A stretch of DNA of 64,000 nt from an uncultured Granulosicoccaceae bacterium (GTDB lineage: Bacteria; Pseudomonadota; Gammaproteobacteria; Granulosicoccales; Granulosicoccaceae). The DNA lies in contig CALIHW010000074.1 of NCBI GenBank assembly GCA_938020525.1, positions 1-64,000 on the forward strand. The letters run 5' to 3'. A program made the translations under genes and the position numbers. Under the pieces are notes generated by a model. That model worked only from the letters and a program-made list of their open reading frames with translations, was not told the origin of the DNA and did no database searches. Positions 1 to 64,000 of the stretch are shown in pieces; the stretch's first letter is position 1; each line of letters begins with the position of its first letter.

Positions 1-5
1 TGGCT

Positions 6-187
6 CTAACCCGGTTTATTCGTGAAATGGCGAGCATAGCGCGCAGAGCATTGGGTTCACAGGGTATTTTCTTCTCGCGTTCCATGTTTTCATTTACTTG
101 GCTTACTGATATTTGCAAGAGAAAAAATTCGCTGTGGAATCTAGGATCAAGCGGAATGCCGTCATTTTCATGAATAAACCGGGCTAG
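6..187. repeat. MITE-like element, family 1, copy A
   Basis: An approximately 182-bp element with terminal inverted repeats: the left end reads CTAACCCGGTTTATTC and the right end, reverse complemented, reads CTAGCCCGGTTTATTC. The body is nearly identical to 63306-63470, differing by about a 17-bp indel and scattered substitutions. It carries no transposase, so it would have to move in trans. The second copy interrupts a gene, which is the evidence that the family is or was mobile. No clear target duplication can be seen here. Confidence 0.8.
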
Positions 188-235
188 TGCCTTTGCTAAA
201 CTGCAGTTACATTAAAATGACTAAAGGCAGCATCG

Positions 236-1045
236 TTGAACTTTCATGCAAAGTATCCGGAACGGATTGTCTGCCTCACCGAGGAGACCACCGAGACATT
301 ATACCTGCTAGGGGAGCAGGATCGCATCGTTGGCATTTCCGGTTTTACCGTCAGACCGCCAGAGGCAAGACGAGAAAAACCGAGAGTCTCTGCGTTTACC
401 TCTGCCAAAATAGACAAGATCATGGATTTAAAGCCTGATCTGGTGATCGGGTTTTCAGATCTTCAAGCCGATATCGCCCGTGATCTGATCAAGCTGGGTG
501 TGAACGTACTGCTATTAAACCATCGATCTGTCAACGAAATACTTGGCATGATCCTGCAACTCGCAGCACTTACCAATTCAACTGAGAAAGGCCAACAGCT
601 TGTGCAGACATACATCAGTGGTATGCAAGCCTGCGCCAGCCGCGCACGCAGACTCAAGAAACGGCCAGCTGTCTATTTTGAAGAGTGGGATGAACCAATG
701 ATTTCGGCGATCCGCTGGGTGTCCGAACTCATACACATAGCAGGAGGAAACGACTGTTTTCCTGAACTGGCTGTTTGTAGTGGTGGCGCTGATCGAATAA
801 TCGCAGACCCGCAATCTGTCATTGATGCCAATCCAGACATTATCATTGGCTCCTGGTGCGGCAAAAAATTCAGGCCAGAGAAAGTCGCTGCGCGCAAAGG
901 ATGGCAATCTATCACTGCAGTACAAAACAGCCAGTTGCATGAAATCAAATCGCCGGTGATTTTACAACCGGGTCCGGCAGCATTAACCGAAGGGCTTGAA
1001 AGTATAGAGAAAATAATTCACTCATCGGACCAGCAGCAGTTATAA
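236..1045 (+). CDS. BtuF-like cobalamin/metal-chelate binding protein
   Basis: A 269-residue protein of the BtuF/FepB-like periplasmic binding fold (class III, PF01497). The N-terminal lobe starts at RIVCLTEETTETLYLLG (residues 10-26), followed by LKPDLVIGF and later by DANPDIIIGSW in the second lobe. Family members bind cobalamin or iron chelates for ABC import. No signal peptide is visible, so this copy may be cytoplasmic or act as a stand-alone cobalamin-binding protein, as in several proteobacteria. No permease or ATPase lies nearby. The start used is TTG at 236; a nearby upstream ATG is out of frame. The MITE copy ends about 50 bp upstream, so the original 5' region may have been altered. 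Confidence 0.75.
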   Translation: MNFHAKYPERIVCLTEETTETLYLLGEQDRIVGISGFTVRPPEARREKPRVSAFTSAKIDKIMDLKPDLVIGFSDLQADIARDLIKLGVNVLLLNHRSVNEILGMILQLAALTNSTEKGQQLVQTYISGMQACASRARRLKKRPAVYFEEWDEPMISAIRWVSELIHIAGGNDCFPELAVCSGGADRIIADPQSVIDANPDIIIGSWCGKKFRPEKVAARKGWQSITAVQNSQLHEIKSPVILQPGPAALTEGLESIEKIIHSSDQQQL

Positions 1046-1242
1046 GTAAACACCCCATGAATCAAACATTACCATTTTGAAATAATGATAGACATAGTTT
1101 TGTGACAACTTGAACGTGCCTCGCAGTTTAAACTAGATATGAGATAGGCTGCCTATCGTACTGACCACTCAACGGCAATTATTGCTTTTTTAACCTTATT
1201 GCTTTTTTAACCTTTAAGTACGGGTCAACCCCGGGAGAAACA

Positions 1243-2040
1243 ATGAAAAGAAAACTCACTGCAGTGTTAATCACCTCTGCCTTCCTAGCACTATCCGCAT
1301 GCGGCAGCGACGATGATGATGGTGGTGCTGGTACTGAGCAAACTGGTGGCGGCGCTGGAGACGGAGACGGTATTGGTGATGGTGATGGCGATGGCGATGG
1401 TGACGGCGATGGTGCTGGCGGTCTGGCCGGTTCCTTCCAGGTGACGTTCACAAACCTGACAGGCAACCAGTTGATGACACCTCCAGTCGTAGCTCTGCAC
1501 GACCCAAGCGTACATCTTTTTCAGGTAGGCGAAACTTCCAGCGATGCAATACGTGACATCGCAGAGATGGGTGACAATGCCCCTCTAGTAGAGTTTGCTG
1601 GAGCCAACCCTGAAGTAGTAAGTGCGGCCGGTGTGGCAGGTGAAGGACCATTCTCTCCAGGTGGCTCGGTCACAATTAACCTGAGCACAGATCTTGACGG
1701 TCAGGTACTTAGCGCTGTGAATATGGTTATCTGCACCAACGACGGCATAGTAGGGGTGGATTCAATAGCTCTACCGGCTGACAATGAGCCGGTTACTGTT
1801 ATGGCCGTAGCTTACGATGCAGGCACCAGAGATAACTCTGCTGATCCTGAATCTTTCTTCCCTCCTCCATGCAGAGCAGGTGACGCTGTACCTCCAGCTG
1901 AAACAAGCCCAAGAGCGCCAATTGCGCTACACCCGGGTCAAACTGTACCGAACAGCGGTGGCACAGGTCCTCTTGGCAACGCCGACTGGAATCTCACATC
2001 TGGTCAGCAAATACTTAGCATCGAAGTTGTTCGTAACTAG
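1243..2040 (+). CDS. Spondin_N-domain lipoprotein
   Basis: A 265-residue predicted outer-membrane lipoprotein. The N-terminus has a basic start, a hydrophobic stretch and a lipobox (LSAC, Cys at about residue 20). An acidic, low-complexity Gly-Asp linker (about residues 24-60) is encoded by an imperfect 6-bp DNA repeat. Residues from about 65 on (FQVTFTNLTGNQ, then HLFQVG and VMICTNDG) match the bacterial spondin N-terminal domain, an adhesion-type beta-sandwich. Its ligand is unknown. It is followed directly by a strong terminator and stands alone. The Gly-Asp tract is a likely site of length variation by slippage. Confidence 0.8.
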   Translation: MKRKLTAVLITSAFLALSACGSDDDDGGAGTEQTGGGAGDGDGIGDGDGDGDGDGDGAGGLAGSFQVTFTNLTGNQLMTPPVVALHDPSVHLFQVGETSSDAIRDIAEMGDNAPLVEFAGANPEVVSAAGVAGEGPFSPGGSVTINLSTDLDGQVLSAVNMVICTNDGIVGVDSIALPADNEPVTVMAVAYDAGTRDNSADPESFFPPPCRAGDAVPPAETSPRAPIALHPGQTVPNSGGTGPLGNADWNLTSGQQILSIEVVRN

Positions 2041-2064
2041 GATCAACGATCCAACGTAGTAAAT

Positions 2065-2094
2065 TCTGGTCAGCGCAATGCTGACCAGATTTTT
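2065..2094 (+). terminator. Rho-independent terminator
   Basis: A perfect 10-bp stem (TCTGGTCAGC / GCTGACCAGA), a 5-nt loop and a run of five T, 25 bp after the spondin lipoprotein stop. Confidence 0.88.
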
Positions 2095-2125
2095 GCAACC
2101 CTGAATTGGCAGATCTGACATGCCG

Positions 2126-2212
2126 ACCCTGAGAAGCAAACCCTGAGAAGCAAACCCTGAAAGCAAAGCAAACCCTGAGAAGCACACCCTGAGAAGCCCA
2201 GCCTCACAAGCC
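2126..2212. repeat. 14-bp tandem repeat array
   Basis: Five to six imperfect copies of ACCCTGAGAAGCAA at a 14-bp pitch (starts at 2126, 2140, 2154, 2172 and 2186), with one copy carrying a small internal expansion. It lies between two convergent genes and has no coding potential that I can support. Confidence 0.85.
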
Positions 2213-2228
2213 AAGTCTAAAGCCGGGC

Positions 2229-3566
2229 TTACTGCTTCTTCCAGATCCTCTGCCACCACTTCTCCTCTCTTAGCTCCACTACACCAATAGACTCGGCAAT
2301 CTGCTGTCTGTCCCAACCGGTCAAGTTGGCAAGATGATTACCGGCAATAATATTTCTGTCTTTTACCATTGCAAAATAGTCTGTCGCCGCTGGACAATTA
2401 GCCTCGCCCTGCCACGCATGACGCATGATATAGCGTCCCTGATAGTTACTCCGATCACCGGTTTCAATAAACTTGAGATCATCAGGGAAAGTTTCACCGT
2501 CATATCGCAGATGTAGCCTGGTAACAAACACATCCTGTGGACGCGCAGATGCACTCCTTTTACTCTGATTAGCATCGCCACCATCCAGCCAATAAACACC
2601 CAGATTTCTCAGCTGATCAGACGTTAACGGATCTGCAGCACAAGGATCACACCAGGCCATATCCCATGCATATTCAAGGAAAACCGCTTTTCCGTTTTCT
2701 TTATCGGTCTGCCTTGTAAACATATCCCGGTAAAAATCAGAAAAGCGATCTTTAACAAACCCGGGAATCTCTACATTTGATGGCATGCGTACGGTTCTAT
2801 AATTCGAGGTCTCTACCCTGCCACTGCGAGTTAACGCGTAAACAAATAGCTCCTGCTGGCCGTCGGCATTCAACGTACCTAATCTAATGGGCAACATAAA
2901 CTTCGGACTTTCAAATGCAACTTGCAAAGGCCTGAGGTTTGAGAATCCACTCTCAAGCTGGGCTTCTAGATTCACCTTTGCAACAAAAAAACGCATGCCT
3001 TGCTTGAGATAGCTGCCGACAACTTCCTCTGCACCTTCCGGCAACCGGTAGTCGTTAACATCAAGCCACTCAATCAAACCACTACTTTCTTCAGCAGATA
3101 AAATCAGAATATCGTATTCGCCGACAGTATATTTCGCCTCGATTGTCACACCTGTATCTTCTTCCACAGCAGAAAGCGCCTTGAGTTGTACACTGTCTGC
3201 CGTTACAGAAGCAGTCGCAGCCTCTGCATACATCCGGCGCTGCTGACAGGGATTCTCATCAAAATACTCCACTAATCGAGGCGCGGTATAAGCATCAAGA
3301 TGATCAATCAAACTCTGCGTCGCTACATTGATCTGACCGCGCTCTATAAAAGTTGGTACAGGAACAACCATCGCAAAATCTGCAACATCACCCTGGAAAT
3401 CACTAGCCATCGTGATAACGGTTCTATCTTGATCCCGGACCATTACTACCTGTGATGCGCTATTGAATAGTTCAGTATCTGCTTTAGCAACATAAAACCC
3501 ACAAAACGCAAGCGCATTATTACTCAAGCTAAAGAGGAATATAAACAAAGTGATTCTAGTTAGCAT
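2229..3566 (-). CDS. DUF2330 domain secreted protein
   Basis: Around 445 residues with an N-terminal signal peptide (hydrophobic LTRITLFIFLFSLS, cleavage near ALA-FCGFYV). The conserved start of the DUF2330 family follows: CGFYVAKAD, an ASQVVMVRD strand and DFAMVVPVPTF. The function of the family is not established. Cysteines near AWCDPCAADPL and ANCPAATDYF suggest disulfides outside the cytoplasm. The start at 3566 places the Met directly before the signal peptide and overlaps the upstream RnfD-like gene by 11 bp; a Met at 3575 is an alternative. The overlap implies one operon and a shared process at the membrane. Confidence 0.8.
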   Translation of the reverse strand: MLTRITLFIFLFSLSNNALAFCGFYVAKADTELFNSASQVVMVRDQDRTVITMASDFQGDVADFAMVVPVPTFIERGQINVATQSLIDHLDAYTAPRLVEYFDENPCQQRRMYAEAATASVTADSVQLKALSAVEEDTGVTIEAKYTVGEYDILILSAEESSGLIEWLDVNDYRLPEGAEEVVGSYLKQGMRFFVAKVNLEAQLESGFSNLRPLQVAFESPKFMLPIRLGTLNADGQQELFVYALTRSGRVETSNYRTVRMPSNVEIPGFVKDRFSDFYRDMFTRQTDKENGKAVFLEYAWDMAWCDPCAADPLTSDQLRNLGVYWLDGGDANQSKRSASARPQDVFVTRLHLRYDGETFPDDLKFIETGDRSNYQGRYIMRHAWQGEANCPAATDYFAMVKDRNIIAGNHLANLTGWDRQQIAESIGVVELREEKWWQRIWKKQ

Positions 3567-4386
3567 CGACAACATTACCTTCAATGGCAATAACAGATTT
3601 TCTAATCTGAGCGGTTTCTTTAACATGGGACAATCTCCTGGTATAGATATTTAAAAGCGAAACAAAAGGCGCCAAAGCAACAAGTGCATAGATCGCTGCC
3701 GTAGATAGATAAAATGTAAACTGAAGGATTGCAGCAACCACTGCGACAGCAACCCCAAAACCTATTCTGGCTATGCGGTGTACCGGTGTGGTTTTGGGAT
3801 CGGTGATCATAAAAAATGAAAACAGCAGCAACGCACCGCTTTGTAACTGATGCAATGCAATAGCCACTGGATCACCCAGATACAACCCGCGCAGCAGCAC
3901 AATTGATGCGTAACAAGTCAGAAACGCCAGTGCTACATCCAGCCTTTGTGCACTTGTCACAACCAGCAAACCAATGCCTAGTACTACAAAGCCAATATAG
4001 CCTAAAGCACCCCATTGCCCCGGTGAGATATAGGCATGGGACGACAATGCTGTAACCAGCACCAGTGCAAATGCGGAGGGGTTGAATATATGACTGCCAT
4101 CAAAACGAATGTAACGCTTACTGGCGATGGCAATGAATGATGTTATTGCAGCAATTGCAATTACATCTGTGCGCAACAGCAATATAAGTGACATTGAAGA
4201 GATCAATGCACTTCTTCCCTGCCCTCCCTTCGTAAACAAACAACGGGAAAAAAGACAGGCTTGTGTGAACAATGCAACTACTACAATAACAGTCGCTACA
4301 GCCCAATCAATTTGAAAACCAAGATAACCAACACCAATCAGTACAAATGTACCAAGTGCCGCTATTTGATAGTTACGTGGATCCAT
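3556..4386 (-). CDS. RnfD/NqrB-like membrane protein
   Basis: A 276-residue polytopic protein with about 8-9 hydrophobic helices. The segments RFDGSHIFNPSAFAL and FFMITDPKTTP resemble RnfD/NqrB, where the TDP-x-S/T region is conserved and a nearby Thr can carry covalent FMN. It is shorter than full RnfD (about 350 residues), and no other rnf/nqr gene is present, so it is probably a stand-alone paralog rather than part of a complete Rnf complex. It is co-transcribed with, and overlaps, the DUF2330 gene. What it transports or oxidises is unknown. Confidence 0.7.
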   Translation of the reverse strand: MDPRNYQIAALGTFVLIGVGYLGFQIDWAVATVIVVVALFTQACLFSRCLFTKGGQGRSALISSMSLILLLRTDVIAIAAITSFIAIASKRYIRFDGSHIFNPSAFALVLVTALSSHAYISPGQWGALGYIGFVVLGIGLLVVTSAQRLDVALAFLTCYASIVLLRGLYLGDPVAIALHQLQSGALLLFSFFMITDPKTTPVHRIARIGFGVAVAVVAAILQFTFYLSTAAIYALVALAPFVSLLNIYTRRLSHVKETAQIRKSVIAIEGNVVDAN

Positions 4387-4499
4387 ACCCGCCCTTCCGA
4401 TGCTAGGTAATTACTTAATCGCAGCAGATCGGAAAAGCGGGTTAAAGCAGTTTAATTAAATGTCAGCACGGGCTAACTAGCTCTCATTTCTGAACAGGC

Positions 4500-4534
4500 C
4501 ATGCCACATGCTCCATGTTCCATGCCCCATGCCT
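4500..4534. repeat. 7-bp tandem repeat, five units
   Basis: Five phase-perfect 7-bp units: CATGCCA, CATGCTC, CATGTTC, CATGCCC, CATGCCT. The array lies 5 bp past the stop of the leftward dehydrogenase gene. Confidence 0.85.
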
Positions 4535-4539
4535 TGTGC

Positions 4540-5424
4540 TCAGGCTTTGAGTTTCCCGGCATAGTAATCGACCATCTGCGATACCATTTCATCGCCCTTG
4601 CCGCTCTCTGTGGCGTCACTCAATGCACCGAGAGTTGACACAGACATCACACTATTAACACCAGCCTGCTTTGCCATTTCCGCGTAATAGCCAACATCTT
4701 TAGCAGCGTTTTTAATAGCAAAGGCCAGTTGCGCCGGATCTCCATCCACCCCGTAGCCTTTAACGAAATCCATCATGCCGCTATGCAGCGGGCCAGCCGC
4801 CATCACTTCGTACACAGCTTTTCTGTCCACGCCCTGAACATCGGCCATCGCAAACGCTTCACACATCGCATTAGCGACAGTCATTCCATAGAAATTGTTT
4901 ATTAACTTGACGGTATGGCCTGATCCAAGTGCCCCAAGATGAAAAACGTTTTCACCCAGGTCTTGCAACGCAGGTAACACCTTGTTGTAAGCAGCTTCGT
5001 CACCAGCACACATAATATTTAGCAAGCCATCTTTTGCGTGAGCTGGTGTTCTGCCAAGTGGCGCATCAAGATACTGGCATCCAGCAGCCGCAACTTCAGC
5101 ACCCAGGGATTTGGTTGAAGCAGGCAACGATGTACCGAAATCTATCACCACAGAGTCTGCCTTGAGTCCTGCAATCACACCATCATCGCCACGCATACGG
5201 CTTTCAACCTGATCAGAGGTGCCGACACACAACATAACGATATCACTGGCGCTGGCAAGATCTTTGGCAGTCCCCGCCTCAGTCGCGCCGCGCTCGATGA
5301 GTACAGTAATATTTTCTCTGTTCCGATTGCCGAGAATTTGCAGCTCATGCCCCTTGTCGAGTAATCGATGAGCCATTGCAGACCCCATTAACCCGACACC
5401 TATAAAGCCAACCTTACTCATCAC
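4540..5424 (-). CDS. 3-hydroxyisobutyrate dehydrogenase family (beta-hydroxyacid) oxidoreductase
   Basis: A 294-residue NAD(P)-dependent beta-hydroxyacid dehydrogenase. The Rossmann motif GFIGVGLMGSAMA sits at the N-terminus. The substrate motif is partly kept around DAPLGRTPAHA, and the catalytic Lys is in TVKLINNFYG (about residue 170). The family reduces or oxidises 3-hydroxyisobutyrate, tartronate semialdehyde or similar short acids. The sequence alone does not fix which one. It diverges from the aminotransferase at 5577, and the shared 150-bp gap probably carries both promoters. Confidence 0.85.
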   Translation of the reverse strand: MMSKVGFIGVGLMGSAMAHRLLDKGHELQILGNRNRENITVLIERGATEAGTAKDLASASDIVMLCVGTSDQVESRMRGDDGVIAGLKADSVVIDFGTSLPASTKSLGAEVAAAGCQYLDAPLGRTPAHAKDGLLNIMCAGDEAAYNKVLPALQDLGENVFHLGALGSGHTVKLINNFYGMTVANAMCEAFAMADVQGVDRKAVYEVMAAGPLHSGMMDFVKGYGVDGDPAQLAFAIKNAAKDVGYYAEMAKQAGVNSVMSVSTLGALSDATESGKGDEMVSQMVDYYAGKLKA

Positions 5425-5576
5425 TACCCCTTAAGTTTTGTTTATTCCAGAAGAGAATTTGTTCGAAAATTGCGATCATTGTAGATATAAGCACTGCCAT
5501 TCATCCAGCCAATTGTTGCATAATGGCTCGTTGTCTCACACATGTACCGCACGACCGAAATCCCGAGCATATAAAA

Positions 5577-6821
5577 ATGACCGACTACGACGCTTTACAA
5601 AAACAGTTTCAAGACTTCAAGTCGCGCAACCTGTCTCTGAATATGGAACGCGGCCAGCCCGCAAACGCGAACTTTGATTTGAGCCTGCCAATTCTTAGCG
5701 CCGTCGATGAGAATAATTATACCACTGACAGCGGTGTAGATATTCGCAACTACCCAGGCGGCATTCTGGGTCTGAGTGAAGCACGCGAACTTTTTTGCGA
5801 GCAATTGAATGTCGAGTCAGATGAAATCATGCTCGGCAACAACTCAAGCCTGGAGATGATGAGCCGCTTTTTAACCTGGGCACTGCTGCGCGGCGTTAAC
5901 GGCAGCACTAAAGGCTGGGTTAATGATTCGCCCAAACTGATCGTGACAGTGCCAGGCTACGACAGACACTTTCTACTAGCCCGCGAGCTCGGTTTCGAGC
6001 TAGTCACCGTAAAGATGACAGGCAACGGTCCGGATATGGATGCGGTAGAGAAACTCGTCGCCAATGATGCCGCTGTAAAAGGCATCTACTTTGTACCGAC
6101 CTATAGCAATCCGACTGGCGACACCATCTCCAAAGATTTTGCCGAGAGACTAGTCAAGGTCAAGGCGGCAGCTAATGATTTCACTATTTTCGCAGATGAT
6201 GCGTACTCAGTTCATCACTTACAGGACAACCCGACCGCAGCACCAAATCTATTGCAGATGGCAAAAGAGGCAGGCTCACCAAACCGAGTTATTCTTTTCG
6301 GGTCTACTTCAAAGGTAACATTTGCCAGTGGTGGCCTCGGTTTGGCTGGTATGAGCACAGATAATATCGCCTACTGGTCGAAGGCAATGAGCACAGGCAG
6401 CATCGGGCCAAACAAAGCTGAACAATGGCGGCACGTACTTTTTCTACGTAAGTACCCGGGCGGCCTTAAGGGTTTGATGCAGGGACATGCAAAAATTTTA
6501 AAGCCAAAATTCGACAAAGTGCAGGAAGTATTAAATCGCGAACTGGGTAATCATAATCTCGCCACCTGGACGGACCCTCGCGGGGGATATTTTGTCAGCC
6601 TCGATACCATTCAACCTGTTGCAAGTCGCGTCGTTGAGCTGGCCAAAGAAGCAGGGCTGGCACTGACGCCAACTGGCGCTACCTTTCCAGATGGAACAGA
6701 CCCTGAGAACCGCAATATTCGAATAGCGCCGACACGACCTCCATTGGAGGAAGTGGAACTTGCCATGGAGATAGTAGCGTGTTGTATTAAGTTGGCGTCA
6801 GCTGAGGCATCGCAAGCGTAG
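5577..6821 (+). CDS. Aminotransferase, PF12897 (MocR-like/AspT) type
   Basis: About 414 residues, fold type I PLP enzyme. It shows the distinctive RGQPANANFDLSLP N-terminal segment, YPGGILGLSEAR, GNNSSLEMM, a nucleotide-like YFVPTYSNPTGD loop, FADDAY for the pyridine nitrogen, and the PLP Lys in FGSTSKVTFASGG. These match the class used as aspartate/alanine transaminases (PF12897), which lack a DNA-binding domain. The Met at 5577 fits the family start better than the upstream Met at 5523. Substrate is inferred, most likely aspartate or alanine with 2-oxoglutarate. Confidence 0.85.
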   Translation: MTDYDALQKQFQDFKSRNLSLNMERGQPANANFDLSLPILSAVDENNYTTDSGVDIRNYPGGILGLSEARELFCEQLNVESDEIMLGNNSSLEMMSRFLTWALLRGVNGSTKGWVNDSPKLIVTVPGYDRHFLLARELGFELVTVKMTGNGPDMDAVEKLVANDAAVKGIYFVPTYSNPTGDTISKDFAERLVKVKAAANDFTIFADDAYSVHHLQDNPTAAPNLLQMAKEAGSPNRVILFGSTSKVTFASGGLGLAGMSTDNIAYWSKAMSTGSIGPNKAEQWRHVLFLRKYPGGLKGLMQGHAKILKPKFDKVQEVLNRELGNHNLATWTDPRGGYFVSLDTIQPVASRVVELAKEAGLALTPTGATFPDGTDPENRNIRIAPTRPPLEEVELAMEIVACCIKLASAEASQA

Positions 6822-6846
6822 AGTTACAAAGGTAAACCATATGCCG

Positions 6847-7101
6847 TTAACGCCCGGCAAAAAAACCAACCAGGTTAACAACGACTGTCAAAACCAGCGA
6901 TGCTATCAGCATCGCCTTCCACGGGAAAAAAACACGCACACCCGGTGAGTTACCTTCTTGTTTCTTGGCAATCGATTCACTAATTTTCTCATGAACCTTT
7001 CGCTCTACTTTCTCCGATGACTTCGGAAACAACATTGGCACGATATTAATAAGCACCGTCAGTACAACAGAAGCAATCAATGAAGTGATCAGAAAGTCCA
7101 T
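6847..7101 (-). CDS. Small two-helix membrane protein
   Basis: An 84-residue protein of unknown family: a hydrophobic helix at residues 3-25, a charged amphipathic middle (SSEKVERKVHEKISESIAKK) and a second helix at residues 62-83. It lies between two aminotransferase genes on the leftward strand. No function can be assigned. Confidence 0.6.
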   Translation of the reverse strand: MDFLITSLIASVVLTVLINIVPMLFPKSSEKVERKVHEKISESIAKKQEGNSPGVRVFFPWKAMLIASLVLTVVVNLVGFFAGR

Positions 7102-7183
7102 CGTGGCAACTCCAATAATTAATTCTAATGGTTTCTCTGTGTATGCAGAGTTCTAGCCGTAGTTCTGGTTGTAACTTGGCTAA

Positions 7184-8563
7184 CTAACTGACGGTACCCG
7201 CCGGCAGCTCCGCCAAAGTTGCGTCAAGTGCCTTGCCCACTCCTTCAATCAGATCATCAACTTCAGACTCAGTAATTATTAATGGCGGGCAGAAAGCCAT
7301 CGCATCTGCCATATTACGAGTGAAGAACCCCGCCTCCATCGATTTTGCATTAGCAATCGCACCGAGTTGACCGGGCTTTTCAAGTGCAACCTTAGTCTCT
7401 TTGTTGGTAACCAGTTCAATAGCACCAATCAAACCGACACCTCTGACCTCTGCTACCAAAGGATGCGATTCATATTGTCTTAAACCTGCCAGCATATACG
7501 CACCGACTTTAGCCGCACGCTCGACCAGATTGTCTTCTTCAATGATTCTTATCGTCTCATTCGCGACCGCACAGACGACTGGATGACCACCACCAGTAAA
7601 CCCGTGACCAAGTACACCGACTTTATTGCTTTCATCTGCAATGGGTTCAAACACACGATCATTTATCAGCAGTGCAGAGCCTGGCAGATAAGAAGAGGTT
7701 AGCTGCTTGGACAGCGTCATCATATCCGGCTGGATATCGTAAGTCTGACAACCGAACATATTACCTGTACGTCCAAAACCGCAAATAACTTCGTCTGCCA
7801 CCAGAAGAATATCGTACTTGTTTAGTATGGTCTGAATCTTCTGCCAGTACGTTCTTGGTGGTACAACTACTCCACCGGCACCCTGCACCGGTTCTGCAAA
7901 GAATGCAGCAACCGTATCGGGCCCTTCTGCCTGTATTACTGAGTCAAGCTCTTCAGCCAATCTGGTAGCAAAGTCTTCTTCACTTTCACCAGGGTGGCCT
8001 TCACGCCAATGATGCGGACAAGTCACACGTACCACAGGTACCAGACAATCAAATGATGCCTGATTAGCCGGCAACCCGGTCAAACACGCACCGGCGGTAG
8101 TGACTCCGTGGTAGCCGCGATTGCGGGAAATAATCTTTTTCTTTTCAGGCTTACCCAGTGCATTTGATCGATACCAACAAAGCTTGATAGCAGTATCAAT
8201 AGCCTCAGAGCCGGAGTTGGTAAAAAATGCCTTGCTCATAGACACAGGAGCAATCTCCACCAGCTTATAGGCAAGATCTGCTGCTGGCCCATGGCCTTTA
8301 TGCGCGAACGTATGATAATACGGCAGCTGCTGCATTTGCTTTGTGGCGACATCTATCAGTCTCTGTTCGCTAAAACCCAGCGCGGTACTCCAGAGACCGG
8401 ACATCGCTTCTAAATATTTATTTCCTGAGTTATCCCATACGTGCACGCCTTTGCCGTTTTCGATAATCAGTGGTCCGACATCACCGTGAGTCAATGCGTT
8501 GGTGTAACCATGGAGGTGGGCAGCAGCATCCCGACCTTCAACAGAGTTTGGCAGAGCGCTCAT
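7184..8563 (-). CDS. Class III (omega) aminotransferase
   Basis: A 459-residue PLP enzyme of the omega-amino acid:pyruvate / class III group. Visible elements are SGSEAIDTAIKL (phosphate site), SRNRGYHGVTTAG, the aspartate in VADEVICGFGRTG and the Schiff-base Lys in MTLSKQLTSSYLPG. Full length for the family. It probably transfers an amino group from a non-alpha amine or amino acid to pyruvate. Neighbouring amino-acid enzymes hint at amine or amino-acid catabolism but do not identify the donor. Confidence 0.87.
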   Translation of the reverse strand: MSALPNSVEGRDAAAHLHGYTNALTHGDVGPLIIENGKGVHVWDNSGNKYLEAMSGLWSTALGFSEQRLIDVATKQMQQLPYYHTFAHKGHGPAADLAYKLVEIAPVSMSKAFFTNSGSEAIDTAIKLCWYRSNALGKPEKKKIISRNRGYHGVTTAGACLTGLPANQASFDCLVPVVRVTCPHHWREGHPGESEEDFATRLAEELDSVIQAEGPDTVAAFFAEPVQGAGGVVVPPRTYWQKIQTILNKYDILLVADEVICGFGRTGNMFGCQTYDIQPDMMTLSKQLTSSYLPGSALLINDRVFEPIADESNKVGVLGHGFTGGGHPVVCAVANETIRIIEEDNLVERAAKVGAYMLAGLRQYESHPLVAEVRGVGLIGAIELVTNKETKVALEKPGQLGAIANAKSMEAGFFTRNMADAMAFCPPLIITESEVDDLIEGVGKALDATLAELPAGTVS

Positions 8564-9090
8564 GGGCAGATTCTCAACTTAGGTTCAAACCTCATTCTAT
8601 GGCTTAATATCTCGACAATTCCACTCTTTTTGCTCAATGCAAGTCGATACTCAAAAATTGCCATAACTACAATTTAAACGGCCCGTTACCGGAATGCCGC
8701 TGACACCGCGGTAACCATCCGAAAAACGAGAAAATAATGTGCGGTGAAACCAGAGTACATTCATACCGTGTACGGAATCAGCTATAAGTTTGAAACTGGT
8801 GTCGAGTGCCATCTCCGATAATAACGACAGAGCAAAGACACATGCTCCACTCGACAATAGCATCGTGCCATCCTTATCCCTACCTCGTTTTTGCTCATCC
8901 TGAAGTTAGCCGCCCGTCGACAGCTCCACAATTCCCGCGGATACTCGCGTATCAAGCATTCTCGGTCTCAATCATCCTCAGTGTGATTTTATTCCCATTG
9001 ACTTTAATCGCAAGAAAAGTAAGGATGTACTCTGAGCGGTTTGTTAAGTACGATACTCCTCTACGTAGGAGAATACTGAGGATACTTTGA
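8564..9090. other. Intergenic gap without a supported gene
   Basis: Only weak, short reading frames are present. Near the end, a small hairpin (CTCCT / AGGAG around the palindrome CTACGTAG, near 9055-9070) precedes the GAGGA ribosome binding site of the lipoprotein at 9091. Promoters for the divergent genes on each side are expected here. Confidence 0.5.
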
Positions 9091-9921
9091 ATGAAGTTAA
9101 GTAACGCAGTATCATCACGAATCGCTAAAGGCCTGATGGCATCAGCTCTTGCCATTGCACTCAGCGGGTGCCTTTCTACTGCCCCTAAACTAGGTGGCTC
9201 GGAAGGTAACCTTATAACCGGCAGCGCCGGTGGTGCTAACGCTGAAGGCCAGAACACTGCACTTGAGTCATGTGACGCACCACTTGGCACGATGTCACTT
9301 TTTGAAGACAACTCTCTTCCCTGGTGGAATCGATACCTCACTGATTATCCTCAACTCGGCAGCACGCTTCCGGTCATCCGTTTAATGATCCAGCAGTCCA
9401 ACTGTTTTGTTGTGGTTGAACGCGGCAAAGCGTTTGAAGCAATCAATAGAGAGCGCGAACTGGCTAACAGCGGCGAGCTACGCACAAACAGCAATTTTGG
9501 TCAGGGTCAGTTGGTGTCAGCCGACTATACCGCTTCACCGTCAGTACAGTTCTCCAAGAAAGGTACGGGTGGCGTAGGTGGCGCAGTTGTCGGCAGCCTC
9601 CTTGGAAGTGTCGGATCAGCATTAGCTGGCAGCCTGAAGAGCAATGAAGCTGCTACCACCTTACTTTTAATTGATAACCGCAGCGGCGTGCAAGTTTCAG
9701 CAGCAACCGGAAGCGCAAAGAACTTTGACTTCAGGTTATTTGGCGGATTATTCAGGGGAGGTTTTGCAGGTGCAGGCGGATACAGCAATACTCCGGAAGG
9801 TAAGATCGTGACCGCAGCATTCCTCGACTCCTACAACCAGATGGTTAAGGCTGTTCGCAACTACAGAGCACAGGAAGTCGAAGGTGGGCTTGGAACTGGC
9901 GGCCAGCTAAAAGTACAGTAA
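9091..9921 (+). CDS. CsgG/HfaB-like lipoprotein
   Basis: A 276-residue predicted lipoprotein with lipobox LSGC (Cys near residue 27). The region PVIRLMIQQSNCFVVVERGKAFEAINRERELANSG is typical of CsgG-family proteins, which form outer-membrane pores for curli or anchor holdfast material. A glycine-rich stretch (GTGGVGGAVVGSLLGSVGSALAG) could be membrane-inserting. No curli subunit or csgEF gene is nearby, so a curli role is not supported here. An RBS (GAGGA) precedes the ATG. Confidence 0.75.
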   Translation: MKLSNAVSSRIAKGLMASALAIALSGCLSTAPKLGGSEGNLITGSAGGANAEGQNTALESCDAPLGTMSLFEDNSLPWWNRYLTDYPQLGSTLPVIRLMIQQSNCFVVVERGKAFEAINRERELANSGELRTNSNFGQGQLVSADYTASPSVQFSKKGTGGVGGAVVGSLLGSVGSALAGSLKSNEAATTLLLIDNRSGVQVSAATGSAKNFDFRLFGGLFRGGFAGAGGYSNTPEGKIVTAAFLDSYNQMVKAVRNYRAQEVEGGLGTGGQLKVQ

Positions 9922-9927
9922 GGTATG

Positions 9928-9961
9928 ACGGTAGCGGTCTTTAGTATTCGACCGCTACCGT
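9928..9961 (+). terminator. Long hairpin after CsgG-like gene
   Basis: A perfect 12-bp stem (ACGGTAGCGGTC / GACCGCTACCGT) with a 10-nt loop directly after the stop codon. The T run is poor (TT then AAAA), so it may stabilise the transcript end rather than terminate strongly. Confidence 0.6.
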
Positions 9962-10054
9962 TAAAACTACGCCCTTCAACGCCCCTAACTAACCGTGATA
10001 CTGAGTGAGCCTGTCATACTTTCGCTGAGTGGAGCACTCTCTTTCACAGGCTGA

Positions 10055-10465
10055 TTAACTATTTTCCTTGTCCGCCTGAACAGATAATTTCTCGATCTCA
10101 GTGAGCTTGTCAGCAAGTTCATGTAGAAACGCGTGATCAATCCCATCAGGATTTGCCCAGTACTTGCCTGTAACTCGACATCTATTGGCCAACCTGACCA
10201 AGCCGATATCTTCAAGCTCAAAAGACAACTCAGTCCATCGCAAAGACAACGTTCTTTCAGTTTTAATTGATTTTCTGCCGCCATCTTTTATATGCCGGAT
10301 ATAGATTTGCGTTTCCCTGACCGCAAGAATGACGCTACGCAGGGCTTTGCGTGATTCCGCTTTTCGCTCTTTACCTGCACGGCGAAGATTACTGATCCAG
10401 CGTTTTACATGCGTTAATACTGAAATCAGCTCAGAGGCACTCATCTCGAGCCCTGAGAGTGGCAT
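10055..10465 (-). CDS. Uncharacterised protein coupled to the sugar permease
   Basis: About 136 residues, mostly helical and basic, with no family I recognise. Its ATG overlaps the stop of the upstream permease as TGATG, a classical translational coupling arrangement, so it is made together with the ABC importer. A longer frame opens upstream inside the permease gene, but the coupled Met (MPLSGLEM...) is the natural start. It has no signal peptide or membrane segment. It may be an importer-associated accessory or regulatory protein; that is inference. Confidence 0.55.
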   Translation of the reverse strand: MPLSGLEMSASELISVLTHVKRWISNLRRAGKERKAESRKALRSVILAVRETQIYIRHIKDGGRKSIKTERTLSLRWTELSFELEDIGLVRLANRCRVTGKYWANPDGIDHAFLHELADKLTEIEKLSVQADKENS

Positions 10466-11316
10466 CAGCCTTTTGTCGCACCCAACGTCAAACCGGCAAT
10501 AAAGTGCTTCTGCATAGCAAAGAACATAATGACTGGCGGTATCGCCGCCAGCAATGACGCCGCAGATACCAGATGCCATTGCTGCACGAACTCACCATTT
10601 AAAGTTCGAACACCAACAGTTATCGGCAGGGTTGAATCATCGCGAAGCAGCACAGTTGCCCAAAAAAAATCGTTCCAGATAAAGGTAAAGATCAGTACGC
10701 ACAAAGCGGCGATGGCTGGTTTGACCAGAGGTAGCACCAAGTGCCAGAAAATCTTGAATTCATCAACACCCTCAAGCCTTGCGGATTCGACCAATTCAAA
10801 AGGTAACGCCTTCATAAAGTTACGCATAAAAAGTGTGCAGAAACCTGTCTGAAAGGCTGCATGAAACATCACAAGACCGGGCACGGTATTGATAATCTCC
10901 AGACGATTAGACATATCCACCACCGGTAGCATCAAAATCTGGAATGGCACGAAATTACCTGCAACAAACAAAAAGAACATTGGCAATGCCCATTTGAATT
11001 TATAAATCGCCAATGCATAGCCCGTCATGCATGCCAGTGCTACAGAAATGATTGTTGTCGGTATAGCGATTAACAAGGTATTAAACAGGTATCTCATCGC
11101 ATCAGTCTTAGCGAATACTTCACCGTAGTTTTGCAGTAACTGAAACGAGCTTGGTATGCCAAACACATTGCCCGTGGCAATATCAGACGCAGGCCTGATA
11201 GAAGTCATGAAAATCGCCAGTAGCGGCAATAACCAGATAAACAACGCAATCGGCAATGATAGCTTATAGGCAAAGCGGCCAAAAAATGAAGCTTTCTCAA
11301 TAGGACTGGGGAACAT
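10465..11316 (-). CDS. Carbohydrate ABC permease, MalG/LacG type
   Basis: A 283-residue inner-membrane permease with six predicted helices. The cytoplasmic EAA loop reads ESARLEGVDEFKIFWHLVLP, the site that contacts the ATPase. It overlaps the upstream MalF-type gene by one base and is coupled to the small downstream gene. With the binding protein at 12619 and the ATPase at 14094 it would form a CUT1-type oligosaccharide importer. Next to galactosidases, galactosides are the likely cargo (inferred). Confidence 0.92.
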   Translation of the reverse strand: MFPSPIEKASFFGRFAYKLSLPIALFIWLLPLLAIFMTSIRPASDIATGNVFGIPSSFQLLQNYGEVFAKTDAMRYLFNTLLIAIPTTIISVALACMTGYALAIYKFKWALPMFFLFVAGNFVPFQILMLPVVDMSNRLEIINTVPGLVMFHAAFQTGFCTLFMRNFMKALPFELVESARLEGVDEFKIFWHLVLPLVKPAIAALCVLIFTFIWNDFFWATVLLRDDSTLPITVGVRTLNGEFVQQWHLVSAASLLAAIPPVIMFFAMQKHFIAGLTLGATKG

Positions 11317-12503
11317 TATCTGGCCTCCACTTCATCTTGATACATTCGCCACAGGAAGTAGCTGATGTACACCAACATGATTAAAAACAGAATGGTTGCG
11401 ATCGCAGAACCGTAGCCGTAGCGTCCGACACCTTCACCCACCGCTTGATCATACATATAGTAAGCAAGCACATTGGTTGAGCCAAACGGCCCGCCCTGAG
11501 TCATGGTGGCGATCATGTCAAACGACCGCAATGCACCAATGACGGTCACCACAATGGCAATAAAGGTGGCAGGCTTTAGTTGCGGCAGAATCACATGACG
11601 CAGCATTTTCCAGCCTTTAGCGCCATCCAGACGACCAGCTTCTATCTGATCAGAAGAGATATTATTCAGACCCGTGAGATACAGAATCATGCAGTACGCA
11701 ATCTGTGGCCACAGACCCGCAGCGATAATGCCGTAGGTAGCGTAGGTGGAGTCACCAAGAATGGAGGGTGGCTCCGGGGAACAGACTCTTGTCAGGTTAC
11801 CGACAATATTGGTTTTGGTTTCGCAGAAAAACCAGCTCCAGACTTCACTGAGTAATCCAAACTCAGGGTTGTAGGCCCAGGTAAAAATCAATCCGACAAC
11901 CACCTGCGATATAACGAAGGGAAAGAAAAACAAAGATTTATAGATTCTGATACCGGTTACAGTTTGATTCAAAAACAATGCGATAAAAAGCCCTATTGGC
12001 ACCGCCAACATAAACAATACAAGCCACAACAGGTTGTTCCATAACGAGGTATAAAAATTAGGATCCTGGAACAGTACCTTGTAGTTGTGAAAACCTACCC
12101 ACTCCCCGGTCCAGACACCATTAAAATCGTAAAGTCCATCCCAACGCGTAAAAGAGTAGGAAATAGACTGGAAGATAGGGACGATCACGTAGATCATGAA
12201 CAACACCAGCCCAACTGACAAAAACAGCCAGGGGGCTACCGCTACTTTGTTACGCTTGTAGTAGGACAGTCCGGTGACAAAGAAAAATGCCGCCGCGATA
12301 GCAGCTAACAAAAACACCATTCGAACTAAAAAAGTCGGCACACGCGCCTGCGTCTTTTGCGTATAGCCCAATAGGTCCTGCATACCTGTGGTGGTAACAA
12401 GTTTCAACATTATCAGACAAACAACAAACACAATTGCCGCGATCACTACGCGACCGGTGGAGGTGGCAAACCTGTCCATGGGTAAAGCGGCAGTGGTACT
12501 CAA
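11316..12503 (-). CDS. Carbohydrate ABC permease, MalF/LacF type
   Basis: A 395-residue permease, longer than the usual approximately 300 because of two extra N-terminal hydrophobic helices (residues about 15-40 and 60-80) and a periplasmic insert containing paired Cys (FFCETKTN, RVCSPEPP). The EAA loop is EAGRLDGAKGWKMLRHVILP. It pairs with the MalG-type permease next to it. The two Cys in the periplasmic loop could form a disulfide, which is uncommon for this family. Confidence 0.92.
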   Translation of the reverse strand: MSTTAALPMDRFATSTGRVVIAAIVFVVCLIMLKLVTTTGMQDLLGYTQKTQARVPTFLVRMVFLLAAIAAAFFFVTGLSYYKRNKVAVAPWLFLSVGLVLFMIYVIVPIFQSISYSFTRWDGLYDFNGVWTGEWVGFHNYKVLFQDPNFYTSLWNNLLWLVLFMLAVPIGLFIALFLNQTVTGIRIYKSLFFFPFVISQVVVGLIFTWAYNPEFGLLSEVWSWFFCETKTNIVGNLTRVCSPEPPSILGDSTYATYGIIAAGLWPQIAYCMILYLTGLNNISSDQIEAGRLDGAKGWKMLRHVILPQLKPATFIAIVVTVIGALRSFDMIATMTQGGPFGSTNVLAYYMYDQAVGEGVGRYGYGSAIATILFLIMLVYISYFLWRMYQDEVEAR

Positions 12504-12561
12504 TGTTTTCTCCGAATGAGCGCTGTGGCCATCATTGTCTGTTTTTACGCTGTTTTTGGCA

Positions 12562-12591
12562 ATAAAAAAGGCCGACTAAAAAGCCGGCCTT
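12562..12591 (-). terminator. Intra-operon terminator/attenuator between binding protein and permeases
   Basis: Read leftward, AAGGCCG and its complement CGGCCTT form a hairpin followed by a run of six T, located between the binding-protein gene and the permease gene. Such hairpins partly stop transcription and protect the upstream message, giving more binding protein than permease, as known for malE-malF. Confidence 0.8.
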
Positions 12592-12618
12592 AGTGCTTTG
12601 CTACATGAATCGCACAGC

Positions 12619-13860
12619 TTACTTATAGACTTCCGCCTGCACCTTATCTAGATTTTCAAGTACCTCGTCAAGGGTAGAAGGATCAAGCATGAACTTCTGG
12701 AAGCCCTGCATACCTTCTTTAGCCATAGCCGCAGGTGCGTCGCGATCATAGAATTGCGCAAGACCCGCTGCGGTAGACAGTGTCGCCATGCCTTCTACAA
12801 TGAACTTGTCATCAGCATTGATTTCAGCATCTGCGTTGGGAGGCAGCTGGCCAATAGTTTTATTCCATTCGCCTTGAACCTCAGGAGTCGCTACAAAAGC
12901 CAGGAATTTTTTGGCGTTTTCTACGTTCTTCGCTTTGGCAGGAATAAAGAAAGCATCCGCTGGCGCTTCTTCGGCACGCGGTAATCCAGGTGTAATTTCA
13001 GGGAACTGAAAGAAATCAATCTGCTCATCAGTCAGACCAGCATCTTTGTATTGACCAACAGAGAAATTACCCATCACATACATTGCAGCATCACCATTGG
13101 CGAAAGGTGCAATAGCATCCTGCCATGACATAGTTGCGTGGGTACTTACAAAAGTACAACGATCAAGCATCTCTTCCCAGTTAGCGAAGGTTGCACGAAT
13201 ACGATCATCGGTATACTTAATCTTACCAGCAGTCAGATCGTTGTGGACGTCGTAACCGTTAGTACGCAGGTTCAGGTAGTCGAATACTCCCGCAGCCGTC
13301 CACAGAAACTTGGTACCGATAGTGAAAGGTGTGACACCGGCTTCTTTAAGCTTGTCACAGTTGCCAAGCAGCTCGTCCCAGGTTGCAGGCTCGCTGAGCG
13401 ACAGCTTGTCATAAATGTCTTTACGGTAGTAAACGCCCCACTGGTAATATGAGTAAGGCACGCCACACTGCTTTCCATCACGTGACATGGTGGGCTTAAT
13501 GGCGTTGAATTTGTCCGCAAGGTTGGGATCAGATGCCCAAAGATCAGAAATATCCGTAAACAGACCAGCATCGACAAAAGGCCCCATACGGTTACCCGGG
13601 TACCAGGTAATCACATCGGGCGCGTCATTCTGTAGTGCGTTACGAATAGTGCCTTTATGCGCTTCTCTGTCACCATTGTTGGCAATGACGTTGATATCCG
13701 GGTTAGCAGCCTTGAATGCTTCAACTGCAGCTTCATAAGCGGCTTTCTTATCAGGATTTAAATCATCAAAAGTGATGACCAGATCACTAGCCACTGCAGC
13801 TGTAGACATAAATGTCGCTGCCACAATGCTCGCGATAGAGTGCGTTATACTCAATTTCAT
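12619..13860 (-). CDS. ABC sugar-binding protein (family 1)
   Basis: About 413 residues after choosing the Met at 13860, which begins a clear Sec signal peptide (MKLSITHSIASIVAATFMSTAAVA). The mature part begins SDLVITFDDLN and matches PF01547 extracellular solute-binding proteins: PDVITWYPGNRM, CGVPYSYYQWGVYYRKD, DAMYVMGNFSVGQ. It delivers sugars to the two permeases downstream. Placement beside GH36/GH42 and galK/galT suggests raffinose-, melibiose- or galactoside-type ligands. A longer frame to 13944 lacks a sensible secretion signal. Confidence 0.92.
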   Translation of the reverse strand: MKLSITHSIASIVAATFMSTAAVASDLVITFDDLNPDKKAAYEAAVEAFKAANPDINVIANNGDREAHKGTIRNALQNDAPDVITWYPGNRMGPFVDAGLFTDISDLWASDPNLADKFNAIKPTMSRDGKQCGVPYSYYQWGVYYRKDIYDKLSLSEPATWDELLGNCDKLKEAGVTPFTIGTKFLWTAAGVFDYLNLRTNGYDVHNDLTAGKIKYTDDRIRATFANWEEMLDRCTFVSTHATMSWQDAIAPFANGDAAMYVMGNFSVGQYKDAGLTDEQIDFFQFPEITPGLPRAEEAPADAFFIPAKAKNVENAKKFLAFVATPEVQGEWNKTIGQLPPNADAEINADDKFIVEGMATLSTAAGLAQFYDRDAPAAMAKEGMQGFQKFMLDPSTLDEVLENLDKVQAEVYK

Positions 13861-14093
13861 ACGGTAAGTTCTCCAGGGTTCAAGGCACGACCTTCCGGGC
13901 CGCCTCAATAAAAATGCTATTCGCCTAGGCAATATAACATTCAACTGCGGGTTTAATAAATGCCCAGATACGAATAATACTAATTAATCAAAAGTTTTCG
14001 TTACGTGCAAAGCCCGCGTTGTCATTGACTGACCATCGCAGGTAACATAATCCTCGGATAACTGAAGATTAACCAACTAACAGGACGAATACT

Positions 14094-15176
14094 TTGGCCG
14101 ACGTAGAACTCACAGGACTAAAAAAATCTTTCGGCAAAGTTGACGTCATACATGATGTTGACTTATCAATCTCCTCTGGGGAGTTTGCGGTTTTTGTCGG
14201 CCCGTCGGGCTGCGGCAAATCCACTCTCCTGCGCCTTATTGCAGGCTTGGAGGATGCCTCTGGTGGAAAGATCCAGATTGATAACCAGGACGTCACTCAG
14301 GTGGAAGCCGCAGATCGTGGCATTGCCATGGTGTTCCAGTCGTACGCACTCTACCCGCACATGACGGTCGAGGAAAATATGGGCTTCGGCTTAAAAATGA
14401 CCGGCCATGACACAGCACTGATCAACGAACGAGTGCAAAAGGCTGCCAAAATTCTGCATCTGGATGCGCTACTTGAGCGAAAACCCAAAGCCCTGTCCGG
14501 CGGGCAGAGACAGCGCGTCGCGATTGGTCGCTCGATTGTTCGAGAACCAAAAGTTTTCCTCTTCGACGAGCCGCTTTCCAACCTCGACGCTGAACTTCGG
14601 GTGCGAATGCGCCTTGAAATCGCCAAGCTTCATAACGACCTCGGTGCAACAATGGTTTATGTTACGCATGATCAGGTCGAGGCAATGACGCTGGCAGATA
14701 AAATAGTCGTGTTACGTGACGGACGTGTTGAACAAGCGGGTGCGCCAATGCAACTTTACAACGACCCTGACAACGTCTTTGTCGGTGGCTTTATCGGTTC
14801 ACCTAAAATGAATATTCTTGACGGCCGCGTTACGGGCTACAGCAAAGGCACCGCCACAGTGAAGCTGACGGATTACAGCAGCGATGACTTCCAGGTTAAC
14901 TGCGAAACAACCGTAAGCGAAGGTGCCAATATTCAGGTGGGGATACGACCAGAGCACTTCAGCTCAAATGGTAATGCAGCTTTAAACACTACAATAGAGG
15001 TTGTTGAGAGTCTTGGCGGATCATCTTTTGGCTATGCAAACGCAGAAAGCGAATCACCATTGACTATTGGTCTGGAAGAACATCAGGCAGCGGATGCACG
15101 TGGAGAATTTACAGCTCGTTTTGACTCTGGACGCGCTTTTTTATTCGATTCGCAAAGTACTCTGCGCATTCGCTAA
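14094..15176 (+). CDS. Sugar ABC transporter ATPase (UgpC/MsmK type)
   Basis: A 360-residue ATPase. Walker A GPSGCGKST, Q-loop MVFQSYALYP, signature LSGGQRQRVAIGRS, Walker B VFLFDEPLSNLD and switch VTHDQVEA are intact, with a C-terminal TOBE region (IQVGIRPEHF). The only suitable start is TTG at 14094 behind AGGA. It is divergent from the binding-protein/permease operon rather than inside it, so it may serve several CUT1 importers, as MsmK-type ATPases do. Confidence 0.93.
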   Translation: MADVELTGLKKSFGKVDVIHDVDLSISSGEFAVFVGPSGCGKSTLLRLIAGLEDASGGKIQIDNQDVTQVEAADRGIAMVFQSYALYPHMTVEENMGFGLKMTGHDTALINERVQKAAKILHLDALLERKPKALSGGQRQRVAIGRSIVREPKVFLFDEPLSNLDAELRVRMRLEIAKLHNDLGATMVYVTHDQVEAMTLADKIVVLRDGRVEQAGAPMQLYNDPDNVFVGGFIGSPKMNILDGRVTGYSKGTATVKLTDYSSDDFQVNCETTVSEGANIQVGIRPEHFSSNGNAALNTTIEVVESLGGSSFGYANAESESPLTIGLEEHQAADARGEFTARFDSGRAFLFDSQSTLRIR

Positions 15177-15211
15177 TAGCATTGGCCGATGTGCGATTAC
15201 TCTTACAAAGC

Positions 15212-15242
15212 AAACCACCGCACGTAGCGCGGTGGTTTTATA
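15212..15242 (+). terminator. Rho-independent terminator after ABC ATPase
   Basis: A 10-bp perfect stem (AAACCACCGC / GCGGTGGTTT) with a 7-nt loop and a short T tail. A second weaker hairpin (GCCACT / AGTGGC) follows at about 15245-15266. Confidence 0.8.
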
Positions 15243-15280
15243 AAGCCACTGACAGTCTGAGTGGCTTCTAAGAACGCCAC

Positions 15281-15310
15281 AGGCCGCAACAGGCCGCAAA
15301 AGGCCGCAAC
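15281..15310. repeat. 10-bp tandem repeat, three units
   Basis: Three units of AGGCCGCAAC (the second ends in A) in perfect phase, in the gap between the ATPase terminator and the convergent YegP-type gene. Confidence 0.8.
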
Positions 15311-15345
15311 ACTGACTGACCAGGCCGGCTTAGCGATCCGATTTA

Positions 15346-15681
15346 CTACCCGGAAATATCGTCAACAGTTGCTTCAGGTGCACTGGTCTTCACCGAGGCG
15401 ATACCACTGTCTCTGGCTTCAGCCGTGTCATACATAGAGCTAGTGCCAATCACCTGATTGTTTCCAGCTTTAATACTGAACGAGAACTTACCGGATTCGC
15501 TTTCCTTCTTTCCGTAACGAGTATCATTTGAGGCGTTTTTCTTTACCGACTCGATACCGTTTACACAGCTTCTTTTTGCTTTGTAACCTTCGCTACCTAG
15601 CAGATTGTCGCCTTCGCTATTCTTCAATCGGAAACGGAATTCACCCGCTTTGTCTTTGTATATCTCAAATTTTCCAGACAT
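15346..15681 (-). CDS. YegP-type DUF1508 (UPF0339) protein
   Basis: A 111-residue protein of two tandem DUF1508 units: GKFEIYKDKAGEFRFRLK...GSEGYKAK with CVNGIESVKKNA, then GKFSFSIKAGNNQVIGTSSMY with DSGIASVKTSA. This is the usual YegP size and duplication. Function is not established; it is a small soluble protein often linked with stress. Confidence 0.85.
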   Translation of the reverse strand: MSGKFEIYKDKAGEFRFRLKNSEGDNLLGSEGYKAKRSCVNGIESVKKNASNDTRYGKKESESGKFSFSIKAGNNQVIGTSSMYDTAEARDSGIASVKTSAPEATVDDISG

Positions 15682-15895
15682 TACTCACCTGTATAATGGT
15701 TTGATTAAGTAAGATTATGATTTTGTTGAAGTAGTTTAGTGACAGGAACACCAAACACCAGACCACTGCAACGAATTTTGTATGATGCCTATTCTGGCAC
15801 AACCTGGAGAATGAGACAGAATATTTGTCCGGTGGTTCGCTGGCTACGCATGTTTACGGTATTGAGTTAGTAACGCATTATTTCCTAATAAGTTT

Positions 15896-17839
15896 TTAGT
15901 CAGACCAGACTGCTATCTCTGCAACACCGAGTGTCTGGCCACCAATTAAATAACGCTTTGACCCATCAAGTTCAACCGAATCAGGCCCATAATTAAAGGC
16001 AAACACCAAATTGCCCTTGCGACGAAGTCTTAGCCCTTCAGAACATTTATATGTAGAAATACCTGCTTCTTTTAATCTGTTCTCAACGAACCTGACAAGC
16101 GACTCTTCATCCATGCAAGCGTTTAAATAGTGACAACGATCATGGCAATAATAAAATCCCCACCCGTCATCAAATTTATCAATGGCGTCCACATCACCGC
16201 TGACCTTCTCGCGCCACTTGATTGCATTAAAACCACCCTCAGTGGCAACGCTATAGAAGTCCGCTAAAGACTCAACCCGTGTTACTTTTATCGGCATTAA
16301 TGATTGCACGGCTGCTGGTGGCAATTCGGGTGGTATTGAATATTCCTCTGTTTTACTTCCGCATCGTGGACCAATAACAACATGCCCCTTAAAGGATGCA
16401 AGCAGAGACGCTAATTCATCACTTATAAAAACGCTGTTAGCCAGAATCACAAGCTTGTAGCCATCTAGCTTTGCCCCTGGCTGAATAATGTCTAGATCAA
16501 CGCCATTACGCCGCACTGAGGAATAGAATTGCTGCATCCATTCCAACGGGCCATAGTTTTGCCCCTGAGGCTGGATGCGAAGCATCTGATCACCCTGATA
16601 GTCAAACACCAGCGCCACCTCGGATTGTAACGGCGCATCATCCGAATGCATGACGCGCTTGATCTCCGCAAGATCTTCTCCCAGTTGCCTGATTTCATCG
16701 ACGGCCTCGTCTTCGGTGCCATCGGGCAGCAATAAGCCGGTGTGCATCTGCTCCTGAGCTGCAGGCATCTGCCGCCATCGAAACCATGACATCAGCTCTG
16801 CATCATGTGCCATTGCCTCCAGTGCCCACAATCTGATCATACCCGGCAGTGGTGCCGGGTTGTGAGGAGCCCAGTTTACCGGTCCGGGTTGTTGTTCAAT
16901 AATCCACAGCCTTCCCATACCTCGATAGAGATCATGATGGAAAGCGGAGGAATCAGGGTGCCCGGTGCGGAACCATTTTTTTTGATCTTCAAGGTTTACT
17001 CCGTCACGATCAAGAAAACCTAACGGATAGTTATCCCAGGCAGCAATATCAATATCTTTGGCCGTATCGTAGTGATCAAACTCAGTGAAGTTACCCATGA
17101 AGTTATGCATCACATCGCGGTCAGGTGAGTGCTTTTTTATTATTTCTGATTGCAGCTTATTGAATGATGCAACCTGATCGGAAGAAAACCGCCAGAACGC
17201 CAATCGGTGAGCCGGATTTAACTCTGTTACTGATAACATCGGCAAGGGTATTTGATCGAAGCTTAGGTACTCCATACTCCAAAATACATTGCCCCACTCT
17301 GTATTGAGTTTCTCTATTGTCTGATATCTGCGCTCACACCACGATTGAAAGGCTGCCAATGCATCAGCGGAATAACTAACAATAGTACTGTGACAACCGT
17401 ATTCATTATCTGTTTGCCAGGTGGTCACAGACGGGTGGGTTCCAAACTCCCGCACTACCCGCTCTACAATGCGCTGACACTCCTGACGATACACCTGAGA
17501 GGAAAAACAGTAGTGCCTGCGAGAACCAAAGCCTTTCGGGTGGCCTTTTTCATCCACTGCAAGAATAGATGGATGCTCATCAACTAACCATTTTGGCGGT
17601 GTCGCAGTGGGTGTGCCCAAAACAACCTCTAGTCCCTCTGCGTGCAATACATCAAGCGCACGTCGCAGCCAGTCAAAGTGGAAGTTATCCCGTGTTGGCT
17701 CGAGCCGGCTCCACGCAAACTCACCCACACGCACAACGCTTATACCAAGTTCCCGCATGCGACGCGCATCGTCAGCCCATACTGATTCAGGCCAATGCTC
17801 GGGATAATAACAGACGCCTAGCTTCACAGGATTGGACAC
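15896..17839 (-). CDS. Beta-galactosidase, GH42
   Basis: A 647-residue cytoplasmic enzyme that releases galactose from beta-galactosides. The family start is GVCYYPEHWPESVWADDARRM. The acid/base Glu lies in WQTDNEYGCH, and the nucleophile is in LWIIEQQPGPVNWAPHNP. A trimerisation-type domain follows, then the C-terminal beta domain. No signal peptide, so the substrate must be imported, matching the ABC importer next door. It overlaps galT by 16 bp and is the last gene of the alpha-galactosidase-galK-galT-GH42 operon. Confidence 0.93.
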   Translation of the reverse strand: MSNPVKLGVCYYPEHWPESVWADDARRMRELGISVVRVGEFAWSRLEPTRDNFHFDWLRRALDVLHAEGLEVVLGTPTATPPKWLVDEHPSILAVDEKGHPKGFGSRRHYCFSSQVYRQECQRIVERVVREFGTHPSVTTWQTDNEYGCHSTIVSYSADALAAFQSWCERRYQTIEKLNTEWGNVFWSMEYLSFDQIPLPMLSVTELNPAHRLAFWRFSSDQVASFNKLQSEIIKKHSPDRDVMHNFMGNFTEFDHYDTAKDIDIAAWDNYPLGFLDRDGVNLEDQKKWFRTGHPDSSAFHHDLYRGMGRLWIIEQQPGPVNWAPHNPAPLPGMIRLWALEAMAHDAELMSWFRWRQMPAAQEQMHTGLLLPDGTEDEAVDEIRQLGEDLAEIKRVMHSDDAPLQSEVALVFDYQGDQMLRIQPQGQNYGPLEWMQQFYSSVRRNGVDLDIIQPGAKLDGYKLVILANSVFISDELASLLASFKGHVVIGPRCGSKTEEYSIPPELPPAAVQSLMPIKVTRVESLADFYSVATEGGFNAIKWREKVSGDVDAIDKFDDGWGFYYCHDRCHYLNACMDEESLVRFVENRLKEAGISTYKCSEGLRLRRKGNLVFAFNYGPDSVELDGSKRYLIGGQTLGVAEIAVWSD

Positions 17840-18849
17840 TCTCTGAGTTGCCTGGCAGCTTCTTCCGGTTGCAGGGGATTAACGATGTTATTGCTACCTG
17901 CCTCAGCCCCTGCTAAAAACTTTACTTTCTCACGATCTCTAAGAGGTGGTTGCATGGCGATATGAAAATGCCACAAATGACTGGATGCATGATCATCACA
18001 GGGGGCGTTATGCAGCAGCGTGATATTCGGCGACTTACGTTGAAATAACACATCGTATCTTTGGGCTTGTCGCTGATACATGTGAGATAAATCGTCCAGT
18101 TCAACGTCACTGAGATCCGTAATGTAAGGTACTTGTCGATGTGGCACGACCCAGGTTTCATAAGAAAATCTGGCAGCGAAAGGCACAACCACAGAACAGT
18201 AATCTGACGCTTCTACCACAAGTTCACTACCTTGCTGATGGTTTAGTAAATCAGACAATAAATCTGCACCCTCATTTTGAGCAGCATAATTTGCTTGAGC
18301 CGCGCGCATCTTACTGGCTATGTCGGTCACAAACGGATAGGCATAGATCTGACCGTGGGGATGCATGTTTGATGCACCAACTTCAGCGCCTTTGTTTTCA
18401 AATATCAAAACTTGCTTAATCACCGGATCGGCAGAAAGTGTTCTATGTTCATCGCACCATAGGTCTATCACACCACGCATTTCACTAGCACTTAGCTCAG
18501 ATAGAGTCACGTTATGTTTTTCAGTCCAACACAACACTCGACAATGCCCACGAGCAGCGCCTCGTCTAAACAGCACACTACCAGAGGTGGCGGGCTCAGG
18601 GGCTTCGGATGCCAATGACGGGAAATCGTTATCCATAGCACGAGGGCCGATATAGTCAGGATTTACTGCGCCATTAGCGCGGGTGACGCGTGGACAGAGA
18701 TAACATTGCTCATCATGAGAAGGTGCGGCAGATTCCGGTGACTTACTGACTTTACCAGACCAGGGTCGAACACTGGTATTGGCCGAGATAATCACCCATT
18801 GCTCGAGTAATGGATGCCAGCGGGTTTCCCATTTACCGTCTGCACTCAT
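17824..18849 (-). CDS. galT: Galactose-1-phosphate uridylyltransferase
   Basis: A 341-residue GalT that exchanges UMP between UDP-glucose and galactose-1-phosphate in the Leloir pathway. The catalytic nucleotidyl-His is in NMHPHGQIYAYP; RWHPLLEQWVIIS is the N-terminal signature, CYLCP provides metal-binding Cys, and the second half ends near HFHIAMQPPLRD. It overlaps galK by 4 bp (ATGA) and GH42 by 16 bp, so translation is coupled. Confidence 0.95.
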   Translation of the reverse strand: MSADGKWETRWHPLLEQWVIISANTSVRPWSGKVSKSPESAAPSHDEQCYLCPRVTRANGAVNPDYIGPRAMDNDFPSLASEAPEPATSGSVLFRRGAARGHCRVLCWTEKHNVTLSELSASEMRGVIDLWCDEHRTLSADPVIKQVLIFENKGAEVGASNMHPHGQIYAYPFVTDIASKMRAAQANYAAQNEGADLLSDLLNHQQGSELVVEASDYCSVVVPFAARFSYETWVVPHRQVPYITDLSDVELDDLSHMYQRQAQRYDVLFQRKSPNITLLHNAPCDDHASSHLWHFHIAMQPPLRDREKVKFLAGAEAGSNNIVNPLQPEEAARQLRECPIL

Positions 18850-19979
18850 GTCGATACTTCGCTTGCACCGTTAACGGCAGTAGTCACATAGAAATCCGGC
18901 TTAAGTTTCATTTGAGACTCATAACCGCCACCAACACTTTGAATAAAATGATCCACTGCATCTGCATGTACAAGACTGACTGTACATCCACCGAAGCCGG
19001 CACCAGTCATACGACTGCCAATCACGCCTTCTGTTTTCATCGATAGATCAACCATGCAATCCAGTGTTTCACTTGAAACCTCAAAGTCATCACGCAATGA
19101 TTTATGCGACTGCTGCATCAGTTTACCAAATTCTTCAAGTTGACCTGCTTTGAGTGCGATGGTTGCGCGATTTACCCGGTCAGATTCTTCTATAACATGT
19201 TGGGCACGCTTGCGAATGATTGGATCAGTAAGCAAGCCACTATGTTCTTGAAACTGGCTCGGTGTGACATGCGCCAGTTGTTCAGCACCGGTCACTGGAG
19301 CCAGCAATTTTAAGGCAGACTGACAGTCATTGACACGATCATTGTAGGCACTGCCTTTTAGGTTACGTGGCTGATTAGTGTTGCCAATTACGATTCGATA
19401 GTCACCCAGATTAAGCGGCACTTGCTGATACATTAACGTGGAGCAATCCAGTGCAACCGCACAGTCTTGCTCTGCCATGGCAATAACAAACTGATCCATG
19501 ATGCCGCATTGCACATTGATAAACGAGTTTTCAGATCGTTGCGCCAGCAAGGCGAGCTCCTGAGCTGATAACCCGACACCCGTCAGTTCATTTATTGCTA
19601 CTGCGGTCAACACAGACACAGATGCCGATGACGACAGCCCAGCACTCAAAGGCAGATCACCGGAATAATGGAATCTGAGTTTATTTAGACCGTTAGAACC
19701 TGAGTTAAACCCCAGCTTGACAAACTCAACCACTATCCCTAACGGGTAATTTACCCATTCGCGATCAATAGGCTTTATGTCACCATCAAACTCAATGGCA
19801 GTCTTGAAATCGAAGTCTTCAGACGATAGCGCAATACCCGATACCGAATTATCCTGCGTTATCTGCAGACTGGTACCGCGGTTTATCGCACAAGGAAAAA
19901 CCAGGCCTCCGTTAAAGTCTGTGTACTCGCCGATTAAATTCACCCGGCCCGGTGCATAAAATTTTCGAGGCTTGCTCAT
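18846..19979 (-). CDS. galK: Galactokinase
   Basis: A 377-residue GHMP kinase that phosphorylates galactose at C1. The three signatures are present: GRVNLIGEYTDFNGG (sugar specificity), LSAGLSSSASVSV (ATP phosphate loop) and MTGAGFGGCTVSLV. The catalytic Asp is in VQCGIMDQF. It overlaps both alpha-galactosidase and galT by 4 bp, giving a strictly coupled order. Confidence 0.95.
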   Translation of the reverse strand: MSKPRKFYAPGRVNLIGEYTDFNGGLVFPCAINRGTSLQITQDNSVSGIALSSEDFDFKTAIEFDGDIKPIDREWVNYPLGIVVEFVKLGFNSGSNGLNKLRFHYSGDLPLSAGLSSSASVSVLTAVAINELTGVGLSAQELALLAQRSENSFINVQCGIMDQFVIAMAEQDCAVALDCSTLMYQQVPLNLGDYRIVIGNTNQPRNLKGSAYNDRVNDCQSALKLLAPVTGAEQLAHVTPSQFQEHSGLLTDPIIRKRAQHVIEESDRVNRATIALKAGQLEEFGKLMQQSHKSLRDDFEVSSETLDCMVDLSMKTEGVIGSRMTGAGFGGCTVSLVHADAVDHFIQSVGGGYESQMKLKPDFYVTTAVNGASEVST

Positions 19980-22117
19980 TTTGACTTGATCTCCATTAAA
20001 ACCGCAGACTGCGCGGGCATGACAGGCAAGGCCAGCCCTACTGTCATTAGCAAGGCACCTTTCACTGTCACTCCATCAATTAACCACTTTGGAATCTTCT
20101 TGGTGAATTTCTCTAGATACTCTTTGTTCTGGCTCAATAGACGTACCTGGTAATTGGTTTCCTGATCCAACCCGCAGAGCACCATCGAGCCCGGTACTGT
20201 TTGGGCAAGGCTCGCTTCTGCAATGGCGAACCACCAGCTGACTTTCTTGTCATCGCTAACCAATCCATTGCAGGTCAGATTATCAATTGCGGTATCAAGC
20301 CGCCATGTCGTGCTGTTTGATAACCATTGGCGGTTATTCTTGTATAGAGACACGTAGTTTGAAAGTATCTCTTTCTCATCGGCATCGAGCTTTCTTGCAT
20401 CAATTTCATAACCATACTGCCCCTGCAACGCCACTATTGCACGGGTATGTATATTGATTTCTCTTCCGGTTAAATGTGCCTCAGCATGACCAACATGTGC
20501 ACCCATTATTTCCGGCGGATTAAAATAACTATAACCGCGCTGTATTTTTGCCCGATCAATTGCATCGATTGAATCTGACGTCCACACCCTGCCTGCATGT
20601 CGCAAGACACCCCAGTCAGCTCTCGCGCCTCCAGAACTGCAGGATTCAATTTCAAGCTCTGCAAAATTATCAGTAAGTTTCTGCATTAATCGATAGCAGG
20701 CACTGGTTTGCCTGACCATCCTGCTGCGCGTACCATCCCCTGCAAGAATCAAATCGCGATTATGATCCCACTTGATGTAATCAATCCGGTACTCGGTTAC
20801 CAGCGCTGCAATGTGCTCATAGAGGTAATCAAATACCTCTGTCTTATCAATATTCAACACCTGTTGATATCTGGCCAACGGCGTATCATGCGGCTGCAAA
20901 TGCAAGGCCCAGTCGGGGTGAGCACGATACAACTCACTATCGGGATTGACCATTTCAGGCTCAAACCACAAGCCAAACTGCATACCATGCGAACGAACGT
21001 GATCAACAACTGGTTGCAGCCCCTGCGGGTAGACGCCGTTGTCCACCACCCAGTCACCGAGGCCGGCATTGTCTGATCGACGCGCCGGGAACCAACCGTC
21101 ATCGAGAATAAAACGCTCAGCCCCCACCTCTGCGGCTGCATCGATCAGCGACTTAAGCGTATCCAGCTCATGATTAAAATAGACTGCCTCCCAGCTATTG
21201 GCGTGCACAGGTCTTTCGTTGCGAGTCCATGATGGGAGTAATTCACTTCGCATATACTGATGCATTGATTGACTGGCAGCATTCAAACCGCCAGTCGACT
21301 GTTTTTTAAAGTAGCAAGTCGGTGCTGTAAACGACTCACCTTGACTAAGGCGCAGCTCACCAGGATCAAGTGATACACCAGACTGATAATACACCCGGCA
21401 GTCACTCATCAACTCGATACTGCTCTGATGACTGCCACTCCAGGCGAGGTTAGCAGCTAACACATCGCCCTGATTTTGATTGAAGCCAGCCTGGCCTATC
21501 ATTACTCCCGGGTAGCGCTCATGACTAGTACGACCTCGATGACTTTGCAGCATCAATACCCCTGGCGAAATAGATGATCGATGGGTTTGAAATTCCAGTC
21601 CCCATCTGCCATGTAGATGCAAGCACTCGCGATAATTGCCCGGCAATGGCATTGTCGCGCTGGCGAGCCAGTCAACAGTATATTCATGCTCGTTCTGATT
21701 GCTCAGCGTAGTCGTAATTGAAAGAACACCAGTCGCTTCATGCAGTGACAAAGATAAAGCAACTTCTAAACGGCTTGCTGCATCCGCTAATAAAATCTGT
21801 AAACCCTGATCACTCTGTTCTACCGATACTCGACTCATTCGGTGATCAAACAAAGCACCATTACAGTGCCCTCTCAATGCCGGCGCGCAATCGATACCGC
21901 TGGATCTTTCAGGAAACAATGACAAGGGCACAGATTCATCAAGCTTTGCCATAGGAATTGGCAGATCAGTGATCGCAATGATACCTTCAAGATCATGGTC
22001 GTCAGTATCAGGCAGACGATCTCCAAACCACGCAATCGACGGCACAGATGTTTGACTGGATGCTGTCAGTAACAACGTCGAGTCGGCTGAGTCCAGTCTC
22101 CACAGGGATAGGGCCAT
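19976..22117 (-). CDS. Alpha-galactosidase, GH36
   Basis: A 713-residue enzyme releasing galactose from melibiose- or raffinose-type sugars. It has an N-terminal beta-supersandwich, then a TIM barrel with the nucleophile Asp in YIKWDHNRDL and the acid/base Asp in VWTSDSIDAIDR. ESCSSGGARADWGVL is the conserved substrate loop, and FILDDGWFPARRSD is also typical. No signal peptide, so it is cytoplasmic. It is the first gene of the four-gene galactose operon; the promoter must lie in 22118-22385, shared with the divergent nucleotidyltransferase. Confidence 0.93.
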   Translation of the reverse strand: MALSLWRLDSADSTLLLTASSQTSVPSIAWFGDRLPDTDDHDLEGIIAITDLPIPMAKLDESVPLSLFPERSSGIDCAPALRGHCNGALFDHRMSRVSVEQSDQGLQILLADAASRLEVALSLSLHEATGVLSITTTLSNQNEHEYTVDWLASATMPLPGNYRECLHLHGRWGLEFQTHRSSISPGVLMLQSHRGRTSHERYPGVMIGQAGFNQNQGDVLAANLAWSGSHQSSIELMSDCRVYYQSGVSLDPGELRLSQGESFTAPTCYFKKQSTGGLNAASQSMHQYMRSELLPSWTRNERPVHANSWEAVYFNHELDTLKSLIDAAAEVGAERFILDDGWFPARRSDNAGLGDWVVDNGVYPQGLQPVVDHVRSHGMQFGLWFEPEMVNPDSELYRAHPDWALHLQPHDTPLARYQQVLNIDKTEVFDYLYEHIAALVTEYRIDYIKWDHNRDLILAGDGTRSRMVRQTSACYRLMQKLTDNFAELEIESCSSGGARADWGVLRHAGRVWTSDSIDAIDRAKIQRGYSYFNPPEIMGAHVGHAEAHLTGREINIHTRAIVALQGQYGYEIDARKLDADEKEILSNYVSLYKNNRQWLSNSTTWRLDTAIDNLTCNGLVSDDKKVSWWFAIAEASLAQTVPGSMVLCGLDQETNYQVRLLSQNKEYLEKFTKKIPKWLIDGVTVKGALLMTVGLALPVMPAQSAVLMEIKSK

Positions 22118-22385
22118 ACTTATAAAAGTCCGGAATTACGCATGACAGGGAATTGACCGCAGCTAAATATCATTTGGCGGAGTCAGCAAATTAACCAATG
22201 ACACCAGGACACTCAATGCAGCATCATCTGCTGGCATCAGCTATAGTAGCGCCGCAAACTAATTGTAGCCCGATGCCAAAAAGTCGCACATCCTAATACG
22301 CTAAAAGGCATTTGACCAGAAATAAAGTCCCAAATCAGGCTGACAAATACAGCGATACCCACACCAACGCGACACCGCCTCACGA

Positions 22386-23132
22386 ATGACAAAAACACCA
22401 ATCACCAGCGCCGTGCTTCTGGCAGCAGGTCGAGGGAAAAGACTTCGACCCCACACTAATTCCACCCCCAAACCGTTACTACCGGTAGGCGGTGTTCCAA
22501 CACTGGATCTCTATTTTACAAGTCTCGCCGCCGCCGGTGTGAAAGATACCGTTGTAATCGTGAACCATCTTGCAGAACAGATAGAACAGTACGCAGATGA
22601 AGTACCCTCCCGTTTTGGCATAACATGCTCAACCGTCAGACAGCCGATACTCGATGGCACGGCCTCCGCGCTTGAGGCGGTACTAATTGATAGCCGGTAC
22701 GACAAGCAATTGAAACCATTGATAAGCAGGCCGTTCCTGCTCATCGCCACCGACTATTTGATACCGGATTCATTCATACCTGACCTGCTGACTTTCTATC
22801 TATCCAACCCTGAAGATATCGCAGTCAGTATCAAAACAGTGCCTGAAGAAGAACTTGCCTCACGCAGCAGCATACGCTTTGCAGAAGATGGCTCGATCAC
22901 AGAAGTCGTGGAAAAGCCGTTAGCAGGCGAAGCGCCGAGCAGCTACTCTGCAAATCTGGCATATGTACTACCTGCAGAAATTCTGCAGTTGCTGGCCGAT
23001 GTTAGCTGTTCAGCTCGCGGTGAACGCGAAGTACAATCTGCAATAAACTGCTTTCTTGCAACACAAGGTACGGCGCGCGGTATTGTTCAGTCCGCACCCA
23101 GTGAATGGACACCAGCTCTATTAAAGGGTTGA
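22386..23132 (+). CDS. Sugar-phosphate nucleotidyltransferase
   Basis: A 248-residue single-domain NTP transferase. The signature AVLLAAGRGKRLRPHT with PKPLLPVGG binds the nucleotide; ATDYLI is the metal-binding strand; VVEKPL is the second substrate loop. It makes an NDP-sugar, but the sugar cannot be read from the sequence. Divergence from the galactose operon raises the possibility that it makes or recycles UDP-hexose for the GalT reaction; this is inference. Confidence 0.8.
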   Translation: MTKTPITSAVLLAAGRGKRLRPHTNSTPKPLLPVGGVPTLDLYFTSLAAAGVKDTVVIVNHLAEQIEQYADEVPSRFGITCSTVRQPILDGTASALEAVLIDSRYDKQLKPLISRPFLLIATDYLIPDSFIPDLLTFYLSNPEDIAVSIKTVPEEELASRSSIRFAEDGSITEVVEKPLAGEAPSSYSANLAYVLPAEILQLLADVSCSARGEREVQSAINCFLATQGTARGIVQSAPSEWTPALLKG

Positions 23133-23159
23133 CCAGGCCAGGATTGTTAAAACCGGTCT

Positions 23160-24020
23160 TTAACGGAAAAGCATTATCGGTACTTTGCACGAACCGATCA
23201 TTTGCGTGGTAGTAGATCCGATTATCAGGTTGCGAATTCGAGAATGCCCATAAGCACCCATAACCAACAAATCGTAGTTATCTTTATCTACCGCTTCTGA
23301 AATAACGGTATCCGGCTGACCGGAAATTACTTCTGACTCTGCGTTAAAACCCGCCTCACGCAGCGCCGCAACAGCACCCCACAGTGGTTTACAGTTAAGG
23401 TTGGATTCGGCACCTACCTGAATCAATTGAAACTCAAGCCCTTTAAACATTTCGCTGCGAACAATATGTTCAACCGCTTTTATCGCACTTGAACCACCAT
23501 CAAAGGCAATAAGAATTTTCTTTACAGGTTTGAATTCTCTGGAGGCCACCAGCACCGGCTTTTTGGTTGAACGAACCACTCGCTCCAGATTGGAGCCAAG
23601 ATGCTCCATATTCAGATGCGATTGTTCACCTCGCTTGCCGATGACAATTAGATCAGCGTCATCTTCAAGCTCTTCCATGGTTGCCACCAGCTGGCCATGG
23701 CGCAACATCGATGTGACGTTAACAGCTCCCATTTTCGCAGCTCTAGCCTGAGCATCTTCAAGAATTGCTCTGCCGCGCTTATTGACCAGCCGCGCCTTCT
23801 GACCATCTAGCTCCGCCAGTTCTTCGAGCAGTGCGCTGCGTGCACCAAGACCAATGCTACCACTGAGGTCTGTATTGTCAGCTGCTGCCTCACGCCGCCC
23901 AAGCACATGCAGCAACATCAATGATGTTTCACCAAAAGATGCAATCCATCCTGCGTGATCACAAACACTTTGCGCATATCCAGAGCCGTCTATCAGTGCA
24001 ATGATTCTGTTCATCATCAA
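23160..24020 (-). CDS. Tandem-domain universal stress protein
   Basis: A 286-residue protein with two UspA domains (about residues 5-150 and 160-286). The C-terminal domain keeps the ATP-binding pattern G-2x-G-9x-G(S/T) as [21 protein letters not shown]; the N-terminal domain has the related [23 protein letters not shown]. It overlaps the upstream SulP gene by 4 bp, implying that it accompanies or regulates that transporter. Such SulP-Usp pairs recur in proteobacteria. Confidence 0.87.
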
Positions 24021-25507
24021 TGCCCCATCAAGCGCTCGAGCGCTCCTGGTTTATCGTAGACCCCCAGTTTGTCTACAAGTGTCTCACTGGCTTCGTTCAT
24101 ACCGATAATCTCCACCTCAGCTCCCTCCCGACGGAACTTTAATACCACAGTATCAATCGCACTGACACTGGAGATATCCCATATATGAGCATTGGATACA
24201 TCAATCACGACTTTATCGAGCGATTCTTTAAAGTCAAACGAACTATTGAAAGCTTCAACCGATGCAAAGAATAGCTGCCCTTCGACCAGATAAGTTCGTT
24301 CAGTCCCGTCTGTTGTGGCTGTTGATGTAACCCGGAAGAGTCTTGAAATTTTCCAGGCAAAGAATATCCCCGAGAACAACACCCCAACCAGCACTCCGAT
24401 AGCGAGGTTGTGGGTAGCGACCACCACAATCACTGTCGCAAGCATCACTATAGAAGAGCTGCGCGGATGCTCTCTGAGGTTTTTAATCGACGACCAGCTA
24501 AACGTACCGATAGACACCATGATCATAATCGCAACGAGTGCTGCCATGGGGATTTTCTTCACCCACTCACCCAAAAATACAATCATGATGAGTAGAAATA
24601 TACCGGCGCAAAAAGTAGACAATCGACCACGGCCACCAGACTTCACATTGATGATTGACTGACCAATCATTGCACAACCAGCCATTCCACCCATAAATCC
24701 GGTGACAGTGTTGGCAATGCCCTGACCGATACACTCACGGTTTTTATCACTGCGGGTGTCCGTCAGTTCATCAACTATGGATGCAGTCATTAAAGACTCC
24801 AGCAATCCAACCGCCGCCACACCTGCAGAGTAAGGCAGAATAATTTTCAAAGTTTCCAGAGTCAGAGGGATATCAGGTAAAAGAAATACCGGCAGCGTGT
24901 CAGGTAGCTCACCCATGTCACCCACAGTGCGCAAATCAAGCCCCAGCACGATAGTAATAACAGTCAGCACAATGATGCATACCAGCGGTGACGGCACCGC
25001 ATTCGTAACACGTGGCAACAAATAAATAATCGCCAGACCCGCAGCAATCATTACATAAGTCAGCGGTGGCACGTTAATTAGCTCCGGTAGCTGCGCCATA
25101 AAAATCAATATCGCCAGCGCATTGACGAATCCAGTCATCACAGACCGTGAGACAAATCGCATCACAAAGCCAAGCTTCAATATCCCTGCGATAACCTGCA
25201 ATACACCAGCAAGCACAGTCGCTGCGAGCAGATACTGCAGCCCGTGATCCTTAACCAGTGTAACCATCAATACGGCGGTAGCAGCAGTCGCAGCCGAAAT
25301 CATACCCGGTCGCCCTCCGGTAATCGCCACGATTACAGCGATTGAGAAGGATGCATACAGTCCAATCTTCGGATCAACACCGGCAATAATCGAGAACGCG
25401 ATTGCTTCCGGAATCAAAGCCAGTGCCACCACCAGGCCCGCCAGTATGTCCGCACGAATGTTACCGAACCACTCTCTTTGCAGCTCCACCAGAAAATCAG
25501 CTCTCAC
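24017..25507 (-). CDS. SulP-family anion transporter with STAS domain
   Basis: A 496-residue membrane protein, short for the family (usually about 550). The N-terminus has [27 protein letters not shown], the conserved SulP helix 1; further on is [23 protein letters not shown], the helix 8 region. A STAS domain covers about residues 400-496 ([21 protein letters not shown]). SulP proteins move sulfate, bicarbonate or other anions, and the substrate here is undetermined. Start is GTG at 25507. It is coupled with the Usp gene. Confidence 0.88.
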
Positions 25508-25827
25508 AGATTTTCTCCGTTATAAATGTGTATGACAGGGCTTACAGCAAGAATCGGGGGATCAATCATCTGCCACACAGACAGTGATACATATAAGTTA
25601 TTCAAAATGGAAAATTCTGTGGTGAGAGAGAGATGGCAGGGACGCGCCACGATTCGGTCGGAACCGGACTTGGCCGTTATTGTATAGCGGTTGATTGAGT
25701 AGCTGTTGAACAGGGAATGAGCAATAGACTTCACTCGAATTGCGCAGATTATAGCAGTCGCCAGTCACTTCTTAAGTGAAATTTTAATTCACCTTCTGAA
25801 TCAATTTTTTGTCGCTAATTATGGGCT

Positions 25828-25893
25828 GGTAGTGCGCCGGTAATGCTCTGGTGGTGCGTTGGTAGCACTCTGGTAACTCGCTGATAATGCTCA
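25828..25893. repeat. 11-bp tandem repeat, six units
   Basis: Six units in exact 11-bp phase, consensus GGTAATGCTCT: starts at 25828, 25839, 25850, 25861, 25872 and 25883. The array ends 7 bp beyond the stop of the leftward DMSP lyase-like gene. Confidence 0.88.
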
Positions 25894-25900
25894 GCACTAC

Positions 25901-26500
25901 TCAGGCTTTGGCCGGCAGCCCTGCGTAGCTATAACCGTCAGTAGAAATATCACCATGCCATACATACACCGACATAAACCCGCAATCACGGGTACGATTT
26001 GCATGCTCCAACATAGACGGGTGGTATGACCTGTCACCGCAGACATGAGGCGTGTACGGATCGCTGCCTCTCTTCCAGTCCGCCTGCCCCGCCAACATGA
26101 TATAAATTTCTTCAGCCGGATGAGTACGAACGCCATATTCAGCCTCTGGCAGCATGCCATACAAACCAAGACGTACAGAATCTGAGAACACAAGTCCGGT
26201 AGGCCCCAGCAATTCAACATGCGCCTTCGAAAAACTGTGCTTAACATAAAGCGGATCACTACTGGATTGAGGTGGTATCCACTGGAACGGAGCATCTGCA
26301 ATCAACCCGCAAATCGGATGAGCATCTTCAGCTGCCATAACCTTCAAAATGGATTCCTGTAAATTGGCGGACGTACTGGAAGGTAAGTCTACTCGGGCTG
26401 CCAGACCGGACGATGCCAACAACGCTTGCCGGGCATATCTCTCGATTGGCCGATCGCCGTCGAATACATCAGCCAACTCTTTGAATAATAATTCCAGCAT
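25901..26500 (-). CDS. DddQ-like DMSP lyase family cupin
   Basis: A 199-residue single cupin. The metal site matches DddQ: His, Glu and Tyr in THPAEEIYIMLAG and a second-motif His in HPSMLEHA; GDIS at the end resembles the WxGDL segment. DddQ cleaves dimethylsulfoniopropionate to DMS and acrylate in marine bacteria. Length equals DddQ (about 200). The start at 26500 was chosen because 26527 would overlap the upstream GFA gene. Some relatives of this fold are not DMSP lyases, so activity is probable, not certain. No acrylate-use genes are adjacent. Confidence 0.7.
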   Translation of the reverse strand: MLELLFKELADVFDGDRPIERYARQALLASSGLAARVDLPSSTSANLQESILKVMAAEDAHPICGLIADAPFQWIPPQSSSDPLYVKHSFSKAHVELLGPTGLVFSDSVRLGLYGMLPEAEYGVRTHPAEEIYIMLAGQADWKRGSDPYTPHVCGDRSYHPSMLEHANRTRDCGFMSVYVWHGDISTDGYSYAGLPAKA

Positions 26501-26510
26501 GCAATTCACC

Positions 26511-26978
26511 CTATGCAAGATCACCAAAACGCTTCTTATACAACGCTTCTATATCGCTGTTGTTATCCGGTTGGGTTTCAAAACACAAATCATCCGCGGG
26601 CGGTATAAACCATCCTGCTGCTGAAGATAACCAGATGTGAGCCACCGGCTGGGCATATTTTTGATCATCCAGCGTACCACCTCGCACTGCATAGATACCG
26701 TCATTCGGATCGCTCCCGTGTCTGATGCGCACACCGCAGTCGCCACAAAACTCTCCATACCTTTTTATGTTATTGCCGACCATCCATACTATACGTGCAA
26801 GCTGACCCTGCTCGAGATTGAAAGACTCCGCAGCAACAAGGCAAGATACATTAAATGCACTACTCGACGCACGGCGGCAATTCGAACAGTGACAGGTATA
26901 CACCATATTTGGCGCCTTCGATAAGAAATATCTTACAGCGCCACACTGACAACCACCGGTAATATTTCCACTACTCAC
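26511..26978 (-). CDS. GFA-family zinc protein
   Basis: A 155-residue protein of the GFA/CENP-V domain family. Zinc ligands are visible: GGCQCGAVRY, YTCHCSNCRRAS and FCGDCGVRIRHG. The family includes glutathione-dependent formaldehyde-activating enzymes and carbon-sulfur lyases. It lies 10 bp upstream of the DMSP lyase-like gene on the same strand, so a shared transcript is likely. A second, unlinked GFA gene is at 56557. Confidence 0.85.
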   Translation of the reverse strand: MSSGNITGGCQCGAVRYFLSKAPNMVYTCHCSNCRRASSSAFNVSCLVAAESFNLEQGQLARIVWMVGNNIKRYGEFCGDCGVRIRHGSDPNDGIYAVRGGTLDDQKYAQPVAHIWLSSAAGWFIPPADDLCFETQPDNNSDIEALYKKRFGDLA

Positions 26979-27488
26979 CGCCTACTCCTAATAGAGTCAC
27001 TTACCCTCCCAGAGACTACAAATGATTGTTTACTTCGATAGAGGGTTTTTCATAATATAGCACCGAGGTCGCTAAAAATTCCCCACTTTGAAATTAAACA
27101 ACGCTTGCGATTCTCCGATGGCGGGTGTCGTCAAAGGTTTTAGTGACTATCACATGACCTTAACCAGTGCCGCTTTTGTCATTCTCCCCAGAGAGAATCC
27201 GGCGTGTAGTTTGCGCCGGACGAGGGGTGTGTCTGGTTAGATACTCAATAAGACTTCGGGCTTAAACTTTGAATTTATTGCCAAAAGTATCCCTCTCCCA
27301 ATGCAAACTACGCATTGGACTCTCTCATAGGGAGAGTGACTTGGCTTTGGGTACGTGTATTAAAATATAGCCGAACAGGATTTCAAAAAATGCTTTGGCG
27401 ACAGCCTCCCATGAGAGAATAACTATTCAGGCATCGGTTAACCCAAGAAAGTGTTTTCTGATTCTCTAAAGACAGGCAACTCAATTCA
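26979..27488. other. Hairpin-rich intergenic region
   Basis: No gene is supported over 500 bp. It contains a 7-bp hairpin (TCCGGCG / CGCCGGA, 27198-27220) and a nested pair (CCAATGC / GCATTGG at 27298-27318, within CTCTCCC / GGGAGAG at 27293-27336). It could be a degraded repeat or an untranslated leader; I cannot tell. Confidence 0.5.
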
Positions 27489-27650
27489 AGTGGGCTGTGC
27501 GGGAAGTTCGGTAACAGACTTTTCACAGCCACAGTCGTCAGAGCAAGGCGAAAAAACGCAGGCATAGCAGGGCCTACGTCCTGTTTTTTTAACGCAGCTA
27601 TGGCGGCTGTGGCTTCGAGGCGTGTTACCGAACTTTCCAAACAGCCCACT
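27489..27650. repeat. MITE-like element, family 2, full copy
   Basis: A 162-bp element ending in inverted repeats: left AGTGGGCTGTGCGGGAAGTT and right, reverse complemented, AGTGGGCTGTTTGGAAAGTT; both continue with CGGTAACA. The interior is also partly palindromic (AAAAAACGCAGG facing CCTGTTTTTTT), so the whole unit can fold into one long hairpin. No coding capacity. Half copies occur at 37975-38023 and 42422-42474. Confidence 0.85.
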
Positions 27651-27698
27651 CATGCTATAAGTATTCTTAATGAGCAACTGCCCCATCACAACATCACC

Positions 27699-28436
27699 AT
27701 GAGATTGGTTTCATGGAATATTCGCGCAGGTGGCGGCAAGCGTGCTGAAGGTATAGTCAAACAAATACAAGATTGGCAACCGGATATCGTCGCGCTATCT
27801 GAATTTCGCGACACAGAGGCAAGTGTCTGGATTGCAGCACAGCTAAAGTCCCTCGGACTTTCTTATCAACGCACAACAACCGACCCATCTAAACCTGCAG
27901 TCAACTCATTGCTATTGGCATCACGCTGGCCACTTAGAATAGTCAATCTTAAGAATGCACCTAAAAGCCCGAGGCGCTGGCTGCATGCCAATGTCGCATC
28001 ACCTATTCCGATCACCATTATCGCGATTCACATTCCAAATCGATCCACCGGTCTTAAGTATCCTTTTCTAGATGCAACGATCAATACAATCAAACAGTGG
28101 CGCGGACCACCCGCAGTCATCCTGGGTGATACCAACTCAGGCTGTATTGATATTGATGAAGAATCACCTGCATTTAATAAAATTGAAGATCAGTGGATGA
28201 AAAACATTGATCAACTTCAATGGAAAGATGCATTTCGCCATCTGCACAAAAATAAACGACGCTTTACCTGGTACTCACCGAATGGACGCAATGGATTCAG
28301 ACTGGATCAGGCGTTTCTACACCCGGCACTTCACAGCAAGCTAAATCGATTCGAGTACATCTGGGGTGGCGATACTTCTGTTCGCCGTGACATTCTCAGC
28401 GATCACGCGTCTATCGTGATGGACCTCGATCTGTAG
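27699..28436 (+). CDS. Endonuclease/exonuclease/phosphatase family protein
   Basis: About 245 residues of the EEP (DNase I-like) fold. Key residues visible: MRLVSWNIRAGG (catalytic Asn), DIVALSEFRD (metal Glu), AIHIPN, GDTNSGCID (Asp and Asn), and the final SDHASIVMDL (catalytic Asp-His). The frame stays open upstream into the MITE, but the Met at 27699 begins exactly at the first fold strand. Substrate (DNA, lipid or sugar phosphate) is not predictable. No signal peptide. Confidence 0.82.
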   Translation: MRLVSWNIRAGGGKRAEGIVKQIQDWQPDIVALSEFRDTEASVWIAAQLKSLGLSYQRTTTDPSKPAVNSLLLASRWPLRIVNLKNAPKSPRRWLHANVASPIPITIIAIHIPNRSTGLKYPFLDATINTIKQWRGPPAVILGDTNSGCIDIDEESPAFNKIEDQWMKNIDQLQWKDAFRHLHKNKRRFTWYSPNGRNGFRLDQAFLHPALHSKLNRFEYIWGGDTSVRRDILSDHASIVMDLDL

Positions 28437-28441
28437 CATTG

Positions 28442-28912
28442 TCATAGCAGGTCAAGTGAAGACGCCACCTGATCTCTGGCTTCACATCCGTCAGGACAAA
28501 TCGCATCGAGCTTGTAAAGATTAGAACGTGCAGACTCCCGATCACCGATACTCATAAACAGTACCGCCTGCTCGCTCAAGGTTTGGCTGTTCTCACTGTC
28601 AATTTCAAGCGATTTTTCGAATGCGATCTTGGATCCAAGGAAATCGCCTTTCTTAAATGATGCGACGCCAAGCAATCGCCAGACTTCAGAATTATTTTCA
28701 TGAGACTTTGATAGCAGCTTGAGCTTCTTTACGGCAGCCCGGTAATCACGGTCGTCAATTAACTGTATTGCTTCGGTTAAACTTAGCCCTACGCCACTTC
28801 CCATCAATTGAGACTTTACAGGCGGTGCTTCAACAGCGTCAGCATCCGAATTAGATTCTGCAGCCGCAACACTAGCCACTATACATACCATAAATATCAA
28901 ACTGCATTTCAT
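28442..28912 (-). CDS. Secreted TPR-repeat protein
   Basis: About 156 residues with a signal peptide (MKCSLIFMVCIVASVAAA). Two to three tetratricopeptide repeats follow (YRAAVKKLKLLSKSHENNSEVWRLLG and GDFLGSKIAFEKSLEIDSEN). A C-terminal Cys pair (ICPDGC) fits a periplasmic disulfide. Probably a periplasmic scaffold; partner unknown. The Met at 28912 was chosen because it starts the signal peptide. Confidence 0.75.
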   Translation of the reverse strand: MKCSLIFMVCIVASVAAAESNSDADAVEAPPVKSQLMGSGVGLSLTEAIQLIDDRDYRAAVKKLKLLSKSHENNSEVWRLLGVASFKKGDFLGSKIAFEKSLEIDSENSQTLSEQAVLFMSIGDRESARSNLYKLDAICPDGCEARDQVASSLDLL

Positions 28913-29031
28913 CAGAACCCTCCCGGTCGTCAAAACTGCATCGACTTCCCACAAATGCCCACCACCAAGTCGAAATATCCATAGCCCGCAAAAATACGTC
29001 TGGTAAATTGGATTACTGCTACCATCCGCCA

Positions 29032-29961
29032 ATGCCAATCTCAGCAAACATCCGTGCAAGCCTTTTCATGATGTTGTCCATGTCAGGCTTCACTGTCAAT
29101 GACCTGTTTATTAAATCACTTGACGGCAATCTTCCTACTGGCCAGATCATGGCCATTCGCGGAATATTTTTATCTGTAATGATTGCACTGATCGCGTTAC
29201 AACAGGGCGTATTAAAGCGATTTGCAGAGCTTTTTACTCCGTTGGTAGCTTTGCGCTCAGCAGGCGAAGTTGGTGCGACATTATTGTTTCTGACAGCGCT
29301 TACCATTTTGCCATGTTCAACAATCTCTGCAATTCTGCAGTCGCTGCCACTGGCAGTGGCACTTGGTGGTGCATTGATTCTTAAGGAACCTATCGGCTGG
29401 CGTCGATGGATCGCTATTCTTATCGGCTTCATAGGTGTACTGATAATAATACGCCCGGGTATCGATGGCTTTCATCCGGCATCGATTTTGATGATATTTT
29501 CCGTGCTGTTTGCAGCAGGGCGCGATCTGGCCACCCGATGTCTTCCAAAAGAACTGCCCTCACTGCTTGTATCACTGGCCACTGCACTATCAATTTGTCT
29601 GGTCGGTGCTGCATTATCCACCGCGCAAAGCAACTGGCAGCCGGTGGACAACACTCAGATGGGTACGCTTTTTATTGCGGCCTGCTTTTTATTTTTTGGC
29701 TACCAGTTTCTGGTGTTAGCAATGCGGACGGGGGAGATCGCCTACGTAGTACCATACCGCTATACGAGTTTATTATGGGCAATGGCGGGTGGTTATTTTA
29801 TCTTTGCAGAAGTGCCGGATTTGTACACTTTAATTGGTTCAGCCATCGTTGTTGCCACCGGTCTTTTCACCCTATACAGAGAGTTAACCTCAGGCCGACG
29901 TGCGATTACCTCAACTTCATTACATGCACGCGGCAATGTCTGGCCGGAGAGAAAAAAGTAG
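29032..29961 (+). CDS. EamA/DMT-family transporter
   Basis: About 309 residues with ten predicted helices in two EamA repeats. The first repeat ends in the LKEPIGWRRWIAILIGFIGVLIIIRPG signature. Family members export metabolites or amino acids. The Met at 29032 is preferred over 29008, as it sits next to the first helix. Substrate unknown. Confidence 0.85.
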   Translation: MPISANIRASLFMMLSMSGFTVNDLFIKSLDGNLPTGQIMAIRGIFLSVMIALIALQQGVLKRFAELFTPLVALRSAGEVGATLLFLTALTILPCSTISAILQSLPLAVALGGALILKEPIGWRRWIAILIGFIGVLIIIRPGIDGFHPASILMIFSVLFAAGRDLATRCLPKELPSLLVSLATALSICLVGAALSTAQSNWQPVDNTQMGTLFIAACFLFFGYQFLVLAMRTGEIAYVVPYRYTSLLWAMAGGYFIFAEVPDLYTLIGSAIVVATGLFTLYRELTSGRRAITSTSLHARGNVWPERKK

Positions 29962-30050
29962 TAACGAAGAAGCAGTAAGGTGCGCAGCTCACCCAATATA
30001 CTCACTAGTGACGTCGTCGGGAATTTATCCTGTCGGCAATCCTCATCTGA

Positions 30051-30980
30051 TTATTCCGTATCATTTTGTTCACTCACTCTTTGCGATGCTACATATCCAA
30101 ATCCTACCTCGATCAAGCCTGCTGCAACTATAGCCAGCGCTCCCACCCATTGGACCCAGATCATAGATTCACCAGGTAACAGTATTGACGCACTGATAAC
30201 TGCCACCATAACTTCTGACATTGTCAAAATCGCTACTCGCCCGGGAAACAGTTTCTTTGAAATCTCGAAAATCACAAAAAAAGTCGGCAACAAAATAATA
30301 ATTGACCAGAACATCGCCGTTGGCAAAGCACTGACGATCATACTGACTTCAGGAAGTGAGATTTTGCCAGGTGCAAGCGCGAATAGAATAGATAGCAGGG
30401 TTGTTACAACGAAGATTAAGGCAGTTAGTGGCATTATGGGGATACCAGGCCAGCGTTTTAGGGCCGCCAGACTAAATGCCCAAAAAATACCAGCAAGTAG
30501 ACTATATAAATCGCCGATATTTATAGGCTGACCCGTTAATCCACCACCGGACAACAGTAAATACAATCCTATCAACGCTACAAAAATTGCAATAACGCGT
30601 GCTTTGGTTAGAAGCTCTGACAACCAGAGCACCCCAACCAGCGTCGACCAGACCGGAGTAAGATAATAGAGCATCGTCGCCCTGATAACAGTCGTCTCTA
30701 CCAGACCATTGCCAAAAAACGTAAACGCAGAGCCAATTAACAGCGCGGCTATTAAGGTAGGGCCGATAATCCCCTTAATTGATCTGACCTTAAACAACAA
30801 CACCGGCAGCAATACAAGTAACGGACAGGCATTGAAGAGCACCACACTCCAGGCACCGGACATGCCGGTCGCTTCAATACTTCTAAGTGGTATCCAGTAA
30901 AGACCCCAGGCAGCAGCGCTAACTACAAGCGCAATACTGAGTGTTCGTTCGGAATAGTGGCCAGGTTTGATCGATGCCAT
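30051..30980 (-). CDS. EamA/DMT-family transporter
   Basis: A 309-residue ten-helix DMT transporter converging on the other EamA gene. Features are the helix-1 region AAAWGLYWIPLRSIE and the end-of-repeat WLSELLTKARVIAIFVALIGLYLLL. It differs clearly from the 29032 protein, so this is not a recent duplication. Substrate unknown. Confidence 0.85.
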   Translation of the reverse strand: MASIKPGHYSERTLSIALVVSAAAWGLYWIPLRSIEATGMSGAWSVVLFNACPLLVLLPVLLFKVRSIKGIIGPTLIAALLIGSAFTFFGNGLVETTVIRATMLYYLTPVWSTLVGVLWLSELLTKARVIAIFVALIGLYLLLSGGGLTGQPINIGDLYSLLAGIFWAFSLAALKRWPGIPIMPLTALIFVVTTLLSILFALAPGKISLPEVSMIVSALPTAMFWSIIILLPTFFVIFEISKKLFPGRVAILTMSEVMVAVISASILLPGESMIWVQWVGALAIVAAGLIEVGFGYVASQRVSEQNDTE

Positions 30981-31098
30981 TGTTATACTTTATGTTCCAT
31001 AATCACGATATCGATGCCTCTGGTAATCTGCTTTTCGCTATCCAAAAACGGTAGGTAGATAACTTCACTTAAACACAGCGTATCACTACCCGAATACC

Positions 31099-31128
31099 GG
31101 ATTCACAACACGCGGATTCACAACACGC
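31099..31128. repeat. 15-bp direct repeat, two perfect units
   Basis: GGATTCACAACACGC occurs twice head to tail, 22 bp beyond the psuG stop. Confidence 0.75.
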
Positions 31129-31150
31129 AGTACAAGTAAATCTATGACAT

Positions 31151-32074
31151 TTACAGGCATTTAGCTACTTGAGAAGCAATCGCCGCGTTATTCAGCACCA
31201 GTTGTATATTGGTTTTCAGACTGTTGCCACCGGTTATCTCCGCTATCTTTTCTAAAAGAAATGGTGTTGTCTGTTTACCAGTAATGCCACGAGCATCCAT
31301 TTCTTTAAGTGCTTTACTTATAACTGCTTCTATCTCTTTTTCATCCATAGCATAAGCTTGCGGTACCGGCACACATATAACCACCCCTCCCTCAAGACCT
31401 ACAGCGTATTTTTTGTGCAGCACTGCGGCAATATCTTCAGGGGATTCAAGTCTGTAATCAACTGCGAATTCCGTTCGACGAGTGTAGAACGCGGGCCATA
31501 CATCCGTTTGATAGCCGATCACAGGCACACCTTGCGTCTCTAGATACTCACGGGTCAAACCAATATCTAAAATCGATTTTGCACCGGCACACACAACCGT
31601 CACACTGGTCTTGCCAAGTTCCGATAGATCAGCGGAGATATCCATAGTCTTTTCAGCGCCACGATGCACACCACCAATACCGCCCGTTGCAAATATTCTA
31701 ATCCCCGCCAGTGCCGCAATTATCATGGTGGCAGCGACTGTCGTTGACCCGATAGTGTTTTTGTTGTTTAGAACAAACGGAATATCACGCCGACTTACTT
31801 TTACTGCATCCAGACCCGTTTTACCTATAGATTCGATTTGCTCTTTTGAAAGCCCTGCATATAGTTTTCCATTCAAAATAGCGATAGTGGCCGGAACCGC
31901 ACCGTTAGCTCTTACCTGATCTTCAACCAACAACGCCGTTTCTACATTCTGTGGATACGGCATACCATGCGAAATAATAGTCGACTCAAGTGCCACCACT
32001 GGCTGCGATGCTTCAAGCGCAGATTTTACTTCATGACTTACAACTAGAAAATCAGTGAGATCGGTATTAGTCAT
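31151..32074 (-). CDS. psuG: Pseudouridine-5'-phosphate glycosidase
   Basis: A 307-residue enzyme that splits pseudouridine 5'-phosphate into uracil and ribose 5-phosphate. Family motifs: ALESTIISHGMPYPQNVETA, GKLYAGLSKEQIE, VSRRDIPFVL and FATGGIGGVHRGAE; NPNIATVP-like elements are replaced by family-consistent segments. The partner kinase lies 43 bp upstream on the same strand, giving the standard two-step pseudouridine salvage pair (PsuK then PsuG). Confidence 0.93.
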   Translation of the reverse strand: MTNTDLTDFLVVSHEVKSALEASQPVVALESTIISHGMPYPQNVETALLVEDQVRANGAVPATIAILNGKLYAGLSKEQIESIGKTGLDAVKVSRRDIPFVLNNKNTIGSTTVAATMIIAALAGIRIFATGGIGGVHRGAEKTMDISADLSELGKTSVTVVCAGAKSILDIGLTREYLETQGVPVIGYQTDVWPAFYTRRTEFAVDYRLESPEDIAAVLHKKYAVGLEGGVVICVPVPQAYAMDEKEIEAVISKALKEMDARGITGKQTTPFLLEKIAEITGGNSLKTNIQLVLNNAAIASQVAKCL

Positions 32075-32117
32075 CTTGTGTCGCTAATTAGAGAAAGAAC
32101 AAAAATCTGGTACGACG

Positions 32118-32963
32118 CTATTGCAGAATAAATTCCCGGCTCAGCTTATCACTACAGGCAGAATACACACCGAGCGTTTCGGCTGCAGTACGCATACCAC
32201 ACTGTAGCTGCAGTTCTACTGACAAACCAGCCAGCGCGGCGGCTATAACTCCACTCAACATAGCGTCACCCGCCCCACTGGTTGAAACAACATCAATACC
32301 CGGCAACGCCTCCGTTCTATAAACTTCACCATCAGTAACCAGAACCACACCGTCATCACCGGAGGTCAGGAGTACTTGTTCAGGCCCGAGTTTTCGCAAG
32401 GCGTCAAACAAATCTTCATCGTCTGCGATTTCAACACCGGTGAGTGCGATCGCTTCTGCCCTATTTACTTTCAGTAAAGACAACGAATCCAGCACACCGG
32501 ATAATCTTGTGCATTTGCTACGAGAAACACCATCGGCGTAAAGCATTGTCGATTGACAATGGCCTACAATATCTGTCAATGCAGACTCAGGCAAATTAGC
32601 ATCCAGTACTACCGCATCTGCTGCATCGATGATTTCCAGCATTTCCTGCGGCACCACCCCTGATTCAACAGATAGCTGAAACTCATCAAAAAGGCGCATG
32701 TCTGAGATCGCGTGTAGCAGCTCTCCATCGCAATCATGCACAGCAGTATAACTTGCAGTCGAGCCATTTTGCCGTAATGCAACATAACTCACATCGACTC
32801 CAATCTGCTGCAAATCGTTTAACACCTGTCTGCCAAACAGATCATCGCCAATTGCAGATACCAGACTGGTTTCACACCCTAATCTGCTCAGGTTTTCCGC
32901 TATGTTACGACCAACACCACCGGCATAACGCCTCAGCACCCCGGGTGTAGAGTCGTCAGCCAC
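32118..32963 (-). CDS. psuK: PfkB-family kinase, probable pseudouridine kinase, start uncertain
   Basis: A PfkB sugar/nucleoside kinase: YAGGVGRNIAENLSRLG (substrate Gly-Gly), the ATP motif VSTSGAGDAMLSGVIAA with catalytic Asp, and LKVNRAEAIALTG. Paired with psuG it should phosphorylate pseudouridine. The GTG at 32963 is the first conventional start, but the frame stays open to 33041 and encodes the missing first strand, including FGAINIDLLA with the substrate-binding Asp. That stretch has no ATG, GTG or TTG. Either a rare start (such as ATC at 33041 or a CTG) is used or the start codon has been lost. Confidence 0.8.
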   Translation of the reverse strand: MADDSTPGVLRRYAGGVGRNIAENLSRLGCETSLVSAIGDDLFGRQVLNDLQQIGVDVSYVALRQNGSTASYTAVHDCDGELLHAISDMRLFDEFQLSVESGVVPQEMLEIIDAADAVVLDANLPESALTDIVGHCQSTMLYADGVSRSKCTRLSGVLDSLSLLKVNRAEAIALTGVEIADDEDLFDALRKLGPEQVLLTSGDDGVVLVTDGEVYRTEALPGIDVVSTSGAGDAMLSGVIAAALAGLSVELQLQCGMRTAAETLGVYSACSDKLSREFILQ

Positions 32964-33257
32964 CGCCAGTACAGATGCAGTTGCCAGCAGATCGATATTG
33001 ATCGCGCCAAATACAACTACTTTTGAATCGAGATTTGAGATTTAACCGGTCACATTAGCGTTAGACGACGGCATGAGTGTAAACCAGAAATCGTAATAGA
33101 CACAAAACGCTGTTATTGCTCATCTTTGAAACTTTGTACTAGTGTGTATGATGATACTGGCTATAACACCGTTTAAGTGATCTAATCTCGCAGTTGGTAC
33201 CACAGTTACCACGACGCAACATACTCATAGCAACCCACACCAGCGAACACCCCTGCA

Positions 33258-34451
33258 ATGCAAACCACTACGGCTGACACAGCAGTTCGCCAGCCACCAC
33301 TCTGGTTGCTTATAGCGATATCCGCAGCCGCACCGTTAACGATGAATGGCGTCCTGCCTGCCACCACCGCCATTATGCGAGAGCTCAGCACCAGCTACAG
33401 CACAGCGCAACTGGTGCTAACGGTCTATTTGGCCGCCTCAATGTGTTCGCAGATTATTCTCGGCAACCTGGCAGATACTCGCGGCAGGCGTCCGGTCATG
33501 ATTGGTGCACTTGCCGTTTTCGGTTTCGGTGGTCTGCTATGCGCTGTGGCGCCGAGTATAGAAGCGCTACTTGCAGGACGTTTCATACAAGGTTTTGGTT
33601 CATCGGTGTGCGTGTTCCTGCCTCGCACCATCATGCGTGATGTACACCCGAAAGATAAAGCCGCCAGCGCGATTGGTTATATGGTGACTGCCATGATGGT
33701 CGCACCATTGTTTGGCCCTGCACTGTTTGGCTGGATCACCGACGTCAGCAGTTGGCGAATCTTATACTTGCTACTCGCAACAGCTGGATTTGTACTGTCT
33801 TTTCTAAGCTACAAATATCAACAGGAAACACTGATCACCTCAAGCCAGCCAACGCAAAGCCACTGGCAATCCAACAAAGCACTTTTGGCAGAACATGAAT
33901 TCATTGCTTACGTGCTTATTATGTGTGGTTCAGTCGGTGTCTATTTTTGTTATCTTGCCGGCGCCCCTTACGTTGCAATGGAGCTTCGCAATAACACCGC
34001 TACTGTCTATGGCGCCTGGTTCAGCATGGTGGCAATTGGTTACCTTACGGGCAACTTTGCAGCAGGCAGGTATTCCGTAAAATATGGCACTCAGAAAATG
34101 ATTATGCTCAGTATCGTGCCACTGATCATCGGCATTATGCTGTTCTGGGTATTCTCCGGAATGGTTCATCTAATAGGCTTGTTTTTACCTATGTTGTTTA
34201 TTGCTTTCAGCAATGGCATGTGCCTTCCGAACCTTACTTCTGCAGCGATGAGCGTACGCACTGATAACGCTGGTGGTGCCTCCGGACTACTCGGCACTTT
34301 GCAAGTAGGCACCGCCATTGTACTTACACTGATAGTTAGCGCGCTTCTTAAGAATTCTGCACTGCCGCTCTATACAATAATTACAATTTGTGGATTGGTT
34401 GCACTTGCAGGTCTGTGGTTGCTATTGAGTAGCGAAAAGAAGCTCACGTAG
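33258..34451 (+). CDS. MFS drug-efflux family transporter (Bcr/CflA type)
   Basis: A 397-residue, twelve-helix major facilitator. Motif A is GNLADTRGRRPVMIG after helix 2; helix 5 carries GYMVTAMMVAPLFGPALFGWI, the proline-rich antiporter motif C of drug:H+ antiporters. Length is normal. It diverges from the pseudouridine genes. Substrate unknown; Bcr-type members export drugs or sulfonamide-like compounds. Confidence 0.87.
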   Translation: MQTTTADTAVRQPPLWLLIAISAAAPLTMNGVLPATTAIMRELSTSYSTAQLVLTVYLAASMCSQIILGNLADTRGRRPVMIGALAVFGFGGLLCAVAPSIEALLAGRFIQGFGSSVCVFLPRTIMRDVHPKDKAASAIGYMVTAMMVAPLFGPALFGWITDVSSWRILYLLLATAGFVLSFLSYKYQQETLITSSQPTQSHWQSNKALLAEHEFIAYVLIMCGSVGVYFCYLAGAPYVAMELRNNTATVYGAWFSMVAIGYLTGNFAAGRYSVKYGTQKMIMLSIVPLIIGIMLFWVFSGMVHLIGLFLPMLFIAFSNGMCLPNLTSAAMSVRTDNAGGASGLLGTLQVGTAIVLTLIVSALLKNSALPLYTIITICGLVALAGLWLLLSSEKKLT

Positions 34452-34501
34452 ACGGTATCAGACCAGCCATTCGCCGCAACTAACACCTGCGCGACGAACC
34501 A

Positions 34502-36028
34502 CTAGTTCTTAACAACCTCGAACTCATGCAGCGTAAAAGTACCCTGCCCCCAGAAAGTCTCTGTACCGATTTCAATCGCACCCATGCAGGTGTTGTTCTG
34601 TATTCGCGGCACACCATACGCAGAACCGTTGTATCGAACCCAATCTACAAATTTATTCCAATCAAGCCAGCCTTCCTGCCTTGGGCGCTGCGCTACAAAA
34701 GCGACATAGCCCCATCCAAGAGAAGGATTGGTATGTACATTCCAGCCGACCCCGTCGATAGTTACCTCAGCTACTTTCGGACCCGGCCCTCGGGTGACAG
34801 GCACTCCGACCCAAACCATCATTTCAAACTGCTTGTTCCATTCTTCCGCTTCACAACTGGTGTGAAAGAAAGATTCCAGCGCCACGTTGCGCTCCGGGTT
34901 TCCAGTTTCTGAATACTTGTAGCGCACTTTGAAGTTTGGCAGCTGATATAAAGGCGCTGGTAAACCCAGCTTCTCTGTAGAGCCGGAAATAGAATTACGG
35001 GTTTTTCTACCGTAGTAAACCTGCGGATAACTCTTTACAGAAAATTCATTGCCGCGATTCTTATCGAGCCAGTTATAGTCCCACTTGGCAATATACCGCG
35101 ACTCGTTTCCAGTTAGCTCAATGCACTGATGCCAGTTGTTTGAATAAACCTCACTGTCATTCCAGGTATTGTTCTGCAATGCATAATCACCATAGTGAAT
35201 CTCAGCCCAGGGCTGACACCAGCGTGTGTTCAACAATGGTTTTTCTGAAGTTGCGGTAACACCTTCAACCACGGTACAAGTCTGATTATCTTCATAACCA
35301 AAACCATCCTGATTGCCATCACTACCGTCAGTTAGACATATCGGTTTGCCTTGGCTGTAACCGGGCACACGAGCTCTCACCGGCCCTGGAACCCACACCG
35401 CTCCCGCAGAAGAATTGGGTGCAACAGATCCCCACTGACATGGGGTACCGTATTCCCAACCCCAACCGCCACCAGTATCCAGGGCACTGGCAGAGCACTC
35501 TCCGTTATTATTCGGTTGACCAACAACAATTGTATTTGCAGACGAACTGGAGCTCGATATTACCGTCGAGTCACCCCATCGACACGATTGACCGTTATCC
35601 CATCCCCATCCGTCACCATGGTCTAATGCAGACGTCGAGCACTCTATGGGTTCCGAGCTGCCAACAGTAGATTCACCCCACTGGCACGACACACCATTTT
35701 CAAAGCCCCACCCATCACCATGATTAGCAGCTAGCGCACTACACTGGGGCGCCGGAGCATGGGCCGCACCCACCTCAACAGCACCAGGCCACATGCATGA
35801 CTGGCCGTTTTCCCACCCCCACCCATTACCCGAGTCAACCGCAGCTCTGGTACAAACAAAGACTTCAGACCCTGTATTCGCGCTCGTGATGCTACTGCTG
35901 ATCACCGTTAGATCAGTATCTTGCGGCCCTGCAGCAGGACTGACGATGATATCGGTGTCGGCATCCTTGTGGTCCCCGCCACAAGCACAGACAAATACCA
36001 ATAAACACAATGGAAGAAGAGCTTTCAT
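34502..36028 (-). CDS. GH12-like endoglucanase lipoprotein with CBM10-like repeats
   Basis: A 508-residue lipoprotein (lipobox CAC, Cys near residue 16). Four cysteine-flanked modules in about residues 57-205 carry GWGWENGQSC, GWGFENGVSC, GWGWDNGQSC and GWGWEYGTPC, the hallmark of CBM10 cellulose-binding modules; a fifth degenerate one reads GFGYEDNQTC. Ser-rich linkers separate them. The C-terminal half resembles GH12: nucleophile Glu in FEMMVWVGVP, acid/base Glu in IGTETFWGQG. It probably binds and cuts beta-glucan at the cell surface. The modular number and lipid anchor are unusual for GH12. Confidence 0.72.
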   Translation of the reverse strand: MKALLPLCLLVFVCACGGDHKDADTDIIVSPAAGPQDTDLTVISSSITSANTGSEVFVCTRAAVDSGNGWGWENGQSCMWPGAVEVGAAHAPAPQCSALAANHGDGWGFENGVSCQWGESTVGSSEPIECSTSALDHGDGWGWDNGQSCRWGDSTVISSSSSSANTIVVGQPNNNGECSASALDTGGGWGWEYGTPCQWGSVAPNSSAGAVWVPGPVRARVPGYSQGKPICLTDGSDGNQDGFGYEDNQTCTVVEGVTATSEKPLLNTRWCQPWAEIHYGDYALQNNTWNDSEVYSNNWHQCIELTGNESRYIAKWDYNWLDKNRGNEFSVKSYPQVYYGRKTRNSISGSTEKLGLPAPLYQLPNFKVRYKYSETGNPERNVALESFFHTSCEAEEWNKQFEMMVWVGVPVTRGPGPKVAEVTIDGVGWNVHTNPSLGWGYVAFVAQRPRQEGWLDWNKFVDWVRYNGSAYGVPRIQNNTCMGAIEIGTETFWGQGTFTLHEFEVVKN

Positions 36029-36514
36029 GAACGACCCTGATGTTGACCGAGATAAATATCCGACACTGCGATTACAACCGCAGAGGTAAGGGGGGCATTA
36101 ATATCAACTACTTCTTATGTTTTAGATTTAATTCACAAGTAGTCGGTAATTCAAAAATCGATTTAGGCACTATCTGCGACAAAGAGAATTCAACGGTGCT
36201 CTTTTTCGCCTAACTCCAGATTTGCCGCACGGATACTCTTCCCTGAAAACAACGGAACAATGCTAACATTGTAAAATTCTGTGTAGTGAAATCCCATTGC
36301 CACGCAGGTGTAATTTTTGTTTTTTGATCGACATCGGTTGTCTTTCTAGCGCATTTATTACTCGCCAGTAATCCCGATACCGTCCCGCTTAACCAATACA
36401 CCTCGACAACCTCTAACTGTCGCTAACAATCACCACACCCTCTACTGACCCTTTCCACGGCGAAGTTTTGCCTATTAATGTCGCTTAGAATTCAGCCTTG
36501 GACGAACAGTTGCA

Positions 36515-36666
36515 CGTACAGTCCTCAATGGGTTTGGCGATGGCGTCGCCATACACTCCAGCGAGTGCTCCCCCGATGCGCCCAAGGGCCTATCGTTTTC
36601 ATCCTGTACGCCCGGAGATTTAATCCGGGGTAGTCAAAAACAACTCCGGATTCCATAACCGGAGTT
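36515..36666 (+). promoter_or_regulatory. Structured 5' leader, riboswitch candidate upstream of creatinase
   Basis: A closing stem CGTACAG (36515-36521) with CTGTACG (36604-36610) encloses TGGG/CCCA (36529-36532 with 36581-36584), a TGGCGA/TCGCCA hairpin (36535-36551) and a CACTC/GAGTG hairpin (36554-36567). Downstream are CCCGGA/TCCGGG (36611-36629) and AACTCCGG/CCGGAGTT (36642-36666). The last stem buries GGAG (36661-36664), the ribosome binding site 6 nt before the ATG. CCGGAG at 36612-36617 can instead pair with CTCCGG at 36644-36649 and free that site. It matches no riboswitch class I can recall. Confidence 0.6.
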
Positions 36667-36670
36667 AGTC

Positions 36671-37891
36671 ATGTCTCAAAGAACAGAGTTTTTCAATTTC
36701 GAGCACGGATCATCGCAGGGACCGGGTTCTGCCTTGCCTTTCGCAAAGTCCGAGTTTGATGAACGCGTAACCAATATACGCAAGCGACTCGAACACCTCG
36801 ATCTCGATGCAGTTGTTTTTAGCTCGATGCACTGCATTGCGTACTACAGCGGATTTTTGTACTGCGCGTTTGGCAGACCCTACGGCTGCGTGATAACGAA
36901 AGACAAAGTCGTCACCATCTCCGCCAATATTGATGCCGGCCAGCCGGCCCGCTGTGGTGCATTTGATAATCTTGTCTATACCGATTGGCAGCGGGATAAC
37001 TACTGGCGTGCTGTAAGAAGCGTTGCAGGCAATGCAAAACGCATTGGTATCGAAGGAGATCATCTCACGCTTCAGCAACAGCAAAAGTTGACAGAGTTTT
37101 TCCCTGGCGCAGAAACCATCGACATAGCAGCTGAAACAATGCAGCAACGCATGCATAAATCTCCTGCAGAAATAGCGCTAATAAAAGAAGGCGCTCGAGT
37201 TGCAGATATTGGTGGCTATGCGGTTCGTGACGCAATAAAAGCAGGTACCCGTGAAATAGATATCGCTATGGCGGGCCGCGATGCAATGGAACTCGAGATC
37301 GCTAAAAGTTTTCCTGATTCTGAGTACCGCGACACCTGGGTGTGGTTTCAATCAGGCATTAATACTGATGGAGCTCACAACCCGGTGACTGCACGCAAGC
37401 TTAAGCACGGCGATATCCTTAGCATGAATACCTTCCCGATGATAAACGGCTACTACACAGCACTTGAGCGCACGCTGTTTGTCGGCGAAGCAGATCCGGA
37501 ATCACTTAAACTGTGGGAAGCCAATGTCGGTGCACATGAACTTGGTTTATCGATCATTAAGCCAGGTACCAGTTGTGCCGCAATATGTGATGAAATTAAC
37601 CGCTACTTCGAAGACCTCAATTTATTGCAGTACCGTGCATTCGGCTATGGCCACTCATTTGGTGTGTTAAGTCACTACTACGGTCGTGAAGCAGGTCTGG
37701 AGCTAAGAGAAGACATCGATACTGTTCTTGAACCCGGCATGGTGATTTCTATGGAGCCTATGTTAACAGTTCCGGAAACCAAACCCGGCGCAGGTGGTTA
37801 TCGCGAGCATGATATTCTGGTCATTACCGAAGTTGGTGCAGAAAATATCACAGGCTTTCCCTTTGGGCCTCAACATAATATTGTTGGCTAG
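36671..37891 (+). CDS. Creatinase-like amidinohydrolase
   Basis: A 406-residue pita-bread-fold (M24) protein, the size of creatinase (about 404). It has the creatinase-type N-terminal domain (FCAFGRPYGCVIT pattern, GQPARC, YTDWQRDNYWRAV) and the C-terminal catalytic fold with GYGHSFGVLSH and a Glu in MVISMEPML. Metal ligands of M24 peptidases are partly replaced, as expected for a metal-free creatinase that splits creatine into sarcosine and urea. Ectoine hydrolase or prolidase are alternatives. Single-gene unit, with a structured leader and its own terminator. Confidence 0.78.
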   Translation: MSQRTEFFNFEHGSSQGPGSALPFAKSEFDERVTNIRKRLEHLDLDAVVFSSMHCIAYYSGFLYCAFGRPYGCVITKDKVVTISANIDAGQPARCGAFDNLVYTDWQRDNYWRAVRSVAGNAKRIGIEGDHLTLQQQQKLTEFFPGAETIDIAAETMQQRMHKSPAEIALIKEGARVADIGGYAVRDAIKAGTREIDIAMAGRDAMELEIAKSFPDSEYRDTWVWFQSGINTDGAHNPVTARKLKHGDILSMNTFPMINGYYTALERTLFVGEADPESLKLWEANVGAHELGLSIIKPGTSCAAICDEINRYFEDLNLLQYRAFGYGHSFGVLSHYYGREAGLELREDIDTVLEPGMVISMEPMLTVPETKPGAGGYREHDILVITEVGAENITGFPFGPQHNIVG

Positions 37892-37919
37892 TTGCTTTAG
37901 AACTTAAAAGCCGACGCTT

Positions 37920-37950
37920 AAACCGTTCAGCGGACTAGCTGAACGGTTTT
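37920..37950 (+). terminator. Rho-independent terminator after creatinase
   Basis: A 12-bp perfect stem (AAACCGTTCAGC / GCTGAACGGTTT), a 6-nt loop and a T tail. Confidence 0.85.
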
Positions 37951-37974
37951 GATCAGGTTCTTATTCGTTTATTT

Positions 37975-38023
37975 ATGGCGACTGCGACTTCGAGGCGTGG
38001 TACCGAACTTTCCAAACGCCCCA
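37975..38023. repeat. MITE family 2, right half only
   Basis: Matches the right half of the full copy at 27489-27650 (TATGGCGACTGCGACTTCGA, then CGAACTTTCCAAAC). The element's outer end faces right, toward the accessory block. The left half is absent. Confidence 0.8.
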
Positions 38024-38072
38024 TTAGGCAGTGACAACCGCGTTATCTATAATCGTGCACTTGTAAAGCTTA

Positions 38073-38501
38073 TCAACTCACCTGCAACACGAATTTATAA
38101 TAATAGAGAAGTAAAGTCGCGCTATACGCTGTATCGACCAAAAAACACGAACATGTGTACCAAAAGAAAAACGGCACTCCTTTGCCGAAATGTTTCTGCA
38201 GATCCCAAACACCATGGCCAAATATGGCTGCAATTATTAGCAACGGAGACAGTATCAGCCCCAATACAGAAGCAAGTATCAATATAGTTGAGACTATTAC
38301 TTCGGCTTTAAAAAAGGATCGAAGTGAAACAGCTTCAGTAATATAGGTGAAATTCATCAAAACCGAGAATACGGCTGCAATCACCCAAACATGTGTGGAA
38401 TCCAACTGCCAGTGTGACAGCAGAAGCAGTATCACATAAACCGTTGCCGCAATAACAAGCAACTTTTGACGACTAGCGAAAAAAGATATTGCTTCACTCA
38501 A
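38073..38501 (-). CDS. Four-helix membrane protein
   Basis: A 142-residue integral membrane protein with about four to five hydrophobic helices. A distinctive conserved-looking segment is GHGVWDLQKHFGKGVPFFFWYTCSCFLVD. I do not recognise the family. It lies inside the block bounded by the half-MITEs and is transcribed leftward after the TetR-like gene (gap 135 bp). Lipid-related or transport roles cannot be decided. Confidence 0.65.
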   Translation of the reverse strand: MSEAISFFASRQKLLVIAATVYVILLLLSHWQLDSTHVWVIAAVFSVLMNFTYITEAVSLRSFFKAEVIVSTILILASVLGLILSPLLIIAAIFGHGVWDLQKHFGKGVPFFFWYTCSCFLVDTAYSATLLLYYYKFVLQVS

Positions 38502-38636
38502 CTAGCTACTCCAGCGGTGCAATTGTATGACGGGGTGCTCAGCAGCTTCTGCCAATGCAAAACCTGTATGTCCAGGTTTCATAATCTCAGTTTGTAAAAC
38601 TATAGACGCTTCTCTCCGACAACCGAGAATCACCAT

Positions 38637-39407
38637 TTAACGATCTCTGTCCCTGTCACGGCGGAGTCGGTCCAGCGCAGCTAGCTTGGCACCCAGCTCC
38701 GTCTCTTCACCGGGAAGCTTCAACATTGCTTCGAACAGCAGCATCAGCGCTTTGCTGGTGAGACCGCGAGGCCTTAATTCAGAAACTACTGCAGCACGGA
38801 TGGCAGTGCCCTCTGTCACTGCAGATAAAATCGCTACAAACTCCTCAGAACTCAGGCCACTAGTAGGGGTAATGCCAGCATCAGATAATTCATCCAAGAG
38901 GGCGTTCCAAGCCACTAGATGCTCAGAATCAAAGTACTGGTAAAGCCCTTTTAGTTGATCCCTTGATGTTTGGTCACTCGCCGAAGAAAGCGCCCAAATG
39001 GCCATCTGTGCTCGTAATAGCTCGTTTGCATCGTGGTATGCATCGTCGGCTGCTCCAATACGCTCGATTGAGTCTTTCAAATCCACCTCACTGTCAAGCA
39101 GAGCGTCCACCGCACGGTTGGCGTCTTCAATAACAAAACTGCTTTCGTCAGGTGTGAGCGCGAAGGCTATTAGTTCCTGTGTCAAACCAGGCTTGCCGCC
39201 AAAATCACGACTGATATCGCCCTTGTCTATGCCAGTGTCGTTGTGGAGCTCATCCAAGGTAAGGCCCTTCATCCACTCGATCTGCGCCTGGACCAATCGC
39301 TTAACAGCAGCTTCCAGAACGACTCTTTTCCTGTCTTCCTTGTTAGATTTATCGTTGGGATTTTTTCCAGGCTCAGACGTATCGGCGGATTGGGTTTTTT
39401 GAATCAA
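38637..39407 (-). CDS. TetR-like transcriptional regulator
   Basis: 256 residues. After a polar N-terminal tail (residues 1-25), residues about 27-75 form a TetR-type helix-turn-helix (VLEAAVKRLVQ, LTLDELHNDTGIDKGDISRDFGGKPGLTQELI), followed by an all-helical ligand domain. The HTH is divergent, with RDFGGKPGL in place of the usual YYHFKSKEEL. It is divergent from the acyltransferase/E1 operon across 214 bp, so it is the likely local regulator. The C-terminus ends in an Arg-Asp repeat (RRDRDRDR). Confidence 0.72.
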   Translation of the reverse strand: MIQKTQSADTSEPGKNPNDKSNKEDRKRVVLEAAVKRLVQAQIEWMKGLTLDELHNDTGIDKGDISRDFGGKPGLTQELIAFALTPDESSFVIEDANRAVDALLDSEVDLKDSIERIGAADDAYHDANELLRAQMAIWALSSASDQTSRDQLKGLYQYFDSEHLVAWNALLDELSDAGITPTSGLSSEEFVAILSAVTEGTAIRAAVVSELRPRGLTSKALMLLFEAMLKLPGEETELGAKLAALDRLRRDRDRDR

Positions 39408-39621
39408 TTGATCAGTTGCCTTTGCGTATGAGTTTCGCTTTATACCCCCAACGACTGTTGGGAGTATCCCATGTTACAAACTTTATCTCTTGAGGTTTGA
39501 TTTCAGACGCAATTATCTGCGAGAGCTTCAGTGACCCAATACAACAAGCCATCGGCAGATTTCGATCGCGATTGGCAACCTCCATTACGCAAACCATCAC
39601 AGGCGTTGTACACCCTGTGCA

Positions 39622-40419
39622 ATGACATCGGGGAACAACAATCACCACAATGCCATACCTGTGCCTCTTCGTATATCTGTGGATAAAAACAGTGACCAAG
39701 TATTTGAAATGCAACCCCTTGGTAACGGTGACATTAGATGCAGGATGGCGAAGATACTTTCGGCCTCACCGTTCGTTGACAATTCCCCGTGGACAAGTTG
39801 TAGCTTGGTCAATGGTAGGTGGCCCAACCTTGTTACGCAAGTGATTGCCATAGGACATGACGTCCAAGAACCAGACTTGTACGCTGAAGCACTCGCATTG
39901 CGCCAGATCAGATACGAAACCCGCGGTTACATAGAGACAGGTGCGCGGATGGAGGACAGCTACGACTCTGTCTCGGTTCACCTGGCCACTGTTGATCTTC
40001 ATCGGGTTGACTCCGGGAAAGCAAACTCCGTTACCGGTTATTTTCGGTTAATAATTGACAACGGTTCGATGCTTCCCGTAGCTGAGCTATCACCAGAGAT
40101 AAATCCAGATGGGCCGTGCGTTGAGGTTTCGAAGTATGTGGTGCAACCAGAGGCAACAAAGCCCTCACATGCAATCGCACAACTCGAAGCTTGCTTGTAT
40201 TCAATAGAACAGTTTGGCTGCCCGACTTTTGCCGTGGTGTCAAAAGCGTTCACCCGACTGTTGCAGAAACGGAAGGTGCGTCTGCGAGAGATCGGACCGG
40301 CAGTAACGATGGCCCAATATGGGGACGAAGAAAACCAGCCGATCCAAATCTCGAACCAGCGGGTTTGGTCTGATTGGAAAGGGCGGACCATTGGGCTTAA
40401 CGCAGAACTGGTTGCATAG
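39622..40419 (+). CDS. LuxI/FeeM-like N-acyltransferase (GNAT fold)
   Basis: About 265 residues. The layout follows autoinducer synthase/N-acyl amino acid synthase folds: YAEALALRQIRYETRGYI (N-terminal helix), DSYDSVSVHLATVD, VTGYFRLIID, then CVEVSKYVVQ, equivalent to the E-x-S-R strand of LuxI, and a helix CLYSIEQFG before FAVVSKAFTRLLQKRKV. Such enzymes join an acyl chain from acyl-ACP to an amine. The canonical LuxI Trp is lacking. It is followed after 12 bp by a ThiF-like gene. The start could instead be GTG at 39661. Product unknown. Confidence 0.6.
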   Translation: MTSGNNNHHNAIPVPLRISVDKNSDQVFEMQPLGNGDIRCRMAKILSASPFVDNSPWTSCSLVNGRWPNLVTQVIAIGHDVQEPDLYAEALALRQIRYETRGYIETGARMEDSYDSVSVHLATVDLHRVDSGKANSVTGYFRLIIDNGSMLPVAELSPEINPDGPCVEVSKYVVQPEATKPSHAIAQLEACLYSIEQFGCPTFAVVSKAFTRLLQKRKVRLREIGPAVTMAQYGDEENQPIQISNQRVWSDWKGRTIGLNAELVA

Positions 40420-40431
40420 GTGAATTACATT

Positions 40432-41352
40432 ATGACTGAACTTTCACAGGGTTATCTGAGCTCGAAACCAATTATAAGAAAACAAGACTTATCCAGTTTG
40501 GGTTGGCGCAATGCTCAACAACAAGCCGGTATATACCAACAAAAGATTGCAGTGGCCGGAGTGGGCGGCGCCGGTGGCGCCTGCCTTGAGCTTTTGGCCA
40601 GGGAGGGTGTGTCCAGTTTTTCAATCGCTGACCCCGATGTATTCGATACAACTAACTTAAACCGGCAGGCTGGCGCGAGCCTGGCTACAGTGGGCAAGTC
40701 AAAGGCGGCCGTTATGCAGGAGTTCGTGGAGTCGATCCACGGTGACCGCGCTGATGTATCAGTATTTGAGGAAGGCGTTTCGGTTTCCAACATGGATGCG
40801 TTCCTCAGTGGCGCGACCATAGCCATTGACGCAATCGATGTAGGTAATCCTGCAATGAGCCTCGAGTTAGCTCGAGCTGCGCGCCGCAAAAGCCTGCCGG
40901 TATTCATGGCTGTTGAGGTTGGTCGCGGTTGCTTCGTGACCTGTTTTGCCCCTGGTGCAGCGACTATGGAGCAATACTTCGGGTTAGAGCCGGACGCTAA
41001 CGTCCCCACCGATCTGAAAGTATCAACTGCAGAGATTCTGGCACATGTGCCTAGCTACACACCGGTCGGGTTACTAGAGGCATTTACCGCCGGAGAGTTA
41101 CCGGCTACTCCAGCAACGGCTTCTGGTGTGGCGTTACTTTCATCGTTGTTAACAATCTGTATCGAGCGTTGGGTTTTAGGCGATACCGATTCACCTTCCT
41201 ATATCTATCCCAACTTCTTAGTGATGGACGCAATAGACGGTCTGATCGAAGTAGCTGACCAGAAGGCCCACCTGGCAGACTGCCTCACCCAACTCGGATC
41301 AAGGCAGCTTGGCGGTATGGCAACCACAGGCCAGTTTGATATAGCCGACTAA
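40432..41352 (+). CDS. ThiF/MoeB/E1-like adenylyltransferase
   Basis: About 306 residues. The Rossmann ATP-binding core is complete: IAVAGVGGAGGACLELLAREG, DPDVFDTTNLNRQ, VGKSKAAV and IAIDAIDVGN. ThiF/MoeB/E1 proteins adenylate a carboxyl terminus or other carboxylate. No CxxC zinc pair was found, and a catalytic Cys is not obvious (candidates in GCFVTCFAPG). The ATG at 40432 has AGGTGA upstream; GTG at 40420 is less likely. No ubiquitin-like partner (ThiS/MoaD) is encoded nearby, so the substrate may be small or be made by the acyltransferase upstream. Confidence 0.8.
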   Translation: MTELSQGYLSSKPIIRKQDLSSLGWRNAQQQAGIYQQKIAVAGVGGAGGACLELLAREGVSSFSIADPDVFDTTNLNRQAGASLATVGKSKAAVMQEFVESIHGDRADVSVFEEGVSVSNMDAFLSGATIAIDAIDVGNPAMSLELARAARRKSLPVFMAVEVGRGCFVTCFAPGAATMEQYFGLEPDANVPTDLKVSTAEILAHVPSYTPVGLLEAFTAGELPATPATASGVALLSSLLTICIERWVLGDTDSPSYIYPNFLVMDAIDGLIEVADQKAHLADCLTQLGSRQLGGMATTGQFDIAD

Positions 41353-41436
41353 AAACAGAGCTAGTAGAACGAGTGTCAGAGGGCTTACTAAAAATGTAAT
41401 CAGAAGTAATTCATTGCTATTGACCTGAAATAACAG

Positions 41437-41488
41437 TTGTCACACACCTTGAGTGACAAAGGTGAACACTTTTTAAACTCTTGTTCAC
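41437..41488. promoter_or_regulatory. Cluster of three overlapping palindromes
   Basis: TTGTCAC-N9-GTGACAA (41437-41459), CACCTT-N8-AAGGTG (41445-41464) and GTGAACA-N13-TGTTCAC (41462-41488) lie in the 197-bp gap before the histidine kinase gene. Possible operator sites or transcript-end structures; no T run argues against a simple terminator. Confidence 0.5.
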
Positions 41489-41549
41489 TACAGATCAAAC
41501 TATGCATTTTATACAGTGAAATATAGCTATTGAGATAAGCCACAACAAT

Positions 41550-42416
41550 ATGAAAGATCACAGGGATACAGAGTTTGAGCTACAAGAGACACAGTTAAAG
41601 TTAAAACGAATGTCTGAATTCCTGACGACTCTCGGCCATGAGGTGCGAACACCTTTAACAGCCTTACTAGCAACTTGTGAAGTGCTACAAAACGGACTTG
41701 CTGGACCTGTAACCGACGATCAGATTAATGGAATTAATGTCATTCAGAATAGTGGCCATCACCTACTTGAATTGATGGAAGATGTATTTGACCTCGCTAA
41801 GATAGAGTCAGGATCCATCGATCTTGAGATTTCTGAAGTCTCAATCAATCTGCTCTGTGAATCCAGTCTGCAATTAGTTAAGCAGCAGGCAAAGCAGAAA
41901 AACATCCGACTTACCTCAAGCATTCCTGCCAACCTAATATCACTGCACGCTGATGAGAAGCGCCTGCGGCAGATGTTGGTGAATTTACTTGATAACGCGG
42001 TGAGGTTTACTCCAGAATTTGGCGAGGTGAACATAGTGGTAGATATTACCAAAACCTCGACCAAACAGTTTGGCAATGAGGAGCCAAAAGTGCGGTTTAA
42101 TGTTACTGACACAGGAATCGGTATTGATGAATCGGAGCACGAGTCCGTGTTCCAACCATTCGTGCAAATTAGTACCCAACAATTAGAAAATTCAGAGAGA
42201 TTTGGGTACGGTGGAGCCGGAGTAGGACTAGCATTGGTAAGGCAGTTTGCGATACTGCACGGTGGAACTGTCGGTGTTATGAGCAAGGTTGGTAAAGGAA
42301 GTTGCTTTTACATTGACCTGCCACACAGAGCTTCAAATAACGCTTCAGGGCAATTGCCTAAAGCAAGAGGAACTGGTCAACGTCAGAGTTCTAAAGATAA
42401 CAAAACAATTGTCTGA
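41550..42416 (+). CDS. Orphan soluble histidine kinase
   Basis: 288 residues with no transmembrane segment or sensory domain: a short N-terminal coiled coil (residues 5-22) leads to the H-box FLTTLGHEVRTPLTALLA, then N-box LLDNAVRFTP, G1 VTDTGIGIDE, G2 YGGAGVGLALVRQF. All catalytic boxes look intact. No receiver domain or response regulator gene is adjacent. Input must come through a partner protein. It lies inside the half-MITE-bounded block and its stop is 6 bp before the second half-MITE. Confidence 0.88.
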   Translation: MKDHRDTEFELQETQLKLKRMSEFLTTLGHEVRTPLTALLATCEVLQNGLAGPVTDDQINGINVIQNSGHHLLELMEDVFDLAKIESGSIDLEISEVSINLLCESSLQLVKQQAKQKNIRLTSSIPANLISLHADEKRLRQMLVNLLDNAVRFTPEFGEVNIVVDITKTSTKQFGNEEPKVRFNVTDTGIGIDESEHESVFQPFVQISTQQLENSERFGYGGAGVGLALVRQFAILHGGTVGVMSKVGKGSCFYIDLPHRASNNASGQLPKARGTGQRQSSKDNKTIV

Positions 42417-42421
42417 TAGTG

Positions 42422-42474
42422 AGTGGGTTGTGCGGCAAGTTCGGTAACAAACTTTTCACAGCCACGGTCGTCAG
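42422..42474. repeat. MITE family 2, left half only
   Basis: Matches the left half of the full copy (AGTGGGTTGTGCGGCAAGTT, CGGTAACA, then TTTTCACAGCCACGGTCGTC). Its outer end faces left, toward the accessory block; the right half is absent. Confidence 0.82.
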
Positions 42475-43217
42475 TAGATCCGACTGAGCCTGAAAATCCC
42501 GATAATCTTGTCAGTAATGGTGGTTTTTCAAGTGATTTGATTGCTTGGACATCATGTGGTGGCCAGACTGCTTTTAGTGGAGGCACAGCGGTCCTTAGTT
42601 GGGAGGGCTGTTTGTTTCAGGAGTTCAGCATTACAGAACAAGCAACGTATACATTAACTTGTGATGCAGCAGCAACTATTGGCTTTGCCAGTGTGCAACT
42701 CACCATCTCTGATGCAAGCTTTGCGTCAATTGCAGCCGATCTCGTACCAGTTACCACTTCTGCAATCGCTCCGGTTGTGGCGACTGTGACTACAACCGGA
42801 TCCAGTGCACAAGGTGTCGTCACTCTGTATGCTGCAGATCAAGCCAGTTTTGACAGCTGTGTTGTGCTCGAGGATCTCAGTACAACAGTGCCGACAGCGG
42901 CAGCGCCTGCTGCCAATGACCTACTTACCAATCCGTCGTTTGATAATAAACTGGATGGCTGGTTTGGCTGTGGTGGCGAGCAAACTCTATCAACTGAAGG
43001 AGTTGATGGCGGTCAGGCAGAGTATCTAACTAAAGGTGGTTGTTTATTTCAAGAGTTGGATATGACACCGGGTCTTGAATACAGCCTTTCATGTGTTGGC
43101 AAAGCCACCACGGGTTTTACCAGCGTGTCATTTATCGAATACGACAGCACCTTTACCGAGCTGAACTCTCAGGAGCAGGAAGTTCTCGGCAACGTTTATC
43201 AACTCCTTTTCTATTGA
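42423..43217 (+). pseudogene. Probable 5'-truncated gene, two CBM-like repeats
   Basis: An open frame of 264 codons whose first 17 codons come from the half-MITE, so the native N-terminus is lost. The remainder has two similar modules: NLVSNGGFSSDLIAWTSCGG...SWEGCLFQEFSI and LLTNPSFDNKLDGWFGCGG...KGGCLFQELDM, each about 110 residues. This N-x-x-F-x-x-G-W pattern with a C-x-F-Q-E motif is typical of carbohydrate-binding beta-sandwich modules. No signal peptide remains. The GTG at 42423 has no convincing RBS. It probably represents a remnant of a secreted protein. Confidence 0.6.
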
Positions 43218-43260
43218 TATAACCAATTTCATCTCAATACTCACCCTACACGCTCACCCA

Positions 43261-43620
43261 CTACAACAAAGCCTCAGCCTGCTTAATATAAACAACCAAC
43301 GTACAACCATTCTCTGTATAAGAATTGTGCTCTGTACCTTCTTTCATCCAAACAAGGTCTCCGGCCACATAGCGAGTACCATCGTTGTCCGTTAGATCAC
43401 CATCCAGCACAAACCATTCTTCGTCGCCTGTATGGCGATGAGTGTCCGTAGTGGTGCCGGGTGCCATGCGGAACAAATGGAAGCCGACACCGTCAGGGTT
43501 TGATGTATTTAGCTGCACCAGACTTTGACCTGAGTCACCACCTCCATCCAACTCCCAGACCTTGAACTTTGCGTCCTTTATATTTACCACTTTTCTGTGG
43601 CCTTCAGCGACAGGTTTCAT
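43261..43620 (-). CDS. Cupin-domain protein
   Basis: A 119-residue single cupin. Motif 1 is TDTHRHTGDEEWFVLDGDL (His-x-His, Glu), motif 2 is DLVWMKEGTEHNSYTENG (His). Metal binding is likely. Function unknown; similar small cupins bind or isomerise small molecules. It follows the deformylase cluster on the same strand but 36 bp after the deformylase stop region, in reverse orientation order. Confidence 0.82.
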   Translation of the reverse strand: MKPVAEGHRKVVNIKDAKFKVWELDGGGDSGQSLVQLNTSNPDGVGFHLFRMAPGTTTDTHRHTGDEEWFVLDGDLTDNDGTRYVAGDLVWMKEGTEHNSYTENGCTLVVYIKQAEALL

Positions 43621-43656
43621 TAGATTCCTCCGATAGAATTCATCTGGTGTAGTGTG

Positions 43657-44235
43657 TTACGTGTTGTAGGTATTCTCAACTTCCTGCACTACCTTTTTGA
43701 AAGATTCTTCATAGCGCCTGTTGAATTCATCCCATGTACACAATTCTCTCGGATCAATCAGACGATCAGTAAACAAGACGCCATTCAAATGATCAGCTTC
43801 ATGTTGAAAGGTTCCAGCAGTGATACCTTTAACTTCAAATTCTACCGGCTCCGCATCACGGTTATAGCCAGATACTTTAATTACCGGACAACGATGAACA
43901 ACACCTCGTAGATTTGGAATTGAAAGACAACCTTCGAAATTCTCAAATCTGTCTTCAGTTAGATAGGTGATCTCGGGGTTGATCATCACAGTCAATGGAT
44001 ATTCCGGCTTATACGGATAACGCGGATTATTCATCACTTCTACTACAAAAATCCGCCAGGTATTATCCACCTGATTGGCGGCGATACCGGCACCATTGGC
44101 AGTACGCTTTGTTGCAATTAGCGAATCAATAAATTCCTGTACCGAAGCAGACCTGATTTCATCTATCGGCACCTCAGTTGCGATCTCGCGCAAAGTCGGG
44201 TGGCCGATATCTATAATTTCAAGTGTTTCCATTGT
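43657..44235 (-). CDS. def: Peptide deformylase
   Basis: About 192 residues; removes the formyl group from new proteins. The three motifs are present: GAGIAANQV, EGCLS (metal Cys) and QHEADHLNG (metal His and Glu). A frame to 44313 exists, but the Met at 44235 begins METLEIIDIGHPTL, the conserved start, and follows the VOC stop at 44237 directly. Probably an additional (non-fmt-linked) copy, since no fmt gene is present. Confidence 0.93.
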   Translation of the reverse strand, partial: TMETLEIIDIGHPTLREIATEVPIDEIRSASVQEFIDSLIATKRTANGAGIAANQVDNTWRIFVVEVMNNPRYPYKPEYPLTVMINPEITYLTEDRFENFEGCLSIPNLRGVVHRCPVIKVSGYNRDAEPVEFEVKGITAGTFQHEADHLNGVLFTDRLIDPRELCTWDEFNRRYEESFKKVVQEVENTYNT

Positions 44236-44236
44236 T

Positions 44237-44659
44237 TTACTCGTAGAGGTATTTATCATCGAAAGAGTCAGAGAGGTACTCGACCATCTCCCATTCAAAA
44301 CCTGCCTGATCATAAAAGTAAAGACGCTTGCGATGCGTCTCGACTATCATTGGACCATTGGGCTTAAAACCTTTATCCAACAACTTCTTTTCTATCTTAG
44401 CTGCATCTTCAACAATCAGCCCGATATGATTCACCCCATGATTCCGGTAGGTCTCAAGTGGCGCCATAGACTCAAAACCTGGATGCGGTTCCTGTAAGGC
44501 AATATATGATTCTTCATTGCCAATATGTACCCAGCGGTAACCGCGATCGGACACTTCATCCTTGCGAACTTCATAATCAGCCGCAATGACCTTAATAAAC
44601 GATATTGATGCATCAATATCCGGTACTGTGACATTAAAATGTTCCAGTCGGGTTGTCAT
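44237..44659 (-). CDS. VOC/glyoxalase-family protein
   Basis: 140 residues. Vicinal-oxygen-chelate fold: RLEHFNVTVPDIDASISF with metal His, YIALQEPH, NHIGLIVEDA with His, and FEWEMVEY with Glu. It overlaps the HAD gene by 4 bp and abuts def, forming a three-gene leftward operon. Substrate not determined. Confidence 0.85.
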   Translation of the reverse strand: MTTRLEHFNVTVPDIDASISFIKVIAADYEVRKDEVSDRGYRWVHIGNEESYIALQEPHPGFESMAPLETYRNHGVNHIGLIVEDAAKIEKKLLDKGFKPNGPMIVETHRKRLYFYDQAGFEWEMVEYLSDSFDDKYLYE

Positions 44660-45327
44660 GGATTCTGCTCCTTGCTGGAAGCCCCGGTAACAGAGGTAAA
44701 GCTGGGTAATAGCTCTGCAACGTTTTGCAATATGAGTGCGGGCATCTCTGCACTGAGCTCTTCACGGCCGCCAAATCCCCATAACACACCAACGGTTCGC
44801 AAGCCGTTATTGCGTCCGGCACTCAAATCAACGCCACGATCACCGATCATCACCGCATCTTTATCTATCATTTGGTTTTTCAACAGGTCAGCCAACTGAG
44901 ACTGTTTGGCAATACCAATGTCGCCACCGCTGACAAACTCGAAGTAGTGTTTTAATTTGAAGTACTGCAGAACCTTGCGCGCTGACTTTTCAGGTTTGGA
45001 TGTACAGACACCCAAACGAAAACCTGACTTGTGCAGCGTATCTACAGTGTCTGCAATACCGTCATAGAGCGTGTTTTCAGAGAATCCGTCGACCACAAAA
45101 CGTTCACGATAGGCGGCCACCAGTTCATTCATTTGCGAGTCGGTGATATCGGGAATAAATTTGCCGAACATCAGATCAAGCGGCGGTCCGATCTGCGCAC
45201 TGATTATTTCCGCTGGCTGTAATGGATAGCCGCACTTCTCAAGCGCGTAGTTCACGCAATTAACGATACCACTGCTCGGATCACTAATTGTGCCGTCGAG
45301 ATCAAATACCAGCGTCGATACATTCAT
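44656..45327 (-). CDS. HAD-superfamily phosphatase (phosphoglycolate phosphatase-like)
   Basis: 223 residues. Motif I FDLDGTISD at the N-terminus with catalytic Asp residues, motif II VCTSKPEKS, motif III Lys around AKQSQLADLL, motif IV MIGDRGVDLSAGRNNG. A helical cap domain occupies residues about 17-85. First gene of the HAD-VOC-def unit. Substrate is probably a small phosphate such as phosphoglycolate; inferred. Confidence 0.87.
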   Translation of the reverse strand: MNVSTLVFDLDGTISDPSSGIVNCVNYALEKCGYPLQPAEIISAQIGPPLDLMFGKFIPDITDSQMNELVAAYRERFVVDGFSENTLYDGIADTVDTLHKSGFRLGVCTSKPEKSARKVLQYFKLKHYFEFVSGGDIGIAKQSQLADLLKNQMIDKDAVMIGDRGVDLSAGRNNGLRTVGVLWGFGGREELSAEMPALILQNVAELLPSFTSVTGASSKEQNP

Positions 45328-45417
45328 GGGTTAATTCTAACCCGATTTTCCATCTGGTCGTTGTACTATTAAACCGCCTTCTAAATTCGCACATCAGCCA
45401 GTAATAAGGAATAGTGT

Positions 45418-46128
45418 ATGACTATCGAATTGTTTCGCGAAGACAGCTATCTCAAAACATGCGAAGCCGTGATCACTGCAATACACGAATCAGGATACAG
45501 CTGCGATCAGACTGTCTTCTATGCAACCGGTGGTGGTCAGCCTGGAGATACGGGTAATATCAAAACTGCAGCAGGTGACGTACTCAGGATCAGTGACACC
45601 TTTAAAGATCGTGAAACAAAGGCACACGTCCACCACGTGGCCGGGGAAGATGTTGGCAAACTTGCAGTCGGCGACAAAGTCACCCTGGAACTCAACTGGG
45701 ACAGACGCTATAAACTCATGCGAATGCATAGCTGCCTGCATATGCTGTGTGCCAGCGTACCGGCTCCAGTCACAGGTGGCTCAATTCAGGAAGACAGAGG
45801 CAGACTGGATTTTGATCTGCCGGACACTATCGACAAGGATGCCACAACGGATAAACTCAATGAGCTCATCAGCGGTAACCACCCGATGAGTACGCGCTGG
45901 ATCACCGATGCAGAGCTCGATGCCAATCCGGAGCTGGTGAGAACTCTTTCGGCTCCTCCACCGCGCGGAACTGGTAAAGTCCGGCTGGTCGAATTTAAAG
46001 ACGTCGACTTGCAACCCTGTGGTGGCACACATGTCGCCTCCACTTCCGAGATCGGCACGGTTCGAATACAAAAGGTTGAGAAGAAAGGTAAGATGAATCG
46101 CCGTATAATTGTTGTTTTTGAAGAATAA
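45418..46128 (+). CDS. AlaX-type alanyl-tRNA editing protein
   Basis: 236 residues, AlaX with the AlaRS-like editing fold. Zinc ligands are the HxxxH in MRMHSCLHML and the C-x3-H in LQPCGGTHV. The N-terminal segment FYATGGGQPGDTG is the conserved Gly-rich motif. It hydrolyses mischarged Ser- or Gly-tRNA(Ala) in trans. It lies 13 bp upstream of cysS, in one operon. Confidence 0.92.
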   Translation: MTIELFREDSYLKTCEAVITAIHESGYSCDQTVFYATGGGQPGDTGNIKTAAGDVLRISDTFKDRETKAHVHHVAGEDVGKLAVGDKVTLELNWDRRYKLMRMHSCLHMLCASVPAPVTGGSIQEDRGRLDFDLPDTIDKDATTDKLNELISGNHPMSTRWITDAELDANPELVRTLSAPPPRGTGKVRLVEFKDVDLQPCGGTHVASTSEIGTVRIQKVEKKGKMNRRIIVVFEE

Positions 46129-46141
46129 AGCCCGATAGCAT

Positions 46142-47524
46142 ATGACGCTCAGCCTCTACGATACCTATGCCCGCGAACAACGCGACTTTGTGCCAATAAA
46201 AGATGACGGCAGTGTTGGCCTCTATTGCTGCGGTCCGACGGTGTACAACTATGCGCATATCGGCAACCTTCGCACCTACGTCTTTGAAGATGTGCTGCGT
46301 CGTGTACTGGAACTAAACAACTACAAAGTCGATCACGTCGTCAATATCACCGATGTTGGACATCTAGTGTCCGATGCGGATGATGGCGAGGATAAAATGG
46401 AAAAAGGTGCAGCTCGCACCGGCAAGACGGCATGGGAAATCGCAGACATCTATACAGAGGCGTTTTTTGAAGATCTGCAGCACCTCAATATCAAGACCCC
46501 GACTGTCATATGCAAAGCAACTGATCACATAGAGGAACAAATTACAGCCATCCAACAGATAGAAGCCAAAGAGATGACTTATATCACCAGCGACGGTGTC
46601 TACTTTGATACCAGTCGTGATCCTGACTACGGCTATCTCGCACGGCTGAATATAGAAGGCCTGCAGGAAGGTGCCAGAGTCGAGAAAGGTGAAAAACGCA
46701 ACCCGACTGACTTTGCACTCTGGAAATTCAGTCCGCCCGATGAAAAGCGTCAGATGGAATGGGAAAGCCCCTGGGGCAAAGGATTCCCTGGCTGGCATAT
46801 CGAGTGCTCTGCCATGGCGACCAAATATCTCGGACCACTATTTGATATTCACTGCGGTGGTAAAGATCACATTCCAATCCATCACAGCAACGAAATAGCA
46901 CAATCAATGGCATGCTACGGCACGCGCTTATCTAACTACTGGATGCACGGCTACTTTCTACAAACCGATAAAGCCAAGATGTCTAAGTCCAGTGGCGACT
47001 TTCTGCGTATGCAGACATTAATAGATAAAGGACAAGACCCGATCGCCTATAGATTTTTGTGCCTGCTGGCGCACTATAGAAGTGATATAAACTTCAGCTG
47101 GGATACACTTGAATCTGCCAGTACTGCACTAAACAGAATGCGCAACACCTACTTTCAACTACCAGACGGTGGCAAAGTAGATGATACTTATAAGACTCGG
47201 TTTATATCATTCGTTAACGACGATCTAAACACGTCCAGAGCTATTGCACTGATCCAGGACTTACTAAAATCCAACGACGTTGCAGATGCCGATAAGAAAG
47301 CCACGCTCTCCTGGTTTGATGAAACCCTTGGCTTACAACTCGCAGATTGGGCACCAGCGGCAAAAGCTGAAGTCCCTGAAGAAATTACGCAGCTTGTAGA
47401 AGCACGCCAAAAAGCCCGTTCAGATAAAGACTGGGCTGCTGCAGATAAAGCACGTGATGATCTGGCAGCACTTGGCTATGAAGTGGTAGATACACCTGAC
47501 GGACCAGAGGTAAAGACGATATAA
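46142..47524 (+). CDS. cysS: Cysteinyl-tRNA synthetase
   Basis: 460 residues, class Ia synthetase. The HIGN signature is in YNYAHIGNLRTYVFEDVL, zinc ligands in CCGPTVY and GWHIECSAM with HCGG, and KMSKS in KAKMSKSSGDF. Ends normally with DARDDLAALGYEVVDTPDG-like anticodon-domain segment. Housekeeping gene; same operon as the AlaX gene. Confidence 0.97.
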   Translation: MTLSLYDTYAREQRDFVPIKDDGSVGLYCCGPTVYNYAHIGNLRTYVFEDVLRRVLELNNYKVDHVVNITDVGHLVSDADDGEDKMEKGAARTGKTAWEIADIYTEAFFEDLQHLNIKTPTVICKATDHIEEQITAIQQIEAKEMTYITSDGVYFDTSRDPDYGYLARLNIEGLQEGARVEKGEKRNPTDFALWKFSPPDEKRQMEWESPWGKGFPGWHIECSAMATKYLGPLFDIHCGGKDHIPIHHSNEIAQSMACYGTRLSNYWMHGYFLQTDKAKMSKSSGDFLRMQTLIDKGQDPIAYRFLCLLAHYRSDINFSWDTLESASTALNRMRNTYFQLPDGGKVDDTYKTRFISFVNDDLNTSRAIALIQDLLKSNDVADADKKATLSWFDETLGLQLADWAPAAKAEVPEEITQLVEARQKARSDKDWAAADKARDDLAALGYEVVDTPDGPEVKTI

Positions 47525-47564
47525 CGGGCTATCTCACTTCTTAGTTCAATGGATCACAGGGTAA

Positions 47565-48023
47565 CTAGGCAAGACTTTTAAATGCACTCACTCCAGGTGC
47601 AAGCCTGCAATAGTGTTTACCCAATCCCTTGCGACTCAACTCATGTTTACCGAGCAATACCCATTGCACATAGGTGTTGCTGTTAGGACCAGGCCAATAG
47701 CGGTACTTGCTGCACCAGGGATAGTTTTCTGGTGACTTTCTTATCCGGTCGGTCAGGTATGCCGCAGCCTCACCGGACCACTCCTGTAACTTATGAGCCG
47801 GACCATTTCTGACACCCTGCTCCGGTGGCATTAAATCTCGGTGCAGATGATCCCAGCTTTCACCGATCTCGTTAGTAATGACGTTGGCGAATTGCCAGAC
47901 CTCCCAACGAGTCTGCTGGCCAGCATCGTTAATAACAAACCAGTGGTGCTCAGCAATAAATCCAAGATTGGGGATATCAGTCGTCCAGAGACTGACAGTA
48001 TTTATATCAACAGACTCGACCAT
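47565..48023 (-). CDS. DUF3750 family protein
   Basis: 152 residues. Core WFVINDAGQQTRWEVWQF and the diagnostic YPWCSKYRYWPGPNSNTYVQW segment match DUF3750, often next to cytoplasmic-membrane proteins. Function unknown. No signal peptide in this copy. It converges with cysS. Confidence 0.8.
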   Translation of the reverse strand: MVESVDINTVSLWTTDIPNLGFIAEHHWFVINDAGQQTRWEVWQFANVITNEIGESWDHLHRDLMPPEQGVRNGPAHKLQEWSGEAAAYLTDRIRKSPENYPWCSKYRYWPGPNSNTYVQWVLLGKHELSRKGLGKHYCRLAPGVSAFKSLA

Positions 48024-48058
48024 GATCAGTATTACGTCCGACTGCTGTAGCCTTAAGT

Positions 48059-50368
48059 TTAAGAACCTCGATGCAAATGCTGCCAGACACGGTGCGGCGT
48101 ATAAGGCATCTGCATAGGACTAACCCCGGCTTCTCGCAGAATATCCGCCATGGCATTACTTAGCGCTGGCAACGATCCGGAACACCCTGACTCACCAACC
48201 CCTTTTGATCCGAGCTCATTCAATTTAGTCGGCACTGCGTGAGTTTCAGTAGTCATGTTTTCGACCAATCCTGCTCGCGGCATTGCATAATCCATAAAGC
48301 TGCCGGAAATCAACTGTGCGTTGTTGTCATAAATCACGGCTTCTGTGAAAGCCTGCCCTGCGCCTTGAACAACACCACCATGCACCTGACCCCGAACCAA
48401 ATCCGGATTGATCACATTACCCAGATCATCCACCGCAGTGTATTGCACTATTCTGACCACACCGGTTTCAGGGTCAAGCTCGCACTCGGCAATATGACAG
48501 CCGTTAGGATAGTTAGCACCCGTCGTGGTTTCAGCAGAAGTGTTAAAAGGATGATCATCGTCAGATCGGGTCACCATTGACTCTGCTTTGTTAGCATACC
48601 TTTGCGCAAGCTCTGTCAAATTGAGCCCGGGTGCACCGCTTCGCGGCACAAAGCAACCACGCTCAAACACTAAATCATCAACATCTACAGCAAGCTCTTG
48701 CGCCGCATAGGGGGTGGCTTTATCAACTACTGCTGTCACCAGGTTCTTAAAAGCGGACCCGGCACCGTATAGAGATCTTGAACCGCCTGTACCATTGCCA
48801 ACCAGTAAATGGTCTGCATCACCTGCCCGATAAGTAATATGCGCAGTGTCTATACCCAGTCCGTCACCAACAATCTGTGCAAATGTCGTTTCGTGCCCCT
48901 GGCCTGAAGGACCAGTCATCGCATAGAGCGTAAGTGATCCATCACTGTGAAACTTACACGAGACTTCATCCTTCGGTGCACTACCGGCACCGGATTTTTC
49001 TATGTAGTAGCCGATTCCGATACCGCGCAACTTACCCAGGTGTTTTGAAGTGTCACGACGCGAATGAAAATTCTGATAATCCGATATCGAAAGCGCTTTA
49101 TTCATCACCGCAGAAAAATCGCCACAGTCATATTCAGATCCGTTGGCAGTGGTATAGGGAAAGGCCTCTTTGGGTATGAAGTTTTTCCGTCGAAACTCTA
49201 CCGGGTCAAGACCATGTTCCGCCGCTGTCTGATCAATCAATCGTTCTATTGCAAAGGCAATATCCGGCCGACCCGCGCCACGATAAGCAGTCGTAGGCAG
49301 CGTGTTCGTGTAGACAAGCCGGGACTGCATATACAGGGCTGGAATCTGGTAGGCACCACCCATGGTAACGGATAAATTATTCGTGCCGACAAAACCACCG
49401 AAATAACAATTATAGGCACCAAGATCGACTTCATCTTCAAACTTGAGTGCAACTATTCTGTCTTCCTGATCCAAGGCTACCGATCCCTTTAAGGTCAGCG
49501 CACGCCCATGCCACTCGCCGATGAAAAGTTCTGACCGGCTGGCAACCCACTTGACGGGTCGGCCCAGTTTCATAGATGCAAGTACCAGCAGGCCGTGTTC
49601 AACTCCTGGTCCGCCGCGCAAACCAAATGAACCACCAACATCCTGGGTAATCACTTCAATGTTTGCCGCATCTATACCGGTAACCGCAGCAAGCGAGCCG
49701 CGCATACCCAACAAACCCTGGGTAGGTGTGTACACTTTTATCTTACCGCTGGCAGCATCGTAGTCTGCCAGTACAGAGCGCAGTTCGAGTGGCGCACCAG
49801 CCAGGCGCTGACTGGTGACACTATAGCTGGTCGTTCTGTCTGCAGTAGCAAAAGCATCTGCCACCGCGTTTTTATTACCGGATTCGAATTCAAGCGCGAT
49901 GTTATCAACCGCATTGCCATGCAATGCGGTTGTGTCTTTGGCCAGTGCATTTTCAACACTGTGCACCGGTACAAGATCACGATATTCCACTGCAACTAAC
50001 TCTGACGCATCCTGTGCAATCGCTTCTGTGGCCGCAATCACTACGGCAATCGCCTGCCCAACAAATCGAACTCTGTCCGTTGCAAGCAGCGGCAGCGGAT
50101 TTTTACTGATCAGTTGATCATCGATGCCCTTGATATCGGGGCCAGATGGAATCGATGAGAAGCCAGCTGAAATGACCTCAGCAGAGGTGTATACCGCTAC
50201 CACTCCTGTAGCGGCCGCGGCAGCATCGGAATTGATTGATAAAATTTCAGCATGAGCACGATCAGAACGAACAAGTACCGCATGCAACTGACCTGCAAGG
50301 TTCCAGTCTGCTGTGAATTTACCGGTACCGGTAAGTAACCGCTGGTCTTCATGGCGCATCAGATTCAT
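48059..50368 (-). CDS. Molybdenum hydroxylase large subunit (XdhB/CoxL family)
   Basis: About 769 residues. The large, molybdopterin-cytosine-binding subunit of the xanthine dehydrogenase family: GTGKFTADWN, TQGLLGMRGSLAAVTG, QDVGGSFGLRGG, TAYRGAGRPDIAFA, and the catalytic Glu in SKGVGESGCSGS. The AYRGAGRP loop differs from the AYxCSFR of true CO dehydrogenase, so it oxidises some aldehyde, purine or aromatic compound. Start at the Met at 50368, with GGGAA upstream. The partner [2Fe-2S] subunit is 66 bp upstream. Confidence 0.9.
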   Translation of the reverse strand: MNLMRHEDQRLLTGTGKFTADWNLAGQLHAVLVRSDRAHAEILSINSDAAAAATGVVAVYTSAEVISAGFSSIPSGPDIKGIDDQLISKNPLPLLATDRVRFVGQAIAVVIAATEAIAQDASELVAVEYRDLVPVHSVENALAKDTTALHGNAVDNIALEFESGNKNAVADAFATADRTTSYSVTSQRLAGAPLELRSVLADYDAASGKIKVYTPTQGLLGMRGSLAAVTGIDAANIEVITQDVGGSFGLRGGPGVEHGLLVLASMKLGRPVKWVASRSELFIGEWHGRALTLKGSVALDQEDRIVALKFEDEVDLGAYNCYFGGFVGTNNLSVTMGGAYQIPALYMQSRLVYTNTLPTTAYRGAGRPDIAFAIERLIDQTAAEHGLDPVEFRRKNFIPKEAFPYTTANGSEYDCGDFSAVMNKALSISDYQNFHSRRDTSKHLGKLRGIGIGYYIEKSGAGSAPKDEVSCKFHSDGSLTLYAMTGPSGQGHETTFAQIVGDGLGIDTAHITYRAGDADHLLVGNGTGGSRSLYGAGSAFKNLVTAVVDKATPYAAQELAVDVDDLVFERGCFVPRSGAPGLNLTELAQRYANKAESMVTRSDDDHPFNTSAETTTGANYPNGCHIAECELDPETGVVRIVQYTAVDDLGNVINPDLVRGQVHGGVVQGAGQAFTEAVIYDNNAQLISGSFMDYAMPRAGLVENMTTETHAVPTKLNELGSKGVGESGCSGSLPALSNAMADILREAGVSPMQMPYTPHRVWQHLHRGS

Positions 50369-50434
50369 GGTTGCATATTCCCGCAAGATTCCCTGTTAGG
50401 TCGGTCAGCCCAGATCGGTTGATCTGCGCTGACT

Positions 50435-50914
50435 TCAGGATTTGTCAGATTCCGCCATAGCCGAAGCTGCTGCGCGAACAGATGACTCAATATTCAGGTA
50501 GCCGGTACATCGACAGAGATTGCCAGAAAGGCCAGCCCGAATTTCCTCGGTGGTCGGCTGCGGATTTTGCTCAAGTAACTCTATGGTGGCGATCACCATA
50601 CCTGGCGTGCAGTAGCCACATTGCAGCCCGTGACAGTCAGAAAAGGCCTTTTGTACGGGGTGCAGATTATCGCCGTCAGCAACCCCTTCAATGGTAATTA
50701 ATTCGGCATCCTGTGCCTGAACCGCAAGCAGGCTGCATGATTTAACAGCATCACCATTCAGGCGAATAGTGCAACAGCCACATTGGCTGGTGTCGCAGCC
50801 GACGTGCGTACCAGTCAAATGCAAATGGTCTCGCAGTGCATCCACAAGGAGCGTGCGGTCTTCAACTTCGATATCCACAGGATTGCCATTGACGCTAAAA
50901 GACACACGGCCCAT
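50435..50914 (-). CDS. [2Fe-2S] subunit of molybdenum hydroxylase
   Basis: 159 residues. Two [2Fe-2S] clusters: plant-type GCDTSQCGCCTIRLNG plus upstream Cys, and the helical GLQCGYCTPGMV with NLCRCTGYLNI. Electron-transfer partner of the large subunit next to it. No flavin (CoxM/XdhA-FAD) subunit is encoded here, resembling two-subunit enzymes such as isoquinoline or aldehyde oxidoreductases. Confidence 0.92.
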   Translation of the reverse strand: MGRVSFSVNGNPVDIEVEDRTLLVDALRDHLHLTGTHVGCDTSQCGCCTIRLNGDAVKSCSLLAVQAQDAELITIEGVADGDNLHPVQKAFSDCHGLQCGYCTPGMVIATIELLEQNPQPTTEEIRAGLSGNLCRCTGYLNIESSVRAAASAMAESDKS

Positions 50915-50960
50915 TTGGATCTCTCTCCAGCTCTACAGCCGCCAGTCTACACCAACCAAC

Positions 50961-50992
50961 GCACGCGCAGACAGTGGCACGCGCAGACAGTG
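50961..50992. repeat. 16-bp direct repeat, two perfect units
   Basis: GCACGCGCAGACAGTG twice in tandem, 46 bp upstream of the 2Fe-2S subunit start on the opposite side of the promoter region. Confidence 0.75.
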
Positions 50993-51245
50993 AGAAGACC
51001 AATCCAGATTGCTGTCCGGGTGCTGATTGACTACACCTGCCAGTATCCTCGGCCAGCCGCCCAATCTTCCGGTCACCGGCCACCAGGCAATGAGCATAAA
51101 AAAATACCCATCCGGTGTTCGGTCCGGATACAATCTCATCTATACTATGTGTATCCGGTGGCTTACAACTCTGCCTTTCCGGCTTCGAAAACGGCTGTAC
51201 GAACCATAGGTTCAACTCACATCTACTCTTTACCGGAGCGTCCTA

Positions 51246-52577
51246 ATGTCCAAACTGGCCATCACTACGATCTCAATCGCACTACTCACAGCTTCAGGTC
51301 TCACAGCCTCCAATCTGGCACTGGCTGCTGGCCACGAAGACCCTCAGGCTGTGATAGAAAAACTACAACAAGAAAAATCGGTTTTACTGAAACGCCTGAA
51401 TAATGCAGTTGCCTTCAGTAAAAATCGCGCCAAAAAAATTGACGAGCTACAAGCCAGGGCTGACGCCGAGCAGGCAAGACGATCAGCGCTGAGCACCAGA
51501 CTGAACAATATCAATGCGTTTGCCAAAACCAGCATGGATGAAGCGGACGGACTGAAAGCACAGCTCGAGTCAGAACAAAACAAAAGAAAGATACTCAGTA
51601 AGAGACTCCGTAATGCTATCGCTGTCTCTAAAGGGCGGGGAGCAATGCTTGCTTCAGAGAAAAACAAAAGCGAAGCAATGAGCACCGGAATCAGCAGCGC
51701 TCTTGCTGTTTCAAAAAAACGCAGTGCACGGCTTGCTGAAGCTCAGGCTCTGGCAGAGTCAGAACAGGCCAAGAATAAGATACTCAGCAAAAGACTCCGC
51801 AACGCTATTGCTGTTTCTAAAGAACGAAGAGCAATGCTCGAGTTAGCACAAAACAAAAATGATTCAATGAGCACCGGAATCAAAAGCGCTCTCGCTGTTT
51901 CAAAGAAGCGCAGTGCGCAGCTTGCAGCGGCAAAAGCGATGGCCGACTCGGAACGAAATAAAAGCAAAGACTTGAGCAAACGACTTCGCAACGCAATTGA
52001 GTTCTCTAAAATCCGAGGAGCAAAGCTTGCGTTAGCGGAAAAAACTAACAAACAATTAAGCAAAAGACTACGTAACGCTATCGCCTTCTCCAAGAGTCGC
52101 GCAAAGAAGTCAATGGAACACGGAGCTTCACAAGGCGACTGGGCTGCCACTACGAGTGGCTCACTTAATGAAGCTTTTGGCGGCATACAAGGCACAACGG
52201 TTAATACAAATACCGACGGCAGTGTTGTCATCCAGGTAGGCAACAACGGGCTGTTCAACACTGGCAGTACGATTATCAGCGACAATGGCAGCCAACTCCT
52301 GTCAACAATCGCACAAGGACTCTCAGAGGTTGATGGCTATATCACTATCATTGGACACACTGACAACATCCCGGTAGGCCAAAGCAATCGATTCAGCAAT
52401 AATCAAGAACTGTCATTTGCGCGAGCGGTATCCACTTTGAATACTCTTAGCAGCCAGGGCATTAACACCGGAAGGTTGTCTGCAGCAGGTTATGGTGATG
52501 ATCGACCTGTCGCAGACAACAGTACGCCAGAAGGCAGACAGCAAAACCGTCGTGTCGAGATTGTTGTTCGACAATAG
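51246..52577 (+). CDS. OmpA-domain protein with repetitive coiled coil
   Basis: 443 residues. A signal peptide (MSKLAITTISIALLTASGLTASNLALA) is followed by a long alpha-helical region (about residues 38-300) built from about 31-residue repeats containing SKRLRNAI four times and related LKRLNNAV and LSTRLNNI. The C-terminal OmpA/MotB peptidoglycan-binding domain has DGYITIIGHTDNIPVG, FARAVSTLN and GYGDDRPVADN-TPEGRQQNRRVEI. It probably spans the periplasm and grips the cell wall. RBS GGAG precedes the ATG and a strong terminator follows. Confidence 0.9.
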   Translation: MSKLAITTISIALLTASGLTASNLALAAGHEDPQAVIEKLQQEKSVLLKRLNNAVAFSKNRAKKIDELQARADAEQARRSALSTRLNNINAFAKTSMDEADGLKAQLESEQNKRKILSKRLRNAIAVSKGRGAMLASEKNKSEAMSTGISSALAVSKKRSARLAEAQALAESEQAKNKILSKRLRNAIAVSKERRAMLELAQNKNDSMSTGIKSALAVSKKRSAQLAAAKAMADSERNKSKDLSKRLRNAIEFSKIRGAKLALAEKTNKQLSKRLRNAIAFSKSRAKKSMEHGASQGDWAATTSGSLNEAFGGIQGTTVNTNTDGSVVIQVGNNGLFNTGSTIISDNGSQLLSTIAQGLSEVDGYITIIGHTDNIPVGQSNRFSNNQELSFARAVSTLNTLSSQGINTGRLSAAGYGDDRPVADNSTPEGRQQNRRVEIVVRQ

Positions 52578-52632
52578 TCACCTGGAACACACCACCTGGC
52601 TTGTGAATTTCCGGGTTAAAAAATGTACTCTG

Positions 52633-52659
52633 GCCCCGCACTTTGCGGGGCTTTTTTTT
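52633..52659 (+). terminator. Rho-independent terminator after OmpA-domain gene
   Basis: GCCCCGC / GCGGGGC hairpin with a 5-nt loop and a run of eight T. It ends within two bases of the convergent glucokinase stop. Confidence 0.93.
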
Positions 52660-53650
52660 AACAGGCGTGTACCGTATAACCTAAGTTGTCATAGTACGGT
52701 TGCAGGCTCTGGTGTGCACCGAATAGCGCAGGCTCGTCACCAGTGACCAACCATACTGGCATATCTTTAACAAAATCACTAAACCTTCCCTTGTAATGCA
52801 ACCAGGGAAGAAAATCCGAATTGTTAAAGTATTCACCCAGATGCGGCACGATGCCACCCGCTATATAAATACCACCAGACGAGCCGAGTGTTACTGCAAG
52901 ATCTCCCGCCACTATTCCAAGGTTCTTGCAGAACAACCGTAAAACCTCACCACAGATATCGCAACTACCATCCATAGCCGCTGCAGTGATCTCACTCGCC
53001 TCGGAAAACTTTGGTTTTATTCCCTGAAGCTCGCATATTGCGTTGTAGACGCGCACTGTTCCAGGACCTGACAAGTATCTTTCAGCGGAAACATGGCCCA
53101 GGTCTTCAGCAATCACTTTAAATATGGCGAGCTCACGCTCTGTTTGAGCCACCATAGTGACGTGACCACCCTGCCCTTGCAGTGGTATCCAGTGAGTGCC
53201 GGCGCTAATTAAACCCGATACTCCTAATCCGGTACCTGCACCCAACACCGCCTTGGGTGCTTCAGGGTTAGCGGTACCCTCGTGTAGCAACTGTAGATTC
53301 CGGTCCGGTAAACTCACTATTCCCAATGCTGCTGCAGTAAAGTCGTTAACGACTCTGGCTTGTTGCAAACCGAATCGTGCCACCAGATCAGAAACCGAGA
53401 ATGACACGTTATTATTAGTTAGCTCCATGAAGTCCGCGTACTCAGCGGTACTGGCCACAGATAACGCTATCTTACATATGGTCTTTGCATCACCACCTGC
53501 AATCGAGCAGTAGGCTGCAATGGTATCTGCAAGATCCGGATACTCCGCAACCGGTAGAGTACGTAAACTGGATTCGATATATTGACCATCAGAAAATAAC
53601 GCAAAGCGCGCATTCGTACCACCGATGTCACCTGCTAGTACTGTTTCCAA
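52658..53650 (-). CDS. glk: Glucokinase (Glk type)
   Basis: 330 residues, non-ROK Glk family. ATP site AGDIGGTNARFAL, substrate pair RVVNDFTAAALG with the catalytic Asp, and GAGTGLGVSGL. The family motif around E-G-G-H reads GQGGHV here, so the sugar-contacting Glu seen in E. coli Glk (position 157) is replaced by Gln. SAERYLSGPG, with the second sugar-binding Glu, is kept. Likely glucose phosphorylation, though the Gln change could affect specificity. Confidence 0.85.
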   Translation of the reverse strand: METVLAGDIGGTNARFALFSDGQYIESSLRTLPVAEYPDLADTIAAYCSIAGGDAKTICKIALSVASTAEYADFMELTNNNVSFSVSDLVARFGLQQARVVNDFTAAALGIVSLPDRNLQLLHEGTANPEAPKAVLGAGTGLGVSGLISAGTHWIPLQGQGGHVTMVAQTERELAIFKVIAEDLGHVSAERYLSGPGTVRVYNAICELQGIKPKFSEASEITAAAMDGSCDICGEVLRLFCKNLGIVAGDLAVTLGSSGGIYIAGGIVPHLGEYFNNSDFLPWLHYKGRFSDFVKDMPVWLVTGDEPALFGAHQSLQPYYDNLGYTVHAC

Positions 53651-53662
53651 GAGTAGCGCCGC

Positions 53663-54415
53663 CTAATCCTTAAGGTGTGAGTACAAGTTCACCCGCACCG
53701 GTTTCGTCAGCGTATAACTACCGTGGCTGTTCTCGCAGGCGTGAAAACGTTCTTCTACTGCTGGCTGACGTATGTCGCCGGTATAATTGTTATACAACAT
53801 ACTTTCAAAATGCTTTGCATAGTCATCAAACGAATCAAAAGTGACATCAACATCAAAATAGATCTCACGCATCGAGCCAAACATGGGGTCGGCAAATCGT
53901 ACCATTGCATGGTAAGCGGCAAGCCTGACCTCGGTTTCATCGTGAAATAACTCCATCACATGCTGAAAAGTACCGTTGGCAATCGGCTCAACAATACAAA
54001 GAAAACCATGATTGTTTAAAACTCTGGCTGCTTCGTTAAAAATTTTCTCGTAGTCAGGGGCATACATATGATGCAGAGAATTTTGAAACACCAATCCGTC
54101 AACTGAGTTAGGCTCAACAGGTATTGATGCAGCTCCCGCCTGAGTAAATCCGACATTATTTACTACCGGTGCTTTGGCGTTTTGCTCTGCCAGCACCGGA
54201 TGATGCTCAACCCCCAACACCCGGGCACCGCGACTTGCCAGGTGGCGGCAAAACTCACCATCACCACAACCCACATCGATAATAAATTTTCCGGCCACAT
54301 TCAATAACGAGTCAAGGACTTCGCGGTCGGTTTGCGTACCCCAGTCTTCAGCCACCAGATTCTCCGCAGCGCTGCAATCAAACGACCCATTATAGCGACT
54401 TCGACGCGCAAGCAA
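53663..54415 (-). CDS. Class I SAM-dependent methyltransferase
   Basis: 250 residues. SAM motif I is FIIDVGCGDGEFCRHLA, then VLGVEHHPVL and the motif IV-like GLVFQNSLHHMY. Starts with TTG at 54415 because no ATG is available upstream of the fold. It diverges from the hydratase gene. Substrate unknown. Confidence 0.82.
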   Translation of the reverse strand: MLARRSRYNGSFDCSAAENLVAEDWGTQTDREVLDSLLNVAGKFIIDVGCGDGEFCRHLASRGARVLGVEHHPVLAEQNAKAPVVNNVGFTQAGAASIPVEPNSVDGLVFQNSLHHMYAPDYEKIFNEAARVLNNHGFLCIVEPIANGTFQHVMELFHDETEVRLAAYHAMVRFADPMFGSMREIYFDVDVTFDSFDDYAKHFESMLYNNYTGDIRQPAVEERFHACENSHGSYTLTKPVRVNLYSHLKD

Positions 54416-54517
54416 CGGTCAATTGTTGCTGCAACCATACACCCGCTGCTTGCTGATAACTGTGTAAGCCCCTACGATGCACCTTTTACAGACAACGATT
54501 CAGACCGGAGAAACCCG

Positions 54518-55288
54518 ATGTCAGCAATTGCTCACAAAGAACTGGCTCAACAGCTGGCGAATGCCCGTAGTACGCAACAGCAAATTGACCCGACACCTTT
54601 CGATGCGATCCCATCCCTGGAAGAAGCCTATAAACTGCAATCCATGGCAACAGAAGCCTATCCTTCAAAGCAGATAGGCTGGAAAGTGGGTGCGACAAAC
54701 GAAGGTGCGCAAAAACTGTTCGGTTGTGACGCCCCGTTTTACGGTCCGATGTTTGAGCAGGAACTCATGCAACCCTCAGCGAAACTTACACTGACTGACG
54801 GTGTGCTGGGTGGTGAGGCAGAGTTTGCTTTTGTCTGCGGCACCGATTTCCCGACTGACAAAACTCTCAGTGTCGAAGATCTTCCGGCACTGATCAAAAG
54901 CTGCCACATTGCGGTAGAGATTGTCGGCCGTCGTACCATCGGCAAGGGCCTGCCGAGCCTCAATTGTGCTGTCGCCGACTTCGGTGCTCACGTGGCGTTT
55001 ATTCCAGGTGACGCAATCAGCAACTGGGAGTCGATGGATCTGGCAACAGTCGAGGTCACGGCAAATACAAACGGCGAAGAAACCAATAGCGGCACGGGTG
55101 CCGCCGTGCTTGGCCATCCACTCAATTCACTGCTTTGGATGCACAATGAACTGGTAAAAATCGGCGGCGGACTTAAAGCCTCTGATTGGGTATCGACGGG
55201 CACCTGTCTCGGTGTAATCGCAGCGGTTGCTGGCTCAGTCGATATTGAGTTTAAAGGCTGTAGCAGCATTAGCTATAAGCTCAGTTAG
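54518..55288 (+). CDS. 2-keto-4-pentenoate hydratase/FAH-superfamily protein
   Basis: About 256 residues, MhpD-type fold. Features: IGWKVGATNEGAQKLFG, FYGPMFEQELM, GVLGGEAEFAFVCG with metal-binding Glu residues, and HIAVEIVGRR. The family hydrates 2-hydroxypentadienoates or decarboxylates 4-oxalocrotonate in aromatic meta-cleavage. The ATG at 54518 with CGGAGA upstream was preferred over an open extension to 54332 that overlaps the methyltransferase start. Confidence 0.82.
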   Translation: MSAIAHKELAQQLANARSTQQQIDPTPFDAIPSLEEAYKLQSMATEAYPSKQIGWKVGATNEGAQKLFGCDAPFYGPMFEQELMQPSAKLTLTDGVLGGEAEFAFVCGTDFPTDKTLSVEDLPALIKSCHIAVEIVGRRTIGKGLPSLNCAVADFGAHVAFIPGDAISNWESMDLATVEVTANTNGEETNSGTGAAVLGHPLNSLLWMHNELVKIGGGLKASDWVSTGTCLGVIAAVAGSVDIEFKGCSSISYKLS

Positions 55289-55358
55289 TAAATTTCAGGT
55301 AGTTTTGGTACCCGCAAGTAAACACCACCCCCGAACATTCAGATCATCGGAAACCGTT

Positions 55359-56510
55359 ATGTCAAAGCTTCTCAGCCCACTTACGATCAGAGGTATAACC
55401 CTGCCCAACAGAGTCGTTGTTTCTCCACTGTGTATGTATTCAGCGGTCGACGGGATGGCTCAGCCCTGGCACTTCGCACATCTAAGCACCTTTGCCAGAG
55501 GCAAAGCTGGTTTGGTTTTCGCTGAAGCCACTGCTGTTGAAGCAATCGGTCGTATAACCCCACAGTGCCTGGGTATCTGGTCTGATGAACAAGCCGATGC
55601 TTTGAAACCCATAACCCAATTCATCGCAGACATGGGTTGTATTGCCGGAATTCAGCTAGCCCACGCAGGTCGCAAGGCTTCAACCTCCTCTCCGTTTGCA
55701 GGAGGAGGCAAGCCACTCGACTCTGATGATCCACAAGCATGGCAAGTCGTCGGCCCGAGTGCAGTTCCCGTCGCAGACAACTTTCAAATCCCGCGCGAGT
55801 TGAGCAAAGAAGATTTAACTGCACTGACGCAAGCATTTGTAGACGCGGCTAAACGCTCTCTGGATGCAGGTTTTGAAGTCATTGAAGTCCACGGCGCACA
55901 CGGCTATCTCTTGCATTCATTTCTCTCACCACTGGCCAACTTCAGAACCGATGAGTACGGTGGCAGTTTAGAAAATCGTATGAGGTTCCCGTTACAGGTT
56001 ACACGCGCGATACGTGACGCAATCGGTGATTCAACACCGTTGTTTTTTAGAATATCCGCCATCGACGGACCCACTGAAGGATGGTCACTGGATGATTCCG
56101 TGGCATTGAGTCATGAACTGGCTAAATGTGGCGTGGATGTTGTCGACTGCTCTTCCGGTGGTATTGGTGGTGCACCACGTTTTCGAATAGATGACGCTGG
56201 CAAACCGTTAACAAAGTCTTCAGCCAGAACACCGGGCTTTCAGGTACCGTTTGCCGAACGCATTCAAAATGAAACGCCACTAAAATCAATGGCGGTTGGT
56301 GTCATTATCGAGCCGCAACAAGCGGAAGACATCTTGGCCTCGGGTAAAGCGGAACTCGTCGCCCTCGGTCGCGAAATCATGTACGACCCTTTTTGGCCTC
56401 TGCGTGCAGGTCTTGAGTTAGGCGACGACCCGGATTATGAAATGTGGCCCCCTCAATATAAGTGGGCGGTTGACCGGCGTGCGCAGATTGCTTTGCAAAA
56501 TAAAAGCTAG
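55359..56510 (+). CDS. Old yellow enzyme family flavoprotein (YqjM-like)
   Basis: About 383 residues, FMN-dependent ene-reductase. The N-terminus NRVVVSPLCMYSAVDG carries the Cys of YqjM-type (thermophilic-like) OYEs; HAGRKAS, EVHGAHGYLLHSFLSP (proton-donor Tyr region) and GREIMYDPFWPLRA are conserved. It reduces activated C=C bonds. The ATG at 55359 is chosen; an in-frame extension runs back into the hydratase gene. Together with the hydratase it may handle unsaturated carbonyl compounds. Confidence 0.9.
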   Translation: MSKLLSPLTIRGITLPNRVVVSPLCMYSAVDGMAQPWHFAHLSTFARGKAGLVFAEATAVEAIGRITPQCLGIWSDEQADALKPITQFIADMGCIAGIQLAHAGRKASTSSPFAGGGKPLDSDDPQAWQVVGPSAVPVADNFQIPRELSKEDLTALTQAFVDAAKRSLDAGFEVIEVHGAHGYLLHSFLSPLANFRTDEYGGSLENRMRFPLQVTRAIRDAIGDSTPLFFRISAIDGPTEGWSLDDSVALSHELAKCGVDVVDCSSGGIGGAPRFRIDDAGKPLTKSSARTPGFQVPFAERIQNETPLKSMAVGVIIEPQQAEDILASGKAELVALGREIMYDPFWPLRAGLELGDDPDYEMWPPQYKWAVDRRAQIALQNKS

Positions 56511-56556
56511 CGGGCTTTCACTACCCAATATCCCCATTCCGGATCAGTATTCCAGG

Positions 56557-56991
56557 TCACTCTTTCGGCTTAACACTCACGGCGATCAAAGCCTCTCGGG
56601 CTGAGGTCGCCATGCGCTTACACTTATCATCAATTTTCAACCATGGCAGTCGATTTGACTCATGAGCGTGAAACTGTGGTGTCAGCTCATCCGCCTGATC
56701 CAGCACCCCCAGAGCAATGTAAACCATACCCGGTAGATAGTCGTAGCGGCCGGTTAGTGGCGAGCCACAGGCTTGACAAAATGTTCGCGTCACACCGTGG
56801 TTGACGGTAACCGACCTGCCTTCATTAGGCTCAAATGACACGGTGGCATTTTCAAAGGCCGCAAACGCTGCTAGCGGAGCACCGGTGACACGCCTGCAAT
56901 CGTCACAATGACAATACGTTACTGCCTTGGGCTCTTCTTTGGCGAACACTTTAGTCGCACCACAATAACAACGGCCAGTAAATTTACTCAC
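56557..56991 (-). CDS. GFA-family zinc protein
   Basis: 144 residues. Zinc-binding pattern GRCYCGATKVF, TYCHCDDCRRVTG and FCQACGSPLTG. Second GFA paralog in the window (see 26511); the two are clearly different in sequence. It converges with the OYE gene. Confidence 0.85.
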   Translation of the reverse strand: MSKFTGRCYCGATKVFAKEEPKAVTYCHCDDCRRVTGAPLAAFAAFENATVSFEPNEGRSVTVNHGVTRTFCQACGSPLTGRYDYLPGMVYIALGVLDQADELTPQFHAHESNRLPWLKIDDKCKRMATSAREALIAVSVKPKE

Positions 56992-57652
56992 GATAGCTAC
57001 CTATTCGACCTTGATTTAACTTTGCGAAGCATAGCGATGAACCGCTTAGGCTGTAAACGCACCACGGTCACTTCGCACCAAATCAGACCAACACCGGTCA
57101 CGAAATCAGGTCCGGCACACGCTCTCTTACAACACCAATCATCTGCCTCGAAAGGTCAGTTATAAAATATTTAGAATTCTGTGAGTAACTACTAACACAT
57201 GTGAGGTTTTGGTGTTTTTCATATACAAAAAATCCAGTTAAAGACGCGCTATCTCCATACCTGGCTGGCGAACCGCATCGACACAGAGCCATCATGTAAA
57301 GCTTTTGACCCAGCTATTCTCGATATCAGTCAAAGCCTCTCTCAGATTCCCACTTTGATTGCATCTCGATCGAAAGAAAGTAAAAGACCCGCCAAATCCA
57401 CCAATATCTCATCACCAAAATTGCACAATTATATAGAGAGATTCAACTTTATAACCTTTATATAACAACTCATTTTTTTACTGAACGACTGATTAATATC
57501 CAAGTCAGTTTGTATAGATTGCAAAAAAAACGCACAGCGTTAAATGCAACGAAAATAAAATCGATACATGCATATTTAGATGATTATTCATGTAGAGACC
57601 ACTTACATAATCATCTAACAAACTAAATTCAATACTACAGAGAGAAACCACC
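56992..57652. other. AT-rich intergenic gap, no gene supported
   Basis: 660 bp with only short unconvincing frames. The last 200 bp are strongly AT-rich (repeated T and A runs, around 57440-57560) and probably hold the promoter and upstream activating region of the beta-propeller lipoprotein gene. Confidence 0.5.
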
Positions 57653-59092
57653 ATGCACATTCCATTCAAAAAGAAATCACTAATACGCGCACTTACAGTA
57701 CCTGCACTACTTGGCTTGGCAGCATGCGACAGTGCTACTGTAACTGATATTACCAACAGCCTTAACAATGGAGAAGAAGTCGACGTAAACATCTCCACCA
57801 ATGACGATGGCAATATTGTAGTCAGTACTCAACCAGGCGATGGTGATGCGACTACCGACGCCGCTGGCGGTGTGTTTGCAATGACCAATATCCTTGATAA
57901 CAACACTATCGTCGCCTACAGCCGAGGCTCCGACGGTACACTTTCACTAGTGGGTGAATATGAAACCGGTGGTAACGGTGGTGACTTCGATGGCGCTGAA
58001 GGCCTCGACCCACTCATCTCGGCTTACTCACTAATCAACACACCTGACAACAACTACTTACTTGCAGTTAACGCCGGCAGCAACAACATATCAGTCATGC
58101 AGATAAACGCTGATATGTCTCTTGAGGTTGTCGACATTGAATCATCTGCTGGCGTCGGTCCAAACAGCCTGACTTACAACGATGGGCTTGTTTATGTATC
58201 CAACATTGATGCAGACGGTGAGTTTGCAGGTGAGCCTGACCAGGAAGGTTCAATTTACGGATATACCTTTAGCAACGGAGATTTGACGCCAATCGCAGGC
58301 TCAAGAAGAGATCTGCCCAATCGTCCCGCAGCTGTCCGCTTCACTCCTGATGGCAGCTCACTGTTAGTTACAAGTATTAATGCCGGCTCCAGCGCTCTGG
58401 CAAGTAATAACGATGACTCCATACTGTCATTCAATATTGGTGATGATGGCGTGGCCACATCTGACTATCCAGTTAGCGGTGCTACTTCAACTCCACGCGG
58501 TAATCCAGAGGGTCGCAACCTGCCTTCAGCGATCGGGTTTGAAGTCGTAGAACGCTCTAACGGCACGTTTGCCGTAGTTACCGAAGCGCGTGAATTTCGT
58601 TCAGAAGGTGAGCCACCAATCTTCCCTGGGCTTCAAACAGGTTCTGTATCTGTATACCGGGTGGGTAATGACGGTTCTCTAGTTGGATCACAGCTGGATC
58701 TGCTGGCAGGCCAATCCCCAACTGTCGGACAGCGCACAGCATGCTGGATTGTCTTCTCTCCAGACGGTGAGTTCTTCTGGGTTTCCAATGCGCTGGATGC
58801 TTCTATCTCAACGTATCGATTTACTGACGCAAGCGGCAACATAGAACTAGTTGAAGAACTGGCAGCTATCGGTAATCAGCCCACCAGCCCCGATCCGGCT
58901 ACTGCTTTTGCTACAACTGACGGCTGGATTGATCTGGATATCAGTGACGATGGTGAATACATCTATCAACTGTTTGGGTTGTCCGGTGCAGTTGGTGTGT
59001 ATCGCGTAGGCCTCGGTGGTTCGCTTGAACTGGTTGAAATTGTCTCCGGTGATCTGCCTGAAGAAAACACGCAAGGCATTATCGCTTTCTAA
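57653..59092 (+). CDS. Beta-propeller (lactonase-like) lipoprotein, copy 1
   Basis: 479 residues. Signal with lipobox LAAC (Cys near 25). After an acidic linker, seven-bladed propeller repeats of the 6-phosphogluconolactonase/lactonase type (PF10282) follow: VVAYSRG-like start VAYSRGSDGTLSLVGEY, LLAVNAGSNNISVM, VRFTPDGSSLLVT and VFSPDGEFFWVSNALDASISTY. Function of such envelope-anchored forms is unknown; they may bind or hydrolyse lactones. It stands 32 bp upstream of a paralog, a tandem duplication. Confidence 0.85.
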   Translation: MHIPFKKKSLIRALTVPALLGLAACDSATVTDITNSLNNGEEVDVNISTNDDGNIVVSTQPGDGDATTDAAGGVFAMTNILDNNTIVAYSRGSDGTLSLVGEYETGGNGGDFDGAEGLDPLISAYSLINTPDNNYLLAVNAGSNNISVMQINADMSLEVVDIESSAGVGPNSLTYNDGLVYVSNIDADGEFAGEPDQEGSIYGYTFSNGDLTPIAGSRRDLPNRPAAVRFTPDGSSLLVTSINAGSSALASNNDDSILSFNIGDDGVATSDYPVSGATSTPRGNPEGRNLPSAIGFEVVERSNGTFAVVTEAREFRSEGEPPIFPGLQTGSVSVYRVGNDGSLVGSQLDLLAGQSPTVGQRTACWIVFSPDGEFFWVSNALDASISTYRFTDASGNIELVEELAAIGNQPTSPDPATAFATTDGWIDLDISDDGEYIYQLFGLSGAVGVYRVGLGGSLELVEIVSGDLPEENTQGIIAF

Positions 59093-59124
59093 TAACGCTG
59101 AACCCAACTTAAAGAGCAAACAAA

Positions 59125-60555
59125 ATGAAAAACTTACACTCTCAACTAAAAGGCCATACATTGTTGCGAAATTTCGCAAGTGCCTCACTGCTAATGACCT
59201 TGGTCGCTTGCGATAGCGCAAGTATCGACAATCTTCAGATTAATGTATCCGAAAATGAAGACGGTGCCATTGTTATAGACACAAGTCCCGGTGATGCAGC
59301 CGGTGATGGCATCACTGCAGATAACGGTGTTACAGCAGCTGGTGCCATCTACGCACTGACCAATCAACACAATCCGGCTCAACAGATCTCTGCAGCGGAT
59401 GATGCTGCAGACGAGCCATTTCGAGTTAACCAGGTTGTCGCCTACTCTCGAGGTGACGATGGTTCACTAACTCAAATCGGTATATACGACACCGGTGGTC
59501 TTGGTGAGAACATCCGCAACAGTGGTGCTAACCCTCTCGCTTCTCAGGATCCGCTAATTGTCTCTAAGGACAACCGATTTGTTTTTGCTGTCAACGCAGG
59601 AAGCGAATCTATCAGCTCCTTTTCTATCAATGGTGACTACTCGCTTACTCCTGCATCACTTGATGTTCACACCTACGGCGAATCCGGAGCCCAAAACCCG
59701 GTTTCTCTCACCGTCTTTGATAACTATTTGTATGTGGTTAATACAGGTAACTTTGTCAATGATGAAGGTAACGAACTCGAAATTTTGCCCGAAGATCGAA
59801 ACCGGGTAAACGCCAGCATTCTCGGTTTTATAATCGGTGATGATGGTTCACTTACCGAGCTACCTGGTTCTGAAATCGCTGGTATCGGTGCTAATGCAGG
59901 CTCTATCGAATTTTCATCTGACGGTGCAAATCTCTATATCACCGAGCGACGCACTAACGAGATTCTGTCTGTTGAGATGGCTAATGGCCTGCCGATTCGT
60001 GACGCTAACGGCAATCCGTATATAGATTCAGTCAGCAGTATCACTCCGCAACCTTTTGGTACTGATCTATACCCCACAGACAACGGTGATATCCTACTGG
60101 TATCAGAAGGTAACAACGGTGCTGCAGGCCTCAGTGCACTTTCTTCATACCTTATCGAAGATAACGGCGATTTGACCGGCATTTCACTTAGCTCCGGGGT
60201 TGAAGGTGACCCTCTCACTACAGGCCATACCTTCGGCTGCTGGGTAGAATTTGTTGAAACCCCGACTGGTGATTTTGCATACGTAAGCAATACACCGGAT
60301 GGTGTAATCTCAAGCTTTGCGGTTGGTGATCAGGGTGGCCTTACGAGGCTTGAGTCAACTGCAGGTACGACAGGCGTTGGCGTACTCGATGTTGAAATCA
60401 CTTACCCATATCTTTATCAGGTGGTGAACAACGATGGTCGTATCGCACAGTTTGAAATCAATCCCGATGGATCTCTCGATGCTCGAGTCGATGCCGATGT
60501 CGTTGATCCAGAACTATTCCTGCCGCGTATGTTTGTCGGCATAGCTGGCTTTTAA
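59125..60555 (+). CDS. Beta-propeller (lactonase-like) lipoprotein, copy 2
   Basis: 476 residues, paralog of the preceding gene with the same layout: lipobox LVAC, DSASIDNLQINVSENEDGAIVIDTSPGD-type linker, VVAYSRGDDGSLTQIG, FVFAVNAGSESISSF, IEFSSDGANLYIT and TFGCWVEFVE. Divergence is large, so duplication is old. It shares one transcript with copy 1. The stop is immediately followed by a tandem repeat whose unit resembles the last codons. Confidence 0.85.
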   Translation: MKNLHSQLKGHTLLRNFASASLLMTLVACDSASIDNLQINVSENEDGAIVIDTSPGDAAGDGITADNGVTAAGAIYALTNQHNPAQQISAADDAADEPFRVNQVVAYSRGDDGSLTQIGIYDTGGLGENIRNSGANPLASQDPLIVSKDNRFVFAVNAGSESISSFSINGDYSLTPASLDVHTYGESGAQNPVSLTVFDNYLYVVNTGNFVNDEGNELEILPEDRNRVNASILGFIIGDDGSLTELPGSEIAGIGANAGSIEFSSDGANLYITERRTNEILSVEMANGLPIRDANGNPYIDSVSSITPQPFGTDLYPTDNGDILLVSEGNNGAAGLSALSSYLIEDNGDLTGISLSSGVEGDPLTTGHTFGCWVEFVETPTGDFAYVSNTPDGVISSFAVGDQGGLTRLESTAGTTGVGVLDVEITYPYLYQVVNNDGRIAQFEINPDGSLDARVDADVVDPELFLPRMFVGIAGF

Positions 60556-60651
60556 GCTAACTGGCTTCCGGGCTAGCTGGCTTTGGGGTTACCTGGCTTT
60601 GGGGTTAGCTAGCCTTAGGGTTAGCTAGCCTTGGGGCTAGCTGGCTTCCGG
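60556..60651. repeat. 16-bp tandem repeat, six units
   Basis: Six units of consensus GCTAGCTGGCTTTGGG in exact 16-bp phase, starting right after the stop codon. The last 16 bases of the gene (60540-60555, GCTGGCTTT core) are a seventh, degenerate unit, so the array appears to have grown out of the gene end. Confidence 0.9.
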
Positions 60652-60678
60652 GCCAAGAAACCTCCGAATTAAATGGAC

Positions 60679-60710
60679 TGATGTTTGTGTCTTTTAAAAA
60701 CCAAACATCA
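60679..60710. other. Hairpin
   Basis: TGATGTTTG / CAAACATCA, a 9-bp perfect stem with a 14-nt loop, between the repeat array and the terminator. Confidence 0.6.
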
Positions 60711-60760
60711 CCATCTAATTTGAGATACCCCAATGCACCACCCCTACCGCCTTGAACCAC

Positions 60761-60791
60761 CCCGGAATCGGCGCTTCGATTCCGGGTCTTT
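60761..60791 (+). terminator. Rho-independent terminator after propeller operon
   Basis: A perfect 10-bp stem CCCGGAATCG / CGATTCCGGG with a 6-nt loop, then TCTTTAT. About 200 bp after the stop, leaving the 16-bp array and a hairpin in the 3' untranslated region. Confidence 0.75.
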
Positions 60792-61295
60792 ATAGAAAGA
60801 AAAGACTCTACTTATGACACTCACGCACTATTGCACGATTGAGTCATGTTCACACAATGTTCACAACTAGATACGATATACACACTATTGGATCCTGTTA
60901 ATCAGATCATACACCATGTGACGGATCCACAATTACCCTACTGCACATTGCATTCAACACTTACGGTACGCGAATAATTACGATCACCTGACACTAATGC
61001 GAGATTCACTGACATATCTTACAATTACAAAGCTACACAAACGATTCAATTGAAAATCAATAGGATAAATCTTTAACTGACTAAACGCTCGATACAGATG
61101 GGGAAATATCGCCCAAAACGGAATTGTTTCATCATCGAGAGCGCGATTACCTGATGCATTATTACTCCATGGAACTACCCCTTAAGCCATGGGTCTTAGT
61201 AGCATAGTTTTTATACATAAGTGCAATTGGGTGGAACTCTGCAGGTGCTGTAAATAGCTCGAACAAACTATCATTTTTTGAAACGAAATTGATAC
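60792..61295. other. Intergenic gap before response regulator
   Basis: 500 bp, AT-rich, with only short spurious frames. Presumably holds the promoter of the regulator gene; no distinct structure was found. Confidence 0.45.
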
Positions 61296-62123
61296 ATGAA
61301 AATCAAAGCCCAGAAAATTCTTTTATTGATCAAAGATGAGGCAATGTCAGCGCTGGTTAAAAAGTTATGCTGCGAATTTTCCCTCAAGATAGACACGGCT
61401 GAGAAATGCATTGATAGCATCGGCTACGTCTGCGAGACTTCATGGGATCTCCTTATCATATACGCCAGCGATCACTATCCATTTACACCTGGTACCTGCA
61501 ACAAAATTAAGGAGCTAAAACCCTACAGTCAGATCATTGTTATCTCCGAAAATACAGATCCGGTGTTTATTTCCGAGTGTCTGCACCAAGGCGCTGACGA
61601 CTACGTTACGATCCCCTGGAACGACAGGGAGTTCACTGCCAGAGTTACATCGACCATAAGACGGCACCAGTTATTATTTCAGTTAATGGAAGATTCTCCA
61701 AACCACCCCGGAGCAGAGCTATTAAAGGCAGAGCCAATAAAAGCAGAATTAGCAAAAACAGAACCAGCAAATACGGGGCCTGTAAAAGCAACTCCACAAG
61801 CCTCAGATGAATCTCACTATTTGAATATTGGCGATATACGTTTATGCCCTTATAAGCGCGAAGTCACAGTTCTCAGCCGCGAACTTAAGTTAACACGCAC
61901 GGAATACTCCCTACTCAATTATCTAATGGAGAGAATAGACAGGCCTTGCTCCAGTGTTGAGCTGCTCAACAATGTGTTGGGCTATGAAGATGAAAATTAT
62001 CTCCCATCACTTCACTCTCATGTAAGCAGGCTTAGGCGCAAGATTAATGCTTCTAAAACTACAACTATTGAGACTATCTGGTGCTATGGCTATCGGGTTT
62101 TAGCTAATCAGTCTGCCGCTTAA
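61296..62123 (+). CDS. OmpR-type regulator with degenerate receiver
   Basis: 275 residues. N-terminal receiver fold (residues 6-125), a linker of KAEP/KTEP-like repeats (about 140-170), and an OmpR winged helix with LTRTEYSLLNYLM and LHSHVSRLRRKI...TIWCYGYRV. In the receiver the phospho-acceptor Asp is Tyr (WDLLIIY), the conserved Lys before Pro is Ile (YVTIPWN), and one of the acidic pair is Lys (IKDE). It therefore cannot be phosphorylated in the standard way. No histidine kinase is adjacent. Confidence 0.85.
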   Translation: MKIKAQKILLLIKDEAMSALVKKLCCEFSLKIDTAEKCIDSIGYVCETSWDLLIIYASDHYPFTPGTCNKIKELKPYSQIIVISENTDPVFISECLHQGADDYVTIPWNDREFTARVTSTIRRHQLLFQLMEDSPNHPGAELLKAEPIKAELAKTEPANTGPVKATPQASDESHYLNIGDIRLCPYKREVTVLSRELKLTRTEYSLLNYLMERIDRPCSSVELLNNVLGYEDENYLPSLHSHVSRLRRKINASKTTTIETIWCYGYRVLANQSAA

Positions 62124-62224
62124 CAAAGCCTGCTCTCGCAATACCAATCTGGCAACATTCATCTGGCAGCATTTGAAGGCGAAGCAGACATAGTGCTTTG
62201 CGGTGATCCACAACCTTTAAAGGA

Positions 62225-62668
62225 TCAACCGCCGCTGGAACCTTCGTAGTGTGCGCTGGGCAACTGGGCGTACAGCTCCCATACTATATCTGTAGCATTG
62301 TCTGCTGTTATTGCTTCTGGATTAAACTCCGTAGAATCCATAAATTTCAAATGAATGGGCACTAACACATCCGATTGCGGTATGTAAGCCATCGCCCAGT
62401 CGGCAAACTTTCGCTCTTCGATGGAGGCGGTATCCACAAGACGGATATTAGTATGCCGATCGTCCTGAGTAATCCGAGAATAGATCTCTTCTACGCTGCC
62501 AGTGTCTCCCTCAAGGTATTGCATGAAGTAATTACTGGAAAAATACAAAACACCTGTAATACTTTTTTCCAAATTTACTCTTCGGGCAGTTTCCAGAATT
62601 TTATCAATTTCTGCCGAGTCGCAATGATCGCATGCAGTACTGGTGTAAATGAGTTTTGATTGTTCCAC
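62225..62668 (-). CDS. BLUF-domain blue-light sensor
   Basis: 147 residues, a single-domain BLUF photoreceptor. The flavin-site residues are visible: Tyr in LIYTSTA, Asn in ARRVNLEKSITGVLYF, Gln in FMQYLEGDTG, with the DDRH turn and the Trp/Ser-like strand FADWAMAY. No output domain, so it must signal through a partner, as PixD or BlrB do. The pseudo-receiver regulator sits convergent and next to it (gap about 100 bp), a possible partner. Confidence 0.88.
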   Translation of the reverse strand: MEQSKLIYTSTACDHCDSAEIDKILETARRVNLEKSITGVLYFSSNYFMQYLEGDTGSVEEIYSRITQDDRHTNIRLVDTASIEERKFADWAMAYIPQSDVLVPIHLKFMDSTEFNPEAITADNATDIVWELYAQLPSAHYEGSSGG

Positions 62669-63122
62669 AGAAATTTCTCTACTAATTTTTTGACAGGATT
62701 TCGCCTACGCCAGAGTTTCGAAAGTCCAGTCGACCTCAGTTTATTCCACCCGAATATCTTGAGTTATAATTCAGGCTTGTATCCAAGTCTGCGACGTGAA
62801 GAAAGTACACATTGCCGAGCTTTGATCAGCTGCTCAGACAGATGTCATCACAGATGGTTCGATGGTTCAGTCGTTTCCTCTCCACAGAAAGAGACGCCCC
62901 GGCTAAATCGCGGCGCTCTATAAAAGAGCGTACTTGCGCACCAATTGCCTTTCAAGATTAGGACCGCAAGATTAAGTTCTGCTCCCATCAATAGGGTATT
63001 AAAAGTCACAATAAAAACAGAATGACAAGATTTTGAACAGAACTTCATCTTTCATGAAGTCATGAAGTCAGATGAAATTAATAGTTAACTCGTTATATTC
63101 AAAAGATGATCAGTGCGCTCAA
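62669..63122. other. Intergenic gap
   Basis: 450 bp without a supported gene. It would contain the BLUF promoter and the downstream end of the split DUF1203 gene. No strong secondary structure was noticed. Confidence 0.45.
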
Positions 63123-63758
63123 TCAAGCTCTGGTTACTGCGCAGTTAAAGCAGCCCGGACCTGCATTGGGAACATGGATGTATTCTACATTTTTATTATT
63201 TAGCAGCTCAAGCAAAACGCTTTCAAGATTGCGTCCCATTGCAGTTTCGGCTTCAACCATTCGATCCAGATGACTGTAGCCCCTGATCGAGAGCAACCGA
63301 TGCCTTAACCCGGTTTATTCGTGAACTGGCGAGCATAGCGCGCAGAGCATTGGTTTCACAGGGTATTTCTTCTCGCATTGAATACTTACTGATATTTACA
63401 AGAGAAAAAATTCGCTGAGAAATCAAGGATCAAGCGGGATGCCGTCATTTTCATGAATAAACCGGGTTAGTAACTCAGGCACTTCGTTACGATTCAGCTG
63501 CGCGCGCTCTGCATTAGCACGGATGAATATTGGCCCGGAGGCGCGATACGGACTTGATACTGCATCATGCTCATAGGAAACAACCAGCACCGATTCACCA
63601 ACAGCAGCGTCTGTCAGGGACACTCTACAGGGATAGCAAGGGCATTTATCTGACTCGAAAATAATCGCTCCTGCTTCTTTTAACTCCGACTCGTCCATTT
63701 TAAAGTATTTGGTAAACAATACTTTTTCCAACGCATGGAACTGGAAACTCACAGCCAT
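63123..63758 (-). pseudogene. DUF1203 gene interrupted by a MITE
   Basis: Two in-frame parts of one DUF1203 gene. The N-terminal 96 codons (63758 to 63471) contain CPCYPCRVSL, LVVSYEHDA and SPYRASGPIFIR. The C-terminal part (63305 to 63123) reads HRLLSIRGYSHLDRMV, then VEYIHVPNAGPGCFNCAV and a stop. Between them lies the 165-bp MITE, which supplies a false C-terminus (LTRFIHENDGIPLDP) and stop, giving a 111-residue product. Removing 63306-63470 gives GAG TTA AGG CAT CGG in frame and a 156-residue protein, the normal family length. Confidence 0.9.
63306..63470. mobile_element. MITE-like element, family 1, copy B
   Basis: 165 bp with inverted ends TAACCCGGTTTATTCGTGAA and, from the other end, TAACCCGGTTTATTCATGAA (19 of 20 match). 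Nearly identical to 6-187. It sits inside the DUF1203 gene. A TTA flanks the inner boundary on one side and can also be read at the other, so a 3-bp target duplication is possible but not provable. Confidence 0.85.
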
Positions 63759-63849
63759 ATTCTTTCTCCGAATTTGAAGACTTCGGAGTACTAAACATCG
63801 AATAAAATCAACTAACGCTATCTTGCTCTCTTAACTTTTCAAAGCCGCT

Positions 63850-64000
63850 TCAGTAATTCCAGAGAGTGCCATCCTGCAAACGCACAACTGGATGGCTGCC
63901 CGGCTCGTAGCTATATCGACTTGCCTCGTCTTCGTTGAATTCTACACCAAGCCCGGGTTCATCACTGACGTACATCATTCCTTCTTCCACCTTGTGATCT
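63850..64000 (-). CDS. Enolase-superfamily sugar-acid dehydratase, C-terminal end
   Basis: Only the last 49 codons are in the window. The end reads VEEGMMYVSDEPGLGVEFNE, then EASRYSYEPGSHPVVRLQDG and TLWNY, the conserved tail of mandelate racemase/muconate lactonizing family dehydratases that act on sugar acids such as galactonate or mannonate. The specific substrate cannot be assigned from the tail. Confidence 0.75.
   Translation of the reverse strand, partial: DHKVEEGMMYVSDEPGLGVEFNEDEASRYSYEPGSHPVVRLQDGTLWNY

Follow-up and report, generated by a model that had tools for sequence, protein, structure and literature searches.

A conserved leader RNA of bacterial creatinase genes and its possible role as a creatine-sensing riboswitch of a new kissing-loop class

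Introduction

Guanidine-II riboswitches (mini-ykkC, RF01068) are built from two hairpins whose small complementary loops can kiss, carry ACGR tetraloops on both hairpins, and act through translational control. The guanidine-I, -III, and -IV riboswitches control guanidine-related genes and small-molecule transporters, while the glycine riboswitch is an ON switch over the catabolism of a small amine-containing metabolite. Evidence of the same type as that given below, a conserved structured element in the 5' UTR near metabolic genes, underlies the riboswitch candidates of a 2024 survey of 50 genomes, in whose main text no element is mentioned for creatinase or amidinotransferase or from Rhodobacter or Roseobacter (PMC11109978). 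The open literature yielded nothing relevant that links creatinase, creatine, guanidinoacetate, or creatininase with a riboswitch.

The window considered here, a stretch of 64,000 nucleotides from an uncultured Granulosicoccaceae bacterium, contains a creatinase gene preceded by a leader that an earlier sequence-only reading had described as riboswitch-like and as controlling ribosome access to the creatinase mRNA, a proposal now backed by conservation, covariation, gene context, and a platform able to sequester the Shine-Dalgarno (SD) sequence. That reading had named in advance two tests that could overturn it, conservation and covariation in orthologous leaders and a search of Rfam; the leader passed the first, and in the second no family matched it in the window (E ≤ 10), nor in 23 related loci (E ≤ 1). 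An sroD match on the opposite strand (E 1.1) was dismissed as chance.

The leader resembles guanidine-II in having two hairpins with small complementary loops capable of kissing, in its apparent translational control, and in that its presumed ligand has a guanidinium group. It differs in its additional P1 stem and junction, in the genes that it precedes, and in its loops, which are UGGCG and UGNACGCCN instead of two ACGR; that ACGR loops are absent had already been remarked in the sequence-only reading. Since it neither matches the Rfam model nor carries ACGR tetraloops on both hairpins, it is not a guanidine-II riboswitch, which is the nearest class in spirit only. From guanidine-I, -III, and -IV, which resemble it in the kinds of genes that they control, it is set apart by fold, gene context, and the lack of an Rfam match; from the glycine riboswitch, which its proposed role as a catabolic ON switch resembles, by the lack of both an Rfam match and a tandem aptamer. 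The leader is almost certainly a conserved structured cis-regulatory RNA. The fuller reading, that it belongs to an undescribed class and is a translational ON riboswitch most likely sensing creatine, is given about an even chance.

The Creatinase Gene and Its Leader

The gene at 36671–37891 (+) is predicted to encode a creatinase (creatine amidinohydrolase, M24 family) of 406 amino acids with the Pfam domains PF00557 and PF01321. Among solved structures its best relative is 1chm, a creatine amidinohydrolase (E 6.4e-153; residues 23–405 aligned). The homology to solved creatinases is full-length, and both the GAHNPVT and the SHYYGREAG motif are intact. Beside it, on the minus strand (34502–36028), lies a gene for a secreted-looking protein with glycosyl hydrolase family 12 and CBM_10 domains, and farther away an Indigoidine_A/PsuG-like protein and a pseudouridine-kinase-like sugar kinase (30051–32963, minus strand) adjoin an EamA-type transporter, probably forming a pseudouridine catabolic cluster.

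The leader folds only moderately better than its dinucleotide shuffles (z −2.63, or −2.04 for the likely transcript alone), so that comparative evidence was needed to decide whether its structure is meaningful. To this end 57 relatives were gathered by protein search and their upstream DNA was then inspected. Near orthologues share two upstream blocks, of the form [stem]GAUGGCGUC[stem'] and, farther downstream, UCCUGNACGCCNGGA, and both blocks precede all 20 of the near-clade creatinases in the window's own family, loci picked out through homology of the protein, with no regard to the motif. One locus of this family (L008), at first taken to have no element, carries a variant with UUCUG.

These blocks correspond to two hairpins of a compact element in which a stem, P1, encloses the hairpin P2 and an optional P3, and P4 follows as a second, downstream hairpin. 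All parts lie on the plus strand. In the window, P2 (36535–36551) has the form UGGCGA-UGGCG-UCGCCA with its loop at 36541–36545, and the optional P3 (CACUC/GAGUG, 36554–36567), drawn from the predicted fold, varies strongly in length among members. P4 (36602–36616) reads UCC-UGUACGCCC-GGA, its general form in the element being [R]UCC-UGNACGCCN-GGA[Y]. A further hairpin at 36574–36595 is predicted by folding and appears to be lineage-specific.

Covariation of the Stems and Constancy of the Loops

Covariation was assessed for the six pairs of P2 and the four pairs of P4 in an alignment of 54 sequences. Two-sided changes occur at nine of these ten pairs, including all four of P4, and 71 cells show them where shuffles give 17.9 (sd 4.9); 97.5% of cells are paired, a count that includes four invariant loop-loop pairs, against 31–42% in slid registers. 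Five of the six P2 pairs covary in this way in alignment A2, and the sixth does so in L260, where both inner P2 pairs are swapped. The 5' UTR therefore holds a conserved structured RNA whose stems are supported by covariation. Variants collected independently of the motif point the same way, with the UCC/GGA of P4 replaced by CCC/GGG, by UCG/CGA (L194), or by UUC/GAA (L235), and with GAUGGCGUC of P2 becoming GGUGGCGCC in L208 and L261.

The loops behave differently from the stems. UGGCG and UGNACGCCN are nearly fixed in the 107 members that lie outside the loop-pattern selection, UGGCG being present in 107 of 107. The GGCG of the P2 loop (36542–36545) and the CGCC of the P4 loop (36609–36612) are exact complements and do not vary, which suggests that the two loops can kiss through these bases; because the invariance leaves no covariation to support it, the kissing contact is inferred and not proved. 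Loops far more constant than the stems are unlike those of RNA thermometers, and this argues against a ligand-free element, be it a thermometer or a constitutive structural or mRNA-stability element, such as the GC-rich stems close to the ribosome-binding site might otherwise bring to mind; an element of this kind would also hardly track one gene clade as the leader does (see below), and we regard it as quite improbable.

P1 is formed by the segment just 5' of P2 and a segment after P2/P3. An unrestricted search was too noisy to place it, and it was located by a restricted search with a swapped-partner control, in which 212 members scored 13.02 with their own partners and 11.19 with swapped ones (sd 0.21; maximum 11.90 in 300 swaps). 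The window's P1 is weak, with three pairs only (GGG, 36530–36532, with CCC, 36570–36572), and draws its support from these 212 members. In 11 of 20 orthologues a TATAAT-like −10 box stands 14–18 nt ahead of the P2 core, so that transcripts probably begin at P1.

This architecture departs from that of the sequence-only reading. Every segment named there was found where it had been placed, but the multibranched domain that it regarded as the aptamer, closed by CGTACAG (36515–36521) with CTGTACG (36604–36610), is unsupported, and the actual core consists of P1, P2, and P4 with their complementary loops. Although the closing stem has seven perfect pairs in the window and appears in the minimum-energy fold when upstream DNA is included, complementarity of at least 6 nt between the upstream region and the corresponding segment was seen in 9 of 212 relatives, where shuffles would give 9.8. 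Its 3' arm overlaps the P4 loop, and its 5' arm overlaps a putative −10 box, TACAGT (36517–36522, by consensus match), at a place where other members have TATAAT-like boxes; as transcripts probably start at P1, this arm is in part promoter. The chance that such a domain is the aptamer is negligible. Among the internal helices that had been proposed, the one at 36535–36551 proved to be conserved, though it had been counted as no more than an internal helix, and the hairpin at 36602–36616 had been missed.

The P2 loop also contains an AUG in nearly all members (GUG in the two variants L208 and L261), which could make it the start of a regulatory upstream open reading frame encoding a leader peptide. 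The spacing between the core and P4 is, however, even over the three frames (71/71/70), which argues against a leader peptide, and on this ground the reading frame was rejected; in addition, its lengths are scattered, a start so near the 5' end of the transcript leaves little room for an SD sequence, and the stem changes are compensatory. A leader peptide is accordingly very improbable.

Distribution of the Element

A test independent of the motif was made with 90 creatinases of about 62% identity or more from the family that contains the Rhodobacteraceae (f216). The element precedes 88 of them, the exceptions being L273 and L276, and none of the creatinases of this family below 60% identity has it. 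It is likewise absent from all leaders inspected in the other creatinase group, whose members are roughly 52–59% identical. In a tree of 46 creatinases every leader-bearing gene falls on one side of a branch with 100/100 support and none in the other clade, and in two genomes with both kinds of creatinase (G689, G783) the leader stands only before the near-clade gene.

Covariance models extended this range, and before creatinase the element recurs across hundreds of marine bacteria. With one model (R2), 191 of 298 f216 genomes have a match at E ≤ 1e-5, and further alphaproteobacterial families contain the element as well. Another model (R1) detects it in families of the window's class other than the window's own (L033–L035 and L038), matches below 30 bits being left out of that search except for L038. 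This last member (minus strand, from 1343) has a 188-nt spacer between core and P4 that holds a very long P3-like hairpin, which shows that the junction can accommodate large insertions. A pattern scan of species genomes returned at least 118 stretches, mostly from Rhodobacteraceae and also from Granulosicoccus, Thalassospira, SAR116, and others, and the window's own genome has one copy. The exact pattern was not found in viral contigs, and matches in Lentzea, Halorubrum, Microtetraspora, and a Chloroflexi MAG were set aside as chance, having neither P2 pairing nor target genes. At one locus (L327, in G757) all that follows a well-scoring element is a short remnant of the creatinase C-terminus, a deletion having apparently left the leader orphaned.

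Four of eight leaderless loci (L022, L024, L025, and L026) have a divergent regulator of the LysR family instead, which suggests that the RNA element stands in for a protein regulator. Several promoters among these four loci share a motif like CATGAAAAATGATCTTTTGACC.

The Regulated Genes and the Likely Ligand

Target genes were sampled within Pseudomonadota or from the matches listed. Among the 118 distinct instances listed from the pattern scan, 89 precede a creatinase, three more are truncated loci that start like creatinase, and 10 precede an EamA transporter, three an amidinotransferase, and two a serine hydrolase. The remaining 11, in which P2 pairing is nearly absent and no such target gene follows, are chance matches and serve as an internal control. 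Further EamA and amidinotransferase genes came from second sites in f216 genomes, together with an SDR/serine-hydrolase operon and a Rieske oxygenase.

L-arginine:glycine amidinotransferase (AGAT) makes the precursor of creatine in animals, and the human enzyme is the closest relative of the amidinotransferase in the PDB (E 1.6e-84). In L072, L320, and L321 the amidinotransferase gene adjoins the creatinase gene in convergent orientation, and each has a separate copy of the element. The AGAT-like protein (L072:1360–4116; L319:621–1739; L320; L321) is about 90–94% identical between several genera of the Rhodobacteraceae family, and its gene carries its own element copy. The element also stands before genes for a 7-alpha-hydroxysteroid-dehydrogenase-like SDR with a serine hydrolase, and for a VanA-type Rieske oxygenase, which have no evident link to creatine (L333:4412–5176, minus strand; L122:664–4340; L315:426–1466, minus strand); the steroid-type genes among them are at odds with a creatine ligand.

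The associated genes thus share one metabolic theme, with creatinase dominant, an AGAT-like gene and a transporter in addition, and a few unrelated genes. Taken with the structure, this gene context indicates that the leader is probably a metabolite-binding riboswitch. For its ligand, creatine itself, the most economical choice, has roughly an equal chance of being right or wrong. Guanidinoacetate or another guanidino compound would be the main alternative, within a broader possibility that the same riboswitch answers to guanidinoacetate, guanidine, creatinine, sarcosine, urea, or some wider signal that would also concern the amidinotransferase and EamA genes. The presence of the element on those genes, the amidinotransferase yielding guanidinoacetate if its activity is that of AGAT, and on the SDR/serine-hydrolase operon and the Rieske gene speaks for such a ligand; the dominance of creatinase, which outside Rhodobacteraceae is the sole target gene among the matches listed, speaks against it, and we consider it rather unlikely, if still a serious contender.

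The small conserved loops would also suit recognition by a protein, either a regulator or the creatinase enzyme, and several target loci in one genome would permit regulation in trans. Yet the element covers several families without a constant neighbouring regulator gene, clustering of the neighbours of leader-bearing loci having returned no constant partner gene or regulator, and riboswitches typically show such a combination of two nearly fixed complementary loops with SD pairings that exclude each other. A protein site is therefore judged improbable, and a metabolite sensor is the preferred reading in what follows.

The Expression Platform and a Model for Switching

P4 lies 41–71 nt from the start codon in most members listed, as expected under translational control. 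In the window, P4 uses GGA (36614–36616) and its loop presents CGCC, and the same bases can instead build a hairpin, CCCGGA/UCCGGG (36611–36629), that excludes P4. This hairpin (36611–36616 with 36624–36629) had been described in the sequence-only reading and was recovered here, as was the pairing AACTCCGG/CCGGAGTT (36642–36649 with 36659–36666) that buries GGAG. In the predicted free fold of the window, CCCGGA/UCCGGG forms and AACUCCGG pairs with CCGGAGUU (36642–36666), sequestering the SD sequence GGAG (36661–36664). A pairing that competes with this sequestor was also proposed earlier, and one does exist in the models; a better competitor than the CCGGAG/CTCCGG then suggested is an anti-sequestor of AAUCCGG (36622–36628) with CCGGAUU (36646–36652), which appears when P2 and P4 are forced.

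Modelled in this way, the SD sequence of the window is unpaired at 1% in the free fold and at 27% with P2 and P4 forced. Forcing the aptamer raised SD exposure in nine and lowered it in none of 23 leaders of the window's class, raised it in 24 and lowered it in seven of 89 alphaproteobacterial creatinase leaders, and was about neutral for the leaders of EamA and amidinotransferase genes. The mutually exclusive pairings stand out in the window and in some of the members, many others being neutral, and the effect depends on the energy model. These predictions support an ON switch for creatinase, of modest effect and absent in most members.

A model of the switch can be proposed on this basis. 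Transcription would start at P1, which would close a junction holding P2 and the optional P3, and the downstream hairpin P4 would contact the P2 loop via GGCG/CGCC, with the ligand bound at or near this loop-loop contact. When no ligand is present, CCCGGA, the 3' half of P4, would pair with UCCGGG, and AACUCCGG, left free, would form the sequestor with CCGGAGUU, hiding the ribosome-binding site. With the ligand, most likely creatine as the substrate of the encoded enzyme, P4 and the loop contact would hold CCCGGA, AAUCCGG would pair with CCGGAUU, and the ribosome-binding site would be freed. As P4 takes up CCCGGA and so frees the anti-sequestor, the ligand should turn translation on.

Implications

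The strengths of this candidate are its strong covariation, the compactness of its fold, and a connection to particular genes that is unusually clear. We lean slightly toward a widespread new kissing-loop class for creatine (or guanidinoacetate) that switches creatinase on and, in some marine bacteria, is found on the AGAT mRNA. The minority genes, encoding AGAT, EamA, SDR/serine hydrolase, and Rieske proteins, offer independent clues to a little-known guanidino metabolism. If creatine is bound, this would be the first natural RNA sensor for creatine found so far in the open literature and a ready biosensor part, a sensor RNA for a metabolite best known from animals. It would also explain how marine Rhodobacteraceae, with no protein regulator devoted to the task, control their use of creatine that comes from animals.
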